From the NCBI RefSeq assembly GCF_009856825.1, contig NZ_WVTD01000006.1, forward strand, positions 124,001 through 188,000: DNA of 64,000 bases, written 5' to 3'. The position numbers were made by a program, and so were the translations under genes. Positions 1 to 64,000 of this stretch are shown piece after piece. A model generated the notes under the pieces. That model was not told the origin of the DNA. It ran no database searches and worked only from the letters and a program-made list of their open reading frames with translations. The stretch's first letter is position 1, and the number at the start of each line of letters is the position of its first letter. Source of the DNA: Novosphingobium silvae. Lineage in GTDB: Bacteria; Pseudomonadota; Alphaproteobacteria; Sphingomonadales; Sphingomonadaceae.

Positions 1-441
1 TCAGTCTCCGTAATCATTTTTCACGCGGAGGCGCGGAGACGCGGAGCGGCCTGCGGCCGGTTCATACCCGTTGACGACGCGCCGGATACCGCTCTTCATG
101 GTCTCGCCACCAAAGTTCAGCAGCAGCCCTACGGGCTGATTGAGCAAACGCAAGTAAGTGAGCAACTGCTTGCCATGGACGCGGGTCAGCTGCTCGACGG
201 ACTTTATCTCGACGACCAGCCGATCATCGACGATCAGATCGGCGCGGAAGGCAGCCGGGAAGTGCAGACCTTCGAACGTGATGGCGACCGGCTTCTGCCG
301 GTCAGCCTTCCATCCCGCCCGCTCAAGGCTCGCGGCAAGCACGGTTTCATAGACGCTTTCCAAAAGGCCCGGCCCGAGGTCTCGATGGATGCGCAAGGCT
401 GCATCGACGACCTCGGCGCTCAAACGATCGATCTCGGCCAT
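1..441 (-). CDS. GxxExxY family protein
   Basis: This 146-residue protein belongs to the GxxExxY family, whose biochemical function is not established; a nuclease-like fold has been suggested for the family. The signature reads GLLESVY near residues 25-31, after the usual opening that leads into RIHRDLGPG. A later DLIVDDRLVVEIKSV stretch resembles the D...ExK core of PD-(D/E)XK enzymes, which is inference. The gene is complete, because its TGA falls exactly at the window edge. A GGAGAGAAG sequence before the ATG is a good ribosome site and lies partly inside a flanking 25-bp repeat. Its last residues are encoded by the matching inverted copy. Family assignment is secure; function is not. Confidence 0.9.
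   Translation of the reverse strand: MAEIDRLSAEVVDAALRIHRDLGPGLLESVYETVLAASLERAGWKADRQKPVAITFEGLHFPAAFRADLIVDDRLVVEIKSVEQLTRVHGKQLLTYLRLLNQPVGLLLNFGGETMKSGIRRVVNGYEPAAGRSASPRLRVKNDYGD
22..46 (+). repeat. 25-bp inverted repeat, copy A
   Basis: The repeat consists of CA followed by three CGCGGAG units separated by single G and A bases. It is a perfect inverted match to 447-471. This copy lies inside the 3' end of the GxxExxY gene and encodes the residues just before its C-terminal KNDYGD. Confidence 0.9.
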
Positions 442-446
442 CTTCT

Positions 447-471
447 CTCCGCGTCTCCGCGCCTCCGCGTG
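447..471 (-). repeat. 25-bp inverted repeat, copy B
   Basis: Perfect reverse complement of 22-46. It ends five bases before the GxxExxY start codon on the minus strand, so its terminal GGAG forms part of that gene's ribosome binding site. The two copies bracket the gene almost exactly. Confidence 0.9.
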
Positions 472-505
472 CCTCCTTCTATTCAGGCTCGCTCATCCTT
501 GCCAA

Positions 506-1441
506 TCAAAGGGTTTTAACCAGCTCCTCGATCTCGGCCATGGTCGAGGCGGAGGTCACTTCCACTTCGCCGGCCGAGCGCTTGATCATCGGGCCAACGA
601 CCTTGCCGCCCAGTTCCACGAAGCGCTCGACGCCGGCGGCGTGCATGGCGATGGCGCTCTCGCGCCAGCGGACGCGGCCGGTGACCTGTTCGACCAGCAG
701 GCGCTGGACCTCGGATGGGTCGGTGACCACCGATGCGGTCACGTTGGCGAAAAGCGCAACCCGCAGCGGTCCCGGAGGCGTTGCGGCCAGCGCCTCTGCC
801 ATGGCATCGGCGGCGGGCTGCATGAGCGGGCAGTGGAACGGCGCGGAGACAGGAAGCGCGATGCCGCGCTTGATGCCGTGATCCTTGACGAGCGCGATTG
901 CCCGCTCGATCGCTTCCTTGTGGCCGGACAGCACGACCTGCGTGGGATCGTTGTCGTTGGCGACGGTGCAGACCTGGCCTTCCGCGGCTGCCTGCGCCAG
1001 CGCGCTCGCCTTCTCAATGTCGGCGCCGAGCAGCGCGGCCATGGAGCCCACGCCCACCGGCACGGCGGCCTGCATCGATTCGCCGCGAAGCTTGAGAAGG
1101 CGCGCGGTGTCGGCCAGGCTGAAGGCGCCTGCGGCACACAGCGCGGTATATTCGCCCAGCGAGTGACCGGCGACGTAGTCCGCCTTGTCGGCCAGCGAGA
1201 TGCCGCCCTCCTTCTCCAGCACGCGCAGCACCGCAATGGCGTGCGCCATGATCGCGGGCTGGGCGTTGGCGGTGAGCGTCAGCTCGTCTTCGGGGCCCTG
1301 CGTCATGATGCGGAAGAGATGCTGGCCGAGCGCTTCGTCAACCTCCTGGAAAACCTCGCGAGCGACGGCGCTCGCCTCTGCGAGTTCGGCGCCCATGCCG
1401 ACCTTCTGGCTGCCCTGTCCCGGGAAAACGAATGCACGCAT
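506..1441 (-). CDS. fabD: Malonyl-CoA:ACP transacylase FabD
   Basis: FabD transfers malonyl groups from CoA to acyl carrier protein to supply type II fatty-acid synthesis in the cytoplasm. The 311-residue protein starts with the typical RAFVFPGQGSQ (GQGSQ at 8-12). The nucleophile elbow GHSLGE places the catalytic serine at about 95, and the catalytic histidine is in APFHCPLM at about 203. The frame stays open far upstream, but this ATG follows AAGGACGG at a sensible distance and matches the family N-terminus. In many relatives fabG follows fabD directly; here the next gene is the GxxExxY cassette, which may have separated the pair. Confidence 0.97.
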   Translation of the reverse strand: MRAFVFPGQGSQKVGMGAELAEASAVAREVFQEVDEALGQHLFRIMTQGPEDELTLTANAQPAIMAHAIAVLRVLEKEGGISLADKADYVAGHSLGEYTALCAAGAFSLADTARLLKLRGESMQAAVPVGVGSMAALLGADIEKASALAQAAAEGQVCTVANDNDPTQVVLSGHKEAIERAIALVKDHGIKRGIALPVSAPFHCPLMQPAADAMAEALAATPPGPLRVALFANVTASVVTDPSEVQRLLVEQVTGRVRWRESAIAMHAAGVERFVELGGKVVGPMIKRSAGEVEVTSASTMAEIEELVKTL

Positions 1442-1568
1442 CTTGCGACCGTCCTTGCCTTGTGCGGCGAGCGGCGCGGCGCGAACGGCCCGCCACCCGC
1501 GCGAATCGAGTGTGGCGCAGCGGGTTATTGACCTTGTTGGCTCGGGGCAAGCCCTGGCGCGGCCACGC

Positions 1569-2378
1569 TCAACCGAAAGGCACGATCCGGTTGCCGCTGT
1601 CGTGCCCGATGTCGGCCTCTCCCAGGAATGCGATGGAGTGCCGGTCGCACCAGTAGCGGGCGATACCTTCCGCCTCCGCGCCGAACGGGCGATCGTTGCG
1701 GGGAACGTCGCTGACGCGCCCGAGACGAAGGCCCGCGATACCGCCAAGGTGCGCCGTCACGTGGAAGAACAGGCGGTCGACGGCATAGAGGTATTCCGAA
1801 ACCTCCTCCACCATGACGACATGGTTGGCGAGGCCCGGCATCAGCCGGGTGCCGCACAGCATCCCCAGCGTCATGAGGTTGAACGCGGCGACCGGGTGAC
1901 GCTCCCCGGCCAGCGAGGGCTCAAGCCCGTCCTGCCGGCCGGACAGGTATCCAAGCGCCCGGCGAACGGCCTCGTCGCCGCCGGGGCGCCTCGCATCCGC
2001 AGGCATAGGCCCGTGGACCGGTCGGCCGATGCGCTCGCGGTAAAGCGCGCCCAGCAGATAGCCCGCGTCCGAATAGCCCAGATAGATCTTGTCGCCGGCG
2101 GCATGGGTGAAAGCGGCGATGGCGTCCTCAGCGATCCGGCAGGCGCCATATCCTCCGCGCGCGAACCAGACCGCATCGACCGAGGGATCGTTCGCGCACT
2201 CCACCAGGGCATCGGTGCGCAGCCTGTCGCTTCCGGCGAAATGCCCATCGGTTGCGAAGCACTGTTCGTGTACGACGATCTCGACGTCTGGAAATTCTGC
2301 GCCCGCGAGCGCGATCACTCGCGCGGCATCCTCGCGCGTGATCGGTGTGGAAGGCGCACAGACGGCGATGCGTGTCAT
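1569..2378 (-). CDS. ldcA: LD-carboxypeptidase (peptidase S66)
   Basis: S66 serine peptidases remove the terminal D-alanine from murein tetrapeptides during cell-wall recycling. In this 269-residue protein the nucleophile serine is in LGYSDAG (about 103). The expected glutamate is in MVEEVSEY (about 191-192) and the histidine in IGHDSGN (about 259), so the Ser-Glu-His triad is complete. The start is placed at MTRIAVCAPS, where the family fold begins, although the frame runs 16 codons further up. It is divergent from a Mur ligase gene that probably reuses the tripeptide this enzyme releases. No signal peptide is visible, consistent with a cytoplasmic recycling enzyme. Confidence 0.92.
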   Translation of the reverse strand: MTRIAVCAPSTPITREDAARVIALAGAEFPDVEIVVHEQCFATDGHFAGSDRLRTDALVECANDPSVDAVWFARGGYGACRIAEDAIAAFTHAAGDKIYLGYSDAGYLLGALYRERIGRPVHGPMPADARRPGGDEAVRRALGYLSGRQDGLEPSLAGERHPVAAFNLMTLGMLCGTRLMPGLANHVVMVEEVSEYLYAVDRLFFHVTAHLGGIAGLRLGRVSDVPRNDRPFGAEAEGIARYWCDRHSIAFLGEADIGHDSGNRIVPFG

Positions 2379-2514
2379 GGCATGCACTCTACTCACGCCG
2401 CATTCCTTCGCGAAGGCGCGCCGCACCGCTTATCCACCAGCGAAATCGGGGCGGACCGTCACGCGCAAAGGGATGCCGGTTGAGTTTGGCCGGTCCAGCG
2501 AATACCCCTTCGCC

Positions 2515-3927
2515 ATGATAGACGATACCGACCTTACCGCCCACCCCTGGTTCTTCTGCGGCATCGGCGGGTCCGGCATGCTGCCGCTCGCGCTCATCCT
2601 CAAGGGGCACGGCGCCCGGGTCGCAGGCTCGGACCGCAGCCGCGACCAGGGCCGCACGCCCGAGAAGTTCGCCTGGCTGGAGCAGCTCGGCTTCGATCTC
2701 CATCCGCAGGACGGCAGCGGCGTGACGTCACCCGACCAGACCCTCGTCGCCTCGGCCGCGGTGGAGGATACCGTGCCCGAAGTGGTGCGCGCGCGCGAAC
2801 TCGGATGTCCGCGCATGAGCCGCGCGCAACTCCTGGCGCGACTGTTCAACGCCGCGCCTTTCGGCATCGCCGTGGGCGGCACCTCCGGCAAGTCCACGGT
2901 GACGGGGATGATCGGATGGATCATGACCGAGGCCGGGCGCGATCCCACGATCATGAACGGCGCGGTGATGAAGAACTTCGCCACCGCAGACGCGCCCTTC
3001 GCCAGCGCACGGGTCGGACAGGGAGCGGTCTTCGTCTCGGAAGTCGACGAAAGCGACGGCTCGATTGCGCTGTACCGGCCCAAGGTCGCCGTGCTCGGCA
3101 ACGTCAGCCTGGACCACAAGAGCCTTGAGGAGCTGCGCGAACTTTTCGGAGATTTTCTCAATCAGGCAGAGGCTTGCGCCATAAATCTCGACGACGTTGA
3201 AACACGGGCTCTCGCGGGCTCTGCGGCGCAGCGGGTCACTTTCGGCATCACTTCGCAGGATGCGCATATCCACGCGCGCGATGTGCAGGAAGGCCCGACG
3301 ACGCTCACGGCTACCGTGGTCGACCGGCGCGAGGGCAGCGCTCATCCGCTCACCCTGCGCGTGCCCGGGCGCCACAATCTCTACAATGCGCTGGCGGCGA
3401 TCGCCGCGGCGAGCGCGGCGGGGGTCCCCGTATCGCAGGCAGTGGCCGCTCTTGGATCGTTCGCCGGACTGGCCCGGCGCTTCGACGTGGTCGGCACCTC
3501 GCCGTCCGGCATCACGGTGATCGACGACTTCGGCCACAACCCGGACAAGGTCTCGGCCACGCTGGCGACCCTGAAGGCGCATCCCGGCCGCGTGATCGCG
3601 TTCTTCCAGCCCCACGGTTACGGCCCGCTGCGGCAGATAGGTGCGCAGCTCGCGGAAGTTCTCGCCACAAGGCTCGGCCCCGATGACGTCACTGTGCTGT
3701 GCGATCCCGTCTATTTCGGCGGCACGGTAGACCGCAGCCAGGGAAGCGAGCGGATCGCCGGTCTGATCCGCGAACATGGCGGCAATGCGCAGTACATCGC
3801 CGCGCGCGCCGAGTGCGTGGCCTGGATCGCGGCGAACGCGCGCCCCGACGACCGTATCGTCGTCATGGGCGCGCGGGACGACACGCTCACCGCCTTCGCC
3901 AAGGACATCCTCGCGGCGCTGCCCTAG
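2515..3927 (+). CDS. mpl: Mur ligase, Mpl/MurC-like (murein peptide recycling)
   Basis: Mpl-type ligases attach the recycled tripeptide L-Ala-gamma-D-Glu-meso-DAP to UDP-MurNAc in an ATP-dependent step. The 470-residue protein opens with a dinucleotide-like GIGGSGM loop (15-21). It has an ATP loop GTSGKST at 122-128, a VDESDGS metal-site segment near 175, and DDFGHNPDKV near 337 in the C-terminal domain. Canonical MurC and Mpl have GTHGKTT and DD(F/Y)AHHP at these sites, so this is a divergent member and its substrate is inferred. Its divergent neighbour, an LD-carboxypeptidase, supports a recycling role. The start is uncertain: ATG 2473 in the same frame has AAAGGG directly before it. Confidence 0.8.
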   Translation: MIDDTDLTAHPWFFCGIGGSGMLPLALILKGHGARVAGSDRSRDQGRTPEKFAWLEQLGFDLHPQDGSGVTSPDQTLVASAAVEDTVPEVVRARELGCPRMSRAQLLARLFNAAPFGIAVGGTSGKSTVTGMIGWIMTEAGRDPTIMNGAVMKNFATADAPFASARVGQGAVFVSEVDESDGSIALYRPKVAVLGNVSLDHKSLEELRELFGDFLNQAEACAINLDDVETRALAGSAAQRVTFGITSQDAHIHARDVQEGPTTLTATVVDRREGSAHPLTLRVPGRHNLYNALAAIAAASAAGVPVSQAVAALGSFAGLARRFDVVGTSPSGITVIDDFGHNPDKVSATLATLKAHPGRVIAFFQPHGYGPLRQIGAQLAEVLATRLGPDDVTVLCDPVYFGGTVDRSQGSERIAGLIREHGGNAQYIAARAECVAWIAANARPDDRIVVMGARDDTLTAFAKDILAALP

Positions 3928-3996
3928 CGGGGACACCGGGCGCGCGATCGCCCGGCGGGCGCTATCGCCGCTCCAGTCGAAGCGAGCGCCGGAGGC

Positions 3997-4941
3997 TCAA
4001 TGCGCCTTGCCGCGCGCCTTGGCGAAGAGGTGGACGACCATTGCCACCAGGCCGCCCAGCACCAGGCCGACGAGCGCCGAAGCCACGGCATAGGCCAGCC
4101 ACCCTGCCACCGGCCCCAGCGGTCCGGTCGCGGCTTCGAGCGCGTGCTGGATGTCGTGCGCCACATGGGCGGGCTGCGGCAGTCCCAGTTCCTCAAGGCC
4201 ATGGAGGATGATCCCGCCGCCGACCCAGAGCATGGCCAGCGTGCCGACGCTGCCCAGGAGCTTGAGCACCACGGGCATTGCCTTCAGCAGCATGCGCCCT
4301 GTCGCCTGCGCACCGGCGCCGGGCTTCTTCGCAAGGTGCAGGCCCACATCGTCCATCTTCACGATGAGCGCCACGGCCCCATAGACGGCAACCGTGATCG
4401 CAATGCCGACCAGCGCCAGAGTGACGGCGCGGGCGAACAGGGTTCCTTCAGCGACTTCGGCCAGAGCGATCGCCATGATCTCGGCCGAGAGGATGAGGTC
4501 CGTGCGGATCGCGCCCGAAACCCGCGTCTTCTCGAAAGTGGCGATGTCCTCGACCGGATCTTCCAGCGTCTCGCCGTGCTTTTCGCCGCCGATCTTCTCG
4601 ATCACCTTTTCCGCGCCTTCGAAGGCCAGATAAAGGCCGCCGATCATCAGGATCGGGGTGATGGCCTGGGGCAGGAACGCGCTCAGCAGCAGCGCGATCG
4701 GCAGCAGGATCAGCAGCTTGTTGCGAAAGGACCCCTTGGCGATCTTCCAGATGATCGGGAGTTCCCGGTCGGGCGTGAAGCCGGTGACGTAGCCGGGGGT
4801 CACGGCCGCATCGTCGATCACCACGCCCGCCGCCTTGGTCCCGGCCTTGGCGACCCCGACGCCGACGTCATCGAGCGAGGCGGCGGCGGCACGGGCGATG
4901 ACGGACACGTCGTCAAGCAGGGCGACTAGGCCGGAAGGCAT
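3997..4941 (-). CDS. DUF808 family inner-membrane protein (YedI-like)
   Basis: This 314-residue polytopic protein belongs to the DUF808/YedI family, for which no biochemical function is known. Family hallmarks are the start [16 protein letters not shown], the [21 protein letters not shown] segment and the [14 protein letters not shown] stretch. Several hydrophobic helices follow in the C-terminal half. An AAGGA sequence six bases before the ATG fixes the start. It is divergent from the flagellin gene and shares a 176-bp intergenic region with it. Family assignment is firm; role unknown. Confidence 0.88.
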
Positions 4942-5024
4942 CGGAAATCCTTTTGTTTGCAGATGCGAAGCGAATGCAAGCCATGCGGGGGAAAAGAGTT
5001 CCGATCAAGCGAAAGACGCGGCGC

Positions 5025-5051
5025 TTAATTGTAGAGCGGCCGCGCCGTTCT
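5025..5051 (+). promoter_or_regulatory. Candidate sigma-28-type flagellin promoter
   Basis: TTAA at 5025-5028 and GCCGTTCT at 5044-5051 are separated by 15 bases. This is close to the sigma-28 pattern TAAA-N15-GCCGATAA, with the GCCG core intact and three mismatches in the rest of the -10 box. It lies 66 bases upstream of the flagellin start. The match is partial. Confidence 0.4.
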
Positions 5052-5117
5052 CTTTCCTGTACGAAGGAGGCGCCAAGCTCGGAGCCTTCACGATCAAGGC
5101 TTTACCGGGGAAACTTC

Positions 5118-5942
5118 ATGTCTGTCATCAACACCAACATCAGCGCTGTTCGCGCCTCCAACGCTTCGAACTCGGCCAACAAGATGCTCGGCACCGCGAT
5201 GGAGCGCCTGTCGACCGGCAAGCGCATCAACTCGGCCAAGGACGATGCCGCGGGCCTCGCCATCTCCACCTCTATGACCTCGCAGATCCGCGGCATGAGC
5301 CAGGGCATCCGCAACGCCAACGACGGCATCTCGCTCGCCCAGACCGCTGAGGGCTCGCTCTCGGAAGTCAGCAACATGCTCCAGCGCGTCCGCGAACTGG
5401 CGATCCAGTCGGCGTCCGGCACCTACCAGTCCTCCGACCGCGCCGCGATGCAGCAGGAAGTGACCGCGCTCACCTCGCAGATCAGCGACTCGCTGACCCA
5501 GACCAAGTTCAACGGCAACACCCTGCTCTCGACCACCTCGGGCAGCGACCTCAGCTTCGACATCCAGACCGGCGCGAACTCGGGCGAGAAGGTCACGCTG
5601 ACGTCCAAGGCGATCGACGGCGCGAACCTCAACGCCTCGGCGCTCGACGTGACCGACGCCACCAAGGCTGCCACCACGCTGACCAAGGTCGATGCCGCGC
5701 TCAAGGACGTGAACGCCACCCGCGCCTCGCTCGGCGCCGGCCAGAACCGCCTCGAATCGGCGATCAACAACCTGACCAACAACGTCACCAACCTGTCGGA
5801 CGCGCGTAGCCGCATCGAGGACGCTGACTATTCGGCCGAGACCACGCAGATGGCCAAGGCGCAGATCCTGAGCCAGGCCTCGACCGCCATGCTCGCGCAG
5901 GCCAACCAGAGCCAGCAGAACGTCCTGTCCCTGCTGCGCTAA
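5118..5942 (+). CDS. fliC: Flagellin
   Basis: Flagellin is the exported subunit that builds the flagellar filament. The 274-residue protein carries the classic N-terminal D0/D1 sequence ([15 protein letters not shown], then [22 protein letters not shown]). Its C-terminal helix ends in the usual [14 protein letters not shown]. The central variable region is short, so this is a minimal flagellin. The start follows a GGGG-rich ribosome site and matches the invariant N-terminus. No other flagellar gene is nearby: it sits between a DUF808 gene and an aminopeptidase. A weak sigma-28-like promoter lies upstream, and two strong hairpins follow the stop. Confidence 0.97.
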
Positions 5943-5956
5943 ACACCTGACTTCGC

Positions 5957-5984
5957 GTCGCCGCGCCCTCCTTCTCGCGGCGAC
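5957..5984 (+). terminator. Hairpin after flagellin
   Basis: A perfect 9-bp stem (GTCGCCGCG with CGCGGCGAC) and a 10-base loop begin 14 bases after the flagellin stop. No T-run follows, so it may stabilise the mRNA 3' end rather than terminate alone. Confidence 0.5.
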
Positions 5985-6017
5985 CCGATGAGGCCTCCCG
6001 TCCCCCCGGAGGGCCAG

Positions 6018-6044
6018 CCCGGCGGTCAGTCCCTGACCGCCGGG
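6018..6044 (+). terminator. Probable flagellin terminator
   Basis: Perfect 11-bp stem, CCCGGCGGTCA paired with TGACCGCCGGG, with a 5-base loop. It is followed by the T-rich CGTTTCGGTTTCC. Placed after the flagellin gene. Confidence 0.65.
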
Positions 6045-6104
6045 CGTTTCGGTTTCCGCAGGGCAGGTCCGGGGGCGCGGCTTCCAGAGGCGCGCACCAA
6101 AAGA

Positions 6105-6138
6105 CAACGCCGCCCCTGCTAGCGCAGGGACGGCGTTG
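6105..6138 (-). terminator. Terminator of the M1 aminopeptidase gene
   Basis: On the minus strand a long hairpin (outer stem CAACGCCG with CGGCGTTG, inner CCCTGC/GCAGGG) is followed by TCTTTT. It lies about 40 bases past the aminopeptidase stop. Confidence 0.75.
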
Positions 6139-6178
6139 CTGCGTTTCCATGTAGGTGGGACGCTTCGGGGAAGGCCGC

Positions 6179-8854
6179 TCAGTTCGAGAAGCGGGCCTTC
6201 CTCAGCCACGTGTCCACCTCGCCCATGCGGGTTTCGCGGACCTTGATGCGATCGCGGATGCGGGCGATCGCCTCGTCCACCGGGCGGCGGGCTCCGGCGG
6301 GCAGGTGCGCGTCAGCATAGGCGCGCAGCTTGCCTTCCATCGCCGGATCCGAGCTGCCCTGCGCAAGCCGCGCGACGTAGCGCGTGGCACCCGAGACGTC
6401 GACGCGGGCCATGACGGCATCGTGATTGGCCGCTACGAAGTCGAACGCCTTGTCGGGCTGGCCCACGGCGACCGAGCTGATGATGACCGGGCTCGTCGTC
6501 ACACCCGGCTCGTCGGTGAGCGCGAGCGCGAGGGCCTTGTCGGCAAGCGCCGGATCGCGTGCCATGCCGAGCAGCGAGTAGAGCGTCGTCTTCACCTGCG
6601 CCGAGCTTTCCTCGCGCGCCATGGCGTGAAGCGTCTCCCAGGTCTGCGCATCGGCGTTCTTGGCGACAACGGTGAGGATCGCGACCCTGAGCGAAGGATC
6701 GATCGCAGCCGCGTCCGTCTTCGAGGCAGCGAAGCGGCGGCGCGCTTCTGCGACGACGGTGGGCTCGCCAAGGCCGCCCAGCGTCTCGATAAGGGCGGCA
6801 CGCAAGTCGCCGTCGGTCACGGGCTCGTCGGCGCGCGGCGTCCAGCCCAGACGCTTGAGGACGGGCAGCAGGCGCGCATTGCCGAAGCGCGACAGGGCGG
6901 CCTGGCGCTTCTCGTCTCCGGCCGCATAGCCGCCCAGATCGGCGATGACCTTGGCGGCCCGCTCCATCACCTGCGACGAGGAATCCGCAGGAAGGCCCTT
7001 CACCACGTCCAGCATGTCGGCCATAGGCTGGCGACCGGCATAGCCCAGCGCCACCGCATCGTTGAGGATGCCCAGCTGGTCGACCGGCTTCACCTTCGCG
7101 ATGGCCTTTGTGAGGCCCGCGAAAGTCGCCGGATCGTAAAGCACGCGATAGTAGCCCGACTGGCCTGCGTTCACGACCACCGGGCCGCACCCTGCAACCT
7201 TGAGCGTCCCCCTGCCCTGCAGGAGCGTTTCGGCGCCCTCTCCCGTCAGCCCCGCGGCACGCACGGGCACGCGCCAAGCAAGCGGCTTCTTGTCCGCCCG
7301 GTCGCGGGTGAACTCACCCTGTTCGAGCGCCAGGCTGGTCTCGCCCCCGGCGCAGGAGGCAGTGGCTGTTACCAGCGGAATGCCGGACTGCAGCGTGAAG
7401 TCGTGCGCGATCTGCGCGATCGGCTTGCCCGAAGCCGTCTCGATCTCGCGCCAGAGGTCGTCGGTCACCGTGTTCGAGTTCTTGTAGCGGTTCATGTAGG
7501 TGCGCACGCCCGCGCGCCACTGGTCCGAGCCCGCATAGGCCTCGAGCATGCGGATCACCGCCTCGCCCTTGGAGTAGGTGATCGAATCGAAGGCCTGGCT
7601 GGCCTCCTCGACGGTCTTGATCGGGTGGATGATCGGGTGCGTGGTCACATAGGCATCCTGCCCCATCGCCGCCTCGCGCGAGGCCAGCGCGGTCAGTTCA
7701 GGATGCCATTCGGGGTGGAACTTCTCGGTCGCCCGGCTCTCCATCCACGAGGCGAAGCCCTCGTTCAGCCAGAGATCGTCCCACCACGACATCGTCACGA
7801 GATCGCCGAACCACTGGTGCGCCATCTCGTGCGCGACGACGGTGAAGATGCGCTCGCGAAGCGAGTTGGACGCGATCTTGGGATCGAGCAGCATCGCGTT
7901 CTCGAAGTAGAAGATCGCGCCCCAGTTCTCCATCGCGGAGAAGAACTGGCTGCGGCCGGGCGCCGCGATGTGGTCGAGCTTGGGCAGCGGATAGGGCGTG
8001 CCGAAGTAGTCGTTCATCCACGGCAGCAGGTCCGCCGAAGCGCCTAGTGCATAGTCGGCCTGCGCAAGATCGCCGCGCTTGGTGAGCACGCCGATCTCGG
8101 TCCCTGCCGCGTTGGTCGTCTTGCGCTCGAAATCGCCGAGGCCGAAGAAGAGCAGATAGGTCGACATCTTCGGGCTCTGGCCGAACGTCACCAGCGTCTT
8201 GCCGCCGCCAAGGTCCTTGCGGCTTTCGACCGGCAGATTGCCCACCGCGACCTCGTCGGACGGCACGATCGTCTTCAGGCTGAACGTCGCCTTGTAGAAC
8301 GGCTCGTCCCAGGAAGGCATGAAGCGGCGCGCGTCGGAATTCTCGAACTGCGTGAACAGCGCGCGCTTGCTGCTGCCGTCCGCCGCCTTGTAGTCGAGCG
8401 CGAAGAGGCCATAGGCCTGCGTGTTGATCTTGCCCGCATAGTCGATCGAGAGGACATAGCTTCCCGGAGCGATCGCCTTGGCAAAGGTGAAGGTCGCCGT
8501 CTGCGCCTTTTCGTCGAGTTCGACGAGCGGCGTGCCGAGCGCCTTGCCGGCGAGCGCTGCCCGGGCGATCGTGAGGTCGGCCGCCTGAAGCGTAATCGTG
8601 CGGGTCTCCGCCAGCACGTCCACGGTGATCGCGGCCTTGCCGGTGAAGGTCAGCGCCTTGGCGTCGGGCGTGACCGTCACGTCGTAGTGGCTGGGGCGGA
8701 CGGTGCGCGGAAGCTGGGTGGTGACCGTCTCTGCGGTCGCGCCCTTGCTGGTGGAGGCATTCGTCGACTGCGCGGCCGCCGGAAGCGTAACGAACGTCGA
8801 GAGGGCAACGCCGGCAAGAAGCACCGGCATGGCGCAGCGAACATTGATTTTCAT
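6179..8854 (-). CDS. Secreted M1 family zinc aminopeptidase
   Basis: M1 metallopeptidases remove N-terminal residues from peptides. The 891-residue protein has a clear Sec signal peptide with cleavage after about LPAAAQ, so it acts outside the cytoplasm. The zinc site is HEMAHQW at about 341-347, with the third ligand in NEGFASW near 364. The substrate-anchoring motif is SAMEN at about 306-310, where the family usually has GAMEN. An ERAP1-like C-terminal helical domain fills the last roughly 350 residues. It stands alone, converges with flagellin and has its own terminator. Exact peptide specificity cannot be read from sequence. Confidence 0.95.
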   Translation of the reverse strand: MKINVRCAMPVLLAGVALSTFVTLPAAAQSTNASTSKGATAETVTTQLPRTVRPSHYDVTVTPDAKALTFTGKAAITVDVLAETRTITLQAADLTIARAALAGKALGTPLVELDEKAQTATFTFAKAIAPGSYVLSIDYAGKINTQAYGLFALDYKAADGSSKRALFTQFENSDARRFMPSWDEPFYKATFSLKTIVPSDEVAVGNLPVESRKDLGGGKTLVTFGQSPKMSTYLLFFGLGDFERKTTNAAGTEIGVLTKRGDLAQADYALGASADLLPWMNDYFGTPYPLPKLDHIAAPGRSQFFSAMENWGAIFYFENAMLLDPKIASNSLRERIFTVVAHEMAHQWFGDLVTMSWWDDLWLNEGFASWMESRATEKFHPEWHPELTALASREAAMGQDAYVTTHPIIHPIKTVEEASQAFDSITYSKGEAVIRMLEAYAGSDQWRAGVRTYMNRYKNSNTVTDDLWREIETASGKPIAQIAHDFTLQSGIPLVTATASCAGGETSLALEQGEFTRDRADKKPLAWRVPVRAAGLTGEGAETLLQGRGTLKVAGCGPVVVNAGQSGYYRVLYDPATFAGLTKAIAKVKPVDQLGILNDAVALGYAGRQPMADMLDVVKGLPADSSSQVMERAAKVIADLGGYAAGDEKRQAALSRFGNARLLPVLKRLGWTPRADEPVTDGDLRAALIETLGGLGEPTVVAEARRRFAASKTDAAAIDPSLRVAILTVVAKNADAQTWETLHAMAREESSAQVKTTLYSLLGMARDPALADKALALALTDEPGVTTSPVIISSVAVGQPDKAFDFVAANHDAVMARVDVSGATRYVARLAQGSSDPAMEGKLRAYADAHLPAGARRPVDEAIARIRDRIKVRETRMGEVDTWLRKARFSN

Positions 8855-8993
8855 GGACGACTCGTATTTGGGAAAGGACGACCTGTGCTAACGTGCGTAC
8901 CAAAGGGCGCAACAAAAATGCCATGATGGGCAACACTGTGCCCGAACAGGCACCCGAAAGCGGCCTCCCGCGTGGCGGGCATGCGGGTTGCAC

Positions 8994-9021
8994 TTGCATT
9001 GTCGCCCGATTCCGCTATGGG
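8994..9021 (+). promoter_or_regulatory. Probable promoter of the rpsF operon
   Basis: TTGCAT (8994-8999) and TATGGG (9016-9021) are separated by 16 bases. This resembles sigma-70-type promoters of alphaproteobacterial ribosomal genes. The predicted leader of about 100 bases would suit S6/S18 feedback control, but I could not establish a defined leader fold. Confidence 0.5.
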
Positions 9022-9131
9022 CCCGCCTTCGCCCCGGCAACGAGCCCGGGCGAGACCCGAAGAAAGCCGGAGGGGCCCCGCAATCCCGCGGACAAGCCAG
9101 CGATCGGTTAGATTGAGAAAAGGAAGCTGCC

Positions 9132-9494
9132 GTGGCTCTATATGAGCACGTGTTCCTGGCACGCCAGGACCTCAGCCAGGCGCAGGTCGATGCGCTTGCT
9201 ACCGCCGCCACCGAGATCGTCGAGTCGAACCAGGGCAAGGTCGTCAAGACCGAGACCTGGGGCCTCAAGAATCTCGCCTACAAGATCAAGCGCAACCGCA
9301 AGGCGCACTTCGTGATGCTGAACATCGAAGCCAACGGTGCCACCGTCGCCGAGCTCGAGCGTCAGACCTCCATCAACGAAGACGTCATCCGCTACGTCAC
9401 CATCCGCGTCGACGAGCACGAGGAAGGCCCTTCGGTCATGATGCGCAAGAGCGACCGCGAGCGTACGCGCCGTCGCGAACGTGAAGGGAACTGA
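9132..9494 (+). CDS. rpsF: 30S ribosomal protein S6
   Basis: bS6 binds the central domain of 16S rRNA together with bS18. The 120-residue protein shows the family start [13 protein letters not shown] and the conserved [16 protein letters not shown] strand. Its C-terminus is a charged [14 protein letters not shown] tail. The start codon is GTG, preceded by an AAGGAAG ribosome site. It leads the rpsF-rpsR-rplI operon, with 5 bases to rpsR, and a promoter-like sequence lies about 110 bases upstream. Confidence 0.98.
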
Positions 9495-9499
9495 TTTCC

Positions 9500-9724
9500 A
9501 TGGCACGTGCATTCTTCCGCCGCCGCAAGTCCTGCCCCTTCTCGGGCAAGAACGCGCCGAAGATCGACTACAAGGACGTCCGTCTGCTCCAGGGCTTCAT
9601 GTCCGAGCGTGGCAAGATCGTCCCCAGCCGCATCACTGCGGTTTCCGCCAAGAAGCAGCGTGAGCTGAGCCAGGCCATCAAGCGCGCCCGGCACATCGGC
9701 CTCCTGCCCTTCATCGTCAAGTAA
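9500..9724 (+). CDS. rpsR: 30S ribosomal protein S18
   Basis: bS18 is the partner of bS6 on the platform of the small ribosomal subunit. The 74-residue protein is full length: a basic [16 protein letters not shown] start, then the conserved [20 protein letters not shown] and [10 protein letters not shown] end. It lies 5 bases after rpsF and 15 before rplI, so it is certainly cotranscribed with both. Confidence 0.98.
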
Positions 9725-9739
9725 GGGAGGACAGACCTC

Positions 9740-10336
9740 ATGGACATCATCCTCCTCGAGCGCGTCGAGAAGCTCGGCGCCATCGGCGACGTCGTCTCCG
9801 TCAAGGACGGCTACGCTCGCAACTACCTCCTTCCCAACAAGAAGGCCCTTCGCGCCAACGAGCGCAACAAGAAGGTCTTCGAGGCCAACCGCGCCAAGAT
9901 CGAGGCCGACAACGCCGAGCGTCGCACGGCCGCGCAGGCTCACTCGGGCGACGTCGAAGGCAAGCAGGTCGTCCTGATCCGCGCTTCGTCGAACTCGGGC
10001 CAGCTCTACGGTTCGGTTTCGGTGCGTGACATCGTCGACGCCCTGAACGCCGACGGCGCGAACGTTGCCAAGAACATGATCGTGCTCGAGCGCCCGATCA
10101 AGACGCTCGGCATCTTCGACGTCAAGGTCAACCTGCACCCCGAAGTCTCGGTCAACGTCAAGGTCAACGTCGCACGTTCGTCCGACGAGGCCGAACTGCA
10201 GTCGCAGGGCGTGGACGTGATGGCCGCGATGTTCGAACAGGACGTCTCGGGCTTCACCGAAGCCTACGACCCGAACGCCGAACCCGGCGAGATCGCGGTC
10301 GAGGAAGAAGCCGAGGAAGGCGAAGCTCAGGCCTGA
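9740..10336 (+). CDS. rplI: 50S ribosomal protein L9
   Basis: bL9 bridges domains of 23S rRNA and influences frame maintenance. The N-terminal domain is textbook: MDIILLERVEKLGAIGDVV, then KDGYARNYLLPNKKALRA. A connecting helix and the C-terminal domain follow. At 198 residues it is about 50 longer than the common 150-residue form. The extra part is an acidic tail with EEEAEEGEAQA near the end, a form I recall from related alphaproteobacteria. A GGGAGG ribosome site precedes the ATG. It closes the rpsF operon and is followed by a strong terminator. Confidence 0.98.
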   Translation: MDIILLERVEKLGAIGDVVSVKDGYARNYLLPNKKALRANERNKKVFEANRAKIEADNAERRTAAQAHSGDVEGKQVVLIRASSNSGQLYGSVSVRDIVDALNADGANVAKNMIVLERPIKTLGIFDVKVNLHPEVSVNVKVNVARSSDEAELQSQGVDVMAAMFEQDVSGFTEAYDPNAEPGEIAVEEEAEEGEAQA

Positions 10337-10371
10337 GCTTCGCGTCCGGCGACTTTGCGCCAAGCATGAAA

Positions 10372-10405
10372 AGGCCCTCGCTCCTGCCGGAGCGGGGGCC
10401 TTTTT
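10372..10405 (+). terminator. Rho-independent terminator of rpsF-rpsR-rplI
   Basis: A 13-base arm AGGCCCTCGCTCC pairs with GGAGCGGGGGCCT (one G-T pair) around a TGCC loop and runs directly into TTTTT. It starts 35 bases after the rplI stop. Confidence 0.9.
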
Positions 10406-10454
10406 CCGTTCAGGGGCTGCCCGAGCGTCACACCAGTGCCTCCAAGCCCCCCTA

Positions 10455-10482
10455 TTGCGCTGCGGCGGGGAATGCGTAATAG
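10455..10482 (+). promoter_or_regulatory. Promoter of amn, likely leaderless mRNA
   Basis: TTGCGC (10455-10460) and TAATAG (10477-10482) are separated by 16 bases. Transcription would begin about seven bases after the -10 box, which is the A of the amn ATG at 10489. No Shine-Dalgarno sequence is visible before that ATG. Confidence 0.5.
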
Positions 10483-10488
10483 ATCGCC

Positions 10489-11919
10489 ATGCAGATGATG
10501 AAAGAAACTCTCGCGGAACTGGTCCGCGTCTACGAAGCCGCCGTCTCCACTCTCAAGGCCGACATCACCGCCTTTGTCGAGCATGGCACTCTCCCGCCTG
10601 CGGATCGCCGCAGCGCCCGGGTCTGGACTTATCCCGAACTGCGCATCACCTATCGCGGCACTGAGCGTGCGGCTAGGGCCTCGCGCGCGTTCGGCAGGCT
10701 CGAGATGGCGGGCACTTATGCCACCACCGTCACGCGCCCCCATCTTTTCGCAGACTATCTCGAAGAGCAGCTGGCGCTGATCGAGGCAGAGTACGAGGTG
10801 GAATTCGCCGTTGCTCCCTCGGCGCAGGAGATCCCCTTCCCCTACGTGCTCGACGGCGTGCCGGTCGGCGCGGTGACGCCGCAGGAACTCGCCACCCATT
10901 TCCCGAGCACCGAGCTTGCCATGATCGGCGACGAGATCGCCGACGGCACGTTCCTTTGCGGCGAGGACGATCCTCATCCCCTCGCGCTGTTCGACGGGCT
11001 TCGCACCGACTTCAGCCTGGCGCGGCTTGCCCACTACACCGGTGCCAGCCCCGAGCATTGCCAGCAGTTCATCCTGTTCACGAACTATCACCGCTATGTG
11101 GACGAATTTGTTGACTGGGCCGGCCGGCAGATCGGCACGGACGGATATGTCGCGCTTTCCGGCGCGGGCGGGCTCTACCTCGATGCGCCGGTCGACAATG
11201 CCCGCGCACGGCTGTCGGACACGGCCTGGCGCCGGCACCAGATGCCCGCCTATCACCTCATGCGCGAGGATCGTTCGGGCATAACGCTGGTGAACATCGG
11301 CGTCGGGCCTTCGAACGCGAAGACCATCACCGATCACCTTGCGGTCCTGCGCCCGGAAGCCTGGCTGATGATCGGCCACTGCGGCGGACTTCGGGAAAGC
11401 CAGCGCATCGGCGACTACGTGCTTGCCCATGCGTACCTGCGCGACGACCATGTGCTCGACCCGGTCCTTCCGCCCGAGATCCCGCTTCCCGCCATTGCCG
11501 AGGTCCAACAGGCGCTGGCCCAGGCCGCCGAGATCGTGAGCGGCGGCGGCGGCGCGAACCTCAAGAAGCGCATGCGCACCGGCACCGTCGTCACCACCGA
11601 CGACCGCAATTGGGAGCTGCGCTACACCGATTCGGCCAAGCGCTTCTCGCTCAGCCGCGCGATCGGCATCGACATGGAAAGCGCCACGATCAGCGCGCAG
11701 GGCTATCGCTTCCGCGTGCCCTACGGCACCCTGCTCTGCGTCTCCGACAAGCCGCTCCACGGCGAACTCAAGCTGCCCGGACAGGCCAACCGCTTCTATG
11801 AGGAGGCCATCGCCAGCCATCTCAAGATAGGTCTCATCACCTGCGATCTCCTGCGCGAACAGGGGGACCGGCTGCATTCGCGCAAGCTGCGCGCTTTCAA
11901 CGAGCCGCCTTTCCGCTAA
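10489..11919 (+). CDS. amn: AMP nucleosidase
   Basis: AMP nucleosidase splits AMP into adenine and ribose 5-phosphate and helps control adenylate levels. The 476-residue length matches the family. The N-terminal AMN-specific domain covers roughly the first 180 residues, and a nucleoside-phosphorylase-like domain follows. The latter contains NIGVGPSNAKTITDHL, LMIGHCGGLRESQRIGDYVL and the ribose-binding IGIDMESATISAQGYRFRVPYGTLLCVSDKPLHGE. It stands alone after the ribosomal operon terminator. The start is supported by a promoter whose predicted initiation base coincides with the ATG rather than by a ribosome site. Confidence 0.95.
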   Translation: MQMMKETLAELVRVYEAAVSTLKADITAFVEHGTLPPADRRSARVWTYPELRITYRGTERAARASRAFGRLEMAGTYATTVTRPHLFADYLEEQLALIEAEYEVEFAVAPSAQEIPFPYVLDGVPVGAVTPQELATHFPSTELAMIGDEIADGTFLCGEDDPHPLALFDGLRTDFSLARLAHYTGASPEHCQQFILFTNYHRYVDEFVDWAGRQIGTDGYVALSGAGGLYLDAPVDNARARLSDTAWRRHQMPAYHLMREDRSGITLVNIGVGPSNAKTITDHLAVLRPEAWLMIGHCGGLRESQRIGDYVLAHAYLRDDHVLDPVLPPEIPLPAIAEVQQALAQAAEIVSGGGGANLKKRMRTGTVVTTDDRNWELRYTDSAKRFSLSRAIGIDMESATISAQGYRFRVPYGTLLCVSDKPLHGELKLPGQANRFYEEAIASHLKIGLITCDLLREQGDRLHSRKLRAFNEPPFR

Positions 11920-12025
11920 GGCTCCCGCCCGGCACCAGGCGGCGTGACGGTCGCGCCCGCCCGCCCGGTGCCGGCTGCAACATTGCGAAATCTCGTGCTG
12001 ATCTTGCAACCTTACGCAAGGCGGC

Positions 12026-12805
12026 ATGTCTTCGCAGCCCCTGCCCGCCGCCGGCACGTCCGGCCTCAACCGCCTTGTCGCCGCCGCGTTCGGCGTCCGT
12101 CTCGTGAGCGACGTACCCGAACGCCTTGCCCGGTGGCGAATGCCCTACCCGCCCAACCTGCGCCGCCGCCGTCGCATCGCGGCGATCCGGGATTGCGGAG
12201 TGCTGTTCATCCACGTGCCCAAGAACGCGGGCACATCGGTAAGCGAAGCGCTCTACGGCCAGCAGATCAAGCACGAGACGGTTCGCTACTACGCCATGGT
12301 GGCGCCCGACGTACTGGAGTTGCCGAGCTTCGCCATCATCCGCGACCCCGTCTCCCGCTTCCTCTCCGCCTTTCGCTATGCACGAGGCGGGGGCACTGCG
12401 GATCGCGCCGTCGCTCGCCCGTTCAATGCCCGCTACCGCAGCTTCGCGTGCGTCGACGATGCGATCGACCATCTGGCCAGCGCCCGCAGCCTGTTCCAGA
12501 TCGACCACATCTTCCGGCCACAAAGCTGGTATCTGACCGATCGCTCGGGCGCATGCCGGGTGGATACCCTCGTACCTTACGAGGCGCTGGGTGCGCTGGG
12601 CGATCTCGTTCCCGCGCCCGGCCTGGCGGACCTCCCCCATCTCAACCACGGCGCGGGCGCGCCGATACCCCGGCTCGATCCGAGCCAGGAGGCGTTCGTC
12701 ACCCAGTTCTATGCCGCGGACATCGCGCTAAGGCAGCGCGCGTTCCTTGCAGCGTCGCGCGCCGGCAGCGCGCAATGCGGCGGCCGGCGCGCCGCACGGG
12801 CATGA
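12026..12805 (+). CDS. Sulfotransferase family protein
   Basis: The 259-residue protein carries both PAPS-binding motifs of membrane-type carbohydrate sulfotransferases. The 5'-phosphosulfate loop is FIHVPKNAGT at 61-70, and the 3'-phosphate motif is IIRDPVSRFLSAFRY at about 104-118. It would move sulfate from PAPS to a sugar or other hydroxyl acceptor. No signal peptide or membrane helix is obvious, and no glycan gene is adjacent, so the acceptor is unknown. AAGGCGGC just before the ATG is a plausible ribosome site. It converges with the M2 peptidase gene. Confidence 0.85.
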   Translation: MSSQPLPAAGTSGLNRLVAAAFGVRLVSDVPERLARWRMPYPPNLRRRRRIAAIRDCGVLFIHVPKNAGTSVSEALYGQQIKHETVRYYAMVAPDVLELPSFAIIRDPVSRFLSAFRYARGGGTADRAVARPFNARYRSFACVDDAIDHLASARSLFQIDHIFRPQSWYLTDRSGACRVDTLVPYEALGALGDLVPAPGLADLPHLNHGAGAPIPRLDPSQEAFVTQFYAADIALRQRAFLAASRAGSAQCGGRRAARA

Positions 12806-12839
12806 TCCCGCCCGCGCGGCGTTCCGGCAAGGCCCGGCC

Positions 12840-14672
12840 TTACCAGCCGGACTTCTCGCCCTTGTTCTGCTCGTCCAGCCACTTCTGGAGCGGCGCGAAG
12901 TAGTCGAGCATCGGCTTGGCGCTCATCTTCGGAGAGCCGGTGAACACCTTAAGCGCCTCGGGCCAGGGCTTCGACTGGCCCATCTCCAGCATGGCGTTCA
13001 GCTTCGCGCCGACCTGCTTGTTGCCATAGAAGCTGCAGCGGTGGAGCGGCCCTTTCCAGCCGGACTGTTTGCAGGCCGCCTGGTAGAACTGGAACTGCAG
13101 GATGCGGGCAAGGAAGTAGCGGGTATAGGGCGTGCTGGCGGGCACGTGGAACTTGGCGCCCGCGTCGAAACCGTCGTCCGGCCGGGCCGAGGGCGGCGTA
13201 ATGCCCTGGTACTCCAGCCGCATGCGCGTCCATGCCTTGTTGTAGTCCGCGGGCTTGATCGAGCCATCGAAGATGTTCCAGCGATAGCGGTCGATCAGGA
13301 GGCCGAACGGCAGGAAGGCCACCTTGTCCATCGCCTGGCGCAGCAGCAGGCCGGTATCCTTGTCGGCGCTGGGGACCTTCGCCTTGTCGAGCAGGTTGAT
13401 CTGGACGAGGTACTGCGGCGTGATCGAAAGCGCCACGAAGTCGCCGATCGCCTCGTGGAAGCCGTCGTTCGCGCCGTTCAGGTAGAGGAACGGCTGCTTG
13501 TTGTAGGCCCGCTGGTAGTAGTTGTGGCCTAGCTCGTGGTGGATCGTCGTGAAATCGTCGGCGGCCACCTTGGTGCACATCTTGATGCGGATGTCGTCCT
13601 TGTTGTCCACGTCCCACGCCGAGGCATGGCAGATCACCTCGCGGTCGGCGGGCTTGGTTATCATGGAGCGAGTCCAGAAGGTATCGGGCAGCGGGTCGAA
13701 GCCGAGCGAGGAATAGAAGCCTTCGCCCGCCTTCACCATGTCGATCGGGGTCTTGTCCTGCGCTTTCAGCAGGTCGCCCACGTCGTAGCCGAGATCACCT
13801 GCTCCGGCAGGCGCCACGAGAGGATAGATGTTGCCCCATTCCTGCGCCCACATGTTGCCGAGCAGGTCGGCCCGGATCGGGCCGGTGCGCGGCTGCACGG
13901 CATCGCCGTACTTCTCGTTCAGCTTGCGGCGCACGTAAGTGTGAAGCGCGAGGTAGAGCGGCTTGGTCTCTTCCCACAGGCGCTGCGTTTCGGCCGCGAA
14001 CTGCTCCGGGCTCATGTCGTAGCCCGAGCGCCACATCGCGCCGACATCCGCGAAGCCGAGTTCGCGCGCGCCTTCGTTGCCGATCTCGACCGACTTGGCG
14101 TAGTCACCCTTCATCGGCTTGCCGACGCTGTCGTGCCAGGAAGTCCACATCTCGGCGAACTGGGCAGGGGTGTGCTCGAGATTGCCCATCTCGGCCTCGA
14201 TGTCGGACCCGTTGATGGGCTTGCCGCCCAGCGTTCCGCGCCCCTTGCCGTAAGTCGACGACATTCGCGTCGAAAGCTCGCTCAGCTGCGCGGCGGCACC
14301 CGGCGTCGTCGGAGCGGGAAGGACGATGCCCTGGCGCAGGATCCCCAGCTTGCGCGACACGTCGGCGTCGAGGCCGCCCAACTTCGCGAACTTCGCGGCC
14401 TCCACCGCATAGGCGACCTGCTTCTCGGTAAGCTCGCCGTTCGACTTCGCCGCGAGCGCATCGGTGTCGTCGGTGATGTAGGTGTAGTTGACCCAGTTGA
14501 TGCGGGCATTCTCCACCGAGGAGGCGAAGAGATCCTTCTCCACGTCGGCCACGAAACGCGCGGCTCCTTCGGCCGTCATCGGATAGGCGGGAGCCTGCTG
14601 GGCCACGGCAGGCGCGGCGGCGAACGACAGGCCGGCGGCAAGCGCTGCCAGCGCGTTGGGAGCGAATTTCAT
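12840..14672 (-). CDS. M2 family zinc dipeptidyl carboxypeptidase (ACE-like)
   Basis: M2 peptidases, relatives of angiotensin-converting enzyme, release C-terminal dipeptides. The 610-residue protein has a signal peptide (MKFAPNALAALAAG..., cleavage after about AVAQ), so it is exported. The zinc motif HHELGH lies at about 378-383. The third ligand is in GFHEAIGD about 30 residues later, and the ACE-type RWNIFDG and FHVPASTPYTRYFLA segments are present. The frame is open 20 codons upstream, but this ATG has AGAGGGG at good spacing and begins the signal peptide. Bacterial M2 enzymes are common in sphingomonads and xanthomonads; the physiological substrate is unknown. Confidence 0.95.
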   Translation of the reverse strand: MKFAPNALAALAAGLSFAAAPAVAQQAPAYPMTAEGAARFVADVEKDLFASSVENARINWVNYTYITDDTDALAAKSNGELTEKQVAYAVEAAKFAKLGGLDADVSRKLGILRQGIVLPAPTTPGAAAQLSELSTRMSSTYGKGRGTLGGKPINGSDIEAEMGNLEHTPAQFAEMWTSWHDSVGKPMKGDYAKSVEIGNEGARELGFADVGAMWRSGYDMSPEQFAAETQRLWEETKPLYLALHTYVRRKLNEKYGDAVQPRTGPIRADLLGNMWAQEWGNIYPLVAPAGAGDLGYDVGDLLKAQDKTPIDMVKAGEGFYSSLGFDPLPDTFWTRSMITKPADREVICHASAWDVDNKDDIRIKMCTKVAADDFTTIHHELGHNYYQRAYNKQPFLYLNGANDGFHEAIGDFVALSITPQYLVQINLLDKAKVPSADKDTGLLLRQAMDKVAFLPFGLLIDRYRWNIFDGSIKPADYNKAWTRMRLEYQGITPPSARPDDGFDAGAKFHVPASTPYTRYFLARILQFQFYQAACKQSGWKGPLHRCSFYGNKQVGAKLNAMLEMGQSKPWPEALKVFTGSPKMSAKPMLDYFAPLQKWLDEQNKGEKSGW

Positions 14673-14798
14673 GGAATACCCCTCTGGACTTGGATCGCAC
14701 GACACTAGAGCGCCCGCACGCCAGATCAACATCGGCGCGAGGATTTCCCCGGCAGGAGCAGCGCGCCCGAGTGTCCGGGCAGCCTTAGTCGGTGTCTG

Positions 14799-15587
14799 TC
14801 AGGCCAGGAAAGCGGCGATCGCCCGGCCCATGTCCTTGAAGGTCACGGATGACATGTGATTGCCCGGCGTTTCCGCGTAGGTTCCCTGCGGAAGCGCCTC
14901 GGCAAGGTCGCGCGCCGAGCCGTTGTCATGGTCGTCCGCGCCGCAGACGCACAGGGTCGGCATCGTCACGTTGGCGATCGCCTCGGGCGAGGTGTCGTCC
15001 ACCGATCCGAGCAGCAGCCGCGCGGCGACCCGGTCGATCTTCATAGTCTTCATGAACGCCTGGGCGACGAAAGCCTTGTCGCCGCGCTCGATGGTGCCGA
15101 AGCGGTCGATGGCGTCCACGAAGTGCGCGCTGCGCCGGGCCCATCCCGAAAGCCCGGTCAGTCCCATCCCGCCAAGCACCAGCCGGCGCGGAGACAGCCC
15201 TGCCAGAACGCCGCGTACAGCCGTGCGCGCGCCGAGGGAAAATCCGCAAAGATCATAGTCCGACAGCTCGCACGCCGCGATCACCGCCGCGAGGTCCTGC
15301 ACCAGCACGTCGCCAGGATAAGCGGCGGGATCGTGAGGCCCCTCGCTCTGCCCATGCGCGCGAAGATCGGGCATGATCACGTGAAAACCGGCCTCGGCCA
15401 GTATCCCGGCATTGCCGAACTTGATCCAGTTCACCTCGGCGCTGGAGAACAGTCCGTGAAGGAGGACCAGAGGGCGGCCCGTGGCCTCCCCCATGCGGTG
15501 GACGGCAAGCCTTGCGCCGCCGAACCCGTCGACGAACTCGGTCATGACTTCACTCAACGGCAATCTCGCTTCTGTCCGGCTCGTCAT
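14799..15587 (-). CDS. Alpha/beta hydrolase
   Basis: A 262-residue alpha/beta hydrolase with HG at the oxyanion region (VLLHGLFSS), PDLRAHGQSEGP, the nucleophile elbow GFSLGA, an acidic residue in CGADDHDN and a histidine in PGNHMSS near the C-terminus. The triad is therefore complete, but the ester or other substrate cannot be told. Its ATG overlaps the stop of the upstream GFA gene as ATGA, implying translational coupling. A second in-frame ATG at 15545 (MTEFVDGFGG) is where homology would be expected to begin and could be the true start. Confidence 0.9.
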   Translation of the reverse strand: MTSRTEARLPLSEVMTEFVDGFGGARLAVHRMGEATGRPLVLLHGLFSSAEVNWIKFGNAGILAEAGFHVIMPDLRAHGQSEGPHDPAAYPGDVLVQDLAAVIAACELSDYDLCGFSLGARTAVRGVLAGLSPRRLVLGGMGLTGLSGWARRSAHFVDAIDRFGTIERGDKAFVAQAFMKTMKIDRVAARLLLGSVDDTSPEAIANVTMPTLCVCGADDHDNGSARDLAEALPQGTYAETPGNHMSSVTFKDMGRAIAAFLA

Positions 15588-16027
15588 GCGGGTGGCTGGA
15601 GCCCGGCGTCCTTCCAGCGTTCCGCGACTTCCGGGTTCTCCCCGGTGGTCGAGCCGGGCAAGTGCCGCACATCGGTCCAGGCGGTCAACATGCTTTCGAT
15701 GGCGTAGTTGTGATCCGGCCTGAACGGCGCGGGATCATCGAAGCTGCCCACGGTCAGGTCGATGTTGTCGCCCTCGACGAAGGCGAAGCCGAGCGGCGTG
15801 CCGCATGCCGAGCAGAACGGGCGGCGCGCGATGGGGGATGACGGGTACCAGTCAGGCTCGCAGTGCCAGGTCAGCTTGGCGCGGGCGAGGTTCGAGTAGG
15901 CGACCGATACGCCGCCCGTCGCGCGCCGGCACATCCTGCAGTGACACAGGTACGCCTTCTCGGGCTCTACTTCGGCCGTGTAGCGGATGCGGCCGCACTG
16001 GCAGCCGCCGGTCATCGTGGCGCTCAT
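15584..16027 (-). CDS. GFA family zinc-binding protein
   Basis: Members of the GFA/CENP-V family bind zinc through clustered cysteines; the type member was described as glutathione-dependent formaldehyde activating, an activity that is disputed. The 147-residue protein shows all expected clusters: GGCQCG at 8-12, CHCRMC at about 28-33 and FCSACG near 71-76. It overlaps the downstream hydrolase gene by four bases, so the two are probably made together. ATG 16015 is an alternative start. The substrate is unknown. Confidence 0.9.
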   Translation of the reverse strand: MSATMTGGCQCGRIRYTAEVEPEKAYLCHCRMCRRATGGVSVAYSNLARAKLTWHCEPDWYPSSPIARRPFCSACGTPLGFAFVEGDNIDLTVGSFDDPAPFRPDHNYAIESMLTAWTDVRHLPGSTTGENPEVAERWKDAGLQPPA

Positions 16028-16133
16028 CCCGCCAGCCTAACGGTGCACGATACCTTACGAAAGACGCGCACGATGCACCGGTATTGGCATGCGCCGGGCT
16101 GGCGCGGCCTGCCCGGATCGGCAAAGAGAGACC

Positions 16134-16358
16134 ATGGAACTGGAAACGACAAGCCCGGACGCGGGCGAGCCCCAAGCGTTGACGCGCCAGCAGCGGCGCC
16201 TGCTTCGCCGCATCTTCAACGGCCGGACCGTCCCCCTCGTCACCGAGGGCCGGTCATTCCTGACCTACAGGGACGCGGCGCGCCATCTCCTGTCCCTTCC
16301 GGACGAGGCGCGCGAGAGCACCTACGCAAGTATGAAGGCCGCCGCTTCAGAGCCGTGA
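16134..16358 (+). CDS. Small hypothetical protein
   Basis: A 74-residue protein with no family I recognise. It has a basic stretch (TRQQRRLLRRIFNG) followed by FLTYRDAARHLLSLPDEARE, which suggests two or three short helices. There is no signal peptide or cysteine cluster. The ATG follows AGAGAG at suitable spacing, and the frame is not the shadow of a gene on the other strand. It lies between the divergent GFA gene and the convergent asd gene. Coding is likely from ribosome site, codon use and gene spacing. Confidence 0.65.
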   Translation: MELETTSPDAGEPQALTRQQRRLLRRIFNGRTVPLVTEGRSFLTYRDAARHLLSLPDEARESTYASMKAAASEP

Positions 16359-16385
16359 AGGGGCAGCGTCCGGCTTTCGCAGCTG

Positions 16386-17411
16386 TCAGCCCTTCTTCAG
16401 GTGACGGCGTCCCAGCAGTTCGGCGATCTGTACCGCGTTGAGCGCTGCGCCCTTGCGCAGGTTGTCGGACACGCACCACATCGCCAGGCCGTTCTCGACC
16501 GTCGAATCCTCGCGCACGCGGCTAACGTAAGTCGCGCCGTCGCCTACGGCCTCGACCGGGGTCACGTATCCGCCGTCCTCGCGCTTGTCGACGAGCATGA
16601 CGCCCGGCGCCTCGCGCAGGATTTCCTGCGCTTCCTCGGCGCTGATCTCTTCCTCGAACTCGACATTCAGCGATTCGGAGTGGCCGACGAAGACCGGCAC
16701 GCGAACGCAGGTCGCCTGCACCTTGATGCGGGGATCGAGGATCTTCTTGGTCTCGACGACCATCTTCCACTCTTCCTTGGTGGAACCGTCATCCAGGAAG
16801 ACGTCGATGTGCGGGATCACGTTGAAGGCGATCTGCTTGGTGAACTTGCGCGGCTCCACGCTGTCGCCCACGAAGATGCCGCGGCTCTGCTCGAACAGCT
16901 CGTCCATGCCGTCCTTGCCCGCGCCGGACACCGACTGATAGGTCGAGACGACCACGCGCCTGATCCTGGCCTTGTCGTGCAAGGGCTTGAGCGCGACGAC
17001 CATCTGCGCGGTGGAGCAGTTGGGATTGGCGATGATGTTGCGGACGGTGTAGCCGTCCACCGCCTCGGGGTTCACTTCCGGCACGACGAGCGGCACGTCC
17101 GGGTCCATGCGGTAGAGCGAGGAGTTGTCGATCACCACGCAGCCCTGCGAAGCGGCACGCGGCGCATGGACCTTCGTGGCGGCAGAGCCTGCCGCGAACA
17201 GCGCCATGTCCCAGCCGGTGAAGTCGAAATGCTCAAGGTTCCTCACCTTGAGCATGCGCCCGGTGTCGCCATACTCGATCTCGGTGCCGACCGAACGCGA
17301 GGAGGCAACGGCTGCGATTTCCTCCACCGGGAATTCGCGCTCCGCCAGGATGTTGAGCATCTCGCGGCCGACATTCCCGGTCGCCCCTACGACGACAACG
17401 CGGTAACCCAT
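16386..17411 (-). CDS. asd: Aspartate-semialdehyde dehydrogenase
   Basis: Asd reduces aspartyl phosphate to aspartate semialdehyde with NADPH, feeding lysine, DAP, methionine and threonine synthesis. The 341-residue protein has the nucleotide-binding VVGATGNVGREML at about 7-19. The catalytic cysteine is at about 132 in ANPNCSTAQ, and the conserved TYQSVSGAGKDGM follows. Length and motifs are standard. It follows lon on the same strand 145 bases downstream and is probably transcribed separately. Confidence 0.97.
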   Translation of the reverse strand: MGYRVVVVGATGNVGREMLNILAEREFPVEEIAAVASSRSVGTEIEYGDTGRMLKVRNLEHFDFTGWDMALFAAGSAATKVHAPRAASQGCVVIDNSSLYRMDPDVPLVVPEVNPEAVDGYTVRNIIANPNCSTAQMVVALKPLHDKARIRRVVVSTYQSVSGAGKDGMDELFEQSRGIFVGDSVEPRKFTKQIAFNVIPHIDVFLDDGSTKEEWKMVVETKKILDPRIKVQATCVRVPVFVGHSESLNVEFEEEISAEEAQEILREAPGVMLVDKREDGGYVTPVEAVGDGATYVSRVREDSTVENGLAMWCVSDNLRKGAALNAVQIAELLGRRHLKKG

Positions 17412-17556
17412 GGCAGTTCCTTCAAGCAGAGTTGGGGCAGCAGAATAGGGGCGGGTTACAGGCAGACCCCGGCAAGGGCAAGCACGGCCCGGTGCCTGGC
17501 GCCGGGCCGACTTATGCCTGTGGAATGAACACCCGCCTGTTCATGCCCACAGGCGT

Positions 17557-19992
<2,436 letters not shown>

Positions 19993-20022
19993 GCACCGCT
20001 GCCCCCGGGCTCAGTGCGCAGG

Positions 20023-20050
20023 ATATGGGGGGTTTGGCGGCCCTTGCAAT
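20023..20050 (-). promoter_or_regulatory. Heat-shock (sigma-32-like) promoter of lon
   Basis: On the minus strand ATTGCAAG (-35) is followed after 12 bases by CCCCATAT (-10), close to the sigma-32 pattern CTTGAAA-N11-16-CCCCATNT. The predicted start is just over 20 bases upstream of the lon ATG. Lon is a classical heat-shock gene, which supports the call. Confidence 0.6.
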
Positions 20051-20288
20051 CTCTTGTAGGCGAAAGGGCGTGGAAACCCGCTTGCCCGCTACAGGAAATT
20101 GCCCACCTTCGCGCGCCAGGACAGCAGGAAGTGGGTCCGGATGGGAGGCAATCGTGGAACGTTGCAACCGGAGCAGACCCATCCTTGCCCGGCGGGGAAC
20201 CTCCCGCCAGTGTCAAAGTGCGTGAGTCAGCGCATTTCACGCAAGAGCCGCTCCCGGGGACGCCGGAAACGGCCCTGAGCGCCCTGCC

Positions 20289-20624
20289 TCAGAACGGCAG
20301 CTTGAAGCCCGGCGGCAGGCCCATGCCCTGCTGCGCCTTGGCGAGTTCCTCGTTGGCGACGGAGTCCGCCTTGACGCGGGCGTCGTTGTAGGCGGCGGCG
20401 ATCAGGTCCTCGAGGATAGACTTCTCGCTGGCCTGCATCAGGCTGTCGTCGATCGCCACCCCGATCACGCGGCCCTTGGCGGAGCAGCGAATCTTGACGA
20501 GACCACCACCCGACAGCCCCTCCACCTCGAGCTGGTCGAGCTTGCCCTGAGTTTCGTTCATCTGCTTCTGGATGGTCTCCGCGGCCTGCTGGGCGGCCTG
20601 GATCATCTCTTCCATCGACTTCAT
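20289..20624 (-). CDS. YbaB/EbfC nucleoid-associated protein
   Basis: YbaB/EbfC proteins are small DNA-binding dimers usually encoded next to dnaX and recR. The 111-residue protein has the long N-terminal helix (MIQAAQQAAETIQKQMNETQ), the GLSGGGLVKIRCSAKGRV strand core and the Pro/Gly-rich GMGLPPGFKLPF end. It begins one base after the dnaX stop, with GGAGACGA as ribosome site inside dnaX, so the two are translationally linked. No recR follows; lon is next. Confidence 0.95.
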   Translation of the reverse strand: MKSMEEMIQAAQQAAETIQKQMNETQGKLDQLEVEGLSGGGLVKIRCSAKGRVIGVAIDDSLMQASEKSILEDLIAAAYNDARVKADSVANEELAKAQQGMGLPPGFKLPF

Positions 20625-20625
20625 T

Positions 20626-22530
20626 TCATCGTCTCCAATTTCGACCGCCGCCGCCGATCGCGGCCGGACGCTCGTCCTGAATCAGTTCCGCCCCCGGAAA
20701 GGCGGCAAGCGTCGCCTCCACCAGGGGCGAGGTGCGAAGCGCCTCGGCATCGGCATTCTTGCGCGCGTCGGCGACCTCGACCAGGGTCGGCCGCCCCTCG
20801 GCCTCGACACGCTCCACCTGCCAGCGCTCGCCCGTCGCGGCCTGCAGGCCCGCCCGGACGACACCGGCAATGTCTTCCCTGAACGCCGGCGGCTGGCTGT
20901 AGCGCAAAAGGCCGGGCGCAAGTTCCACCACCCTCACCTGCAGCCGCATCGTGTTGGCGGCCGAGATCTGGTCTGCATGCTCGACATCGTCGACCAGCGC
21001 CTCCCAGTCTGGCACATTCGCAGCGGGCGCCGGGCCCGCGTGAGCGCTCGGAGCGCCGGCGGCGCCCTCCACTGCAGCCGCGACCGGCGCGGCGGGCGCA
21101 CGGGCGGCGATCTCCTCCAGCTTGCGGACCAGCGAGCCGGGATCGGGCATGTCGCTGGCATGCATGATGCGCAGCAAGGCCATCTCCGCCGCCACCAGCG
21201 GGTCGGGCGCGGAGCGAACCTCGTCGTGCCCCTTCAGGAGCAGTTGCCAGAGCCGGTGCAGTTGACCTGCGCGAAGTCCCTTGGCCCAGCCCTCTATCGC
21301 GTCGCGTTCCTCGGCCGAATGCGCGTCGGCCGCATTGCCGGCGACCTGCGCCACGGCGATGCGATGCGTGAGGTCCATCAACCCGCGCATCATCGCGATG
21401 GGCTCCACGCCAAGGGCGAACTGGTGCGCGACGATGTCGAGCAGGTCCGCACCCTTGCCTTCAAGAATGGCGGCGACGAGGCGGCGCTGCACGGTCTTGT
21501 CGGAAAGGCCCAGCATGTCGCGGACCTTGTCGGCCCCGACCCGGCCCTCGCCGTCGAGGTCGGCATGGGCGATCGCCTGGTCGAGGATGGAAAGGCCGTC
21601 GCGGACCGAGCCTTCCGCCGCCGCTGCCACCATGGCAAGCGCCTCGTCCTCGGCCTCGACGCCTTCCTGTCGGCAGACATGCGCGAAGTGGCCGGCAAGC
21701 ATCGGCGCGGGGATACGGCGCAGGTCGAAACGCTGACAGCGCGACAGCACCGTGACGGGGAGCTTGTCCACCTCGGTCGTCGCGAAAAGGAACTTCACAT
21801 GCGCAGGCGGTTCCTCAAGTGTCTTCAGCAAGGCATTGAAAGCATTGCGCGACAGCATGTGGACTTCGTCGATGATGTAGATCTTGTAGCGGGCGGAGAC
21901 CGCCGAGTAGCGGACCGCTTCGATGATCTCGCGCACGTCGTCGACGCCGGTGTGGCTGGCGGCGTCCATCTCGATCACGTCGATATGGCGACCTTCGGCG
22001 ATGGCCAGACACGGCTCGCACCGGCCGCACGGGTCGATGGTGGGGCCGCCCTGCCCGTCCGGACCGATGCAGTTGAGAGCTTTCGCGATGAGCCGCGCCG
22101 TGGAAGTCTTGCCCACGCCGCGCACGCCGGTCATCAGGAATGCATGGGCCAGACGGTCCCGCTTGATCGCGTTCGCCAGCGTCTGGACCATCGCTTCCTG
22201 GCCGATCAGCTCGGCAAAGGTCTGCGGGCGGTACTTGCGCGCAAGCACCCGGTAAGGCTGCGCTGCGGCGGCAGGCTTTGCGGCGGGCGCCGGAGGGGCA
22301 GCGACTACGGACGATGCCTGCGTTACCGGATCGGCCTGCACGGGAGTCGCAGCGGGCGCAGCGCTCGCCCCAACCTGTGGCTCTCCCTTTGGCGTGGCCG
22401 CGGGCGTGCTGTCACCGAACATTGACTGCTGCCCTGCCGCTTCCAGTCCGGCAGCGTCGGGGCCTTCGTCGTCGGGATCTTCTTCGTCCCAGGGAGGCGT
22501 GTCGCCGAACATGTCGCGTGAATCGTCCAT
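20626..22530 (-). CDS. dnaX: DNA polymerase III subunit gamma/tau
   Basis: DnaX is the clamp-loader ATPase that also tethers the replicative polymerase. The 634-residue protein has Walker A GVRGVGKTS at about 135-143 and a zinc module with cysteines at about 154, 168, 171 and 174. It also has DEVHMLS (Walker B) and the sensor SRCQRFDLRR. A 90-residue acidic then Ala/Pro-rich extension precedes the conserved domain and contains two MFGD(T/S) repeats. The start MDDSRDMFGD is preferred over a frame-open ATG nine codons up because it begins the acidic segment. It is cotranscribed with ybaB; the SRP RNA gene lies upstream on the same strand. Confidence 0.95.
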   Translation of the reverse strand: MDDSRDMFGDTPPWDEEDPDDEGPDAAGLEAAGQQSMFGDSTPAATPKGEPQVGASAAPAATPVQADPVTQASSVVAAPPAPAAKPAAAAQPYRVLARKYRPQTFAELIGQEAMVQTLANAIKRDRLAHAFLMTGVRGVGKTSTARLIAKALNCIGPDGQGGPTIDPCGRCEPCLAIAEGRHIDVIEMDAASHTGVDDVREIIEAVRYSAVSARYKIYIIDEVHMLSRNAFNALLKTLEEPPAHVKFLFATTEVDKLPVTVLSRCQRFDLRRIPAPMLAGHFAHVCRQEGVEAEDEALAMVAAAAEGSVRDGLSILDQAIAHADLDGEGRVGADKVRDMLGLSDKTVQRRLVAAILEGKGADLLDIVAHQFALGVEPIAMMRGLMDLTHRIAVAQVAGNAADAHSAEERDAIEGWAKGLRAGQLHRLWQLLLKGHDEVRSAPDPLVAAEMALLRIMHASDMPDPGSLVRKLEEIAARAPAAPVAAAVEGAAGAPSAHAGPAPAANVPDWEALVDDVEHADQISAANTMRLQVRVVELAPGLLRYSQPPAFREDIAGVVRAGLQAATGERWQVERVEAEGRPTLVEVADARKNADAEALRTSPLVEATLAAFPGAELIQDERPAAIGGGGRNWRR

Positions 22531-22671
22531 CGCCTGCCAAACTAGGGGCTGGCGCACCGGATGTCAGGGGGAAAGCGTCGAACCAGCGTCCACGTTCCAC
22601 AGCCTTCACCGCCAGTGGGGCACGAAAGCCGCCGCAAAGGCGGAAATCCGGCGATGTGATGATGAAGGAGC

Positions 22672-22765
22672 CGGACGACCCGCCGCAACCCGTTGTGGCT
22701 GCTTCCTTCCGGACCTGACCAGGTTGGCGGACGCAAGCGCCCGTCCGACTCCCGGGCGGGCATAT
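22672..22765 (-). ncRNA. ffs: Signal recognition particle 4.5S-type RNA
   Basis: The minus strand contains the invariant SRP helix-8 core CAGGTCCGGAAGGAAGCAGC at about 22694-22713. The flanking CCAACCTGGT and CCACAACGGG complete the Ffh-binding domain, including the GGAA tetraloop. The outer stem pairs GCCCGCC near the 5' end with GGCGGGT near the 3' end. This is the short bacterial SRP RNA that binds Ffh for membrane targeting. The core is certain; the ends are estimated to within about 10 bases. Placement next to dnaX is typical of alphaproteobacteria. Confidence 0.93.
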
Positions 22766-22926
22766 GGCGGGGGTTCCACAGGATTGCAAGCGATTAACCG
22801 CCGCCTGTCGCTGACGGTCGATCCTGGAGGCGGACGGCCCACTCACTCTCGCTCACCGTTGCCAGAAAAGCCCGGCGAACCTCTGAAGTCTTGAGGGAAT
22901 CGCACGCCGCTTGCGCAGCGCGGCAC

Positions 22927-22959
22927 GAAAAACGGGCGCGCCCTTTCGGACGCGCCCGT
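22927..22959 (-). terminator. Terminator of ahcY
   Basis: On the minus strand ACGGGCGCG pairs with CGCGCCCGT around a TCCGAAAGGG-type loop and is followed by TTTTCG. It begins about 20 bases after the ahcY stop. Confidence 0.85.
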
Positions 22960-22981
22960 CTTATCTCGCAATCGCGAGGGA

Positions 22982-24403
<1,422 letters not shown>

Positions 24404-24493
24404 TGGCGATAACTCCTGGAAGTGTCGAACCGTCGCCGCGTCCTGCGGCTTCGGCATTGGTGCGTCCCTACCGTTTCGGCCCGGCGCTGGCAA

Positions 24494-24513
24494 ATATAAA
24501 GGTATCTTTATAT
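24494..24513. promoter_or_regulatory. Palindromic operator, SahR-like candidate
   Basis: Perfect 8+8 bp inverted repeat, ATATAAAG-GTAT-CTTTATAT, in an otherwise GC-rich sequence. It lies about 90 bases upstream of ahcY and about 95 upstream of the divergent peroxiredoxin gene. ArsR-family SahR repressors control ahcY and methionine-cycle genes in many Proteobacteria. That this is their site is inference from position and shape. Confidence 0.6.
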
Positions 24514-24608
24514 CCCTGGGCGCGACCATCCGTGCACCGCATTGCCGCGCGGGCTCGCGACCCTATATTCGCGGCCGACACGATTCCCGTGCAGGAAAGG
24601 ACGAAGTG

Positions 24609-25088
24609 ATGACCATCGCCGTTGGAGACAAGCTGCCCGACGTCAAGCTGATCAAGGTCGGCGAAGGCGGGCCCGAGCCAGTCCAGGCCGCCGAGTACTT
24701 CGCGGGCAAGAGGGTGGCGCTGTTCGCCGTGCCCGGCGCCTTCACCCCCACCTGCTCCGCCAAGCATCTGCCGGGCTTCGTGGAGAAGGCAGCCGAGTTG
24801 AAGGCCAAGGGCATCGACGAGATCGCCTGCACCTCGGTCAACGATGCCTTCGTGATGAGCGCCTGGGCAAAGTCCAGCGAAGCGGCCGACGTCACCATGC
24901 TGGCGGACGGCAACGGAGAGTTCGCGAAAGCGGCCGACCTCGTGATGGATGGCTCGGGCTTCGGCATGGGCCTTCGCAGCCAGCGCTATTCGATGGTGGT
25001 GAACGACGGCGTGGTCGAACAGCTCAACGTCGAGGCGCCGGGCACGTTCGAAGTCAGCTCGGCCGATTACCTCCTCGGCAAGCTCTGA
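24609..25088 (+). CDS. Peroxiredoxin, Prx5 type
   Basis: Atypical peroxiredoxins of the Prx5/AhpE-like group reduce hydrogen and alkyl peroxides using thioredoxin or glutathione. In this 159-residue protein the peroxidatic cysteine is at about 49 in VPGAFTPTCSAKHLPGF. A second cysteine at about 74 (EIACTSVND) is in the place seen in many bacterial members. The ATG follows GGAAAGGACGAAGTG. It is divergent from ahcY across a shared region containing a strong palindrome. Cytoplasmic, no signal peptide. Confidence 0.95.
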   Translation: MTIAVGDKLPDVKLIKVGEGGPEPVQAAEYFAGKRVALFAVPGAFTPTCSAKHLPGFVEKAAELKAKGIDEIACTSVNDAFVMSAWAKSSEAADVTMLADGNGEFAKAADLVMDGSGFGMGLRSQRYSMVVNDGVVEQLNVEAPGTFEVSSADYLLGKL

Positions 25089-25248
25089 GCGCATCCGCAT
25101 AAACCCGGGAGCGGCCATCCGATGGATGCGCCGCCCCTACCCTCGCGCCGACTGATCGGCCCTGCGGTAAACCGCCGCCCCGACTTTCTTCTAGTACCGG
25201 CACGGGTTAGCAGGCGCGTACATCCGTGAATGTCGATGGGAAAAGCGC

Positions 25249-25929
25249 ATGGTACGTTCGGTAATCGTCACCGGGGGTTTTGGCGTGCTGGGCCAGGCGG
25301 TGGCCCAGGCGTTCGCCGCGGCCGGCGACAAAGTGGCGCGGATCGATTTCGCGAGCAAAGCCGGAACGCCCGTCGCAGGTGCGCTCGACATCGGCGGCAT
25401 CGACCTGACCGACCCCGAGGCGACCCGGGCCGCGCTTGACGACATCGTCGCCGCGCATGGCTCGATCGACGTTCTGGTGAACGTTGCGGGCGGCTTCACG
25501 TGGGAGACGCTGGAGAGCGGCTCCATCGACACATGGGCGCGAATGCACGCGATGAACCTGCTGACGGCGGCAACGATCACCAGACTTGCCCTTCCCGAAC
25601 TCCGCAAATCCGCAGCGGGCAGAATCGTCAGCATCGGAGCAGGCGGCGCGGTCAAGGCCGGGATGGGCATGGGGGCCTATGCCGCGTCCAAATCGGGCGT
25701 CCACCGCATGACCGAGGCACTGGCAGAGGAACTGGCCGGAACCGGCGTGACCGTAAACGCGGTGCTTCCCAGCATCATCGACACGCCCACGAACCGTGCG
25801 GACATGCCGGACGCGGACTTCTTAAGCTGGGTTCAGCCGGGCGCCATCGCCGATGTCATCGTCTTCCTCGCGTCGAACGAGGCCCGGGGCATCACCGGAG
25901 CACTCGTTCCGGTAACTCGCGGTGGCTGA
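25249..25929 (+). CDS. SDR family oxidoreductase
   Basis: A 226-residue short-chain dehydrogenase with the cofactor loop TGGFGVLGQ (8-16), the VLVNVAGGF strand and the catalytic YAASKSG (YxxxK) preceded by SIGAGGA. Classical SDR fold, NAD(P)-dependent; substrate cannot be read. The closing SNEARGITGALVPVTRGG is typical. It converges with the membrane protein gene that follows, only 3 bases away. No ribosome site is striking. Confidence 0.92.
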   Translation: MVRSVIVTGGFGVLGQAVAQAFAAAGDKVARIDFASKAGTPVAGALDIGGIDLTDPEATRAALDDIVAAHGSIDVLVNVAGGFTWETLESGSIDTWARMHAMNLLTAATITRLALPELRKSAAGRIVSIGAGGAVKAGMGMGAYAASKSGVHRMTEALAEELAGTGVTVNAVLPSIIDTPTNRADMPDADFLSWVQPGAIADVIVFLASNEARGITGALVPVTRGG

Positions 25930-25932
25930 GCT

Positions 25933-27363
25933 TCAGCGCCTGCGCGGGACATAGACCACCACTCCGGCGCGGGACCAGATACGCTGCCAGTGCGGGCTAC
26001 GGGCAAGTTCGGAAGCGAGCGGCGCGTTGTGCCGTTCATCGAGCACGAATGCGGCCGGGTCCCACTTTCGAACCACGTCGACAAGCGGGACGATGCCGTT
26101 CTCGATCCCTCCGTTGTAACGCCATTCCTTTCGTGAATAGCGATAGTACCGGCCATCGTAGGCGACCTGCCAGCCGGGATAGCCGGTGTCGATGATCACG
26201 CCGCCGAAAGGGAAATCGCCATAGACGGTGCCGCGAACGCCTTCCTCGCGCAGTCGGCTGACGGCGTCGAGCGGAAGCGTTCCCGCAAAGCGCGTCGGCA
26301 AGACGAGCGGTACAAGCACGGCGACGAGAAGAATGGGCAGTATCACCCGCCCAGCCGCCCATGGGGACTTGTCCCGGGCCTGCGGCTCGCCTGCGACGCG
26401 CGCGATCACCGGAACCATCGCCACCGCCCAGAACAGCACGAAGCGATAGGCGGTCATCGTCAGCAGGAGCAGCGCCAGCGCAACCGCGAGTTCGCCGGGG
26501 TCGATGCGGGAGCGGTGCGCCAGGATCAGACGCCCCGCGACGAGCGCCACAACCAGAACCGGGATCGCGTTCAAATGGTTGCCCGGTATCCACAGGGGAA
26601 GCCACTCGCTCGCACCGATGGCGATACTTGCCTCCGCATTGAGCGCGGAGGTGTGGAGAATGGAAAACCCGTCCGGCGTCGCGAACATTGCCGCCAGGGC
26701 CACGAACGCGAGTATGCTTTCCGCAACGGGGACAGGTCGGCTGCGATCCCGCAGCCAGCCCGCCCAGCCGGGAAGCGCCGACAGTCCCAGCGCTATGGCA
26801 GCGACACTGACCGACGGATGAAGGTTCTGCCAGAGCACCAGCAACGGCGCGCCCAGCGCGATAGTGATTGCGGGGCGCCGTTCCAGCCGCCGAAGGGCAA
26901 GCAACAGTCCGAAGCAGAGGCAGGCAAAGCTTTGCGGGCGGATGCTGGCAGTCGGCAATGCCGCGACGAATGCCAGGATCAGGGCAAGCGCCACCGCGGT
27001 GATTGGGGCGCCGCGCCGGGAGCACGCCCAGCCCACAGCCCAGAAGCCGCCGAGCCAGCACAGCGCATCGGCCACGCGCAGCAGGTCCCATCCGCCAAGG
27101 CGGCGCGCCAGTGCCATGGTCGCCTGCCCGGCCCATGCAACGGCCGGCATCGGCTCTCCGATGTGCAGCGCGGCGAAGGGCTCGCGCAGCACCGGACCAC
27201 CGCGATCGAGGATCATCTCGCCCAGCTTCAACTGCCAGAAGATGTCCACGTCCCACACGCTGCGGCCAAGCAGCACGAGCAGCAGGCCCGCCGGAACCAG
27301 CGCGGCCAGCATGTTCCGCCCGCGCGCCCTGCCGCCTGCTTCGTTGTGACTGTGCTTGATCAT
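25933..27363 (-). CDS. Polytopic membrane protein, GT-C-like
   Basis: A 476-residue protein with about ten hydrophobic segments. The N-terminal pattern RSVWDVDIFWQLKLGEMIL resembles the first luminal loop of GT-C glycosyltransferase-like proteins (D...WW.L..G). The last 120 residues form a soluble domain with VYGDFPFGGVIIDTGYPGWQVAYDGRYYRYS. This could be a sugar transferase or an unassigned family; I do not recognise the exact group. ATG 27363 is chosen because the frame's only upstream start is a TTG without a ribosome site. Confidence 0.7.
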   Translation of the reverse strand: MIKHSHNEAGGRARGRNMLAALVPAGLLLVLLGRSVWDVDIFWQLKLGEMILDRGGPVLREPFAALHIGEPMPAVAWAGQATMALARRLGGWDLLRVADALCWLGGFWAVGWACSRRGAPITAVALALILAFVAALPTASIRPQSFACLCFGLLLALRRLERRPAITIALGAPLLVLWQNLHPSVSVAAIALGLSALPGWAGWLRDRSRPVPVAESILAFVALAAMFATPDGFSILHTSALNAEASIAIGASEWLPLWIPGNHLNAIPVLVVALVAGRLILAHRSRIDPGELAVALALLLLTMTAYRFVLFWAVAMVPVIARVAGEPQARDKSPWAAGRVILPILLVAVLVPLVLPTRFAGTLPLDAVSRLREEGVRGTVYGDFPFGGVIIDTGYPGWQVAYDGRYYRYSRKEWRYNGGIENGIVPLVDVVRKWDPAAFVLDERHNAPLASELARSPHWQRIWSRAGVVVYVPRRR

Positions 27364-27463
27364 CCGCCCGACTGCCCCGGAATTTACCGCGTCTCTTGCC
27401 GCAGGCGCCGCCGGGTTCAAGCGTCTTTATTCTCTCGAAACTCCCCGTGACGGAAAGACCGTC

Positions 27464-28072
27464 TCAGTAACCCATCAGGCTGAGCACTTCCTTGCGCGAG
27501 CGCTCGTCCTCGAGAAAGGTCCCCATCATGCGGCTGGTGATCATGCCGACGCCCGGCGTACGAACGCCGCGCGCGGTCATGCAGGCATGGCTCGCCTCGA
27601 TCACCACGGCCACGCCCTGCGGCTTGAGGTGGTCCCAGATGCACTGTGCGACTTCGGCGGTCAGGCGCTCCTGGATCTGCAGCCTGCGGGCATAGCCGTG
27701 CAGCACCCGGGCAAGCTTTGATATGCCCACGACATGGTTGCGCGGCAGGTATGCGATGGCGGCCTTCCCGATGATGGGCGCCATATGGTGTTCGCAATGG
27801 GACTGGAACGGAATGTCCTTGAGCAGCACGACCTCGTCGTAGCCGCCCACTTCCTCGAAGACGCGCGACATGTGGACCGCGGGATCCTCGTTATAGCCCT
27901 GGCAGTATTCCAGCCACGCGCGGGCGACGCGCTTGGGCGTGTCGATCAGGCCTTCGCGCTGCGGATCGTCGCCGGCCCAGGCGATCAGCGTGCGGATGGC
28001 GTCCTGAACGTGTTCGGGGACATCGGGCTTTCCAAGAGGGTTGTCCTCATCAGGACCGACTAGACTGCTCAT
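27464..28072 (-). CDS. folE: GTP cyclohydrolase I
   Basis: FolE converts GTP to dihydroneopterin triphosphate, the first step of tetrahydrofolate synthesis. The 202-residue protein contains the zinc-binding SHCEHHMAP, then HVVGISKLARVLHGYARRLQIQERLT and the catalytic ASHACMTARGV. All active-site residues are in place. GGAGCAAGAGGG precedes the ATG. The first 23 bases overlap the 3' end of the phospholipase D gene, so folE is probably expressed from the same mRNA. Confidence 0.97.
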   Translation of the reverse strand: MSSLVGPDEDNPLGKPDVPEHVQDAIRTLIAWAGDDPQREGLIDTPKRVARAWLEYCQGYNEDPAVHMSRVFEEVGGYDEVVLLKDIPFQSHCEHHMAPIIGKAAIAYLPRNHVVGISKLARVLHGYARRLQIQERLTAEVAQCIWDHLKPQGVAVVIEASHACMTARGVRTPGVGMITSRMMGTFLEDERSRKEVLSLMGY

Positions 28073-29630
28073 CCCTCTTGCTCCTTCTCAACTTTTTTAT
28101 CAGGCGCATACGCATCAACCGCCCCCTGCGCCGGAACAACCCACGGTGCTCCACCGGCTCGAACATTTCGCCCGGGCGTTCGGGATCGAGCACTCCGCTC
28201 TGGCCGATTGCTCTTTCAGCTTCCGACAGGTCTTTCAAGGGCAAGGGCTCACAATATTTCCCGACGCGCGGGCCTTCGCGGTTCAGCGCATCGATCATCG
28301 CCGCCATCGAGCCATGGCGCTCGATACCTGCCACCACCTCCTCCTCGGAAATGCCGCAGTGCTCGGCCAGGAGGCGCAGGCGCAGCGCCGTGATCTGCGG
28401 CCCCACGTGCGCATTGGCCGGGCGGGCCATGTCGATGAAGACATCGCACTCGCTGTCGAGCCCCATGGAGCGATTGTTCATGTTGGCCGAACCGACGCGC
28501 AGCAATTCGTCGTCGACGATCATGAGCTTGGCGTGGACGTAGATCGGCGTACCGTCCGCCGCCATGGGATTGAAGATGCGGAAGCGGCCGTGCCGGTCCG
28601 CCTCCTCAAGCACCTCGACAAGCTCCACTCGCGCGGTATCCATGGCCTTCTGCTCCAGCCATCCGTCTGCCGTGCGGGGGTTCATGATGAGGAATTCGGG
28701 CGGATTGTCCTCCGCTAGTCGCTCGCATATGGCCTCCGCGATCGCGCGTGAGGCGAAGTACTGCGTTTCGGCATAGATGAAGCGCCGTGCCCTGCGGATC
28801 TGCTCGATGAACAGCTTCTCGATCTCGCTGACCTGGGGGCAGCCCCCATATTCGGCGCGGGTGCGCGCAATGCCGATCTCGACGTTCTCGAACTGGGGCT
28901 CCAGTCCCTCGGGCCAGGGCGAGTCTTCCTGCGGCAGGCACGGCTGCAGTTCCTCGCCCCCTGCCGCCTTCCACCGTTCGCGGCCCAGTTCCCCAAGCGC
29001 GCCTGCCACCTCGCCCTCCATCAGCATGGTGATGTCGTGCCATGGGCCGTAAAGCCGGCCGCTTGGCCTGCGCCTGCGTGTGTCGTCCGGAAGGTGGTCC
29101 GGCGTGTCCCACCGGTCCGAGGTCATGTCGATGCCGCCGCACGCCGCCAGCACATCGTCGATCACGACGATCTTCTGGTGGTGGCTGCAGCCGACCGGAT
29201 GCGCCGCGTCGAACTTGAAGTCGATGCGCGGGTGCTTTGCCCAGCGCGCCAGATCGAACAGCATCGTTCCGCGCAGCATGTACTTGAAGACCGCGAAATT
29301 CCACTTGAGCAGCCGGATCTCCAGCCGAGGATTACGTTTCACCAGCCACAGCATGTATGAACCCAGGCGCGCCGGGAACTTGCGGCGGCGTCCGCGCTGC
29401 CACCAGCGCCGTCCGGACGACAGCAGGATTCGTGAATCGAAGTCCCACCCGATCAGCGAAATGCGTTGCCGCGCTTCGCCCATTGCCTCGCGAATGGCCT
29501 CGAAGTAGTCGGCAGCGTCGATGATCACGCGCGCGCGCCGTGCATGAACATACCGCCAGACCGAGGGCGAGACGCTGTCGTCCCACCCTTGCGCCTGTGC
29601 GGTCGGCGCCCCCTTGCATTCCCGGTTCAT
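28050..29630 (-). CDS. Phospholipase D-like protein
   Basis: PLD-superfamily enzymes cleave or transfer phosphodiester bonds; bacterial members include phospholipases and cardiolipin synthases. The 526-residue protein has both HKD motifs, SHHQKIVVIDD in the first half and YVHAKLMIVDDELLRVGSANMNNRSMGLDSE in the second. It lacks the N-terminal membrane helices of cardiolipin synthase and resembles the soluble PLD group with RISLIGWDFDSR. A basic C-terminal tail (RRRGRLMRMRLIKKLRRSKR) may bind membranes. It overlaps folE by 23 bases. Confidence 0.9.
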   Translation of the reverse strand: MNRECKGAPTAQAQGWDDSVSPSVWRYVHARRARVIIDAADYFEAIREAMGEARQRISLIGWDFDSRILLSSGRRWWQRGRRRKFPARLGSYMLWLVKRNPRLEIRLLKWNFAVFKYMLRGTMLFDLARWAKHPRIDFKFDAAHPVGCSHHQKIVVIDDVLAACGGIDMTSDRWDTPDHLPDDTRRRRPSGRLYGPWHDITMLMEGEVAGALGELGRERWKAAGGEELQPCLPQEDSPWPEGLEPQFENVEIGIARTRAEYGGCPQVSEIEKLFIEQIRRARRFIYAETQYFASRAIAEAICERLAEDNPPEFLIMNPRTADGWLEQKAMDTARVELVEVLEEADRHGRFRIFNPMAADGTPIYVHAKLMIVDDELLRVGSANMNNRSMGLDSECDVFIDMARPANAHVGPQITALRLRLLAEHCGISEEEVVAGIERHGSMAAMIDALNREGPRVGKYCEPLPLKDLSEAERAIGQSGVLDPERPGEMFEPVEHRGLFRRRGRLMRMRLIKKLRRSKRDEQSSRS

Positions 29631-30071
29631 CGATAGCCTTGCTGAACTTCCACCACGCGCGATCGAGCTTTCACCCTTGGGGTTGTTCCCGATCCAGGCG
29701 AGCGCAAACCTGCTCCCTGAACGGCGCAGCGCCTTGATCGAGCAACCTGATTCTCCCGGAAAACCGCATTCCTCTGATTGTGAAACGGCGGAATACCGTC
29801 AGTTATTCACAGGCACAGGGCCGTTCATCGTGCAGGAGGGGCGATTTGCCCCTTGTTTTCGAAACCGTTCAGCGGACGGCGCATTCGATCCTTATATCCG
29901 TTCGTCACCCCGCCCGCCGATCCGCGAAGCTGCTCGCGAGGCGGACCCGGCTCTGTCGGACGGGGTAGTGGCCCGGTGTGCAGTGGAATCGGTCCGGGCC
30001 AGTCATAGCGCCCCAGCAGGGGGCTCGTAACGGGGTCGCCCTCCCACGGCCCCGCCAAGAAGGAGTACGCC
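29631..30071. other. 441-bp gene-free region
   Basis: Lies between the divergent phospholipase D and secreted repeat protein genes. No convincing conserved frame or RNA gene is visible. It should hold two promoters, but I found no clear -35/-10 pair. A short hairpin, AGGGGC with GCCCCT followed by TGTTTT, lies near 29837-29860. Confidence 0.5.
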
Positions 30072-30683
30072 ATGAAGAAATCCCTCATCGCCGCAGCCAT
30101 CGCTGCCGCAAGCATCGTCCCGGCCGCCGCCATGGCGCAGGAAGCGGCTGCACCGGCGGCAGCCGCCGCTGCCACTCCGACGGTGGGCGCCAAGGTCTTC
30201 GACGCCGAGGGCGGCGAAGTCGGTACGGTCGAAGCAATTCAGGGCAACGTCGTCACCGTGTCCACCGGCACCGCGCGCGCCGGCCTTCCGGTGACCGCCT
30301 TCGTAACCCGTGAAAAGGGCCTGACGATCGGCATGAACAAGGCCCAGCTCGAGGCGGCCGTTAACGGCGCCTCGGCTCAGAACGATGCCGCCAAGGACGC
30401 GGCGCTCGTCGCCGACGCTCCGGTCAAGAGCAGCGACGGCGTCGTGCTTGGCACCATAAGCAAGGTCGAAGGCGAAAATGTCACCGTCGCTCTCAGCAAC
30501 GGTTCGGCCGTTGCCCTTCAGAAGTCGAACCTGGGCCTTGGTACCGACGGTTCGCTTGCGCTGGGCATGACTGCGGCTGACTTCACCAAGGCCGCCCAGG
30601 CTGCCGGATCGGCGCAGGCCAGCGCAGATGCCGGTGCCGCTGCCGGTTCGGCCGCCGCGGCGACCGAAGGCACCGAGCAGTAA
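30072..30683 (+). CDS. Secreted protein with two PRC-barrel-like repeats
   Basis: A 203-residue exported protein of unknown function. A signal peptide (MKKSLIAAAIAAASIVPAAAMAQ) is followed by an alanine-rich linker and two homologous units of about 60 residues. The first starts GAKVFDAEGGEVGTVEAIQGNVVTVSTG and the second PVKSSDGVVLGTISKVEGENVTVALSNG. Each ends with a similar segment (LTIGMNKAQLEAAV and LALGMTAADFTKAA). The small-beta pattern recalls PRC-barrel domains. The tail is Ala/Gly/Ser-rich and probably disordered. AAGAAGGAG precedes the ATG, and a terminator follows. Role could be envelope adhesion or binding; that is conjecture. Confidence 0.8.
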   Translation: MKKSLIAAAIAAASIVPAAAMAQEAAAPAAAAAATPTVGAKVFDAEGGEVGTVEAIQGNVVTVSTGTARAGLPVTAFVTREKGLTIGMNKAQLEAAVNGASAQNDAAKDAALVADAPVKSSDGVVLGTISKVEGENVTVALSNGSAVALQKSNLGLGTDGSLALGMTAADFTKAAQAAGSAQASADAGAAAGSAAAATEGTEQ

Positions 30684-30727
30684 GCCAAGCCTCACCGCTC
30701 TTCCTTCAGGAAGGCTGACGATTGAGG

Positions 30728-30760
30728 GCCGGGAAGCGGGAACGCTTTCCGGCCTTCTTT
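30728..30760 (+). terminator. Terminator after the secreted repeat protein
   Basis: Stem GCCGGGAAGCG with CGCTTTCCGGC (one G-T pair) and a 4-base loop, followed by CTTCTTT, 44 bases after the stop codon. Confidence 0.75.
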
Positions 30761-30892
30761 CATGCGCGGTGGGGGCGCGGAGTGGCCCTCCTCGAAGGGA
30801 TCGGCCCTGCATTGCGGAGAAGCGATCGTACGCCTGCGCAAGACGCTTCAGGCGCGGCCAAGCTCATGGAAAAGGAAGAAAGGCCGAAAACG

Positions 30893-30915
30893 AAAAAACC
30901 CCGCCAGTGGCGGGG
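30893..30915 (-). terminator. Terminator of the tRNA-Arg pair
   Basis: On the minus strand CCCCGCC pairs with GGCGGGG (3-base loop), followed directly by TTTTTT. It lies 16 bases past the 3' end of the downstream tRNA gene. Confidence 0.85.
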
Positions 30916-30931
30916 CTTGCTCGAGCAGTGA

Positions 30932-31008
30932 TGGTGCGCCCGGAACGATTCGAACGTCCGACCCTCAGATTCGTAGTCTGATGCTCTATCCAGCTGAGCT
31001 ACGGGCGC
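30932..31008 (-). tRNA. tRNA-Arg (anticodon ACG), copy 2
   Basis: A 77-base tRNA including encoded CCA. The acceptor stem GCGCCCG pairs with CGGGCGC, the anticodon loop is CTACGAA with anticodon ACG, and the T arm carries GTTCGAATC. Identical to the copy at 31055-31131, 46 bases away. It reads CGN arginine codons after A34-to-inosine editing, the most used Arg set in this GC-rich genome. Confidence 0.97.
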
Positions 31009-31054
31009 ATACCATCAATGTACCAACTGACACCATTTTCCCGGTGGGGGAGAA

Positions 31055-31131
31055 TGGTGCGCCCGGAACGATTCGAACGTCCGACCCTCAGATTCGTAGT
31101 CTGATGCTCTATCCAGCTGAGCTACGGGCGC
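31055..31131 (-). tRNA. tRNA-Arg (anticodon ACG), copy 1
   Basis: A 77-base tRNA with encoded CCA, identical in sequence to the copy at 30932-31008, with the same ACG anticodon in a CTACGAA loop. It is the promoter-proximal copy of a tandem pair that shares one terminator. Confidence 0.97.
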
Positions 31132-31175
31132 GTTGGAGTGGCGCCTTTAGAAAGGGAATCGACTCCGGTCAACGC

Positions 31176-31652
31176 CTATATCGCTTTCGTCGTCACGAAT
31201 TTTTCATTTCCCTGCGAAAGCCTTCGACACAGCGCCTCCGCCAGCGGGTAGTCCAGCGGCGGCATGTCCAGCGTCGCCAGCTGACAGGGAGGAACCCACG
31301 CGATCCCGGCTGCCTCCAGCGCCTCCGGACTGCCAGACCACCGCCTGCACGCATAAAGGAGGATGACAAGAGGCCTCGAAGGCCCCTTCCCTCCATGTTC
31401 GGGAGTGGCGGTGCGGCCGCTGGCGAACCCTACCGCCTCCAGATCGTCGGCAGCGACGGCCAGGCCCAGCTCTTCGGCGAGTTCGCGCACGGCGGCCGCC
31501 TCCGGGGTCTCCCCAGGCTCGACCTTCCCGCCGGGAAATTCCCATAGGCCGCCATGTACGGCGGTGAAACCGCGCTGCTGCATAAGGACTTCGCCCGTGG
31601 ATCGCACCAGCGCCACGGCAACCACCAGCATTGCTGTCGGGATTTCTTCCAA
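31176..31652 (-). CDS. mutT: Nudix hydrolase, MutT-like
   Basis: MutT removes oxidised dGTP from the nucleotide pool. The protein (158 residues from the chosen start) has a perfect Nudix box, GGKVEPGETPEAAAVRELAE followed by ELGL, and the preceding WEFPGGKVE typical of (d)NTP pyrophosphatases. The start is uncertain. TTG 31652 has GGGAGG five bases upstream and is chosen on that ground; ATG 31631 (MLVVAVALV) fits the usual family N-terminus but has no good ribosome site. Two tRNA-Arg genes follow downstream. Confidence 0.88.
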   Translation of the reverse strand: MEEIPTAMLVVAVALVRSTGEVLMQQRGFTAVHGGLWEFPGGKVEPGETPEAAAVRELAEELGLAVAADDLEAVGFASGRTATPEHGGKGPSRPLVILLYACRRWSGSPEALEAAGIAWVPPCQLATLDMPPLDYPLAEALCRRLSQGNEKFVTTKAI

Positions 31653-31720
31653 CTCCCCCTCCCGGCTTAAATGCAAATTAACGCTCCGGTGCGATCCGGC
31701 GCAGACTTGAGAACCATACG

Positions 31721-31921
31721 GTGAAAATGCGGCTGCTGCGCTTCCTTTCGAAAATCACCCGAAGCGAAGGCGGCACGTCGTCGATCGAGTACGGCCTGAT
31801 TCTCGCGTTCGTCGTCCTTGTGATGCACCTCGCGTTACAGGCGCTCGCGGGAGAGACGGTGACCATGTGGTCGAACGTCGCGTCGAAGTCTTCGAAAGCC
31901 GCCCTTGGAAATCAAAACTAA
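31721..31921 (+). CDS. Flp-type pilin-like protein, atypical
   Basis: A 66-residue Flp/Fap-pilin-like protein. A short basic leader precedes the processing-type sequence GGTSSIEYGLILAFVVLVMHLALQAL, with the conserved E and Y after the expected cleavage region. The hydrophobic helix carries a methionine and histidine where typical Flp pilins have small residues. It starts with GTG or the ATG two codons later; neither has a strong ribosome site. A standard Flp pilin gene follows 118 bases downstream. No tad secretion gene is present in the window. Confidence 0.75.
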   Translation: MKMRLLRFLSKITRSEGGTSSIEYGLILAFVVLVMHLALQALAGETVTMWSNVASKSSKAALGNQN

Positions 31922-32039
31922 ACAGCCTTAAGCCTTTATCAACGATTGCAGTGTAGAGAACAACGTGTCCAAGGCGCAGAAGAGAAACTGAAGCGATGAG
32001 GACCGGGTACACAAGACTGCTTACACACGGAGACAATTC

Positions 32040-32219
32040 ATGAAGTTTCTCGCCAAGCTGCGCCGCAACGAAAAGGGCGCAACTGCAATCGAATACGGCC
32101 TGATTGCCGCTCTCATCGCCGTTGCCGCGATCGCCGCGATGCAGGGCATGGGCTCGCAGCTGATGTCGACCTTCAACAAGACTTCTTCGAAGATGTCGCA
32201 GGGCGTCGGTACCGCTTAA
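32040..32219 (+). CDS. flp: Flp family type IVb pilin
   Basis: A 59-residue Flp pilin subunit. The leader MKFLAKLRRNEKGATAIEYG carries the prepilin-peptidase site (cleavage just before the ATAIEYG helix), with the invariant glutamate and tyrosine. A hydrophobic helix LIAALIAVAAIAAMQGMGS and a short polar tail follow. Flp pilins assemble through the Tad system for surface adhesion. GGAGA eight bases before the ATG is a good ribosome site, and a perfect 12-bp terminator stem follows. It is paired with a divergent pilin-like gene upstream. Confidence 0.93.
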   Translation: MKFLAKLRRNEKGATAIEYGLIAALIAVAAIAAMQGMGSQLMSTFNKTSSKMSQGVGTA

Positions 32220-32248
32220 TAGCGGCCCTCGATACTTCAGTTTTCGGA

Positions 32249-32280
32249 AAGGGCGGCAGGGAAACCTGCCGCCCTTCTCG
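32249..32280 (+). terminator. Terminator of the Flp pilin gene
   Basis: Perfect 12-bp stem AAGGGCGGCAGG with CCTGCCGCCCTT around a GAAA loop, followed by CTCGATT, 29 bases after the pilin stop. Confidence 0.75.
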
Positions 32281-32322
32281 ATTCCGCGCCTCGCTTCAGG
32301 AAAACGAGGCCCGCGGCAAAGC

Positions 32323-33819
32323 TCAGTAAGTCACGATCTTCAGCTTCTGCCCCGGCGTTAGCGTGGAGTTCGACTGCAATCCGTTGAGCACAAGAAAGCG
32401 CTGAAGCTTGGCATCGCTATAGGCCATCCGGGCGGAGAGCGACTGCAACGTGTCGCCGCTCTTTACAGTCACCACATCGAGTACCCTGGGCTTCACCGAG
32501 CCCGCATCGGCAGCCGATATCTTGCGCAGCGAGCGGAACATGGGCGTGAACACCTCCGCCCCGCCCGCCTGCGCCAGCGCCATGAAGTGATAGGCCTGTC
32601 CGTTCCCGAAATCGTAGGCGAAGACCACGACATCGACCGGGCCGCTCGAATTCTGCACCCGCGCGACGCCGTAGGCGGCCGGAATGCCGTTCACGCTCGT
32701 CCTCTCGATCGACGAAGGCGCGATTCGCGTCTGGCCCGAACCGCTCAGCGTGCCGAACACGGTGGTGATGTACGAATCGAGGCTGCCGCCCAGCTTGCCG
32801 CCCGAGAATTGCGCCTTGCCGGAAGAGCCGCTGATCGAGACGGCGCTCGTTCCGTTGACCATGAAGAAGCCATCGGGCGCATCGAATGCGAAGCGTAGGA
32901 CCGGATGGGTGAAGCGGCGGCCGTCCACCACGCCCTGCTTGGGATCGTCACCATAGACGAGCCCGTCGATTCGCGTGAGGAAGGCGTCGCGGTTGGTGAT
33001 GCCCGCCGCCGTGCTACCCGCATACGTCATCGCCGTTCGAACACGGGAGGCAGGGTCGGGGTGAGTCGAGGCCCATTCCGGCGTCTGGTTGGCGCTGCCG
33101 CGCAGCTGCGCCTCAAGCGCATTCTGCCGCGCGAGGCTTTCCAGCACCGTCGCCATGGCCCGTGGGTCATAGCCGGCGCGCTTGAGGTAAGTGATGCCCA
33201 GCTGGTCCGCCTGCAGTTCCTGCGAGCGCGAGAACTTGAGCGTCAGCAGCTGCGAGCCCTGCGAGAAGAGGTTCTGCCCAAGCCGCCCGAAAGCATTGTC
33301 GCCCAGCACCGCGCCGGAAAGGATAGAGCCCAGCACGCCGATGATCTGGTTTCGCTGTGCCGCCTTCTGGCGCTGCGCCGAGTGCCGCGCTGCGACATGC
33401 CCGACCTCGTGCCCGAGGACGCCGGCAAGCTCCGCCTCGTTGTTCATCAGCGCGGTCAGCTGCCGCGTGACGTAGACGTAGCCACCCGGAATGGCGAAAG
33501 CGTTGTTCACGGGAGAATTGAGGAGCGTGACCGTGAAGTCACCGGTCGCATTGGAAAGACCGGACTGCACCGCGATCTTCTTGCCCACCTGCTCGACGTA
33601 GCTGGCCTGCGTACCCGTGATCGCGCCGCCGAACTCGGCCAGCAGTTCGGGATGCGCCTTGGCGCCTTCGGTCTTGTCGCTTGCCGTGATCGCATAGACC
33701 CGCGGCGCCTTGGAACTTTGCGCCTCCACCGCGGGCGCATGCAGGAGGCCGGGCGCCGCGGCCAGGATGCCGATCGCCCCGATCGCGCTGGCGGCGCGCA
33801 TGGCCTGTTTCTTCGTCAT
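32323..33819 (-). CDS. Secreted M48 metalloprotease with LysM-like tail
   Basis: M48 (BepA/Ste24-like) proteases act in envelope quality control. The 498-residue protein has a signal peptide (MTKKQAMRAAS...VEA). The zinc motif GHEVGH is at about 136-141 with a third ligand in the QELQAD helix. A beta-rich middle region follows, and the last 50 residues resemble a LysM motif (VVTVKSGDTLQSLSARMAYS...LTPGQKLKI) that could hold the enzyme at peptidoglycan. The ATG at 33819 has GGAG at good spacing; ATG 33831 is an alternative. It lies 66 bases after xerD on the same strand. Confidence 0.92.
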   Translation of the reverse strand: MTKKQAMRAASAIGAIGILAAAPGLLHAPAVEAQSSKAPRVYAITASDKTEGAKAHPELLAEFGGAITGTQASYVEQVGKKIAVQSGLSNATGDFTVTLLNSPVNNAFAIPGGYVYVTRQLTALMNNEAELAGVLGHEVGHVAARHSAQRQKAAQRNQIIGVLGSILSGAVLGDNAFGRLGQNLFSQGSQLLTLKFSRSQELQADQLGITYLKRAGYDPRAMATVLESLARQNALEAQLRGSANQTPEWASTHPDPASRVRTAMTYAGSTAAGITNRDAFLTRIDGLVYGDDPKQGVVDGRRFTHPVLRFAFDAPDGFFMVNGTSAVSISGSSGKAQFSGGKLGGSLDSYITTVFGTLSGSGQTRIAPSSIERTSVNGIPAAYGVARVQNSSGPVDVVVFAYDFGNGQAYHFMALAQAGGAEVFTPMFRSLRKISAADAGSVKPRVLDVVTVKSGDTLQSLSARMAYSDAKLQRFLVLNGLQSNSTLTPGQKLKIVTY

Positions 33820-33885
33820 AGCCATCTCCATCCCTTCTTCAGCCTTGCTCTGCGACGTCAAACGAGGTGCTCAAGCCCTTGTTCC

Positions 33886-34785
33886 TCATGAGGCATCGGC
33901 CCCTGCAGCACCGCCAAGCGGATGGCGCGCGTTGACCAGAGCGACGAGGCGGGCGCTGTCGACATGAGTGTAGATCTGCGTCGTCCCGATGTCGGCATGG
34001 CCGAGCAGCATCTGCAGCACGCGCAGGTCCACGCCTCCTTCCAGCAAGTGAGTGGCAAAGGCGTGGCGCAGCACATGCGGAGACACCTTGGTGGGATCGA
34101 GGTCCGCCCGGACCGCCAGCGCCCTGAGCAGCTGGAACAGCCGCACCCGCGTCAGGTGTCCGCTGGCACCGCTGGAAGGAAACAGGAAGCGCGATCCGCC
34201 TCCCCTGCGCACGGCGAGCCAACGGGTAAGCGCCAGGCGCGAGCGGGTGCTGACCGGCACCATGCGCTGTTGCCCGCCCTTCCCGGTCACATGCAGAAAA
34301 GGCGCATCCCGCGGGACCGCCGCCAGAGGTAGCGACACCAGTTCGGTTGCCCGCAGCCCCGATCCGTACAGCAGTTCGAGCAGCGCAAGCAGGCGAACCG
34401 CATCGGGACGATCTCCGATAGCTTCCTCCTCGGCCCGCGCAAGGAAGCGGTCCACCTGCTCCCTCGTCAGCAGGCGCGGCAACGGCCTGCGGGGACGCGC
34501 CTGCGGAAGAGCGCCAGAGGGATCATCGAGCCGAAGACCTTCGTCGACGAGGAAGCCATAGAACTGCCGCAGCGCGGAACAGCGCCGCGCAAGGCTGGAG
34601 GCGGCAAGCCCGCTCCACGCCGTGCCGAGCCCCTCCAGCGCCTGCGCATCCGCGCCTGCCACATCGCCCAGAACTTCGCGCGCCGCCTCGAGATCGCGCC
34701 GGTAGGCGGCCAGCGTGTTCGCCGCCGCCCCGCGCTCCGCCGCGAGCATCGACAAGAAGCGTTCCGGAAGTTCCGCTTCCTTCAT
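33886..34785 (-). CDS. xerD: Tyrosine recombinase XerD
   Basis: XerD with XerC resolves chromosome dimers at dif during division. The 299-residue protein has the SAM-like N-terminal domain and all catalytic residues: R in SGLRATEL, K in HVTGKGGQQR, HVLRHAFATHLL, H in LLGHADIG and the nucleophile Y in TTQIYTHV. It starts four bases after the stop of a large secreted-protein gene, so the two are in one operon. No dif site was looked for beyond this region. It is core, not part of a mobile element. Confidence 0.93.
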   Translation of the reverse strand: MKEAELPERFLSMLAAERGAAANTLAAYRRDLEAAREVLGDVAGADAQALEGLGTAWSGLAASSLARRCSALRQFYGFLVDEGLRLDDPSGALPQARPRRPLPRLLTREQVDRFLARAEEEAIGDRPDAVRLLALLELLYGSGLRATELVSLPLAAVPRDAPFLHVTGKGGQQRMVPVSTRSRLALTRWLAVRRGGGSRFLFPSSGASGHLTRVRLFQLLRALAVRADLDPTKVSPHVLRHAFATHLLEGGVDLRVLQMLLGHADIGTTQIYTHVDSARLVALVNARHPLGGAAGADAS

Positions 34786-34789
34786 GCGC

Positions 34790-36679
34790 TCAGACCCGGG
34801 CGACTGCCTCGGCTGCGATCATCCGTGCCTCCGCCTCGAGGCCAACCTCCCGCAGGGCCGAGACGATGTGGAACAGGAAGCGCGGCGTCATCCTCTGCCA
34901 GTCGTCTCCCTGCATGCCGAAGCCCGCAAGAAGGACGACGCTTGCCGCATCGCCGCGCCTGGCGGCGCTTTCGATCGCCTGCGTCCAGCGCGTGGTTCCG
35001 CCGATGCCCGCTCCGGTCTCGGACGAAACCCGCTGCGCCACGCCCTCGTCCAGCCGGCCGAGGCCCGCAAGCCCGGCGACCAGGAAGGCCGACCGGCGCT
35101 TGCTGGCACTATCGTCGTCGTCCATGTAGCTTTCGATCGCGCCGCTTTCGACGCCGGAGACGGTGCCAGGCGCGGCCAGCACAAGCAGGCCCCAGCCGCG
35201 CGATCCGGCGCTTACCACGCTGGACCAACGCAGCGCATTGGCATCGTAGCCGGCCGAAAGCATTGATGCGATCAACAGGGGCGCGCTGTCCGCAAGGTCT
35301 GCGCTGGGTGCCATGCGCGCGGCTGCAGCCGCCGTCAGCACCTGGCGCGCATAGCCGGCGTTTCCACTCACCTTCCAGAGCGACTGCATCGCCGCGAGGC
35401 GGCCGGCCGGGTCCTGCAGCGTATAAGCATCGCGCAGGGATTCGGCGCGGTCCTGCCACTCCCCGGTGACGTCAGGGTCGGCATATATCTGCGAGTAGAG
35501 ATCGACCATTGCCGCGTTGGACAGGACGCCGGCGGCGGCCGCGCGATCCGCTGCCGCAGCACGGCGCGCCAGCCCGACCATGGGCGCAAGAGCCGTGACG
35601 TAGTCGTACGAGGGCCCGGCGCTCTTCATCAGGGATGCCGGAGGCTCAAGCCCCACGCCAATCGCAAGCCCGTAGCGCCAGGGATCAAGCTTGGTCACCT
35701 TGTCCCACTCGATCGTCACGGCACGGCGGGACTTGCCGGCAGCGGCAGCATATTTCTGCGCCAGCAGCATGTCGATCTGGTCCATCGTGCCGCGATTGCG
35801 GTCACGCTCCAGACGCGAGATGGCGGCAGTGCTGTTGCCTCGAAAGGCATCGCACATCGTGCGCGTCACGCCCCAGGCCGGATCCGCCCGGAGGGAGCCC
35901 TGCGTCGCCATGACCGGGCACATGCCGGTGAAATCCGCGTTGCGGGCATAGACGTCGAGCACCACGGCTCCGACTGCCGGCGTGTAGTCAGCGATGTCCA
36001 TGTCCTGCAGCACGGCGCGAGCCGCATCGGTTTCTCCCATGCGCAGCAAAAGCGACACGCGAAGCGCCAGGAAGTCCTGCGCGCTCATGCCTTGCGGCGG
36101 CTGCAGGCGCGAGGCGAGCGCGCGGCGCAAGAGGATGTGCCCCCACCGCGAAACGAGAGTGCCCCGGTTGCCCGCCAGTGCGACCTGCACCAGCCGCCCG
36201 TTCTGGACCGCCAGCGAATCCATCGCAAGGCCGCCCTCGTCGGACCCGAGCAGCCCCGCTTCGGCGATCGAGCGGCGCGCCTGCGGCGGCATGTCGATCA
36301 CGATCTTGCTGCCCAGCAGCGCCTCGAAATCCTCGGGCGACATGCGCTCGAGTTCCTCTAGGGTGGGAATGCGGGTGAGCGCATTCTCATCCTTCGCGGC
36401 CACGGCGGCGAACGTGAGCGACTGGGGCGCCCCGCTCGGCAGAGCCTGGATCACAGGCGTGGAGGTTGCGACCACCCGCGGAGCCGGGGAGCTTGCCGGC
36501 TGGGCCGGCCGGGGGGCAGCCGTCCGGGTGGGCGCCGGGCGCGGAGCCGCAGTGCGGGCAGGCGCGGGCGCCGGCTCGTCGAACATCTTGGGAAGCAGGG
36601 ATTCGGGCGCGTCCTGCGCAGCGACCCACACGGACGTCATCGCAAGCGCCGCACCCGCGAGCAGATGAACCGCCCTCAT
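34790..36679 (-). CDS. Large secreted protein of unknown function
   Basis: A 629-residue protein I do not recognise. A signal peptide (MRAVHLLAGAALAMTSVWVAAQ) is followed by a Pro/Ala/Arg-rich linker to about residue 75. The rest is almost entirely alpha-helical, with pairs of short amphipathic helices that suggest a TPR-like or alpha-solenoid fold. The segment TLEELERMSPEDFEALLG may be a docking helix. Its ATG overlaps the stop of a 53-residue membrane ORF as ATGA, and xerD follows after 4 bases. Position suggests a division or envelope role, which is inference only. Confidence 0.8.
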   Translation of the reverse strand: MRAVHLLAGAALAMTSVWVAAQDAPESLLPKMFDEPAPAPARTAAPRPAPTRTAAPRPAQPASSPAPRVVATSTPVIQALPSGAPQSLTFAAVAAKDENALTRIPTLEELERMSPEDFEALLGSKIVIDMPPQARRSIAEAGLLGSDEGGLAMDSLAVQNGRLVQVALAGNRGTLVSRWGHILLRRALASRLQPPQGMSAQDFLALRVSLLLRMGETDAARAVLQDMDIADYTPAVGAVVLDVYARNADFTGMCPVMATQGSLRADPAWGVTRTMCDAFRGNSTAAISRLERDRNRGTMDQIDMLLAQKYAAAAGKSRRAVTIEWDKVTKLDPWRYGLAIGVGLEPPASLMKSAGPSYDYVTALAPMVGLARRAAAADRAAAAGVLSNAAMVDLYSQIYADPDVTGEWQDRAESLRDAYTLQDPAGRLAAMQSLWKVSGNAGYARQVLTAAAAARMAPSADLADSAPLLIASMLSAGYDANALRWSSVVSAGSRGWGLLVLAAPGTVSGVESGAIESYMDDDDSASKRRSAFLVAGLAGLGRLDEGVAQRVSSETGAGIGGTTRWTQAIESAARRGDAASVVLLAGFGMQGDDWQRMTPRFLFHIVSALREVGLEAEARMIAAEAVARV

Positions 36680-36837
36680 CGGGCAGCCTCCGCAGGAAGC
36701 GGGACAACGATGGTCTGGTCTTCCACCGGCTGAGTGCCGCCTCTGTTCCATGCAGCGAGCCCCAGCGCAACCACGGCAATCGGTACGGCGATGGCGATTG
36801 CCCTTGCAAGCCTGCGCCTGCGCATTGTCGTCGTCAC
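36676..36837 (-). CDS. Small single-pass membrane protein
   Basis: A 53-residue protein: basic N-terminus (TTTMRRRRLARAI), one transmembrane helix (AIAVPIAVVALGLAAW) and a short outside tail (NRGGTQPVEDQTIVVPLP). The GTG start has AAGGA six bases upstream; an ATG four codons later is possible. Its TGA overlaps the ATG of the downstream secreted protein as ATGA, which strongly supports real translation and coupling. It is divergent from aroK. No family recognised. Confidence 0.7.
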   Translation of the reverse strand: MTTTMRRRRLARAIAIAVPIAVVALGLAAWNRGGTQPVEDQTIVVPLPAEAAR

Positions 36838-36883
36838 TCGAATTCCTTCATCATGCCGGACCCGGACCGCCCACTTGTGATGC

Positions 36884-36911
36884 TTGCACTGCGACCTAGC
36901 GCAACTATAGG
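36884..36911 (+). promoter_or_regulatory. Promoter of aroK-aroB, very short leader
   Basis: TTGCAC (36884-36889) and TATAGG (36906-36911), spacer 16. The predicted start lies only a few bases before the aroK ATG at 36922, giving a leaderless or nearly leaderless mRNA. Confidence 0.5.
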
Positions 36912-36921
36912 CGATGGGGCA

Positions 36922-37509
36922 ATGGACGTTCAACAGACCCGCTTTTCCGCGCAGGAGATCACGACCCTTGCGCGCCGCATAGATCGTCCGATCGTGCTCG
37001 TGGGCATGATGGGCGTCGGCAAGTCGAGCGTGGGCAAGCGGCTCGCCTCGCTTCTGGATTGTCCTTTCGTCGACGCAGACGAAGAGATCGAGCGTTCGGC
37101 GCAGATGACCATCCCCGAGATCTTCGATACGTTTGGCGAAGACTATTTCCGCGATGGCGAGCGCCGGGTGATCGCGCGTCTGGTCACCGAAAGGGCGGAC
37201 AGCCCTTCCCGCACGGTCGTGGTCGCCACCGGCGGCGGAGCGTTCTGCAACGCCGAAACCCGGGCGCTGATCCTCGACAAGGCCGTGACCGTATGGCTCG
37301 ACAGCGACGTCGACACACTGGTCGAGCGCACGTCGCGCAAGGAGAACCGGCCGCTTCTGCGGGGTGGGAACCCGCGCGAGATCCTCGCCCGGCTGCGTGC
37401 CGAGCGCGAGCCTCATTATCGGCAGGCCCCGATCCACGTGGTCAGCGGCGCGGGCCCTCACGTCCACACCATCAACAAAGTCCTTCAGGAAATCTCGCAA
37501 TGGCTGTGA
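36922..37509 (+). CDS. aroK: Shikimate kinase
   Basis: AroK phosphorylates shikimate at the 3-hydroxyl in the chorismate pathway. The 195-residue protein has the P-loop GMMGVGKSSVG, the DADEEIE metal and shikimate site, and the substrate motif TGGGAF. The lid-region arginines are in ENRPLL. It overlaps the start of aroB by 10 bases, the classical aroKB arrangement. The frame is open upstream, but the ATG at 36922 lies directly after a promoter -10 box. Confidence 0.95.
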   Translation: MDVQQTRFSAQEITTLARRIDRPIVLVGMMGVGKSSVGKRLASLLDCPFVDADEEIERSAQMTIPEIFDTFGEDYFRDGERRVIARLVTERADSPSRTVVVATGGGAFCNAETRALILDKAVTVWLDSDVDTLVERTSRKENRPLLRGGNPREILARLRAEREPHYRQAPIHVVSGAGPHVHTINKVLQEISQWL

Positions 37510-38615
37510 TCCCGGTCGAAATCGCATCACGGCCCTATGAAGTGCGCGTGGGCGCCGGACTGCTGGCCGACCTTGCGCAGAACTGCAGCGGCCGGTTGCG
37601 CAAGCGGGGCGTGCCCATCGTCACCGACGCCAACGTTCATGCCGCATGGGGAAGCCTGGTCGAAAGGAACCTGCGCGAGAACGGCCATGAACCGCAGTGG
37701 CGCATCCTGCCTCCCGGCGAGCAGACGAAGTCCTGGGCAGAACTCGCCGCGACGGTCGACTGGCTGCTGTCCCTCGAGGTGGAGCGGGGCGACCACGTCA
37801 TAGCTCTGGGCGGGGGCGTCATCGGCGATCTCACGGGCTTTTGCGCGGCGGTGCTCAAGCGTGGGTGCCACTTCATCCAGGTCCCCACGACGCTGCTGGC
37901 CCAGGTCGATTCGAGCGTCGGCGGCAAGACCGCGATCAACACGCCCGCGGGCAAGAACCTGGTGGGAGCGTTCCACCAGCCCTCGCTCGTGCTGGCGGAC
38001 CTCTCCGTCCTCGAAACCCTGCCGCGACGAGACCTGCTGGCCGGCTATGCCGAAGTGGTGAAGTACGGATTGATCGACGATCCCGCCTTCTTCGACTGGT
38101 GCGATGAAAACGCCTCGCGCATGCTTTCGGGGGACCGGGACTTGCGCGAATATGCGGTGGCCCACTCCGTCGCATCCAAGGCGCGCATCGTGGCCGAGGA
38201 CGAGTTCGAGACCACGGGGCGCAGGGCGCTCCTCAATCTGGGCCACACCTTCGGACACGCGCTTGAGGCGGAAACCGGCTTTTCCGATCGGCTGCTGCAT
38301 GGAGAGGGCGTGGCGCTCGGAATGGTTCTGGCCGCCCGCTACTCCGCCCGGCGCGATCTGATGCCGCATGGCGACGCCGAACGCGTGGAAAGGCATGTGG
38401 CAGAGGTCGGGCTTCCCGCCAGCCTCGCCGCACTGCGCCTTCGCTGCGATGGCGATGCGCTGGTGCAGCACATGCTCCACGACAAGAAGATGGACGCGGG
38501 CACCCTGCCCTTCCTGCTGATGAAGGGCATTGGCCGGACCTATCTCGACAGGCAGGTCTCGTTGGACGACGTCGCGAGATTCCTGGACGAGGAACTTGCT
38601 CGCGAGCCCGCCTGA
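37500..38615 (+). CDS. aroB: 3-dehydroquinate synthase
   Basis: AroB converts DAHP to 3-dehydroquinate using NAD and a divalent metal. The 371-residue protein shows GGGVIGDLTGF for NAD binding, the PTTLLAQVDSSVGGKTAIN active-site stretch, KNLVGAFHQPSLVL, and the metal-binding HTFGHALE and HGEGVALGM. All are intact. It starts inside the end of aroK. Confidence 0.97.
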   Translation: MAVIPVEIASRPYEVRVGAGLLADLAQNCSGRLRKRGVPIVTDANVHAAWGSLVERNLRENGHEPQWRILPPGEQTKSWAELAATVDWLLSLEVERGDHVIALGGGVIGDLTGFCAAVLKRGCHFIQVPTTLLAQVDSSVGGKTAINTPAGKNLVGAFHQPSLVLADLSVLETLPRRDLLAGYAEVVKYGLIDDPAFFDWCDENASRMLSGDRDLREYAVAHSVASKARIVAEDEFETTGRRALLNLGHTFGHALEAETGFSDRLLHGEGVALGMVLAARYSARRDLMPHGDAERVERHVAEVGLPASLAALRLRCDGDALVQHMLHDKKMDAGTLPFLLMKGIGRTYLDRQVSLDDVARFLDEELAREPA

Positions 38616-38682
38616 CGGGAACTATCGCGCATGCCGCACTGCCGCGGCACGACAAACAGGATGACGGGCCAAGATCCTTGCC

Positions 38683-40095
38683 ATGACAGCACCCGAAGCT
38701 ACCCCTGAACTCGATTTTGCCGAACAGGCGACGCAGGACGATCGGGCCTTCCTCGGCCATCCCAAGGGTCTGGGATACCTTGGCCTGGTGGAGGGTTGCG
38801 AGCGCTTCTCCTACTACTCGATGCAGACGCTGCTGACGCTGTACATGGTCAAGTACCTGCTGCAGCCGGGGCGGCAGGAAACCGTCATCGGCCTCGAATG
38901 GATGCGCACGCATCTGTTCTCGGGCATGCAGGGCCAGCCGCTCGCCTCGGAAATCTTCGGTCTCTACACCGCTCTTGTCTATCTCACGCCAATCCTGGGC
39001 GGCCTGCTGGCGGACCTGTGGCTCGGACGCCGGGCGGCCCTGATCGCTGGCTGCGTCATCATGTCCCTTGGTCACTTCCTCATGGCCTTCGAGGGCGCAT
39101 TCCTGCTAGCCCTCGGCTCGCTCGTGGTGGGCGTCGGCCTCTTCAAGGGCAACATCGCCAGCCAGGTGGGTGAACTCTACCGACCGGGCGACATTCGCCG
39201 GGCCATGGCGTTCCAGATCTTCTACATCTTCATCAACGTTTCCGTGATCGCTGCACCGCTGGTCTCGGGAACCCTTGGCGAGAAGGTCGGCTGGCACTGG
39301 GGCTTCGGCTTTGCGGGGGTGGTCATGGTCGTCGGGCTGCTGATCTACCTCGCCGCTCGGCGGCACCTGCCGGCCGACCCCGCGAAGGCTTCCAGGGAGA
39401 GCCAGCCCCGCGCCCGCTTCGAGACGGGAGACGGGCTGCGCCTTGCGGCAGTCCTGGTGCTTGTCCCCATCATGGCAGTCTCGCTGCTCACCAATCAGCA
39501 GATCTTCAACGCCTATCTCGTCTGGGCCGACCAGCAGTTCCAGCTCACGTTCCTCGGAACGAGCCTGCCGACCAGCTGGATGATCACGCTGGATGCGACG
39601 CTCAGCTTCTCGATGCTGGTGGCAGTGGCCGCCTTCTGGGCCTTCGTGGGCAAGCGCACGGGCCGCGAGCCGGACGAACTGGGCAAGATGATCATCGGCT
39701 GCGCCTTCATCATCTGCGGCGCACTGTGCCTCTACATGGCCGCGCTGACACAGGGTTCGGCCAGGATCGGGCTGTTCTGGCCGGTGCTGTTCCACCTCTT
39801 CAACTCGATCGGCTTCTCGCATCTCCTGCCGGTCAGCCTCGTCCTGTTCACACGTCTTGCCCCCAAGGCGCTCAACGCCTCGATCGTGGGCATCTACTAC
39901 CTGGCGTTCTTCGGGGCCAACCTCGCCGTGGGCAAGATCGGTACGCTGTTCGGGACCATGCCGGCGACCCAGTTCTGGCTGCTGCACGCGGCAAGCGCGA
40001 GCGTGGGCCTTGTGGGCTTCGGCGCGTTCAGGCTGCTTCTGGCGGGCAAGCTGATGCCCCGCTCACCCGGCCCCCGCTCACACCGCCAAGCCTGA
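38683..40095 (+). CDS. POT/PTR family proton-coupled peptide transporter
   Basis: POT transporters import di- and tripeptides with protons. The 470-residue protein has about 12 to 14 membrane helices. The first helix carries the signature EGCERFSYYSM (ExxERFxYY), and the GIVGxGLFKGN-type motif appears as VVGVGLFKGNIASQVGELY. The family FINVS and FG(A/F) segments are present. It probably takes up peptides released by the exported peptidases seen elsewhere in the window, which is conjecture. Its stop overlaps the next small gene as TGATG. Confidence 0.92.
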   Translation: MTAPEATPELDFAEQATQDDRAFLGHPKGLGYLGLVEGCERFSYYSMQTLLTLYMVKYLLQPGRQETVIGLEWMRTHLFSGMQGQPLASEIFGLYTALVYLTPILGGLLADLWLGRRAALIAGCVIMSLGHFLMAFEGAFLLALGSLVVGVGLFKGNIASQVGELYRPGDIRRAMAFQIFYIFINVSVIAAPLVSGTLGEKVGWHWGFGFAGVVMVVGLLIYLAARRHLPADPAKASRESQPRARFETGDGLRLAAVLVLVPIMAVSLLTNQQIFNAYLVWADQQFQLTFLGTSLPTSWMITLDATLSFSMLVAVAAFWAFVGKRTGREPDELGKMIIGCAFIICGALCLYMAALTQGSARIGLFWPVLFHLFNSIGFSHLLPVSLVLFTRLAPKALNASIVGIYYLAFFGANLAVGKIGTLFGTMPATQFWLLHAASASVGLVGFGAFRLLLAGKLMPRSPGPRSHRQA

Positions 40096-40271
40096 TGCCC
40101 GTCATCGGCTGCCTTCTGATCATCGTCCTGCCTTTGCTGGGACTGGCGGGAGGCGGCCTCCTCGCAGGAGCCGAAGGCGCGACATGGGGCGCCATTGCCG
40201 GCTTCGTCATCGCGGTTGCAGTCTTCGGCAGCGGCGTTTTCGCCTTGCTCAAGACGACGCGGCGGCGCTGA
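40095..40271 (+). CDS. Small two-helix membrane protein
   Basis: A 58-residue protein with two hydrophobic helices (PVIGCLLIIVLPLLGLAGGG and AIAGFVIAVAVFGSGVFALL) joined by a short loop and ending in KTTRRR. The ATG shares bases with the transporter stop (TGATG), so it is translated by coupling and may serve the transporter. No family recognised. It converges with the thioesterase gene 3 bases away. Confidence 0.75.
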   Translation: MPVIGCLLIIVLPLLGLAGGGLLAGAEGATWGAIAGFVIAVAVFGSGVFALLKTTRRR

Positions 40272-40274
40272 ACA

Positions 40275-41054
40275 TCAGCCAAACACCGCGACGGACTGCA
40301 TTCCTGCAATGGCGGGCACGCCCTCGCTGTTCCACTGCATGATGTGCTCGCTCGCCCCGCCATGCGCTGCATACCCGCTGGTCGAGCGGATCAGCCACCA
40401 ACCATCTGCCCCCGGCCGTGGATCGAGCATGTTGACGTGCCATTGCATCGAAGAGATCGGCACCTTCAGCCCGACCAGCGGCAAGACCGCCACCGGCAAT
40501 GCATCCCCGCACAGCAGGCATTCGAGCTGGGGATCGAGACCTTCGCGGTTCCGCAAGCGGATCCACCAGGCGAGGTCCGCTTCCCCCAAGGCCGACTTGG
40601 GCAGGGCGAACCGCGCTTCGAAGTGATTGCGCAGGAAGGCCGGGGCATTTTCCATCGGCACGGACCTTGCCTCGCCCGGCGCAATCAGGCCCCCGGGAAG
40701 CGGGTAATGGTCGAGGCTCAGCGCGCTCTCAATCTGGCGCATGAACACGAAGGCGGCAGTGAAGCCCACGCCTTCCAGGCCCGACAGTTCGACCGAGACC
40801 CATGTAGCGTTGCGCCCCTGCCGCAGCATCCGGGCCCGAGCCTCGATACGGCCCGCAAGCGGGCCGACCATCGACAGCTGTCCCGAGCGCAGCGGCGGAA
40901 GGCCCACCGCAGCGCCCTGTGCGGCCGCCAGTGCAATCGCCGAAGTCAGCCCGCCGTAAGCCGTGCGTCCCTGGAGCCAGTCCTGATCGATTTCGAGAAC
41001 AAAGCCGTTTTCCAGCGGCTCCGCTCTCGCCAGCATTTCTCCAAGCGACAGCAT
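40275..41054 (-). CDS. Acyl-CoA thioesterase family protein (double hotdog)
   Basis: A 259-residue TesB-like double-hotdog protein. The N-terminal half has WLQGRTAYGGLTSAIAL and the C-terminal half closes with WWLIRSTSGYAAHGGASEHIMQWNSEG, the typical second hotdog. Such enzymes release free acids from acyl-CoA. Its ATG shares bases with the stop of the CsaA-like gene (TGATG), making it the last gene of the propionyl-CoA operon, where it could clear stalled acyl-CoA. Substrate not determined from sequence. Confidence 0.88.
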   Translation of the reverse strand: MLSLGEMLARAEPLENGFVLEIDQDWLQGRTAYGGLTSAIALAAAQGAAVGLPPLRSGQLSMVGPLAGRIEARARMLRQGRNATWVSVELSGLEGVGFTAAFVFMRQIESALSLDHYPLPGGLIAPGEARSVPMENAPAFLRNHFEARFALPKSALGEADLAWWIRLRNREGLDPQLECLLCGDALPVAVLPLVGLKVPISSMQWHVNMLDPRPGADGWWLIRSTSGYAAHGGASEHIMQWNSEGVPAIAGMQSVAVFG

Positions 41055-41425
41055 CAGAACAGCCGCGAACCATCGGGCACGCGCTTGTCGGGCGAAAACA
41101 GCGTCACTCGCCCTTCCTCGTCCGCAAAGCCCAGCGTCAGGACTTCGGACACCGCTTTGCCGATCTGGCGCACGGGAAAGTTCACGACAGCGGCCACCTG
41201 CCTCCCGACCAGCTCCTCGGGCGCATAGAGCGCGGCCACCTGGCCCACGCTCTTCTTCTCGCCGATGGCCGGACCGAAGTCGATCCGTAGCTTGTAGCTC
41301 GGCTTGCGCGCGCCTTCGTAAACCTCCGCCGCGACGACTGTGCCGACGCGGATGTCGACTTTCAGGAACTCGTCGAAACCGATCGTCTCGCCCGCAGGCG
41401 CGGCGGGGTCATGGTCGAGATGCAT
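41054..41425 (-). CDS. csaA: CsaA-like tRNA-binding domain protein
   Basis: A 123-residue protein made only of the EMAP/tRNA-binding OB fold: FDEFLKVDIRVGTVVAAEVYEGARKPSYKLRIDFG, then VVNFPVRQIGKAVSEVLTLG. CsaA-type proteins bind tRNA-like structures and have been called secretion chaperones. It starts one base after the pccA stop and overlaps the thioesterase start, so it is cotranslated in the propionyl-CoA operon. The functional link to that pathway is unclear. Confidence 0.93.
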   Translation of the reverse strand: MHLDHDPAAPAGETIGFDEFLKVDIRVGTVVAAEVYEGARKPSYKLRIDFGPAIGEKKSVGQVAALYAPEELVGRQVAAVVNFPVRQIGKAVSEVLTLGFADEEGRVTLFSPDKRVPDGSRLF

Positions 41426-41426
41426 G

Positions 41427-43448
41427 TCACTCCATCTCGAGGATGATCGCGTCCACGGCAAGGCTTGCGCCCGGCGCCGCGTTGACGGACTTGACCACAC
41501 CCGCCTTCTCGGCGCGAAGGATGTTCTCCATCTTCATGGCTTCCACCACCGCGAGCGGCTGTCCCGCCTCTACCCTGTCGCCCTCGGTCACGTTGAGCGA
41601 GACCAGCAAACCCGGCATCGGGCAGATGAGGAACCGGGAAAGATCGGGCGGGATCTTCTCGATCATGTGCTGCGTATACCCTGCGAGGTGGGCGGGCAGA
41701 CAGGTCACCTTGTGGGCTGCCCCGCGCGTAGTCATCCGAAAACCCGTGCGAGTGACTTCGAGCTTGAGCGTCAGGTCCTCACCATCAACCTCGGCATCCA
41801 CGAAGCGGTCGCCCGGCGTATATTCGAGTTCAAGCTCCACTTCCTCGCCGTTCACCGTCAACAGGTCTTCGTCGAGTTCGACGGCATACGTGGTGCCATC
41901 GATGGTGATCGTCCACTCGCCCGGCGGGTCGAGCGGAGCGCCAAGCTGGCCCTCCACGCGGCGCGCGCGATCGGCCCTGGCCGTGGCAATGAACGCGGCG
42001 ATGGCGGCAAGCTTGACCTTGAGCTCGTCCGAGCCGGGTGCGCCGTGAAAGCCTTCCGGGTACTCCTCGGCGATGAAGCCGGTGGTCAGCTCGCCCGAGC
42101 GGAAGCGCGGGTGCTGCATGATGGCCGAGACGAAGTCGATGTTATGGCCCAGCCCTTCGATCTCGAAAGCGTCGAGCGCGGCGATCTGCTTGTCGGCGGC
42201 CTCGTCGCGCGTCTCGCCCCAGGTGATCAGCTTGGCGATCATCGGATCGTAGAACATCGAGACTTCGCCGCCTTCGTAGACGCCGTCGTCCACGCGGATG
42301 CCCTCGATACCCCGGCGCCCGTTTTCCTGGCCGTCGTCCGTCCAGCCTTCGACCGGCGGATTGTAGCGCACAAGGCGTCCGGTAGAAGGCAGGAAGCCTC
42401 GATAGGGGTCTTCGGCGTAGACGCGGTTCTCGATAGCCCAGCCATCGATCTTTACATCGTCCTGTGTCATCTCAAGCTTCTCGCCAGCAGCGACACGGAT
42501 CATCTGCTCGACAAGATCGACGCCGGTGATCGCCTCGGTGACCGGGTGCTCCACCTGCAGGCGGGTGTTCATCTCCAGGAAGTAGAAGCTCTCGCCGCTC
42601 GGGTCCGCGCCCGAGACGATCAGTTCCACCGTTCCGGCCGAATAGTACCCCACCGCGCGCGACAGGGCGACGCACTGCTCGCCCATGGCCTTGCGCATGG
42701 CAGGCGTGACGAAGGGCGACGGCGCTTCCTCCACCACCTTCTGGTGGCGGCGCTGGATCGAGCATTCGCGCTCGTTCAGGTAAAGGATGTTGCCGTGCTT
42801 GTCGCCGAGGATCTGGATCTCGATGTGGCGCGGGTTGAGGATGAACTTTTCGATGAAGACGCGGTCGTCGCCGAACGAATTCAGCCCCTCGCGCTTTACC
42901 GCCTCGAAACCTTCGCGCACGTCCTGCTCGCTATAGGCTAGGCGCATGCCCTTGCCGCCGCCGCCGGCAGACGCCTTCATCATCACCGGATAGCCGATCT
43001 CGGCGGAGATGCGCACCGCGTGCTCGGTGTCCGCGATCTCGCCGACGAAGCCGGGCACGACATTGACGCCCGCTTCCTTGGCCAGCTTCTTCGACTCGAT
43101 CTTGTCGCCCATTGCCGCAATCGCGCCCACGGGAGGACCGATGAACTCGATGCCCTCTGCGGCCAGGGCTTCGGCGAACGAGGTCCGCTCCGAGAGGAAG
43201 CCGTAGCCGGGATGAACCGCTTCGGCGCCAGTCTGCTTGCACGCCGCGATGATCTTGTCGGCGATCAGATAGGACTGCGCAGCCGGCGCCGGGCCGATGT
43301 GAACCGCCTCATCCGCCATCTGCACGAACGGCGCGCGCGCGTCGGCGTCGGAATAGACGGCGACCGTGGCAATGCCCATGCGACGCGCCGTCTTGATGAC
43401 GCGGCAGGCGATCTCACCCCGGTTTGCAATCAGGATCTTTTTGAACAT
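41427..43448 (-). CDS. pccA: Propionyl/acetyl-CoA carboxylase alpha subunit
   Basis: PccA carboxylates its own biotin with bicarbonate and ATP and hands the group to PccB. The 673-residue protein opens with the biotin carboxylase domain ([24 protein letters not shown]), with the ATP-grasp loop KASAGGGGKGMR and the active-site EMNTRLQVEHPVTE. A BT-type linker region follows, then the C-terminal biotinyl domain with lysine about 639 in EAMKMEN, 34 residues from the end. The start has GAGGTG at good spacing. It lies in a minus-strand operon with pccB, epimerase, mutase and bioB. Confidence 0.96.
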   Translation of the reverse strand: MFKKILIANRGEIACRVIKTARRMGIATVAVYSDADARAPFVQMADEAVHIGPAPAAQSYLIADKIIAACKQTGAEAVHPGYGFLSERTSFAEALAAEGIEFIGPPVGAIAAMGDKIESKKLAKEAGVNVVPGFVGEIADTEHAVRISAEIGYPVMMKASAGGGGKGMRLAYSEQDVREGFEAVKREGLNSFGDDRVFIEKFILNPRHIEIQILGDKHGNILYLNERECSIQRRHQKVVEEAPSPFVTPAMRKAMGEQCVALSRAVGYYSAGTVELIVSGADPSGESFYFLEMNTRLQVEHPVTEAITGVDLVEQMIRVAAGEKLEMTQDDVKIDGWAIENRVYAEDPYRGFLPSTGRLVRYNPPVEGWTDDGQENGRRGIEGIRVDDGVYEGGEVSMFYDPMIAKLITWGETRDEAADKQIAALDAFEIEGLGHNIDFVSAIMQHPRFRSGELTTGFIAEEYPEGFHGAPGSDELKVKLAAIAAFIATARADRARRVEGQLGAPLDPPGEWTITIDGTTYAVELDEDLLTVNGEEVELELEYTPGDRFVDAEVDGEDLTLKLEVTRTGFRMTTRGAAHKVTCLPAHLAGYTQHMIEKIPPDLSRFLICPMPGLLVSLNVTEGDRVEAGQPLAVVEAMKMENILRAEKAGVVKSVNAAPGASLAVDAIILEME

Positions 43449-44287
43449 GGCACCTCGAAGCCCCATTCGGGTTCTTGTTTGTTTGCGGTCGGAAAAAGGA
43501 ACTGCAACGCCTGTGGCGAAAGGACATGGTAGGCCGTCGCGTGGGTCAGATCTTCCCGCGCGGCGAGGCACACGAGCGGTCCGCCCGCGGCGGCCACCTG
43601 CCTTGCCGCTTGCGCCGTCTCCGGCCCCTCGTTCGAATAGGTGAGATACATTGGAGCGTTGCGCGGCCGGGCCTTGAGAAGCGAGGAGGCCGAGTGCGCA
43701 AGAGCGGCATCATCCCACCACAAGCTCGCATCTATTGCGGCGTAGCGTTGGAACAGGGCTGGCTCGCGCAGCCACGTCTCGACGATGAACAACCCCGCCA
43801 GCGATTCCCCTATCACGCCATTGTCGCCACTCGTGCGGTAGTTCGCCTCCACCAACGGCTTCACCTTGTCGCGCAGGAACGCGCGGAACAGGGCTGAACC
43901 TCCTGCCGTTGGATACTGCTTGTGCTGTGCGGCCGTGCCCGGACTGCCGATCAGTTCGGCCCGCCGATCCCTGCTCTCGATCCCGACGACGATGACCGGC
44001 AGCGAGCGCCCCCAGATCGCGTTGAGCGCACTGGTACCGGCGATGTGCAGGAAGTCCTGCGAAAGGCCTCCGTCGATGACGTAGAGCACCGGATAGCGCT
44101 TGTCCCCGGCTGCGTAGCCATCCGGCAGATAGACGTTGACCTGCCGCTGGTCGTCAGCGGCAAAATCAACGAGATGCGTTTGCCCGATCGTGATCGGGGT
44201 CGGCGCGGAAGGTGCGGCCCTCGCAACATGCGCGCCGGAAACGAGGCAGGCCAGAGCCAGCAGCATCAAGCCTGCCCGCTGGATCAC
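43430..44287 (-). CDS. Secreted esterase D-like alpha/beta hydrolase
   Basis: A 285-residue protein of the esterase D/siderophore-esterase-like family. The GTG start gives a good signal peptide ([23 protein letters not shown]) and overlaps the bioB stop as GTGA; ATG 44266 is the alternative. Key parts are [25 protein letters not shown], the elbow [11 protein letters not shown] (GxSxG) and a late histidine in THATAYHVL. It lies between bioB and pccA and overlaps pccA by 19 bases. An exported esterase inside this operon is unexpected; its substrate is unknown. Confidence 0.85.
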
Positions 44288-45336
44288 TCGGCCGCTTCCA
44301 GCTTGGCGCAGCCCTTGGGCATGCGCTGGGCTTCGACCTGCGCGGGCGTCAGTTCGATCGCCATGGGCTTCAGCCCAAGCCGCGCGAACATCGCCATGTC
44401 GTTGTCGTCTCCGGCGTTGGGCGCGGTCAGCAGCTTGTCGCCGGTGAAGATCGAGTTGGCACCGGCCATGAAGCACATCGCCTGCGTCATCTCGGACATG
44501 GATTCGCGTCCCGCCGACAGGCGCACCATCGAACCCGGCATGGTGATGCGGGCGACCGCCACGGTGCGCACAAATTCCACGTCGTCGATCTTGGCCAGCG
44601 GGGTGTCGGCCAGCATGTCGCCCAGCACGGTGCCCTTCACCGGCACCAGCGCGTTCACCGGCACCGACTGCGGGTGGTCCGGGAGCGTTGCGAGCGTATG
44701 GATGAAGCCCACGCGGTCGGCGCGCGTCTCGCCCATGCCGACAATGCCGCCGGAGCACACGTTGATGCCCGCCATCCGCACGTTCGACAGCGTGTCGAGG
44801 CGGTCCTCCATCGTGCGGGTGGTGATCACCTGGTCATAGCGCTCGGGCGAGGTGTCGATATTGTGATTGTAGTAGTCGAGCCCCGCTTCGCTCAGCATGT
44901 CCGCCTGCTCGGGCGTGAGCATGCCCAGCGTCATGCAGGTCTCCATGCCCATCGCGCGCACGCCCTTCACCATCTCGATGATGGCGGGCATGTCGCGGTC
45001 CTTGGGGTTGCGCCAGGCGGCGCCCATGCAGAAACGGGTCGAGCCCTGGTCGGCCGCCTGCGCCGCACGCTGGAGCACCGCCTGCACTTCCATCAGCTTC
45101 GTCGCCTTGACGCCGCTTTCCGCGTGAACCGACTGCGAACAATAGCCACAATCCTCAACGCACCCGCCAGTCTTGATCGAAAGCAGCGTCGAAAGCTGCA
45201 CTTCGTCTGCCTTGTGGCTCGCGCGATGGACCTGCGCCGCACGAAAGACCAGTTCCGGGAACGGCAGGTCGAACAGGCCTGCGATCTCCTCGCGGGTCCA
45301 GTCGTTTCGGGGTGTGATGGCAGGGGTATCGGTCAT
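44284..45336 (-). CDS. bioB: Biotin synthase
   Basis: BioB is a radical-SAM enzyme that inserts sulfur into dethiobiotin. The 350-residue protein carries the CxxxCxxC cluster in [35 protein letters not shown] and the second-cluster region, all intact. GAGGA lies six bases before the second of two close ATGs, which is chosen. It sits between methylmalonyl-CoA mutase and propionyl-CoA carboxylase genes, and the latter enzyme needs biotin. No other bio gene is present in the window. Confidence 0.96.
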
Positions 45337-45407
45337 GATCATTCCTCAGCTGGCGAAAGCCAAACCAGCGCCATACGCGCCGATGCGGGCCTGATCCAGC
45401 GTCAGCA

Positions 45408-47558
<2,151 letters not shown>

Positions 47559-47613
47559 GTCCCGTCTTCCCGTTATTCCGCATCATCCGGGCAGAAGCCC
47601 GGACAGCGCATTC

Positions 47614-48051
47614 TCAGTGCGCCTCCTTGGGCGTCTCCATGATCTCGGTAAGCTGCCCGCCCATGTCCTTCGGGTGCACGAAGAAGATCGGCGTACCGTG
47701 CGCGCCGATGCGAGGCTCGCCCAGCACTCGCTTGCCGAGGCTCTCGAACCAGGCTTTCGCGGCATGGATGTCCGCGACTTCGTAGCAGATGTGGTGCTGG
47801 CCCCCGAGCGGGTTGCGCTCCAGCCACTTGCCGACCGCCGAATCGGCAACCGTAGGCTGGAGCAATTCAATCTGCGTACCCGCCGTTCCGCCTTCGCCCG
47901 GCGTGTTGACGAAGCAGACGCGCACCTGCTGGCTTTCGAGCACGAACGGCTCGGTCACGTCGGTCGCGCCCATCACGTCCCTGTAGAACGCGATAGACGC
48001 GTCAAGATCGGGCGTGGCAACGCCGATGTGATTGAGACGGCCGAGCTTCAT
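47614..48051 (-). CDS. mce: Methylmalonyl-CoA epimerase
   Basis: The epimerase interconverts S and R methylmalonyl-CoA between the carboxylase and mutase steps. The 145-residue VOC-fold protein has metal ligands H8 (LNHIGVATPDL), a histidine in GGQHHICYEV and a glutamate in LTEIMET near the end. Its ATG overlaps the thiolase stop as ATGA, so it is coupled to that gene. Family signature and context agree. Confidence 0.96.
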   Translation of the reverse strand: MKLGRLNHIGVATPDLDASIAFYRDVMGATDVTEPFVLESQQVRVCFVNTPGEGGTAGTQIELLQPTVADSAVGKWLERNPLGGQHHICYEVADIHAAKAWFESLGKRVLGEPRIGAHGTPIFFVHPKDMGGQLTEIMETPKEAH

Positions 48052-49241
48052 GCACCCGTCTCCGAGGCATTCTCGATCACCAGCGCGATGCCCTGCCCGC
48101 CGCCGATGCACATGGTGATCAGGCCGTAGCGGCCACCGACGCGCTTCAGTTCGTACATACACTTGATCGTGAGCATCGTGCCCGTGGCGCCGACCGGGTG
48201 GCCGATGGAGACGCCCGAGCCGTTCGGATTAACCTTCTGCGCATCGAAGCCGAGCGACTTTGCAACGGCCGCCGCCTGCGCCGCGAAAGCCTCGTTGCTT
48301 TCGATCACGTCCATCTGGTCGAGCGAGAGGCCGGCGCGCTTGAGGGCGATCGGCACCGCCTGGATGGGGCCCTCGCCCATGTATTCCGGCTCCACGCCCG
48401 CGTGCCCCCAAGCAACGATCCGGGCCATGGGCTTTAGGCCCCGGCTCTCGACCTCGGCGCCGGTCGCCAGCACCACGGCGGCGGCGCCGTCGTTGATGCC
48501 GCTGGCGTTACCGGCGGTGATCAGGCCCTCCTTCTTGAAGGCGGGCTTCATCTTTCCGAGCGTCTCGACGGTGGTGTCCTCGCGGACATGCTCGTCGGTA
48601 TCGAAGATCACGGTGCCCTTGCGGGTCTTCACCTCGACGGGGAGGATCTGCTCCTTGAAACGGCCTTCCGCGATGGCTCGTGCGGCGCGCTGGTGGCTGG
48701 TTGCCGCAAGCGTGTCCATATCCTCGCGGCTGATGCAGTGCCGCTCCGCCACGTTCTCCGCCGTGACGCCCATGTGGTAGTCGCCGATCGCGTCGGAAAG
48801 ACCCAGCGTCAGCGCGTCTTCCTGCGTGTTGGCGCCCATCTTCCGACCCCAGCGAACTCCGTGATCGTGATAGGGCACGTTCGACATCGATTCGGCGCCG
48901 CCCGCGAGGGTGATCGAGGCTTCGCCCAGCTTCATCATCTGCGCCGCCGAAACGATGGCCTGCACGCCCGAGCCGCAGAGCCGGTTAAGCGTAAGCGCGG
49001 GAACGGCAAGCGGCACGCCCGCCTTGATGCCGATCACGCGGGCCAGCATCTGATCGCGCGCACTGGTGGGCATGACCTGCCCGATCACGATGTGCTCGAC
49101 CCCCTCGGCCTCCACCCCGGCCCGCTCCAGAGCCTCGGCGGCGACAAGTGCGCCAAGTTCTGCGGGCATGAAGCCTTTAAGCGAACCGCCAAAGTCTCCG
49201 ACAGCCGTCCGTACTCCGCTGACGATGTAGACGTCTTCCAT
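48048..49241 (-). CDS. Acetyl-CoA C-acetyltransferase (thiolase)
   Basis: A degradative or biosynthetic thiolase condensing or splitting acyl-CoA. The 397-residue protein has the nucleophile cysteine in NRLCGSGVQA (about 89), the histidine in SIGHPVGATG and the second cysteine in MCIGGGQGIA. It lies between pccB and the epimerase in the propionyl-CoA operon. It may release propionyl-CoA from beta-ketoacyl-CoA or act in acetoacetyl-CoA metabolism; chain-length preference is not readable. Confidence 0.95.
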   Translation of the reverse strand: MEDVYIVSGVRTAVGDFGGSLKGFMPAELGALVAAEALERAGVEAEGVEHIVIGQVMPTSARDQMLARVIGIKAGVPLAVPALTLNRLCGSGVQAIVSAAQMMKLGEASITLAGGAESMSNVPYHDHGVRWGRKMGANTQEDALTLGLSDAIGDYHMGVTAENVAERHCISREDMDTLAATSHQRAARAIAEGRFKEQILPVEVKTRKGTVIFDTDEHVREDTTVETLGKMKPAFKKEGLITAGNASGINDGAAAVVLATGAEVESRGLKPMARIVAWGHAGVEPEYMGEGPIQAVPIALKRAGLSLDQMDVIESNEAFAAQAAAVAKSLGFDAQKVNPNGSGVSIGHPVGATGTMLTIKCMYELKRVGGRYGLITMCIGGGQGIALVIENASETGA

Positions 49242-49325
49242 GACCTGTTTCCAATCCCTTGCAGTGCGGGCGAGGTCCTATTCGGCTCCCGCCCGCGATC
49301 ACGGTACTCTCAAAAAGGCCATCCC

Positions 49326-50852
<1,527 letters not shown>

Positions 50853-50909
50853 CCGGATTCCCTTGTCCCAGTGATTCCAACCTGCGGTTCCAGCGAGGAA
50901 TGCGGCTCC

Positions 50910-50938
50910 TTAAAGGCATCTGGCACAAGTCAGGTCAA
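50910..50938 (-). promoter_or_regulatory. Promoter of the pccB operon
   Basis: On the minus strand TTGACC (-35, 50933-50938) and CTTTAA (-10, 50910-50915) are spaced by exactly 17 bases. It is located 58 bases upstream of the pccB ATG and right beside the palindrome at 50941-50962. Confidence 0.6.
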
Positions 50939-50940
50939 CC

Positions 50941-50962
50941 GTTTTAATCGCCCGGTTAAAAC
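50941..50962. promoter_or_regulatory. Palindromic operator candidate at the pccB promoter
   Basis: GTTTTAA (50941-50947) and TTAAAAC (50956-50962) form a perfect 7+7 bp inverted repeat with an 8-base spacer. It abuts the -35 box of the pccB promoter. The AT-rich arms stand out in GC-rich DNA and suggest a dimeric regulator of the TetR type; the protein is not identified. Confidence 0.55.
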
Positions 50963-51046
50963 AAATCACAGGTGAGCGCAGGCTATATCTGCCACGCGAT
51001 ATTGCGGCGGGAGGTTCGCAGACCCGCGCCCCCCCGCCGCCCGCGC

Positions 51047-52393
51047 TCACTTGAGCAGCACGAGTTCCTCCGCCATCGTCGGGTGGATGGCGACAGTCGC
51101 GTCGAAGTCGGCCTTGGTGAGCCCTGCCTTCACTGCAACCGCTGCGGCCTGCATGATTTCCGGCGATTCGGAGCCGATCATGTGGATTCCCAGCACCCGC
51201 TCCGTCGATGCCTCGCAAACCATCTTGTACAGCGAGCGCTCGTTCCGGTGGGCGACCACGTTCTTCATCGCCCGGAAATCGCTCGTATAGACCTTAACCG
51301 ATCCGTACTTCTGGGTAGCCTCGGCCTCGGTCAGGCCAACTGCGGCGATCGGCGGATGGCTGAAGACGGCCGAGGGGATGCACGAGTAATCGACCGTGGT
51401 CGGCTTGCCTCCGAACACGGTGTCGGCGAAGGCCTGCCCCTCTCGGATTGCAACCGGGGTAAGCTGCACTCGATCGGTGACATCGCCGACGGCATAGATG
51501 CTTTCGATGTTGGTGCGCGAGTGTTCGTCGACAGCAATGGCACCGCGCTCGTTCAGCTTGACCCCGACATCCTCGAGCCCCAGGTTCTGGGTGTTCGGAA
51601 CACGTCCGGTCGCGAACAGGACGCAGTCGACCTCCATCGGATCGTGATTGCTCATGTGAACCACGAGCGAGCCGTCGCCGTTCTTCTCGATCTTCTCGAA
51701 GTTGGCGTTGAACCGGAAGTTGATGCCCTTGATCATCGAGATCTGGAGAAGCCGGTCGCGAATGCTCTCATCATAGCCGCGCAGCAGCTGGTCCGAGCGG
51801 TTCATCAGCGTGACCTTGGCGCCGAACTGATGGAAGATGCCGGCGAACTCGTTGGCGATGTAACCGGCTCCCGCGATCAGGATACGCTTTGGGATCGCGT
51901 CGAGGTGGAAAGCCTCGTTCGAGGTAATGCCATGTTCGTGACCGGGACACGAAGGCACGTGCGGCCGGGCACCGGTGCAGATGAGGATGTGCCTGGCGGT
52001 CTTCTTCTCGCCACTGGCAAGAGTGACCTCGTTCGGGCCGGTGAGCGTCGCCCGCTCGTGGAAGATCTCGACCTTGTTGCTTTCCAGCGTCTGGGTATAG
52101 AGCCCGTTGAGCCTGTCGACATCACCCAGCACGTTGTCGCGCAGCTTGATCCAGTCGAACCTGCACTCGCCCATTTCCCAGCCGAAGTGCCTTGCATCCT
52201 CCAGGTCTTCCGCGAAATGGGCCCCGTAGACGAGCATCTTCTTAGGCACGCAGCCCCGGATCACGCAAGTTCCACCGATGCGGTACTCCTCGGCGACGGC
52301 CACTCTCGCTCCATGCGCCGCAGCCACGCGGCTGGCCCGCACGCCGCCCGAACCTGCGCCGATGGTGAAGAGGTCGTAGTCGTAGTCGGCCAT
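51047..52393 (-). CDS. gor: Glutathione-disulfide reductase
   Basis: Gor reduces oxidised glutathione with NADPH. The 448-residue flavoprotein has the FAD loop TIGAGSGGVRASR, the redox-active pair in GGTCVIRGCVPKK, the NADPH loop GAGYIANEFAG and the C-terminal catalytic histidine in VAIHPTMAEELVLL. GGGGAG about ten bases upstream serves the ATG. It is separated from pccB by 194 bases and from the divergent hydrolase by 249. Confidence 0.95.
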   Translation of the reverse strand: MADYDYDLFTIGAGSGGVRASRVAAAHGARVAVAEEYRIGGTCVIRGCVPKKMLVYGAHFAEDLEDARHFGWEMGECRFDWIKLRDNVLGDVDRLNGLYTQTLESNKVEIFHERATLTGPNEVTLASGEKKTARHILICTGARPHVPSCPGHEHGITSNEAFHLDAIPKRILIAGAGYIANEFAGIFHQFGAKVTLMNRSDQLLRGYDESIRDRLLQISMIKGINFRFNANFEKIEKNGDGSLVVHMSNHDPMEVDCVLFATGRVPNTQNLGLEDVGVKLNERGAIAVDEHSRTNIESIYAVGDVTDRVQLTPVAIREGQAFADTVFGGKPTTVDYSCIPSAVFSHPPIAAVGLTEAEATQKYGSVKVYTSDFRAMKNVVAHRNERSLYKMVCEASTERVLGIHMIGSESPEIMQAAAVAVKAGLTKADFDATVAIHPTMAEELVLLK

Positions 52394-52560
52394 GCGAGAT
52401 TGCTCCCCGAATAGGTGTGGAGCCCGGACGGGCTGCTTTGCGATGGGTCGCGCCGCATATGGTACGTCCCCCGGCCGATTGCCAGCGAGGAGCGCTCGTC
52501 CCGTTCGGCCGTCGGCGTTTCATTCCGCCGTGAAACCGGCTCCTCCAGCCGCTGCCGATA

Positions 52561-52589
52561 TTGTCAACCCGATTGGTTGAGTTTACATC
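52561..52589 (+). promoter_or_regulatory. Promoter with internal operator, RBBP9-like gene
   Basis: TTGTCA (52561-52566) and TACATC (52584-52589) with a 17-base spacer. Starting within the -35 box and running through the spacer is a perfect inverted repeat TCAACC-N5-GGTTGA at 52564-52580. A protein bound there would block RNA polymerase directly. Confidence 0.55.
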
Positions 52590-52642
52590 GAGAGCATGGC
52601 TGCTTCTTCATGAAGGAGGCACTGGAGATCGGGAGACCACCG

Positions 52643-53305
52643 ATGACGTTTTCACATGACGAGAACATGAGCAGGAAGGAACCTTTGGTCCTGATGGTTC
52701 CCGGCCTCGAAGGGAGTGGGCCGGGGCACTGGCAGCGCCGCTGGGCGGAAGAGCTCGACAACTGCGAGATCGCCGAACTGGGCAGCTGGAGCACTCCGCA
52801 TCGCAATACCTGGATCAACCGCCTCAATCTTGCCGTGCATCGTGCCGGGCGACCGGTGATCATCGTGGCGCACAGCCTTGGCTGCATCCTCACTGCATGG
52901 TGGTCGAAATTCGAGCAGCCCGCCTGGGGAAGTCCCGTGGCCGGTGCACTGCTGGTCGCCCCGCCCGAGGTCGATTTCTTCCCGCGCGACGACAGGCTGA
53001 CGGGCTTCGCGCCCACCCCCGGCGATGCTCTGCCTTTTCCCTCGATCCTCGTGGGCAGCCGCAACGATCCCTGGATCGGCATCGAGACTGCAAGGCGCAT
53101 GGCGCGGCAATGGGGCAGCGAATTCGTGGATGTCGGCAATGCCGGGCACATCAACGCCGATTCGGGGCTTGGAAGCTGGGAGGACGGCAAAGTCCTTCTA
53201 GGCAGGTTGATGGACCGCGTGCCTGCGCAGGTGGGGCCAAGCGCGCCAATTGCAGCTTCGGCGGTAAACGCGGACTGGGCGGAAGGTCTCGAGTTTCGCG
53301 CCTGA
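52643..53305 (+). CDS. RBBP9/YdeN-type serine hydrolase
   Basis: A 220-residue small alpha/beta hydrolase of the RBBP9/YdeN group. VPGLEGSGPGHWQRRW is the family opening, the nucleophile elbow is VAHSLGCI, the acidic residue is in VGSRNDPWI and the histidine in VGNAGHINADSGLGSWEDG. Biological substrates of this group are mostly unknown. The start ATG has GGGAGA at correct spacing; ATG 52610 in frame is an alternative. It has its own promoter with an operator-like repeat and converges with the S8 protease. Confidence 0.9.
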   Translation: MTFSHDENMSRKEPLVLMVPGLEGSGPGHWQRRWAEELDNCEIAELGSWSTPHRNTWINRLNLAVHRAGRPVIIVAHSLGCILTAWWSKFEQPAWGSPVAGALLVAPPEVDFFPRDDRLTGFAPTPGDALPFPSILVGSRNDPWIGIETARRMARQWGSEFVDVGNAGHINADSGLGSWEDGKVLLGRLMDRVPAQVGPSAPIAASAVNADWAEGLEFRA

Positions 53306-53325
53306 CGACCCGGCGATGTGGCAAG

Positions 53326-53358
53326 CTGCGGGGGCGGCGGGCGTACGCCGCCCCGCAG
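53326..53358. terminator. Bidirectional terminator-like hairpin
   Basis: CTGCGGGGGCGGCG pairs with CGCCGCCCCGCAG (one bulged G) around a 6-base loop. It fills the gap between two convergent genes and would serve both. Confidence 0.7.
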
Positions 53359-53362
53359 GTTC

Positions 53363-55789
53363 TCAGGGCAGCATGAGCCGCCATGTGCCAAGCGCCCTCA
53401 CGTCCCCGCCGTCGACCGCACCGGCAACGCTCAGCCGAAGCTGCGAGCGGTCCGCGCCCCGAACGTAACCCAACGTGAGAAGCGGATCGATCCGTCCGCC
53501 AAAGTCCACCATGCGATCGGTGAACAGGAGCGAGCGGCTGGCTATGTCATAGCCCGAACCCACGGTGTAGGTTCCCTTGCCCGCCACCACGGTGAGAGGC
53601 TGTGCGACACCGAACGTCATCCGGCCTCCTGCCAGATCGCGGCCCGCCGTCAGGCCGAACCTTTGCGTCAGCATCGTACCGGCCCGGGTCAGCAGCATGT
53701 CCTGCGCCAGATCGAGCCTCGTCGCACCCAGACTCGCATAGCCGGAAAGCTCCCATCGCCCCACCGCTGCAGCCTGGGAGACCTCGGCGAAGAACGTGCG
53801 CGCGCCGTCACCGAAGCGCAGTGCCCCGCGCCCCGTGGGCGTGCCGAAGACGGTGCCTTTCTCATCGATCATGCCCGCCTTGATCGTGCTCCCGTGGGTT
53901 CGCCATGAGAGCACGGCTCCGCGTGCCGAACCATAATCGGCGCGCCCGCCCACGGTGTCGATGCCCAGCATCCCCCCTGCGAGGGGATAGCGCGCGCCGA
54001 CGGAAAGCTCGGCGACGGGGCTATAGGCGAAAACGGCGTCCGCGCTCGGGGCCAGTCCCATGAACTCGTCGGCCACCGCGTCCACGGAGTTGAGCGATGC
54101 GGTGAACCAGCCCTTGCCACTGCGCACCGCAATCTCGCCGCTGGTAAGAATCGTGCGTGTCTGCTCCACGCCCGAGCCGTCGCGCAATCCTGTTCGGAGC
54201 GAGGTAAACCCCGCGCTGGCCTTCAGGTTGGGAGTGGCGAGCGAAGTGCCGCCGGCATTCGCCTGCACCTGCATCCGCCGGTCCAACCAATGGCGATCCT
54301 TGCCCGTGCGCACCACCAGTCCCGAAAGATCGCCGCTGAAATCACGCTCGTAGGCGTCGAGAACCGTCACGTCGCCAAGCGCCTTAGACGCGAAGTCCGC
54401 AGTACCGACGGCACCGGGCAGGACCATGGCCGATCCCTCTGCTGCCGTCTGCGCGACGCCATTGGAGAGGGTCGGGTTGACAGGTGAAAGCGCCGCCCGC
54501 ACGTCGATCAGCCCGTGGCCGAAGATCGGGTCCACGCCGGGAGCGCCGATGTCGCGCGCCGTATTAAGGATGACCTGCCCGGCTTGCACGCCCGAAAGCT
54601 GTGGCCACTTGCTGAGGATCAGTGCGGCCAGCCCGCTCACCTGAGGCGCGGCCGAACTGGTCCCGCTGAACAGCACGAACGAGCCGTCCACCGCTTGCGC
54701 CGCGTTTGTGCCCATCGCTCCCACGCAGCGGTCCATTGCTGCCGCCCCGCACCGGTTCGAATAGCTGGCAAGCTGATAGCTCGTCTCGTTCCCGTCCAGC
54801 GCCACCACGAAGAGCCAGCCGGAGCGATTGCTGTCGTCGAGATCAAGATAGCCATCCGCATTCGCGCGGCCCTCGTTACCGGCCGAGTTGACGAAGAGCC
54901 CACCCGTTGCCGTGTAGCGAGCGACCATGCGTTTCCATGCTTCGCTGCCGACGTCCGCGTCGATCTTGGCGATGGAGGCGTTGACGACCTTGATGCCGTT
55001 CGCTCCAGCATAGTTCATCGCCTGCTCGAAACCGATCCCCAGCCGCTCGCGGTTACCGGCATTGTCCGTGTCCAGATCGATCTCGCTGATGCGCAACGCC
55101 ACGATCTCGGCGCCCGGAGCCATTCCCTGGATGCCACGTCCATCGTTGAGGCCGGCGATCACGGTTGCCACCGCCGTGCCGTGATCGGAGTCGTCGTCGC
55201 CCACCACGTTGCGCTGGAGCGTGACACCGTTCTTCGTGACTGTTCCAAAGTCGCGGCTCAGGGCCGAGATCTTGCCCGCAAGCTCGCCGACTTCCTTCAC
55301 GCCGTCGTCCAGCACCGCGACCTTGACGCCCTGCCCGGTCCATCCGGCGTCCAGAGCGTAGAGCGCGTTGACGTACTCGAACGCCGCGTAATTGCGGCGG
55401 TACTCGGCGTCGTCCTGAGAAGATCGTGATGCCTGAAGCGCTTTGGGATTGATGAACGCGGGCGCGGGTCCGGGCACCACGGGCGTGGCGGTTGGCGCAG
55501 GGGTCGTTGTTGGCGCAGGCGTCGGCGCAGGCGTCGGCGTTGGTGCCGGAGTTGGCGCAGGCGCTGGAGTCGGCGACGGAGTGGGGCTTGGAGCGGGCGT
55601 TGGCGCCGGTGTTGGCGACGGAGTGCCGCCGCCGGGTGCCGGCAGGGGAGCAGGAGTCGATCCCACCTGGCCGCCACCGCTTCCGCCGCCCCCGCATGCG
55701 CTCAGCGCCATGGCCAGCGCGCCCACCGCAACCGCGTTCCGCAGGTCACGAACCGATCGCGCCCCACCTTCCCTCAATGCCTTCGTCAT
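53363..55789 (-). CDS. Lipoprotein S8 serine protease with autotransporter-like C-terminus
   Basis: An 808-residue exported subtilase. A signal peptide with lipobox LSAC (cysteine about 32) is followed by GGGGSGGG and a Pro/Thr/Ala-Pro linker (about 46-110). The S8 domain has Asp in AVLDDGVKE (161-162), His in [11 protein letters not shown] (203), the oxyanion Asn region NSAGNEG and Ser in [10 protein letters not shown] (378). The last roughly 270 residues are beta-rich, alternate Gly and aromatic residues and resemble an autotransporter barrel. They end [11 protein letters not shown], without the usual terminal aromatic. It is probably surface-anchored. The start begins the signal peptide; the frame is open 35 codons upstream. 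Confidence 0.9.
55480..55640. repeat. Degenerate GGCGCAGGCGTC-like tandem repeat
   Basis: A run of imperfect 6- and 12-base units (plus strand GGCGCAGGCGTC, GGCGTTGGTGCC and similar) inside the protease gene, encoding the Pro-Thr-Pro-Ala linker. Units keep the frame, so copy-number change would only alter linker length. Confidence 0.75.
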
Positions 55790-55868
55790 GTATCCACGTC
55801 GCCCGTTTGGACCGCAGCCGCTGCTGAACGCGAATGGCTTCGGTCGATGTACCCGATGTCGACGCTTT

Positions 55869-55888
55869 AGCTGCAATTGATTGCAGCT
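55869..55888. promoter_or_regulatory. 20-bp palindrome upstream of the S8 protease
   Basis: AGCTGCAAT-TG-ATTGCAGCT, a perfect 9+9 bp inverted repeat 80 bases upstream of the protease ATG. It is an operator candidate; no regulator is recognised. Confidence 0.45.
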
Positions 55889-55955
55889 TGCCAAAGCAGC
55901 TCCGGGGGCGGTTACTTACGAGCGGGAAAAGGCCGGGGAAGGCACAGATTTTAGG

Positions 55956-55986
55956 AAAGGGCGCCGCCGACCGGACGGCGCCCTTT
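55956..55986 (-). terminator. Terminator of pgi
   Basis: A perfect 11-bp stem AAAGGGCGCCG with CGGCGCCCTTT starts 8 bases after the pgi stop. The run after the stem is short on the minus strand (TTTCC); the plus strand has a five-T run. Confidence 0.7.
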
Positions 55987-55993
55987 TTCAGGG

Positions 55994-57514
55994 TCAGGAA
56001 ATACCGGCGAGCGCGAGCAGCGCCTCGGTCGAAGGGTCGAAGGTAGTGTTGCCCTGCTCGATCTGCTTGGCGATTTCCTTGCCCAACTCGACGCCGAACT
56101 GGTCGAACGGATTGATGCCCATCAGCACCGCATTGGCGAAAGTGCGATGTTCATGGAAAGCAACCAGCGCGCCGAAAGTGGCGGGGCTGACTTCGTCGAG
56201 CAGGATCGTCGCCGAAGGGCGGTCCCCCGGGTATGCCCGTGCCGGATCTTCGCTCGCCTTGCCGGCCATCAGCGCCGCGCCTTGCGCAAAGCAGTTCGAC
56301 AGCAGAATGCGGTGGTGATCGAAGGCAAGGTCGTGCCCCGGCGCGATCGACGCGATGAAATCGACCGGCACCACATTGGTGCCCTGGTGCAGCAGCTGGA
56401 AAACGGCGTGCTGGGCGTCGGTACCCACCCCGCCCCAGGTGATGGGCGCCGTCGGACCGTCCACCGGCGAGCCGTCGGCCTTCACGCTCTTGCCGTTCGA
56501 TTCCATCTCGAGCTGCTGAAGGTAGTCGGGAAGCAGCGCAAGCCGCTCGTCATAGGCAAAGACCGCGCGCGTCTGGCAGCCCCGCAGGCGAGTATAGTAC
56601 TGGTCACCAAAGGCCGCGCGGAGAGGCAGGTTTGCCATGCCATCCGTGTCACGGAAGTGCTCGTCCATGGCTGCCGCACCGGCAAGGAACTCCGCGAAGT
56701 CCGGCCAGCCGAGCGCCATCGCCACCGGAAACCCGATCGAGGACCAGAGCGAGTAGCGCCCGCCGACGCTTTCCGAGAACGGCAGGATCCGCGTCTCGTC
56801 CACGCCCCACTCGATCGCCTTGCGAGGCGAGGCGGTCAGCGCGACGACGCGGCCATAGGGATCCTCAACGCCGCTCTCGCGCAGCCAGGAAATGGCGCTC
56901 TCGGCGTTGGTCATGGTCTCGATCGTAGTGAAGGTCTTGGAGGCGACCGCCAGCATCGTCGTCGCCGGATCGCACGCCGCGAATGCCTCTTCCAGCGCGC
57001 AACCGTCGATGTTCGAGACAACATGCACGTCCACCAGCGCGCCTTCCCGCGCCAGCGCATCCACCGCAAGTGCCGGCCCCAGCGCCGAACCACCGATACC
57101 GATGTGGATGAGGTGCTTCACCTCGCCCATCGCGCCCCGGTGGATGGCCTCCACGATCGCGGCCATGCGGTGGTGGTTCTCGGCGGCGAGGCGGACGCTC
57201 TCGTCCTTGCCCACGCCCCGCTGCGCCGTGTGCTCCGCCGCGCGGCCTTCGGTCGGATTGACGATCTCGCCCCCGAAAAGAGCTGCGCGGCGCCCGTCAA
57301 AGTCCATCGCCTCGGCCAGTTCCTCGAAAGCCGCGACATGCGCTCCATCGAGGTGGGTCTTGGACCAGTCGAAACGAATGCCGGTGGAGCTTTCCTCGTC
57401 TCCGAGCTCGATGCGGGAGGCGAAAGTGTCCAGCCGGTTCGGGTCGGCGTCGAACAGCGCCTTGAGAGTCGGCTTCTCCAGCCCCTGCAGCTTCGTCCAG
57501 ACCGCTTCGCTCAT
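55994..57514 (-). CDS. pgi: Glucose-6-phosphate isomerase
   Basis: Pgi interconverts glucose 6-phosphate and fructose 6-phosphate. The 506-residue protein contains HIGIGGSALGP, VASKTFTTIETM, the catalytic GGRYSLWSSIGFP and YDERLALLPDYLQQLEMESNGKS. GxGTDAQHAVFQLLHQG follows, and INPFDQFGVELGKEIAKQI lies near the end. The ATG at 57514 has AGGAG nine bases upstream. It stands alone, divergent from lepB, with its own hairpin. Confidence 0.97.
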   Translation of the reverse strand: MSEAVWTKLQGLEKPTLKALFDADPNRLDTFASRIELGDEESSTGIRFDWSKTHLDGAHVAAFEELAEAMDFDGRRAALFGGEIVNPTEGRAAEHTAQRGVGKDESVRLAAENHHRMAAIVEAIHRGAMGEVKHLIHIGIGGSALGPALAVDALAREGALVDVHVVSNIDGCALEEAFAACDPATTMLAVASKTFTTIETMTNAESAISWLRESGVEDPYGRVVALTASPRKAIEWGVDETRILPFSESVGGRYSLWSSIGFPVAMALGWPDFAEFLAGAAAMDEHFRDTDGMANLPLRAAFGDQYYTRLRGCQTRAVFAYDERLALLPDYLQQLEMESNGKSVKADGSPVDGPTAPITWGGVGTDAQHAVFQLLHQGTNVVPVDFIASIAPGHDLAFDHHRILLSNCFAQGAALMAGKASEDPARAYPGDRPSATILLDEVSPATFGALVAFHEHRTFANAVLMGINPFDQFGVELGKEIAKQIEQGNTTFDPSTEALLALAGIS

Positions 57515-57663
57515 GCCGTGCATCTCCTCTTGAGCATTCGGCGGCCTTATGCGTGCCGCAACTGCGAAATCCAAGCGCGAGTTGTACAATAATCGGTCGC
57601 CATGGCACCTTGGCAGGGATCGCACTTGACGGGAGCGGGCCCGCGTGGGCAAGGGTCTGAGCC

Positions 57664-58518
57664 ATGAGCGACACGCACAGCGCCACCAAGACCGAGGCAC
57701 CCGACACCGCCTCCGCAGCCGCCGGCGCGAAGCCCGCCGCAACGCCGCAGAAGGACGAAAGCTTCTTCTCCTTCCTGGCCTGGCTCGTGCTGGGAGTGCT
57801 GATCCTGCGCAGCTTCATCATCTCGCCGTTCAACATCCCGAGCGAGTCGATGCTGCCGCGTTTGCTGACGGGCGACTATCTGTTCGCCACCAAGTGGTCC
57901 TACGGCTTTTCGAAGTATTCGCTGCCTTTCAGCGTTCCGATCATTCCCGGCCGCATCCTCGCCAGCCAGCCCGAGCGCGGCGACGTGGTGATCTTCAAGG
58001 CTCCTCCGGGCAACGACGTCGATTACATCAAGCGCGTCATCGGCCTGCCGGGCGACGAAGTGCAGATGAAGGCCGGGCAGGTGTGGCTCAACGGCAAGGC
58101 CGTCCCCAAGGTGAAGGTCGCCGACTTCGTGGTTCCCGTCAGCCCCAACACCGACTGCGGCCCGGGCTTCGACGGCACCGACAACGGAGTGGCGGTGTGC
58201 CGCTACCCGCAGTTCCGCGAAACGCTTCCCAACGGCAAGACCTATACCGTGCTCGACATGGGGCAGACGCCGCAGGACGACACGGGCGTGTTCATCGTGC
58301 CCGAGGGCCACATGTTCCTCATGGGCGACAACCGCGACAATTCCATGGACAGCCGCTTCCCCGCGGTCGAAGGCGCCGGCATCGGCATCGTCCCTCAGGA
58401 AAACCTCGTCGGCAAGGCGGCGGTCATGATGTTCTCCACGGACGGCTCGTCCGAATGGATCAAGCCATGGACCTGGTTCACCGCAGCGCGCTGGAACCGC
58501 ATCGGGAGCGTCATCTGA
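57664..58518 (+). CDS. lepB: Signal peptidase I
   Basis: LepB cleaves Sec signal peptides at the outer face of the inner membrane. The 284-residue protein has a short Ala/Pro-rich cytoplasmic N-terminus, one membrane helix (FFSFLAWLVLGVLILRSFII), the catalytic serine about 62 in NIPSESMLP, and the general-base lysine about 123 in DYIKRVIGLPGD. Box E is GDNRDNSMDSR. It leads the lepB-rnc-era operon, abutting rnc with no gap. Confidence 0.97.
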   Translation: MSDTHSATKTEAPDTASAAAGAKPAATPQKDESFFSFLAWLVLGVLILRSFIISPFNIPSESMLPRLLTGDYLFATKWSYGFSKYSLPFSVPIIPGRILASQPERGDVVIFKAPPGNDVDYIKRVIGLPGDEVQMKAGQVWLNGKAVPKVKVADFVVPVSPNTDCGPGFDGTDNGVAVCRYPQFRETLPNGKTYTVLDMGQTPQDDTGVFIVPEGHMFLMGDNRDNSMDSRFPAVEGAGIGIVPQENLVGKAAVMMFSTDGSSEWIKPWTWFTAARWNRIGSVI

Positions 58519-59187
58519 GTGCTTGACGCGCAGACCCGCGCTTTCCTCACCGAACACGCCGGCTACACGCCGGTCGATGAAGGTCTCTGGCTTGCCGCCC
58601 TTACGCACGGCTCCACGGGCGAGAAGCGAAACTACGAAAGGCTCGAGTTCCTGGGTGACCGGGTCCTGGGGCTTTCCGTCGCCGACTGGCTCTACCGCAA
58701 CAGCGAGGAGGCCGAAGGCCGCCTTTCGCAGCGCCTCAACGCGCTGGTCAGCCGCAGCACCTGTGCCACGATCGCGCGGGAGATCGGCCTGGGAAGGCAC
58801 ATGCGCCTTGGCAAGCAGGCCCGGGACGATGGCGGCGAGGATTCGGAAAACATCCTGGGCGACGTGATGGAAGCGATGATCGGCGCCTGCTTCACCGAGC
58901 GGGGCTTCGACACGGCACGCGACATGGTGCTGGCACTCTGGGGCGATACCCTTCAGGGCAAGACCGGCAAGCGCAAGCATCCCAAGTCCGCGCTCCAGGA
59001 ATGGACGGCCGGCAACCGGCGCCGGATGCCCGAATACAAGCTGGTCCATCGTTCCGGACCGGACCACGCGGCGCGCTTCACCGTCGAGGTCTCCGTCCAC
59101 AACGTGGGCGCCGCGCAGGCCACAGCCAATTCAAAGCAGGACGCCGAAACGCAGGCGGCCGAAGAATTCATGAGGAAGTTCGGATGA
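58519..59187 (+). CDS. rnc: Ribonuclease III
   Basis: RNase III cuts double-stranded RNA in rRNA and mRNA processing. The 222-residue protein has the signature ERLEFLGDRVL at about 40-50, the second acidic site in ENILGDVMEAMIGA and a C-terminal dsRNA-binding domain (HPKSALQEWTAGNRRRMPEYKL...). The start is GTG directly after the lepB stop. It overlaps era by four bases (ATGA). Confidence 0.97.
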   Translation: MLDAQTRAFLTEHAGYTPVDEGLWLAALTHGSTGEKRNYERLEFLGDRVLGLSVADWLYRNSEEAEGRLSQRLNALVSRSTCATIAREIGLGRHMRLGKQARDDGGEDSENILGDVMEAMIGACFTERGFDTARDMVLALWGDTLQGKTGKRKHPKSALQEWTAGNRRRMPEYKLVHRSGPDHAARFTVEVSVHNVGAAQATANSKQDAETQAAEEFMRKFG

Positions 59188-60080
59188 CGCAATCCTGCGG
59201 TCTCGTTGCCGTGCTCGGCGCTCCCAATGCGGGCAAGTCGACGCTGGTAAACGCGCTGGTCGGCCAGAAAGTGGCGATAACCTCGGCAAAGGCGCAGACC
59301 ACTCGCGCCCGCCTGCTCGGCATCGCGCTTGAGGGCGAGACGCAAATCATTCTCGCGGACACCCCGGGCATCTTCGCGCCCCGTCGCCGCCTCGACCGGG
59401 CGATGGTTGCCGCGGCATGGGAAGGCGCGCAGGAAGCCGACGCGATCCTGCTCGTCGTCGATGCGGTCAAGCTGCGCCGCCACGAACTTGCACCTCTTCT
59501 CGAGACGCTGAAGGACCGGCCCGAGCGCAAATTGCTGGTGCTCAACAAGGTGGATACGAGCGCCAAGGAAAAGCTGCTGCAGCTGGCGCAGGAATTCACC
59601 GCCGAGGTCGCGTTCGACGAGGTGTTCTTCATCTCCGCCCTGACCGGCGATGGCGTACCCGAACTCAAGACCTGGATTGCCAAGCAGATGCCCGAAGGTC
59701 CGTGGCACTATCCCGAGGACCAGGTCTCGGATGCCAGCGAGCGTCTTCTCGCATGCGAGATCACGCGCGAGCAGCTTTACCGCCAGCTCCACGAGGAACT
59801 TCCCTACGATGCCGCCGTCCGGCCCGAGAGCTATACCGTGCGCAAGGACGGCTCGGTGGAGATCCGCCAGCAGATTGTCGTCGCACGCGATGGGCAGAAG
59901 GCTATTGTCCTTGGCAAGCGCGGCGCCCGGATCAAGGCCATCGGCGAGGCGGCGCGCAACGAACTTGCCGAGGTGCTCGGGCAGAAGGTCCACCTGTTCC
60001 TCCACGTCAAGGTCGAGGAGGACTGGGCCGAGACCGCGCGCGACATCTATGAGGAAATCAGGCTGGACTGGGTGAAGTGA
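59184..60080 (+). CDS. era: GTPase Era
   Basis: Era is a GTPase that binds the 3' end of 16S rRNA during 30S assembly. The 298-residue protein has G1 GAPNAGKST (12-20), G3 DTPG, G4 NKVD and a C-terminal KH domain (GQKAIVLGKRGARIKAIGEAARNELAEVLGQKVHLFLHVKV). GAGGAAG lies upstream of the ATG inside rnc. It is coupled to rnc and to the downstream lipoprotein gene. Confidence 0.98.
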   Translation: MTQSCGLVAVLGAPNAGKSTLVNALVGQKVAITSAKAQTTRARLLGIALEGETQIILADTPGIFAPRRRLDRAMVAAAWEGAQEADAILLVVDAVKLRRHELAPLLETLKDRPERKLLVLNKVDTSAKEKLLQLAQEFTAEVAFDEVFFISALTGDGVPELKTWIAKQMPEGPWHYPEDQVSDASERLLACEITREQLYRQLHEELPYDAAVRPESYTVRKDGSVEIRQQIVVARDGQKAIVLGKRGARIKAIGEAARNELAEVLGQKVHLFLHVKVEEDWAETARDIYEEIRLDWVK

Positions 60081-61132
60081 TGAAGGCGGCCCTGGGCACG
60101 GTGGCGGCGACGGCGCTGCTCCTGGGCGGATGTGCCACGCCTTACATGAGGGCGGTGGCCGCCGAGAAGACGCAGGTCGCGGCGCTGGAGGAAAGCCTGG
60201 TAGGTGCGCGCTACGTCGCCCTTGGATCCTCCTTCGCGGCAGGGCCGCAACTTCCCCCTGCCAAGCCCAGCTGGCCGGCGCGTTGCGGGCAGAGCCTCAA
60301 CAACTATCCCACGCTTCTTGCCGAACGCTTCGGGATGGTCCTGATCGACCGTACCTGTTCGGGCGCCACGACCGACAATGTGCTTGGCCCCTGGAACGAG
60401 ATCCCGCCGCAGATCTCAAGCGTGACGGCTCAGACGCGGCTCGTCACCGTGACGATCGGCGGCAACGATCTTTCCTACATCGGCAACCTCTTCTCGGCGA
60501 CCTGTGCCTTCAATTCGCGGATCATCGCCGCTTCGGGCGCGAAGACCCGCGCCTGCGGCCCTGTTCGCGTGCCTACAGAGGCGGACTACACGCGCGACGA
60601 GGCGCAGCTGAACGAGATCGCCCGTCGCCTGAAGGCCGCAGCCCCGCAGGCGCGCATCGTCTTCGTGCAGTATCTGACCCCCCTGCCGAAACCCGGAGCC
60701 CTTTGCGCGGCCACCCCCGTGAGCGAAACCGATGCCGCCATCGTGCGGGAGATCGGCCGCCGCTTGGCCGAGATCACCGGCCGGGTCGCACAGGCACACG
60801 GGATCGTCACGGTCGAGATGAACCAGGCATCCGCCACGCATACGCCTTGCGACAAGGAGCCCTGGATGATCGGCTCGCCGCAGGGCTATGACGGCAGGCA
60901 AGGGCTGCAGTGGCACCTCAACAAGGCGGGCATGCAGGCGACGGCAGAGGGCATCGCGTTCTGGCTGATCAAGGCCGGCGTCAGGCCTGCAAAGCCGAGC
61001 GTCACGGTGGAGCCGGGCTCGAATCCCCCGGGGCAACCCGCGACGATCCCCGCTCCGGGAGCACCTAGGCCTGCGGTCCCCGTACCGGGCCCTACTCCCG
61101 ACGCCAGGCCTGCGTCGGGGCCTCGCGGCTGA
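60080..61132 (+). CDS. SGNH/GDSL hydrolase lipoprotein
   Basis: A 350-residue exported esterase-like protein. The signal peptide ends in a lipobox LLGGC, so it is probably lipid-anchored. The SGNH blocks are YVALGSSFAAGP (nucleophile serine, block I), TIGGNDLSY (block III) and a histidine in LQWHLNKAG (block V). The 60-residue tail is Pro/Ala-rich (PGQPATIPAPGAPRPAVP). ATG 60080 overlaps the era stop as TGATG; GTG 60077 is the alternative. Its closest style is the lipase family of secreted SGNH hydrolases; substrate unknown. Confidence 0.88.
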   Translation: MKAALGTVAATALLLGGCATPYMRAVAAEKTQVAALEESLVGARYVALGSSFAAGPQLPPAKPSWPARCGQSLNNYPTLLAERFGMVLIDRTCSGATTDNVLGPWNEIPPQISSVTAQTRLVTVTIGGNDLSYIGNLFSATCAFNSRIIAASGAKTRACGPVRVPTEADYTRDEAQLNEIARRLKAAAPQARIVFVQYLTPLPKPGALCAATPVSETDAAIVREIGRRLAEITGRVAQAHGIVTVEMNQASATHTPCDKEPWMIGSPQGYDGRQGLQWHLNKAGMQATAEGIAFWLIKAGVRPAKPSVTVEPGSNPPGQPATIPAPGAPRPAVPVPGPTPDARPASGPRG

Positions 61133-61251
61133 TCGACTGCAGCGGCCCCTCGAGGCACGGCCACATCTCGCGTCGTATTTCTGCAACCTCGAGGCCGTAA
61201 GCGCCGCCTGAAACGAGCGTCCCTTCGGCCGCGTCGGAGAAAGGGTCGCAG

Positions 61252-62778
61252 ATGGTCGCGCGGATCGCCGCCACAGCGCATCGAGCCGCGCAGGCGACGC
61301 TTGCCCCGGCCGGCCGGCGCAACTGGCCTGCCTCGCTGGGGCTTTACGTGCTGGCGGGCTTTGCCCTGCGGCTCATCATGCTGGGCAAGCCCGCGTTCCA
61401 GTCGGACGAGCAGTTTTATCTCCTCGTCGGCCAGCGCATGGCTTCGGGCGCGATCCCCTATGTCGATATCTGGGATCGCAAGCCATGGGGCCTGTTCGCG
61501 ATCTTCCGCAGCGTCTACGCGCTCCCGATCGATCCGGTGCTCGCCTACCAGATCCTTGGCCTCGCATTCTCCGTCCTGACCGCGCTGGTGATCGAGCGGA
61601 TCGCCCGGTTCATCGCTCCACCTGCGGCGGCCCGCCTTGCTGGGCTGGCCTATCTGGTCTGGCAGCCGGTATTCAACGTCGCGCTCGGCCAGTCCCCGGT
61701 CTTCTACAACTTGCCCGTCGCACTCGCAGCCCTCATGGTTCTGGAGGCGCGCATTCGTGTGAGGAGCCCCGCCCTTGCCCGCCGTGGGCTGGAGGCCATG
61801 CTGCTGGTGGGCCTTGCGATGCAGGTGAAGTACACGGCCATGTTCGAAGGCGTGGTCTTCGGCCTCATGCTGCTGGCGCGTGGGCGCGCGGATGGCTGGA
61901 CTGCCGGTCGCCTCGCCGTGGTCGGCACGGGCTGGGTGGGCGCTGCGCTCGCGCCGACGCTTGCGGTCCTGCTCTGCTACCACTTGGCCGGCCATGGCGA
62001 GGCCTTCGTGCAGGCGAACTTCATCTCCATCCTGGGCCGATCTACCGACATCGGCGAAGCGTTGGTGCGGTTGACCAAGGAAGCCCTGGCTCTACTCCCT
62101 TTCGGGCTCGCGATTTTCCTGGCCCCTCGCTTGATCAGCCCGGCACGGGGAACGCACGGAGCGGTATTGCCAGACCTGCGGCTCTGGGGGCTGGCGGCGC
62201 TTGGCGGATTCCTCATCTTCGGTACCTGGTACGATCACTACCTTGGTCCCGTGCTCGTGCCCCTTTGCGTGCTCGCCGCGCCGGCCCTGGGCCGAACGGC
62301 TGCCGGCGAACGCTGGTTCGGTCAGGTGCTGCTGGGCTTTGGGCTGCTGGGCGGGATCGCCGTCCCGATGGCGCAAGTGGTGGAGCGTGGCACGGCGGCG
62401 CAATTCGCCTCTGCCAGCGATGCAGTCGCGCGCGAACTGCATGGCCGCTGCCTGTTCGTGTATGAAGGCGACAGCGCGCTATACCGCACGACGCAGGCCT
62501 GCATCCCCAGCCGCTTCGCCTATCCCAGCCACCTCAACGCGCTGAACGAGGCACGGGCTCTTGGCACCGACCCGGTGGCCGAAACGCAGCGCGTCCTGAC
62601 AAGCCGCCCCGGAGTGATCGTCACGGCAGAGACAGGCCGGCCGAACCACGTGAACGAGGCGACTCGCGCACTCGTTCGTGACACCGTGCGCAGGCATTAC
62701 CGCAAGTACGCTGTGGTCGCGCTCGGCACCCGCAAGTTCGCCCTGTGGAAGCTTGGGGACGATAACGTCAGGAGGTAG
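61252..62778 (+). CDS. GT-C type glycosyltransferase-like membrane protein
   Basis: A 508-residue polytopic protein of the PMT/ArnT-like GT-C group. The first periplasmic loop has the metal-binding-type sequence KPAFQSDEQFYLLVGQRMASG, then GAIPYVDIWDRKPWGLFAIF, typical of polyprenol-phosphate sugar transferases. About ten helices follow, then a C-terminal soluble domain with YEGDSALYRTTQACIPSRFAYPSHLN. The acceptor is unknown; no glycan genes are adjacent. It is similar in organisation to the GT-C-like protein at 25.9-27.4 kb. Confidence 0.83.
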   Translation: MVARIAATAHRAAQATLAPAGRRNWPASLGLYVLAGFALRLIMLGKPAFQSDEQFYLLVGQRMASGAIPYVDIWDRKPWGLFAIFRSVYALPIDPVLAYQILGLAFSVLTALVIERIARFIAPPAAARLAGLAYLVWQPVFNVALGQSPVFYNLPVALAALMVLEARIRVRSPALARRGLEAMLLVGLAMQVKYTAMFEGVVFGLMLLARGRADGWTAGRLAVVGTGWVGAALAPTLAVLLCYHLAGHGEAFVQANFISILGRSTDIGEALVRLTKEALALLPFGLAIFLAPRLISPARGTHGAVLPDLRLWGLAALGGFLIFGTWYDHYLGPVLVPLCVLAAPALGRTAAGERWFGQVLLGFGLLGGIAVPMAQVVERGTAAQFASASDAVARELHGRCLFVYEGDSALYRTTQACIPSRFAYPSHLNALNEARALGTDPVAETQRVLTSRPGVIVTAETGRPNHVNEATRALVRDTVRRHYRKYAVVALGTRKFALWKLGDDNVRR

Positions 62779-62805
62779 CCTCGGGACTCCGGCTCCGGCC
62801 TCGTC

Positions 62806-62985
62806 CTATCGCGCCTTCGCGATGTTCATCCCGTGCTGGCGCGCGGCATCCTTGGTCGATTCCTCGGTGCGGTTGAGGGCTTTCGCGATCTCCTTGAGAC
62901 CCTTGCCCTTGCCGGCAAGGGTCTGGAGCTTCTGCAGTTCCTCGGGCTTCCAGGGCTGCTTGTGCTTGGCGACCTTGTCGCTCAT
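62806..62985 (-). CDS. Small SANT/HTH-like protein coupled to topA
   Basis: A 59-residue basic protein, MSDKVAKHKQPWKPEELQKL onward. The pattern W.PEEL.KL...G.GLKEIAKALNRTEESTKDAA looks like a three-helix SANT/Myb or homeodomain-like DNA-binding unit, which is inference from the tryptophan and helix spacing. Its ATG overlaps the topA stop as ATGA, so it is translated with topoisomerase I. No exact family recognised. Confidence 0.72.
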   Translation of the reverse strand: MSDKVAKHKQPWKPEELQKLQTLAGKGKGLKEIAKALNRTEESTKDAARQHGMNIAKAR

Positions 62986-64000
62986 TCCGCTGCTTCCTTC
63001 GCCTTGCCGACTTCGGCTTTCTTCGCGCCGGCTTTCTTCGCCGGCGCTTTCTTCACCGCTGCCTTCTTTGCAGGCTCCTTCTTTGCCGGAGCCTTCTTGG
63101 CGGCCGCCTTCTTGGGCGCGGCCTTCTTCTTGCCCTTCGCCGGACCCTTGGCCGCCTTCTCGTCGATCAGGGTGATCGCCTGCTCGGCGGTCAGGTCCTC
63201 GGGCTTTACGTCGCGCGGGAGAGTGGCGTTGGTGGTGCCATCGGAAACGTAGGGGCCATAACGTCCCTCCATCACCTTGATCTCGCCGCCGTTGGTCGGG
63301 TGCGCGCCAAGCAGCTTGATCGGCTCCGCCTTGGCGCGGGCAGCGCCTCCGCGGTTGGCCGCATCCGCAAGCATCGATACGGCCGCGTTCATACCGGTGT
63401 CGAAGACTTCCGCGGTGGAGCGCAGCTTGGCGTACTTGCCGTCATGCGCAAGGTACGGGCCATAACGGCCGATGCTGGCGGTGATGTCCTTGTCCGTCTC
63501 GGGATGCCTGCCGACCGTGCGCGGCAGGCTCAACAGCTTGATCGCCCATTCGAGGGTCAGTTCGTCGATGTCCTTCGGGATCGAGGCGCGCTTGGCTTCC
63601 TTGCCTTCGCCGAGCTGGATGTAAGGCCCGAAGCGGCCGGAACGGCGCGTGATCTCCATGCCCGTTTCCGGATCCTGGCCAAGGCTTTCGTCGTCCCCGC
63701 CGTCACTGGCGCCACCGGGCTGTGCGAACTTGCGAGTGAACTTGCACTCCGGGTAGTTCGAACACGCCACAAAGGCGCCGTATCGCCCTCCGCGCAGGGA
63801 CAGGCGCCCCTGCTCGCACTTGGGGCACAGGCGCGGATCGCTGCCGTCCGCCTTGGGCGGGAACAGGTAGTCGGACAGGAACTCGTCCAGAGCCTCGGTC
63901 ACTTCCGAGGGCTTCTTCTCCATGACTTCGTCGGACTTCGGCTTGAAGTCGCGCCAGAACTGCGAAAGCAGCTCCTTCCACTCCTGCCGCCCGCCCGAGA
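62982..64000 (-). CDS. topA: DNA topoisomerase I, C-terminal part (runs off the window)
   Basis: The C-terminal roughly 338 residues of topoisomerase I, which relaxes negative supercoils. The 5' part, including the catalytic tyrosine, lies beyond position 64000. Visible are the end of the core (QEWKELLSQFWRDFKPKSDEVM), a zinc ribbon CPKCEQGRLS...CSNYPEC, and three repeated GRYGPY modules (FGPYIQLGEG, IGRYGPYLAHDGKYAKL, EGRYGPYVSDGTTNATLP). It ends in a 50-residue Lys/Ala/Pro tail like histone H1 (PKKAAAKKAPAKKEPAKKAA). It overlaps the small SANT-like gene. Confidence 0.95.
   Translation of the reverse strand, partial: SGGRQEWKELLSQFWRDFKPKSDEVMEKKPSEVTEALDEFLSDYLFPPKADGSDPRLCPKCEQGRLSLRGGRYGAFVACSNYPECKFTRKFAQPGGASDGGDDESLGQDPETGMEITRRSGRFGPYIQLGEGKEAKRASIPKDIDELTLEWAIKLLSLPRTVGRHPETDKDITASIGRYGPYLAHDGKYAKLRSTAEVFDTGMNAAVSMLADAANRGGAARAKAEPIKLLGAHPTNGGEIKVMEGRYGPYVSDGTTNATLPRDVKPEDLTAEQAITLIDEKAAKGPAKGKKKAAPKKAAAKKAPAKKEPAKKAAVKKAPAKKAGAKKAEVGKAKEAAE

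Follow-up and report, generated by a model that had tools for sequence, protein, structure and literature searches.

Gene-bracketing heptamer repeats that are also scattered without their gene point to an overlooked repeat family tied to its own nuclease

Introduction

Next to fabD in Novosphingobium silvae lies a short gene of the GxxExxY family, whose proteins have, to our knowledge, no settled function, and the gene is marked at both ends by the same repeat in opposite orientations. This raises the question of what kind of unit the repeats define, and whether that unit moves. A preliminary description, made from the letters of the window (the whole stretch of 64,000 nucleotides that was analysed), had read it as a minimal mobile or retro-inserted cassette lying where fabG would be expected. 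We compared the locus with its counterparts in the genus, in the family and in many other phyla, and examined the genomes for copies of the repeat that stand without the gene.

Results

The cassette beside fabD

The two arms are 25 nt each and 100% complementary, with 400 nt between them (Table 1), which confirmed the exact match noted in the preliminary description. They form the sole perfect inverted repeat of at least 20 bp within 1 kb in the window, and among 20 dinucleotide-shuffled windows a single seed, of 16 bp, turned up; the pair is not a chance expectation. Each arm consists of CA followed by three CGCGGAG heptamers that are separated by a single G and a single A, in agreement with the make-up already reported. 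The reported bracketing of one gene stands insofar as both arms mark the gene, but the arm at the 3' end is part of the coding sequence, because the GxxExxY reading frame spans 441 to 1 on the minus strand. The leader arm ends 5 bp ahead of the ATG. The cassette has not displaced fabG, as had been supposed, since the likely ATG of fabG lies 1 bp beyond the GxxExxY stop, just past the window edge.

Table 1. Coordinates of the cassette and its neighbour in the window
Feature	Positions	Strand	Basis
GxxExxY gene, 146 aa, PDDEXK_3 nuclease	1..441	-	profile matches; stop at 3-1
3'-end arm, three CGCGGAG heptamers on the + strand, within the ORF	22..46	+	inverted-repeat search
5'-end arm, the GxxExxY leader, exact inverted copy of 22-46	447..471	-	inverted-repeat search
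fabD, upstream neighbour of GxxExxY	506..1441	-	

The GxxExxY protein

The window protein belongs to the GxxExxY family, matching TIGR04256 with 127.3 bits (cut-off 35; E = 3.5e-37), and it also matched PF13366 (PDDEXK_3) with 125.1 bits (cut-off 22; E = 2.4e-36). Nothing besides PF13366 was matched in Pfam-A at E ≤ 0.001, and thus no recognised transposase of the DDE, HUH, serine or tyrosine type. E28, D68, E78, K80 and Q92 are invariant among 50 aligned GxxExxY sequences, and Y96 is nearly so. The AlphaFold model (pLDDT 88.7, pTM 0.81) had as its top PDB match 4ic1 SSO0001, a Cas4 (Foldseek E = 4e-4, TM 0.45); VIA-align gave Z 9.7 over 108 aligned residues with a large rmsd of 7.6. The next matches were other nucleases of the superfamily, including a Holliday-junction resolvase (Z 7.1) and a Cas4 (Z 6.6), although a Z below 8 may reflect just a common structural arrangement. 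A search by sequence found no solved homologue at E up to 10. D68 and E78-x-K80 in the modelled fold place the protein in the PD-(D/E)XK superfamily, and the conserved positions match the E, D, ExK and QxxxY motifs of Cas4/RecB-type nucleases. The protein thus models as a Cas4/RecB-like nuclease, whose activity is predicted. Residues 130-142 and 144-146 have pLDDT below 50, so the C-terminal end is disordered in the model.

GxxExxY is widespread, with at least 582 confirmed candidate stretches. Among eight gene pairs dN was 0.06-0.18. One pair was saturated for dS; in the other seven dS could be computed, at 0.5-2.1, and dN was the lower of the two in each. Judged from these comparisons of codons, the fabD-fabG copies are under purifying selection.

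Matched arms at GxxExxY loci

A PF13366 gene was present in 25 of the 149 genomes of the family, at 39 loci, with several genes in some genomes (eight in G108, four in G104). Matched inverted arms (IR score ≥16) were found at 33 of these loci; the six below the threshold were L013, L020, L022, L023, L031 and L044, of which L023 lies at a contig end, L031 has a weak match, and L044 falls outside the search frame, with heptamers on both sides. The same threshold was reached at 53/80 loci in named genomes of many phyla, in comparison with 0/216 shifted windows and 18/240 mispaired arms. The other 27 loci had no clear arm pair, some of them lying at the end of a contig or beyond the frame that was searched. 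The proposal of a repeat-defined unit around GxxExxY was right, and the arrangement is more general than proposed.

The arms have a consensus of about TC(A/G)C followed by CRCNRAG heptamers at an 8-bp pitch. The heptamer varies among loci (CGCGGAG, CGCAAAG, CACAGAG, CACGAAG, CGCTAAG and others), and both arms of one locus co-vary. In 54 of 89 armed loci the reading frame terminates ahead of the downstream arm; in 6 its stop codon falls within that arm, and in 29 past it. In these 89 loci the 5' arm ends 59-151 nt, mostly 63-90 nt, upstream of the GPG motif; the ATG in the window is 66 nt upstream of GPG. No known RNA family was matched in Rfam at gathering thresholds (seven loci).

The two arms of a fabD-fabG locus resemble each other more than they resemble arms elsewhere: identity was 0.91 within loci and 0.73 between loci (0/20,000 permutations) for the 24 of 33 loci used, L022, which has no arms, and eight loci whose anchor was missed by the pattern being excluded. 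Among seven locus pairs there were 23 differences in the left arm, of which 15 were mirrored in the right arm, 7 were on the left only and 1 was of another kind; 9 of the 15 mirrored changes come from one pair sharing an extra base, and the seven pairs are what remained of 14 chosen after 7 were skipped, not every pair being sisters in the tree. Irregular features were common to both arms in L111, L206 and L207, and both arms of L117 carry altered heptamers. The arms of the window and of G184 are identical over 25 bp despite a gene dS of 0.93, which shows that the arms are conserved at shorter distance.

Gene-less copies in the genome and the history of the junction

At up to three mismatches the 25-mer occurs at six places in the genome of the window, with 0 for the reversed control; the other copies for which the preliminary description had proposed a search do exist. 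The cassette accounts for two of the six places, and the two ends of a 141-bp inverted pair without a gene, on contig 19, are two more. Of the remaining places, the one on contig 22 belongs to a related pair as one of its ends, and the one on contig 43 stands alone. Two further related copies, on contig 1 (with decayed arms) and contig 11, came from a DNA search. The genome thus has four related gene-less elements (contigs 19, 22, 1 and 11), whose interiors align. The genes flanking the contig 22 site are 50-216 nt apart in seven relatives and about 1 kb apart in this genome, but G176, G178, G184, G150, G200, G204 and G206 have gaps of their own of 0.8-5.8 kb, and therefore the absence of this element is supported there rather than a clean empty site. 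The PF13366 gene is single-copy in this genome, and the sole PF01797 match lies on a different contig (C13). It looks as if the repeat without the gene, rather than the whole cassette, has been multiplied. The anatomy of the cassette offers no sign of the retro step that had been suggested.

The preliminary description had also named what would count against it, namely a repeat occurring nowhere else and a gene at this place in all relatives, including those lacking the repeats. The repeat is found elsewhere, and 32 of the 33 fabD-fabG copies keep arms of score ≥12, the exception being L022. A comparison of this junction across relatives for an empty site had been proposed, and the cassette is missing from many. 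A search of 59 genomes of the genus found fabD in 55. Of the 50 fabD-fabG junctions inspected, 6 held the cassette, 3 held remnants, 40 were without it and 1 was undecided; at L208 there was no fabG within 1 kb of fabD. In five species of the genus (L193-L197) other inserts lie at this place, with 650-780 bp from fabD to fabG, which indicates that the junction tolerates insertions.

By motif, 28 fetched loci have fabD and/or fabG adjoining GxxExxY; five more from the genus gave 33 rows. All 33 fell in one 40-row clade (SH-aLRT 98) of a tree of 122 rows, and the tree needs at least five changes of site label. One of the loci of sphingomonad-type fabD-GxxExxY-fabG order, L106, is in a record titled Arthrobacter sp. 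TPD3018, a title that is probably wrong. The distances of GxxExxY and of fabD were correlated (Mantel rho 0.455, 0/5000 permutations, 29 loci), a result compatible with either vertical descent or transfer of both together.

If the unit were an autonomous minimal transposon, the nuclease would act as transposase, arm, gene and arm would jump together, and the gene-less elements would be non-autonomous copies. The bracketing of the gene by arms agrees with this, as do the several genes in G108 and G104, the seven further members of the clade, which by the motif test lie away from fabD and fabG and have matched arms, and the junction in G054, where the cassette fills about 480-500 nt at a place that measures 15-36 nt, from matched flank to matched flank, in four relatives. 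No target-site duplication was visible at the ends of the G054 element or in comparison with the empty junctions, where the sequence between the genes has diverged too far for the exact junction to be placed. At the site of a gene-less element elsewhere in G054, the congener G130 is about 205 nt shorter, with flanks that align too poorly to fix the ends. The single gene copy of the window's genome, the co-variation with fabD and the scatter of the G108 copies, which are mostly far apart in the tree with only L039 and L042 as sisters, speak against a jumping unit. GxxExxY is rare in plasmids (8/72,556 records) and was found in none of 50,697 phage records. The best plasmid match, H1, is a replicon of 880 kb; it carries genes for ribosomal proteins, and its gene order is fabD-GxxExxY-fabG. 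We consider a transposon of this kind unlikely, and the minimal mobile cassette of the preliminary description was not borne out: the gene is single-copy, and the copies at the fabD site belong to one clade.

Repeat load follows the nuclease gene

The heptamer triplet gave 606 matches in 35 of the 149 family genomes, in comparison with 11 for the reversed control; G108, with its eight genes, had 170 of them. A slightly wider heptamer pattern was present in 44 of 50 genomes of other groups, and at least 10 times in 34 (the gene's own arms included), a count that covers gene-bearing genomes only; the reversed control gave 0 in 37 of these genomes and at most 11.

In the family, at least five triplet matches beyond two per gene copy were found in 12/25 genomes with PF13366 and 7/124 without (p = 8.6e-7), and at least one such match in 16/25 and 15/124, respectively (p = 1.8e-7), by Fisher tests on one genome per species in which shared ancestry is not removed and the two matches per gene copy were subtracted from the total by hand. 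Exceptions occur on both sides: 5/25 gene-bearing genomes had no triplet match, and 15/124 gene-free genomes had some.

The class of the repeats follows the gene as well. In eight one-gene genomes the repeats had a mean identity of 0.92 to the arms of their own gene, in comparison with 0.82 when permuted (p = 5e-5), and a genome's own arms were the best match to its repeats in 6/8 and the second best in G079 and G084. These are 8 of the 25 gene-bearing genomes, G027 being excluded for a gene without matched arms and the remaining genomes for several genes or few matches. In G042 and G122, which belong to one genus, gene arms and repeats differ in step, 10 repeats of G122 among the matches listed being used.

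Another enzyme, such as a RAYT/Y1 transposase or that of an insertion sequence, might move the repeats, with GxxExxY as a passenger caught between two of them. Y1_Tnp, present in 25/149 family genomes and the only transposase family compared, does overlap with repeat-rich genomes overall (7/25 versus 12/124, p = 0.02), repeat-rich genomes without PF13366 occur, and heptamer pairs are also found within other palindromes. However, the Y1 association is absent among genomes without the nuclease gene (1/17 versus 6/107, p = 1), whereas the association with the nuclease gene persists among genomes without Y1 (6/17 versus 6/107, p = 0.0015), and six genomes (G042, G054, G066, G079, G089 and G104) have gene and repeats with no Y1_Tnp match. 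A passenger would also leave unexplained why arms and repeats match in class and why a single protein family lies between the arms across phyla. A RAYT as driver is accordingly not favoured, and we think it improbable that any other mover accounts for the repeats. The repeat load follows GxxExxY rather than Y1/RAYT transposases.

Anatomy of the gene-less elements

The fetched loci contained 96 distinct inverted pairs, whose spacers cluster near 20-24 and 90-99 bp. The longer elements mostly have small internal hairpins, for example GCGGCGAAGCCGC in sphingomonads and another sequence in Flavobacterium rivuli. The idea that gene-less elements arose from the gene by internal deletion was rejected, since five interiors compared with the genes gave one 20-bp match at E = 0.009. 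That the arms merely serve the gene, by folding, in mRNA or DNA, into a hairpin that masks the start site or is bound by the protein for autoregulation, with the dispersed copies as by-products, is very unlikely: the 5' arm is near the start codon and both arms are able to pair and change together, but the gene-less pairs are far more numerous than the genes, fall into size classes and, apart from that 20-bp match, have interiors without similarity to a GxxExxY gene.

Some elements have a further layer. In Flavobacterium rivuli (G250), the gene-less copies L310, L312, L314, L317, L318, L320 and L321 have about 45 bp of outer flank in common, and in L317, L318, L320 and L321 there is an outer pair like ATACCATTTATGAATA; the element there may be longer and enclose the heptamers, because the copies share these 45 bp outside the arms. 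In G108, the short heptamer pairs of L078, L080, L099 and L102 are enclosed by GTCGGCCCCGC-type palindromes that form a larger inverted pair. In L299, L302, L305 and L306 (G066) and on contigs 6, 7 and 10 of G104, a heptamer pair of one class is nested symmetrically in a pair of another class, which looks like one element in the loop of another. A preference for hairpin loops was considered and rejected: outer palindromes surround 4/9 elements in G108 and 6/13 in G066, and mispaired controls gave 22/72 and 50/156; the outer palindromes are themselves repetitive, which is why the controls score as well.

In G001 and G095, which are congeneric and neither of which has PF13366, most triplets run in the opposite polarity, with the reverse copy first and the forward copy about 40 bp away. 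G069, G072 and G094 have 10-24 triplets and no PF13366 match, and may hold orphan repeat populations or a diverged enzyme.

Discussion

The reading we favour, and hold to be rather probable, is that the locus is arranged like a REPIN/RAYT system with a PD-(D/E)XK nuclease as its enzyme; on this reading the unit of the window is an old, largely co-inherited fabD-fabG cassette and one member of an arrangement that spans phyla. Repeats that bracket a gene and are also scattered without it point to an overlooked repeat family tied to its own nuclease.

How such a family might work can be sketched from the association, the class matching and the fold, from which we infer that the nuclease acts on the repeats. 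GxxExxY would be a minimal Cas4/RecB-like nuclease, and the heptamer array found in its own arms would be its cognate DNA. Being inverted, a pair of these arrays could fold into a hairpin, and the gene-less arrays, with spacers mostly near 20-24 or 90-99 bp, would be REPIN-like elements spread through genomes. The nuclease may bind or cut the arrays, possibly in the form of cruciforms or single-strand hairpins; the gene-less elements would be multiplied by the repair or copying that ensues, and hairpin-templated correction would keep arm pairs alike. More tentatively, we suggest a resident repeat system in many phyla, in which a lone PD-(D/E)XK nuclease recognises class-specific heptamer hairpins and copies them around the chromosome without a known transposase, the arms being kept alike by hairpin-templated correction. 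If that were true, it would be the first function for the GxxExxY family and would account for heptamer palindromes across many bacterial phyla. The consistent physical and evolutionary tie to a repeat class offers a testable substrate for GxxExxY proteins, and should the nuclease prove to drive these repeats, domestication of repeats would have originated on a fold unrelated to that of the RAYTs, with a PD-(D/E)XK protein in the role of the transposase. We found no nuclease-linked repeat system of this kind in searches of the openly licensed PMC literature.

Comparison with known systems

The GxxExxY protein resembles Cas4/RecB nucleases in its model, which matches 4ic1 SSO0001 and the Cas4 4r5q, and in its E, D, ExK and QxxxY positions, but it is much shorter and standalone, with no CRISPR or helicase partner adjoining in the window. 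GxxExxY loci have, as insertion sequences do, terminal inverted repeats around an enzyme gene; the recognised transposase is lacking, PF13366 being the only match. The gene-less elements are like bacterial MITEs in being short, with inverted ends and, in several copies, related interiors. They differ from MITEs in having no visible target-site duplication or identified DDE parent, and in arms that are closer within one element than between elements of different loci.

TIRtrons, as presented in the excerpts of PMC3733652, likewise have long terminal inverted repeats on the gene, some of which are repeated in the genome, and arms that may overlap the gene. Their TIRYT enzymes are tyrosine transposases, and a nuclease partner is not described in those excerpts. 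The CGTC REPs, which the same excerpts describe without a dedicated transposase and place in Sphingomonads, are resembled by the palindromes around the G108 heptamer pairs.

The closest likeness is to REPIN/RAYT systems. According to the portions of PMC3116915 and PMC8049555 that bear on these points, such systems have dispersed gene-less inverted pairs related to the repeats beside the gene, as found here, each enzyme gene has a different repeat class beside it, the enzyme is largely single-copy and vertically inherited and is not seen on plasmids, and the repeats are commoner where the enzyme gene is present. In contrast, the GxxExxY enzyme is a PD-(D/E)XK nuclease (PF13366) and not an HUH/Y1 tyrosine transposase; its repeats are tandem heptamers at an 8-bp pitch, which start with TC(A/G)C and have no GTAG (or CGTC) tag; and its arms overlap the ends of the gene. 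The GxxExxY system appears to work like REPIN/RAYT but is not a member of it, because its enzyme and repeat tag are not those by which membership is recognised.
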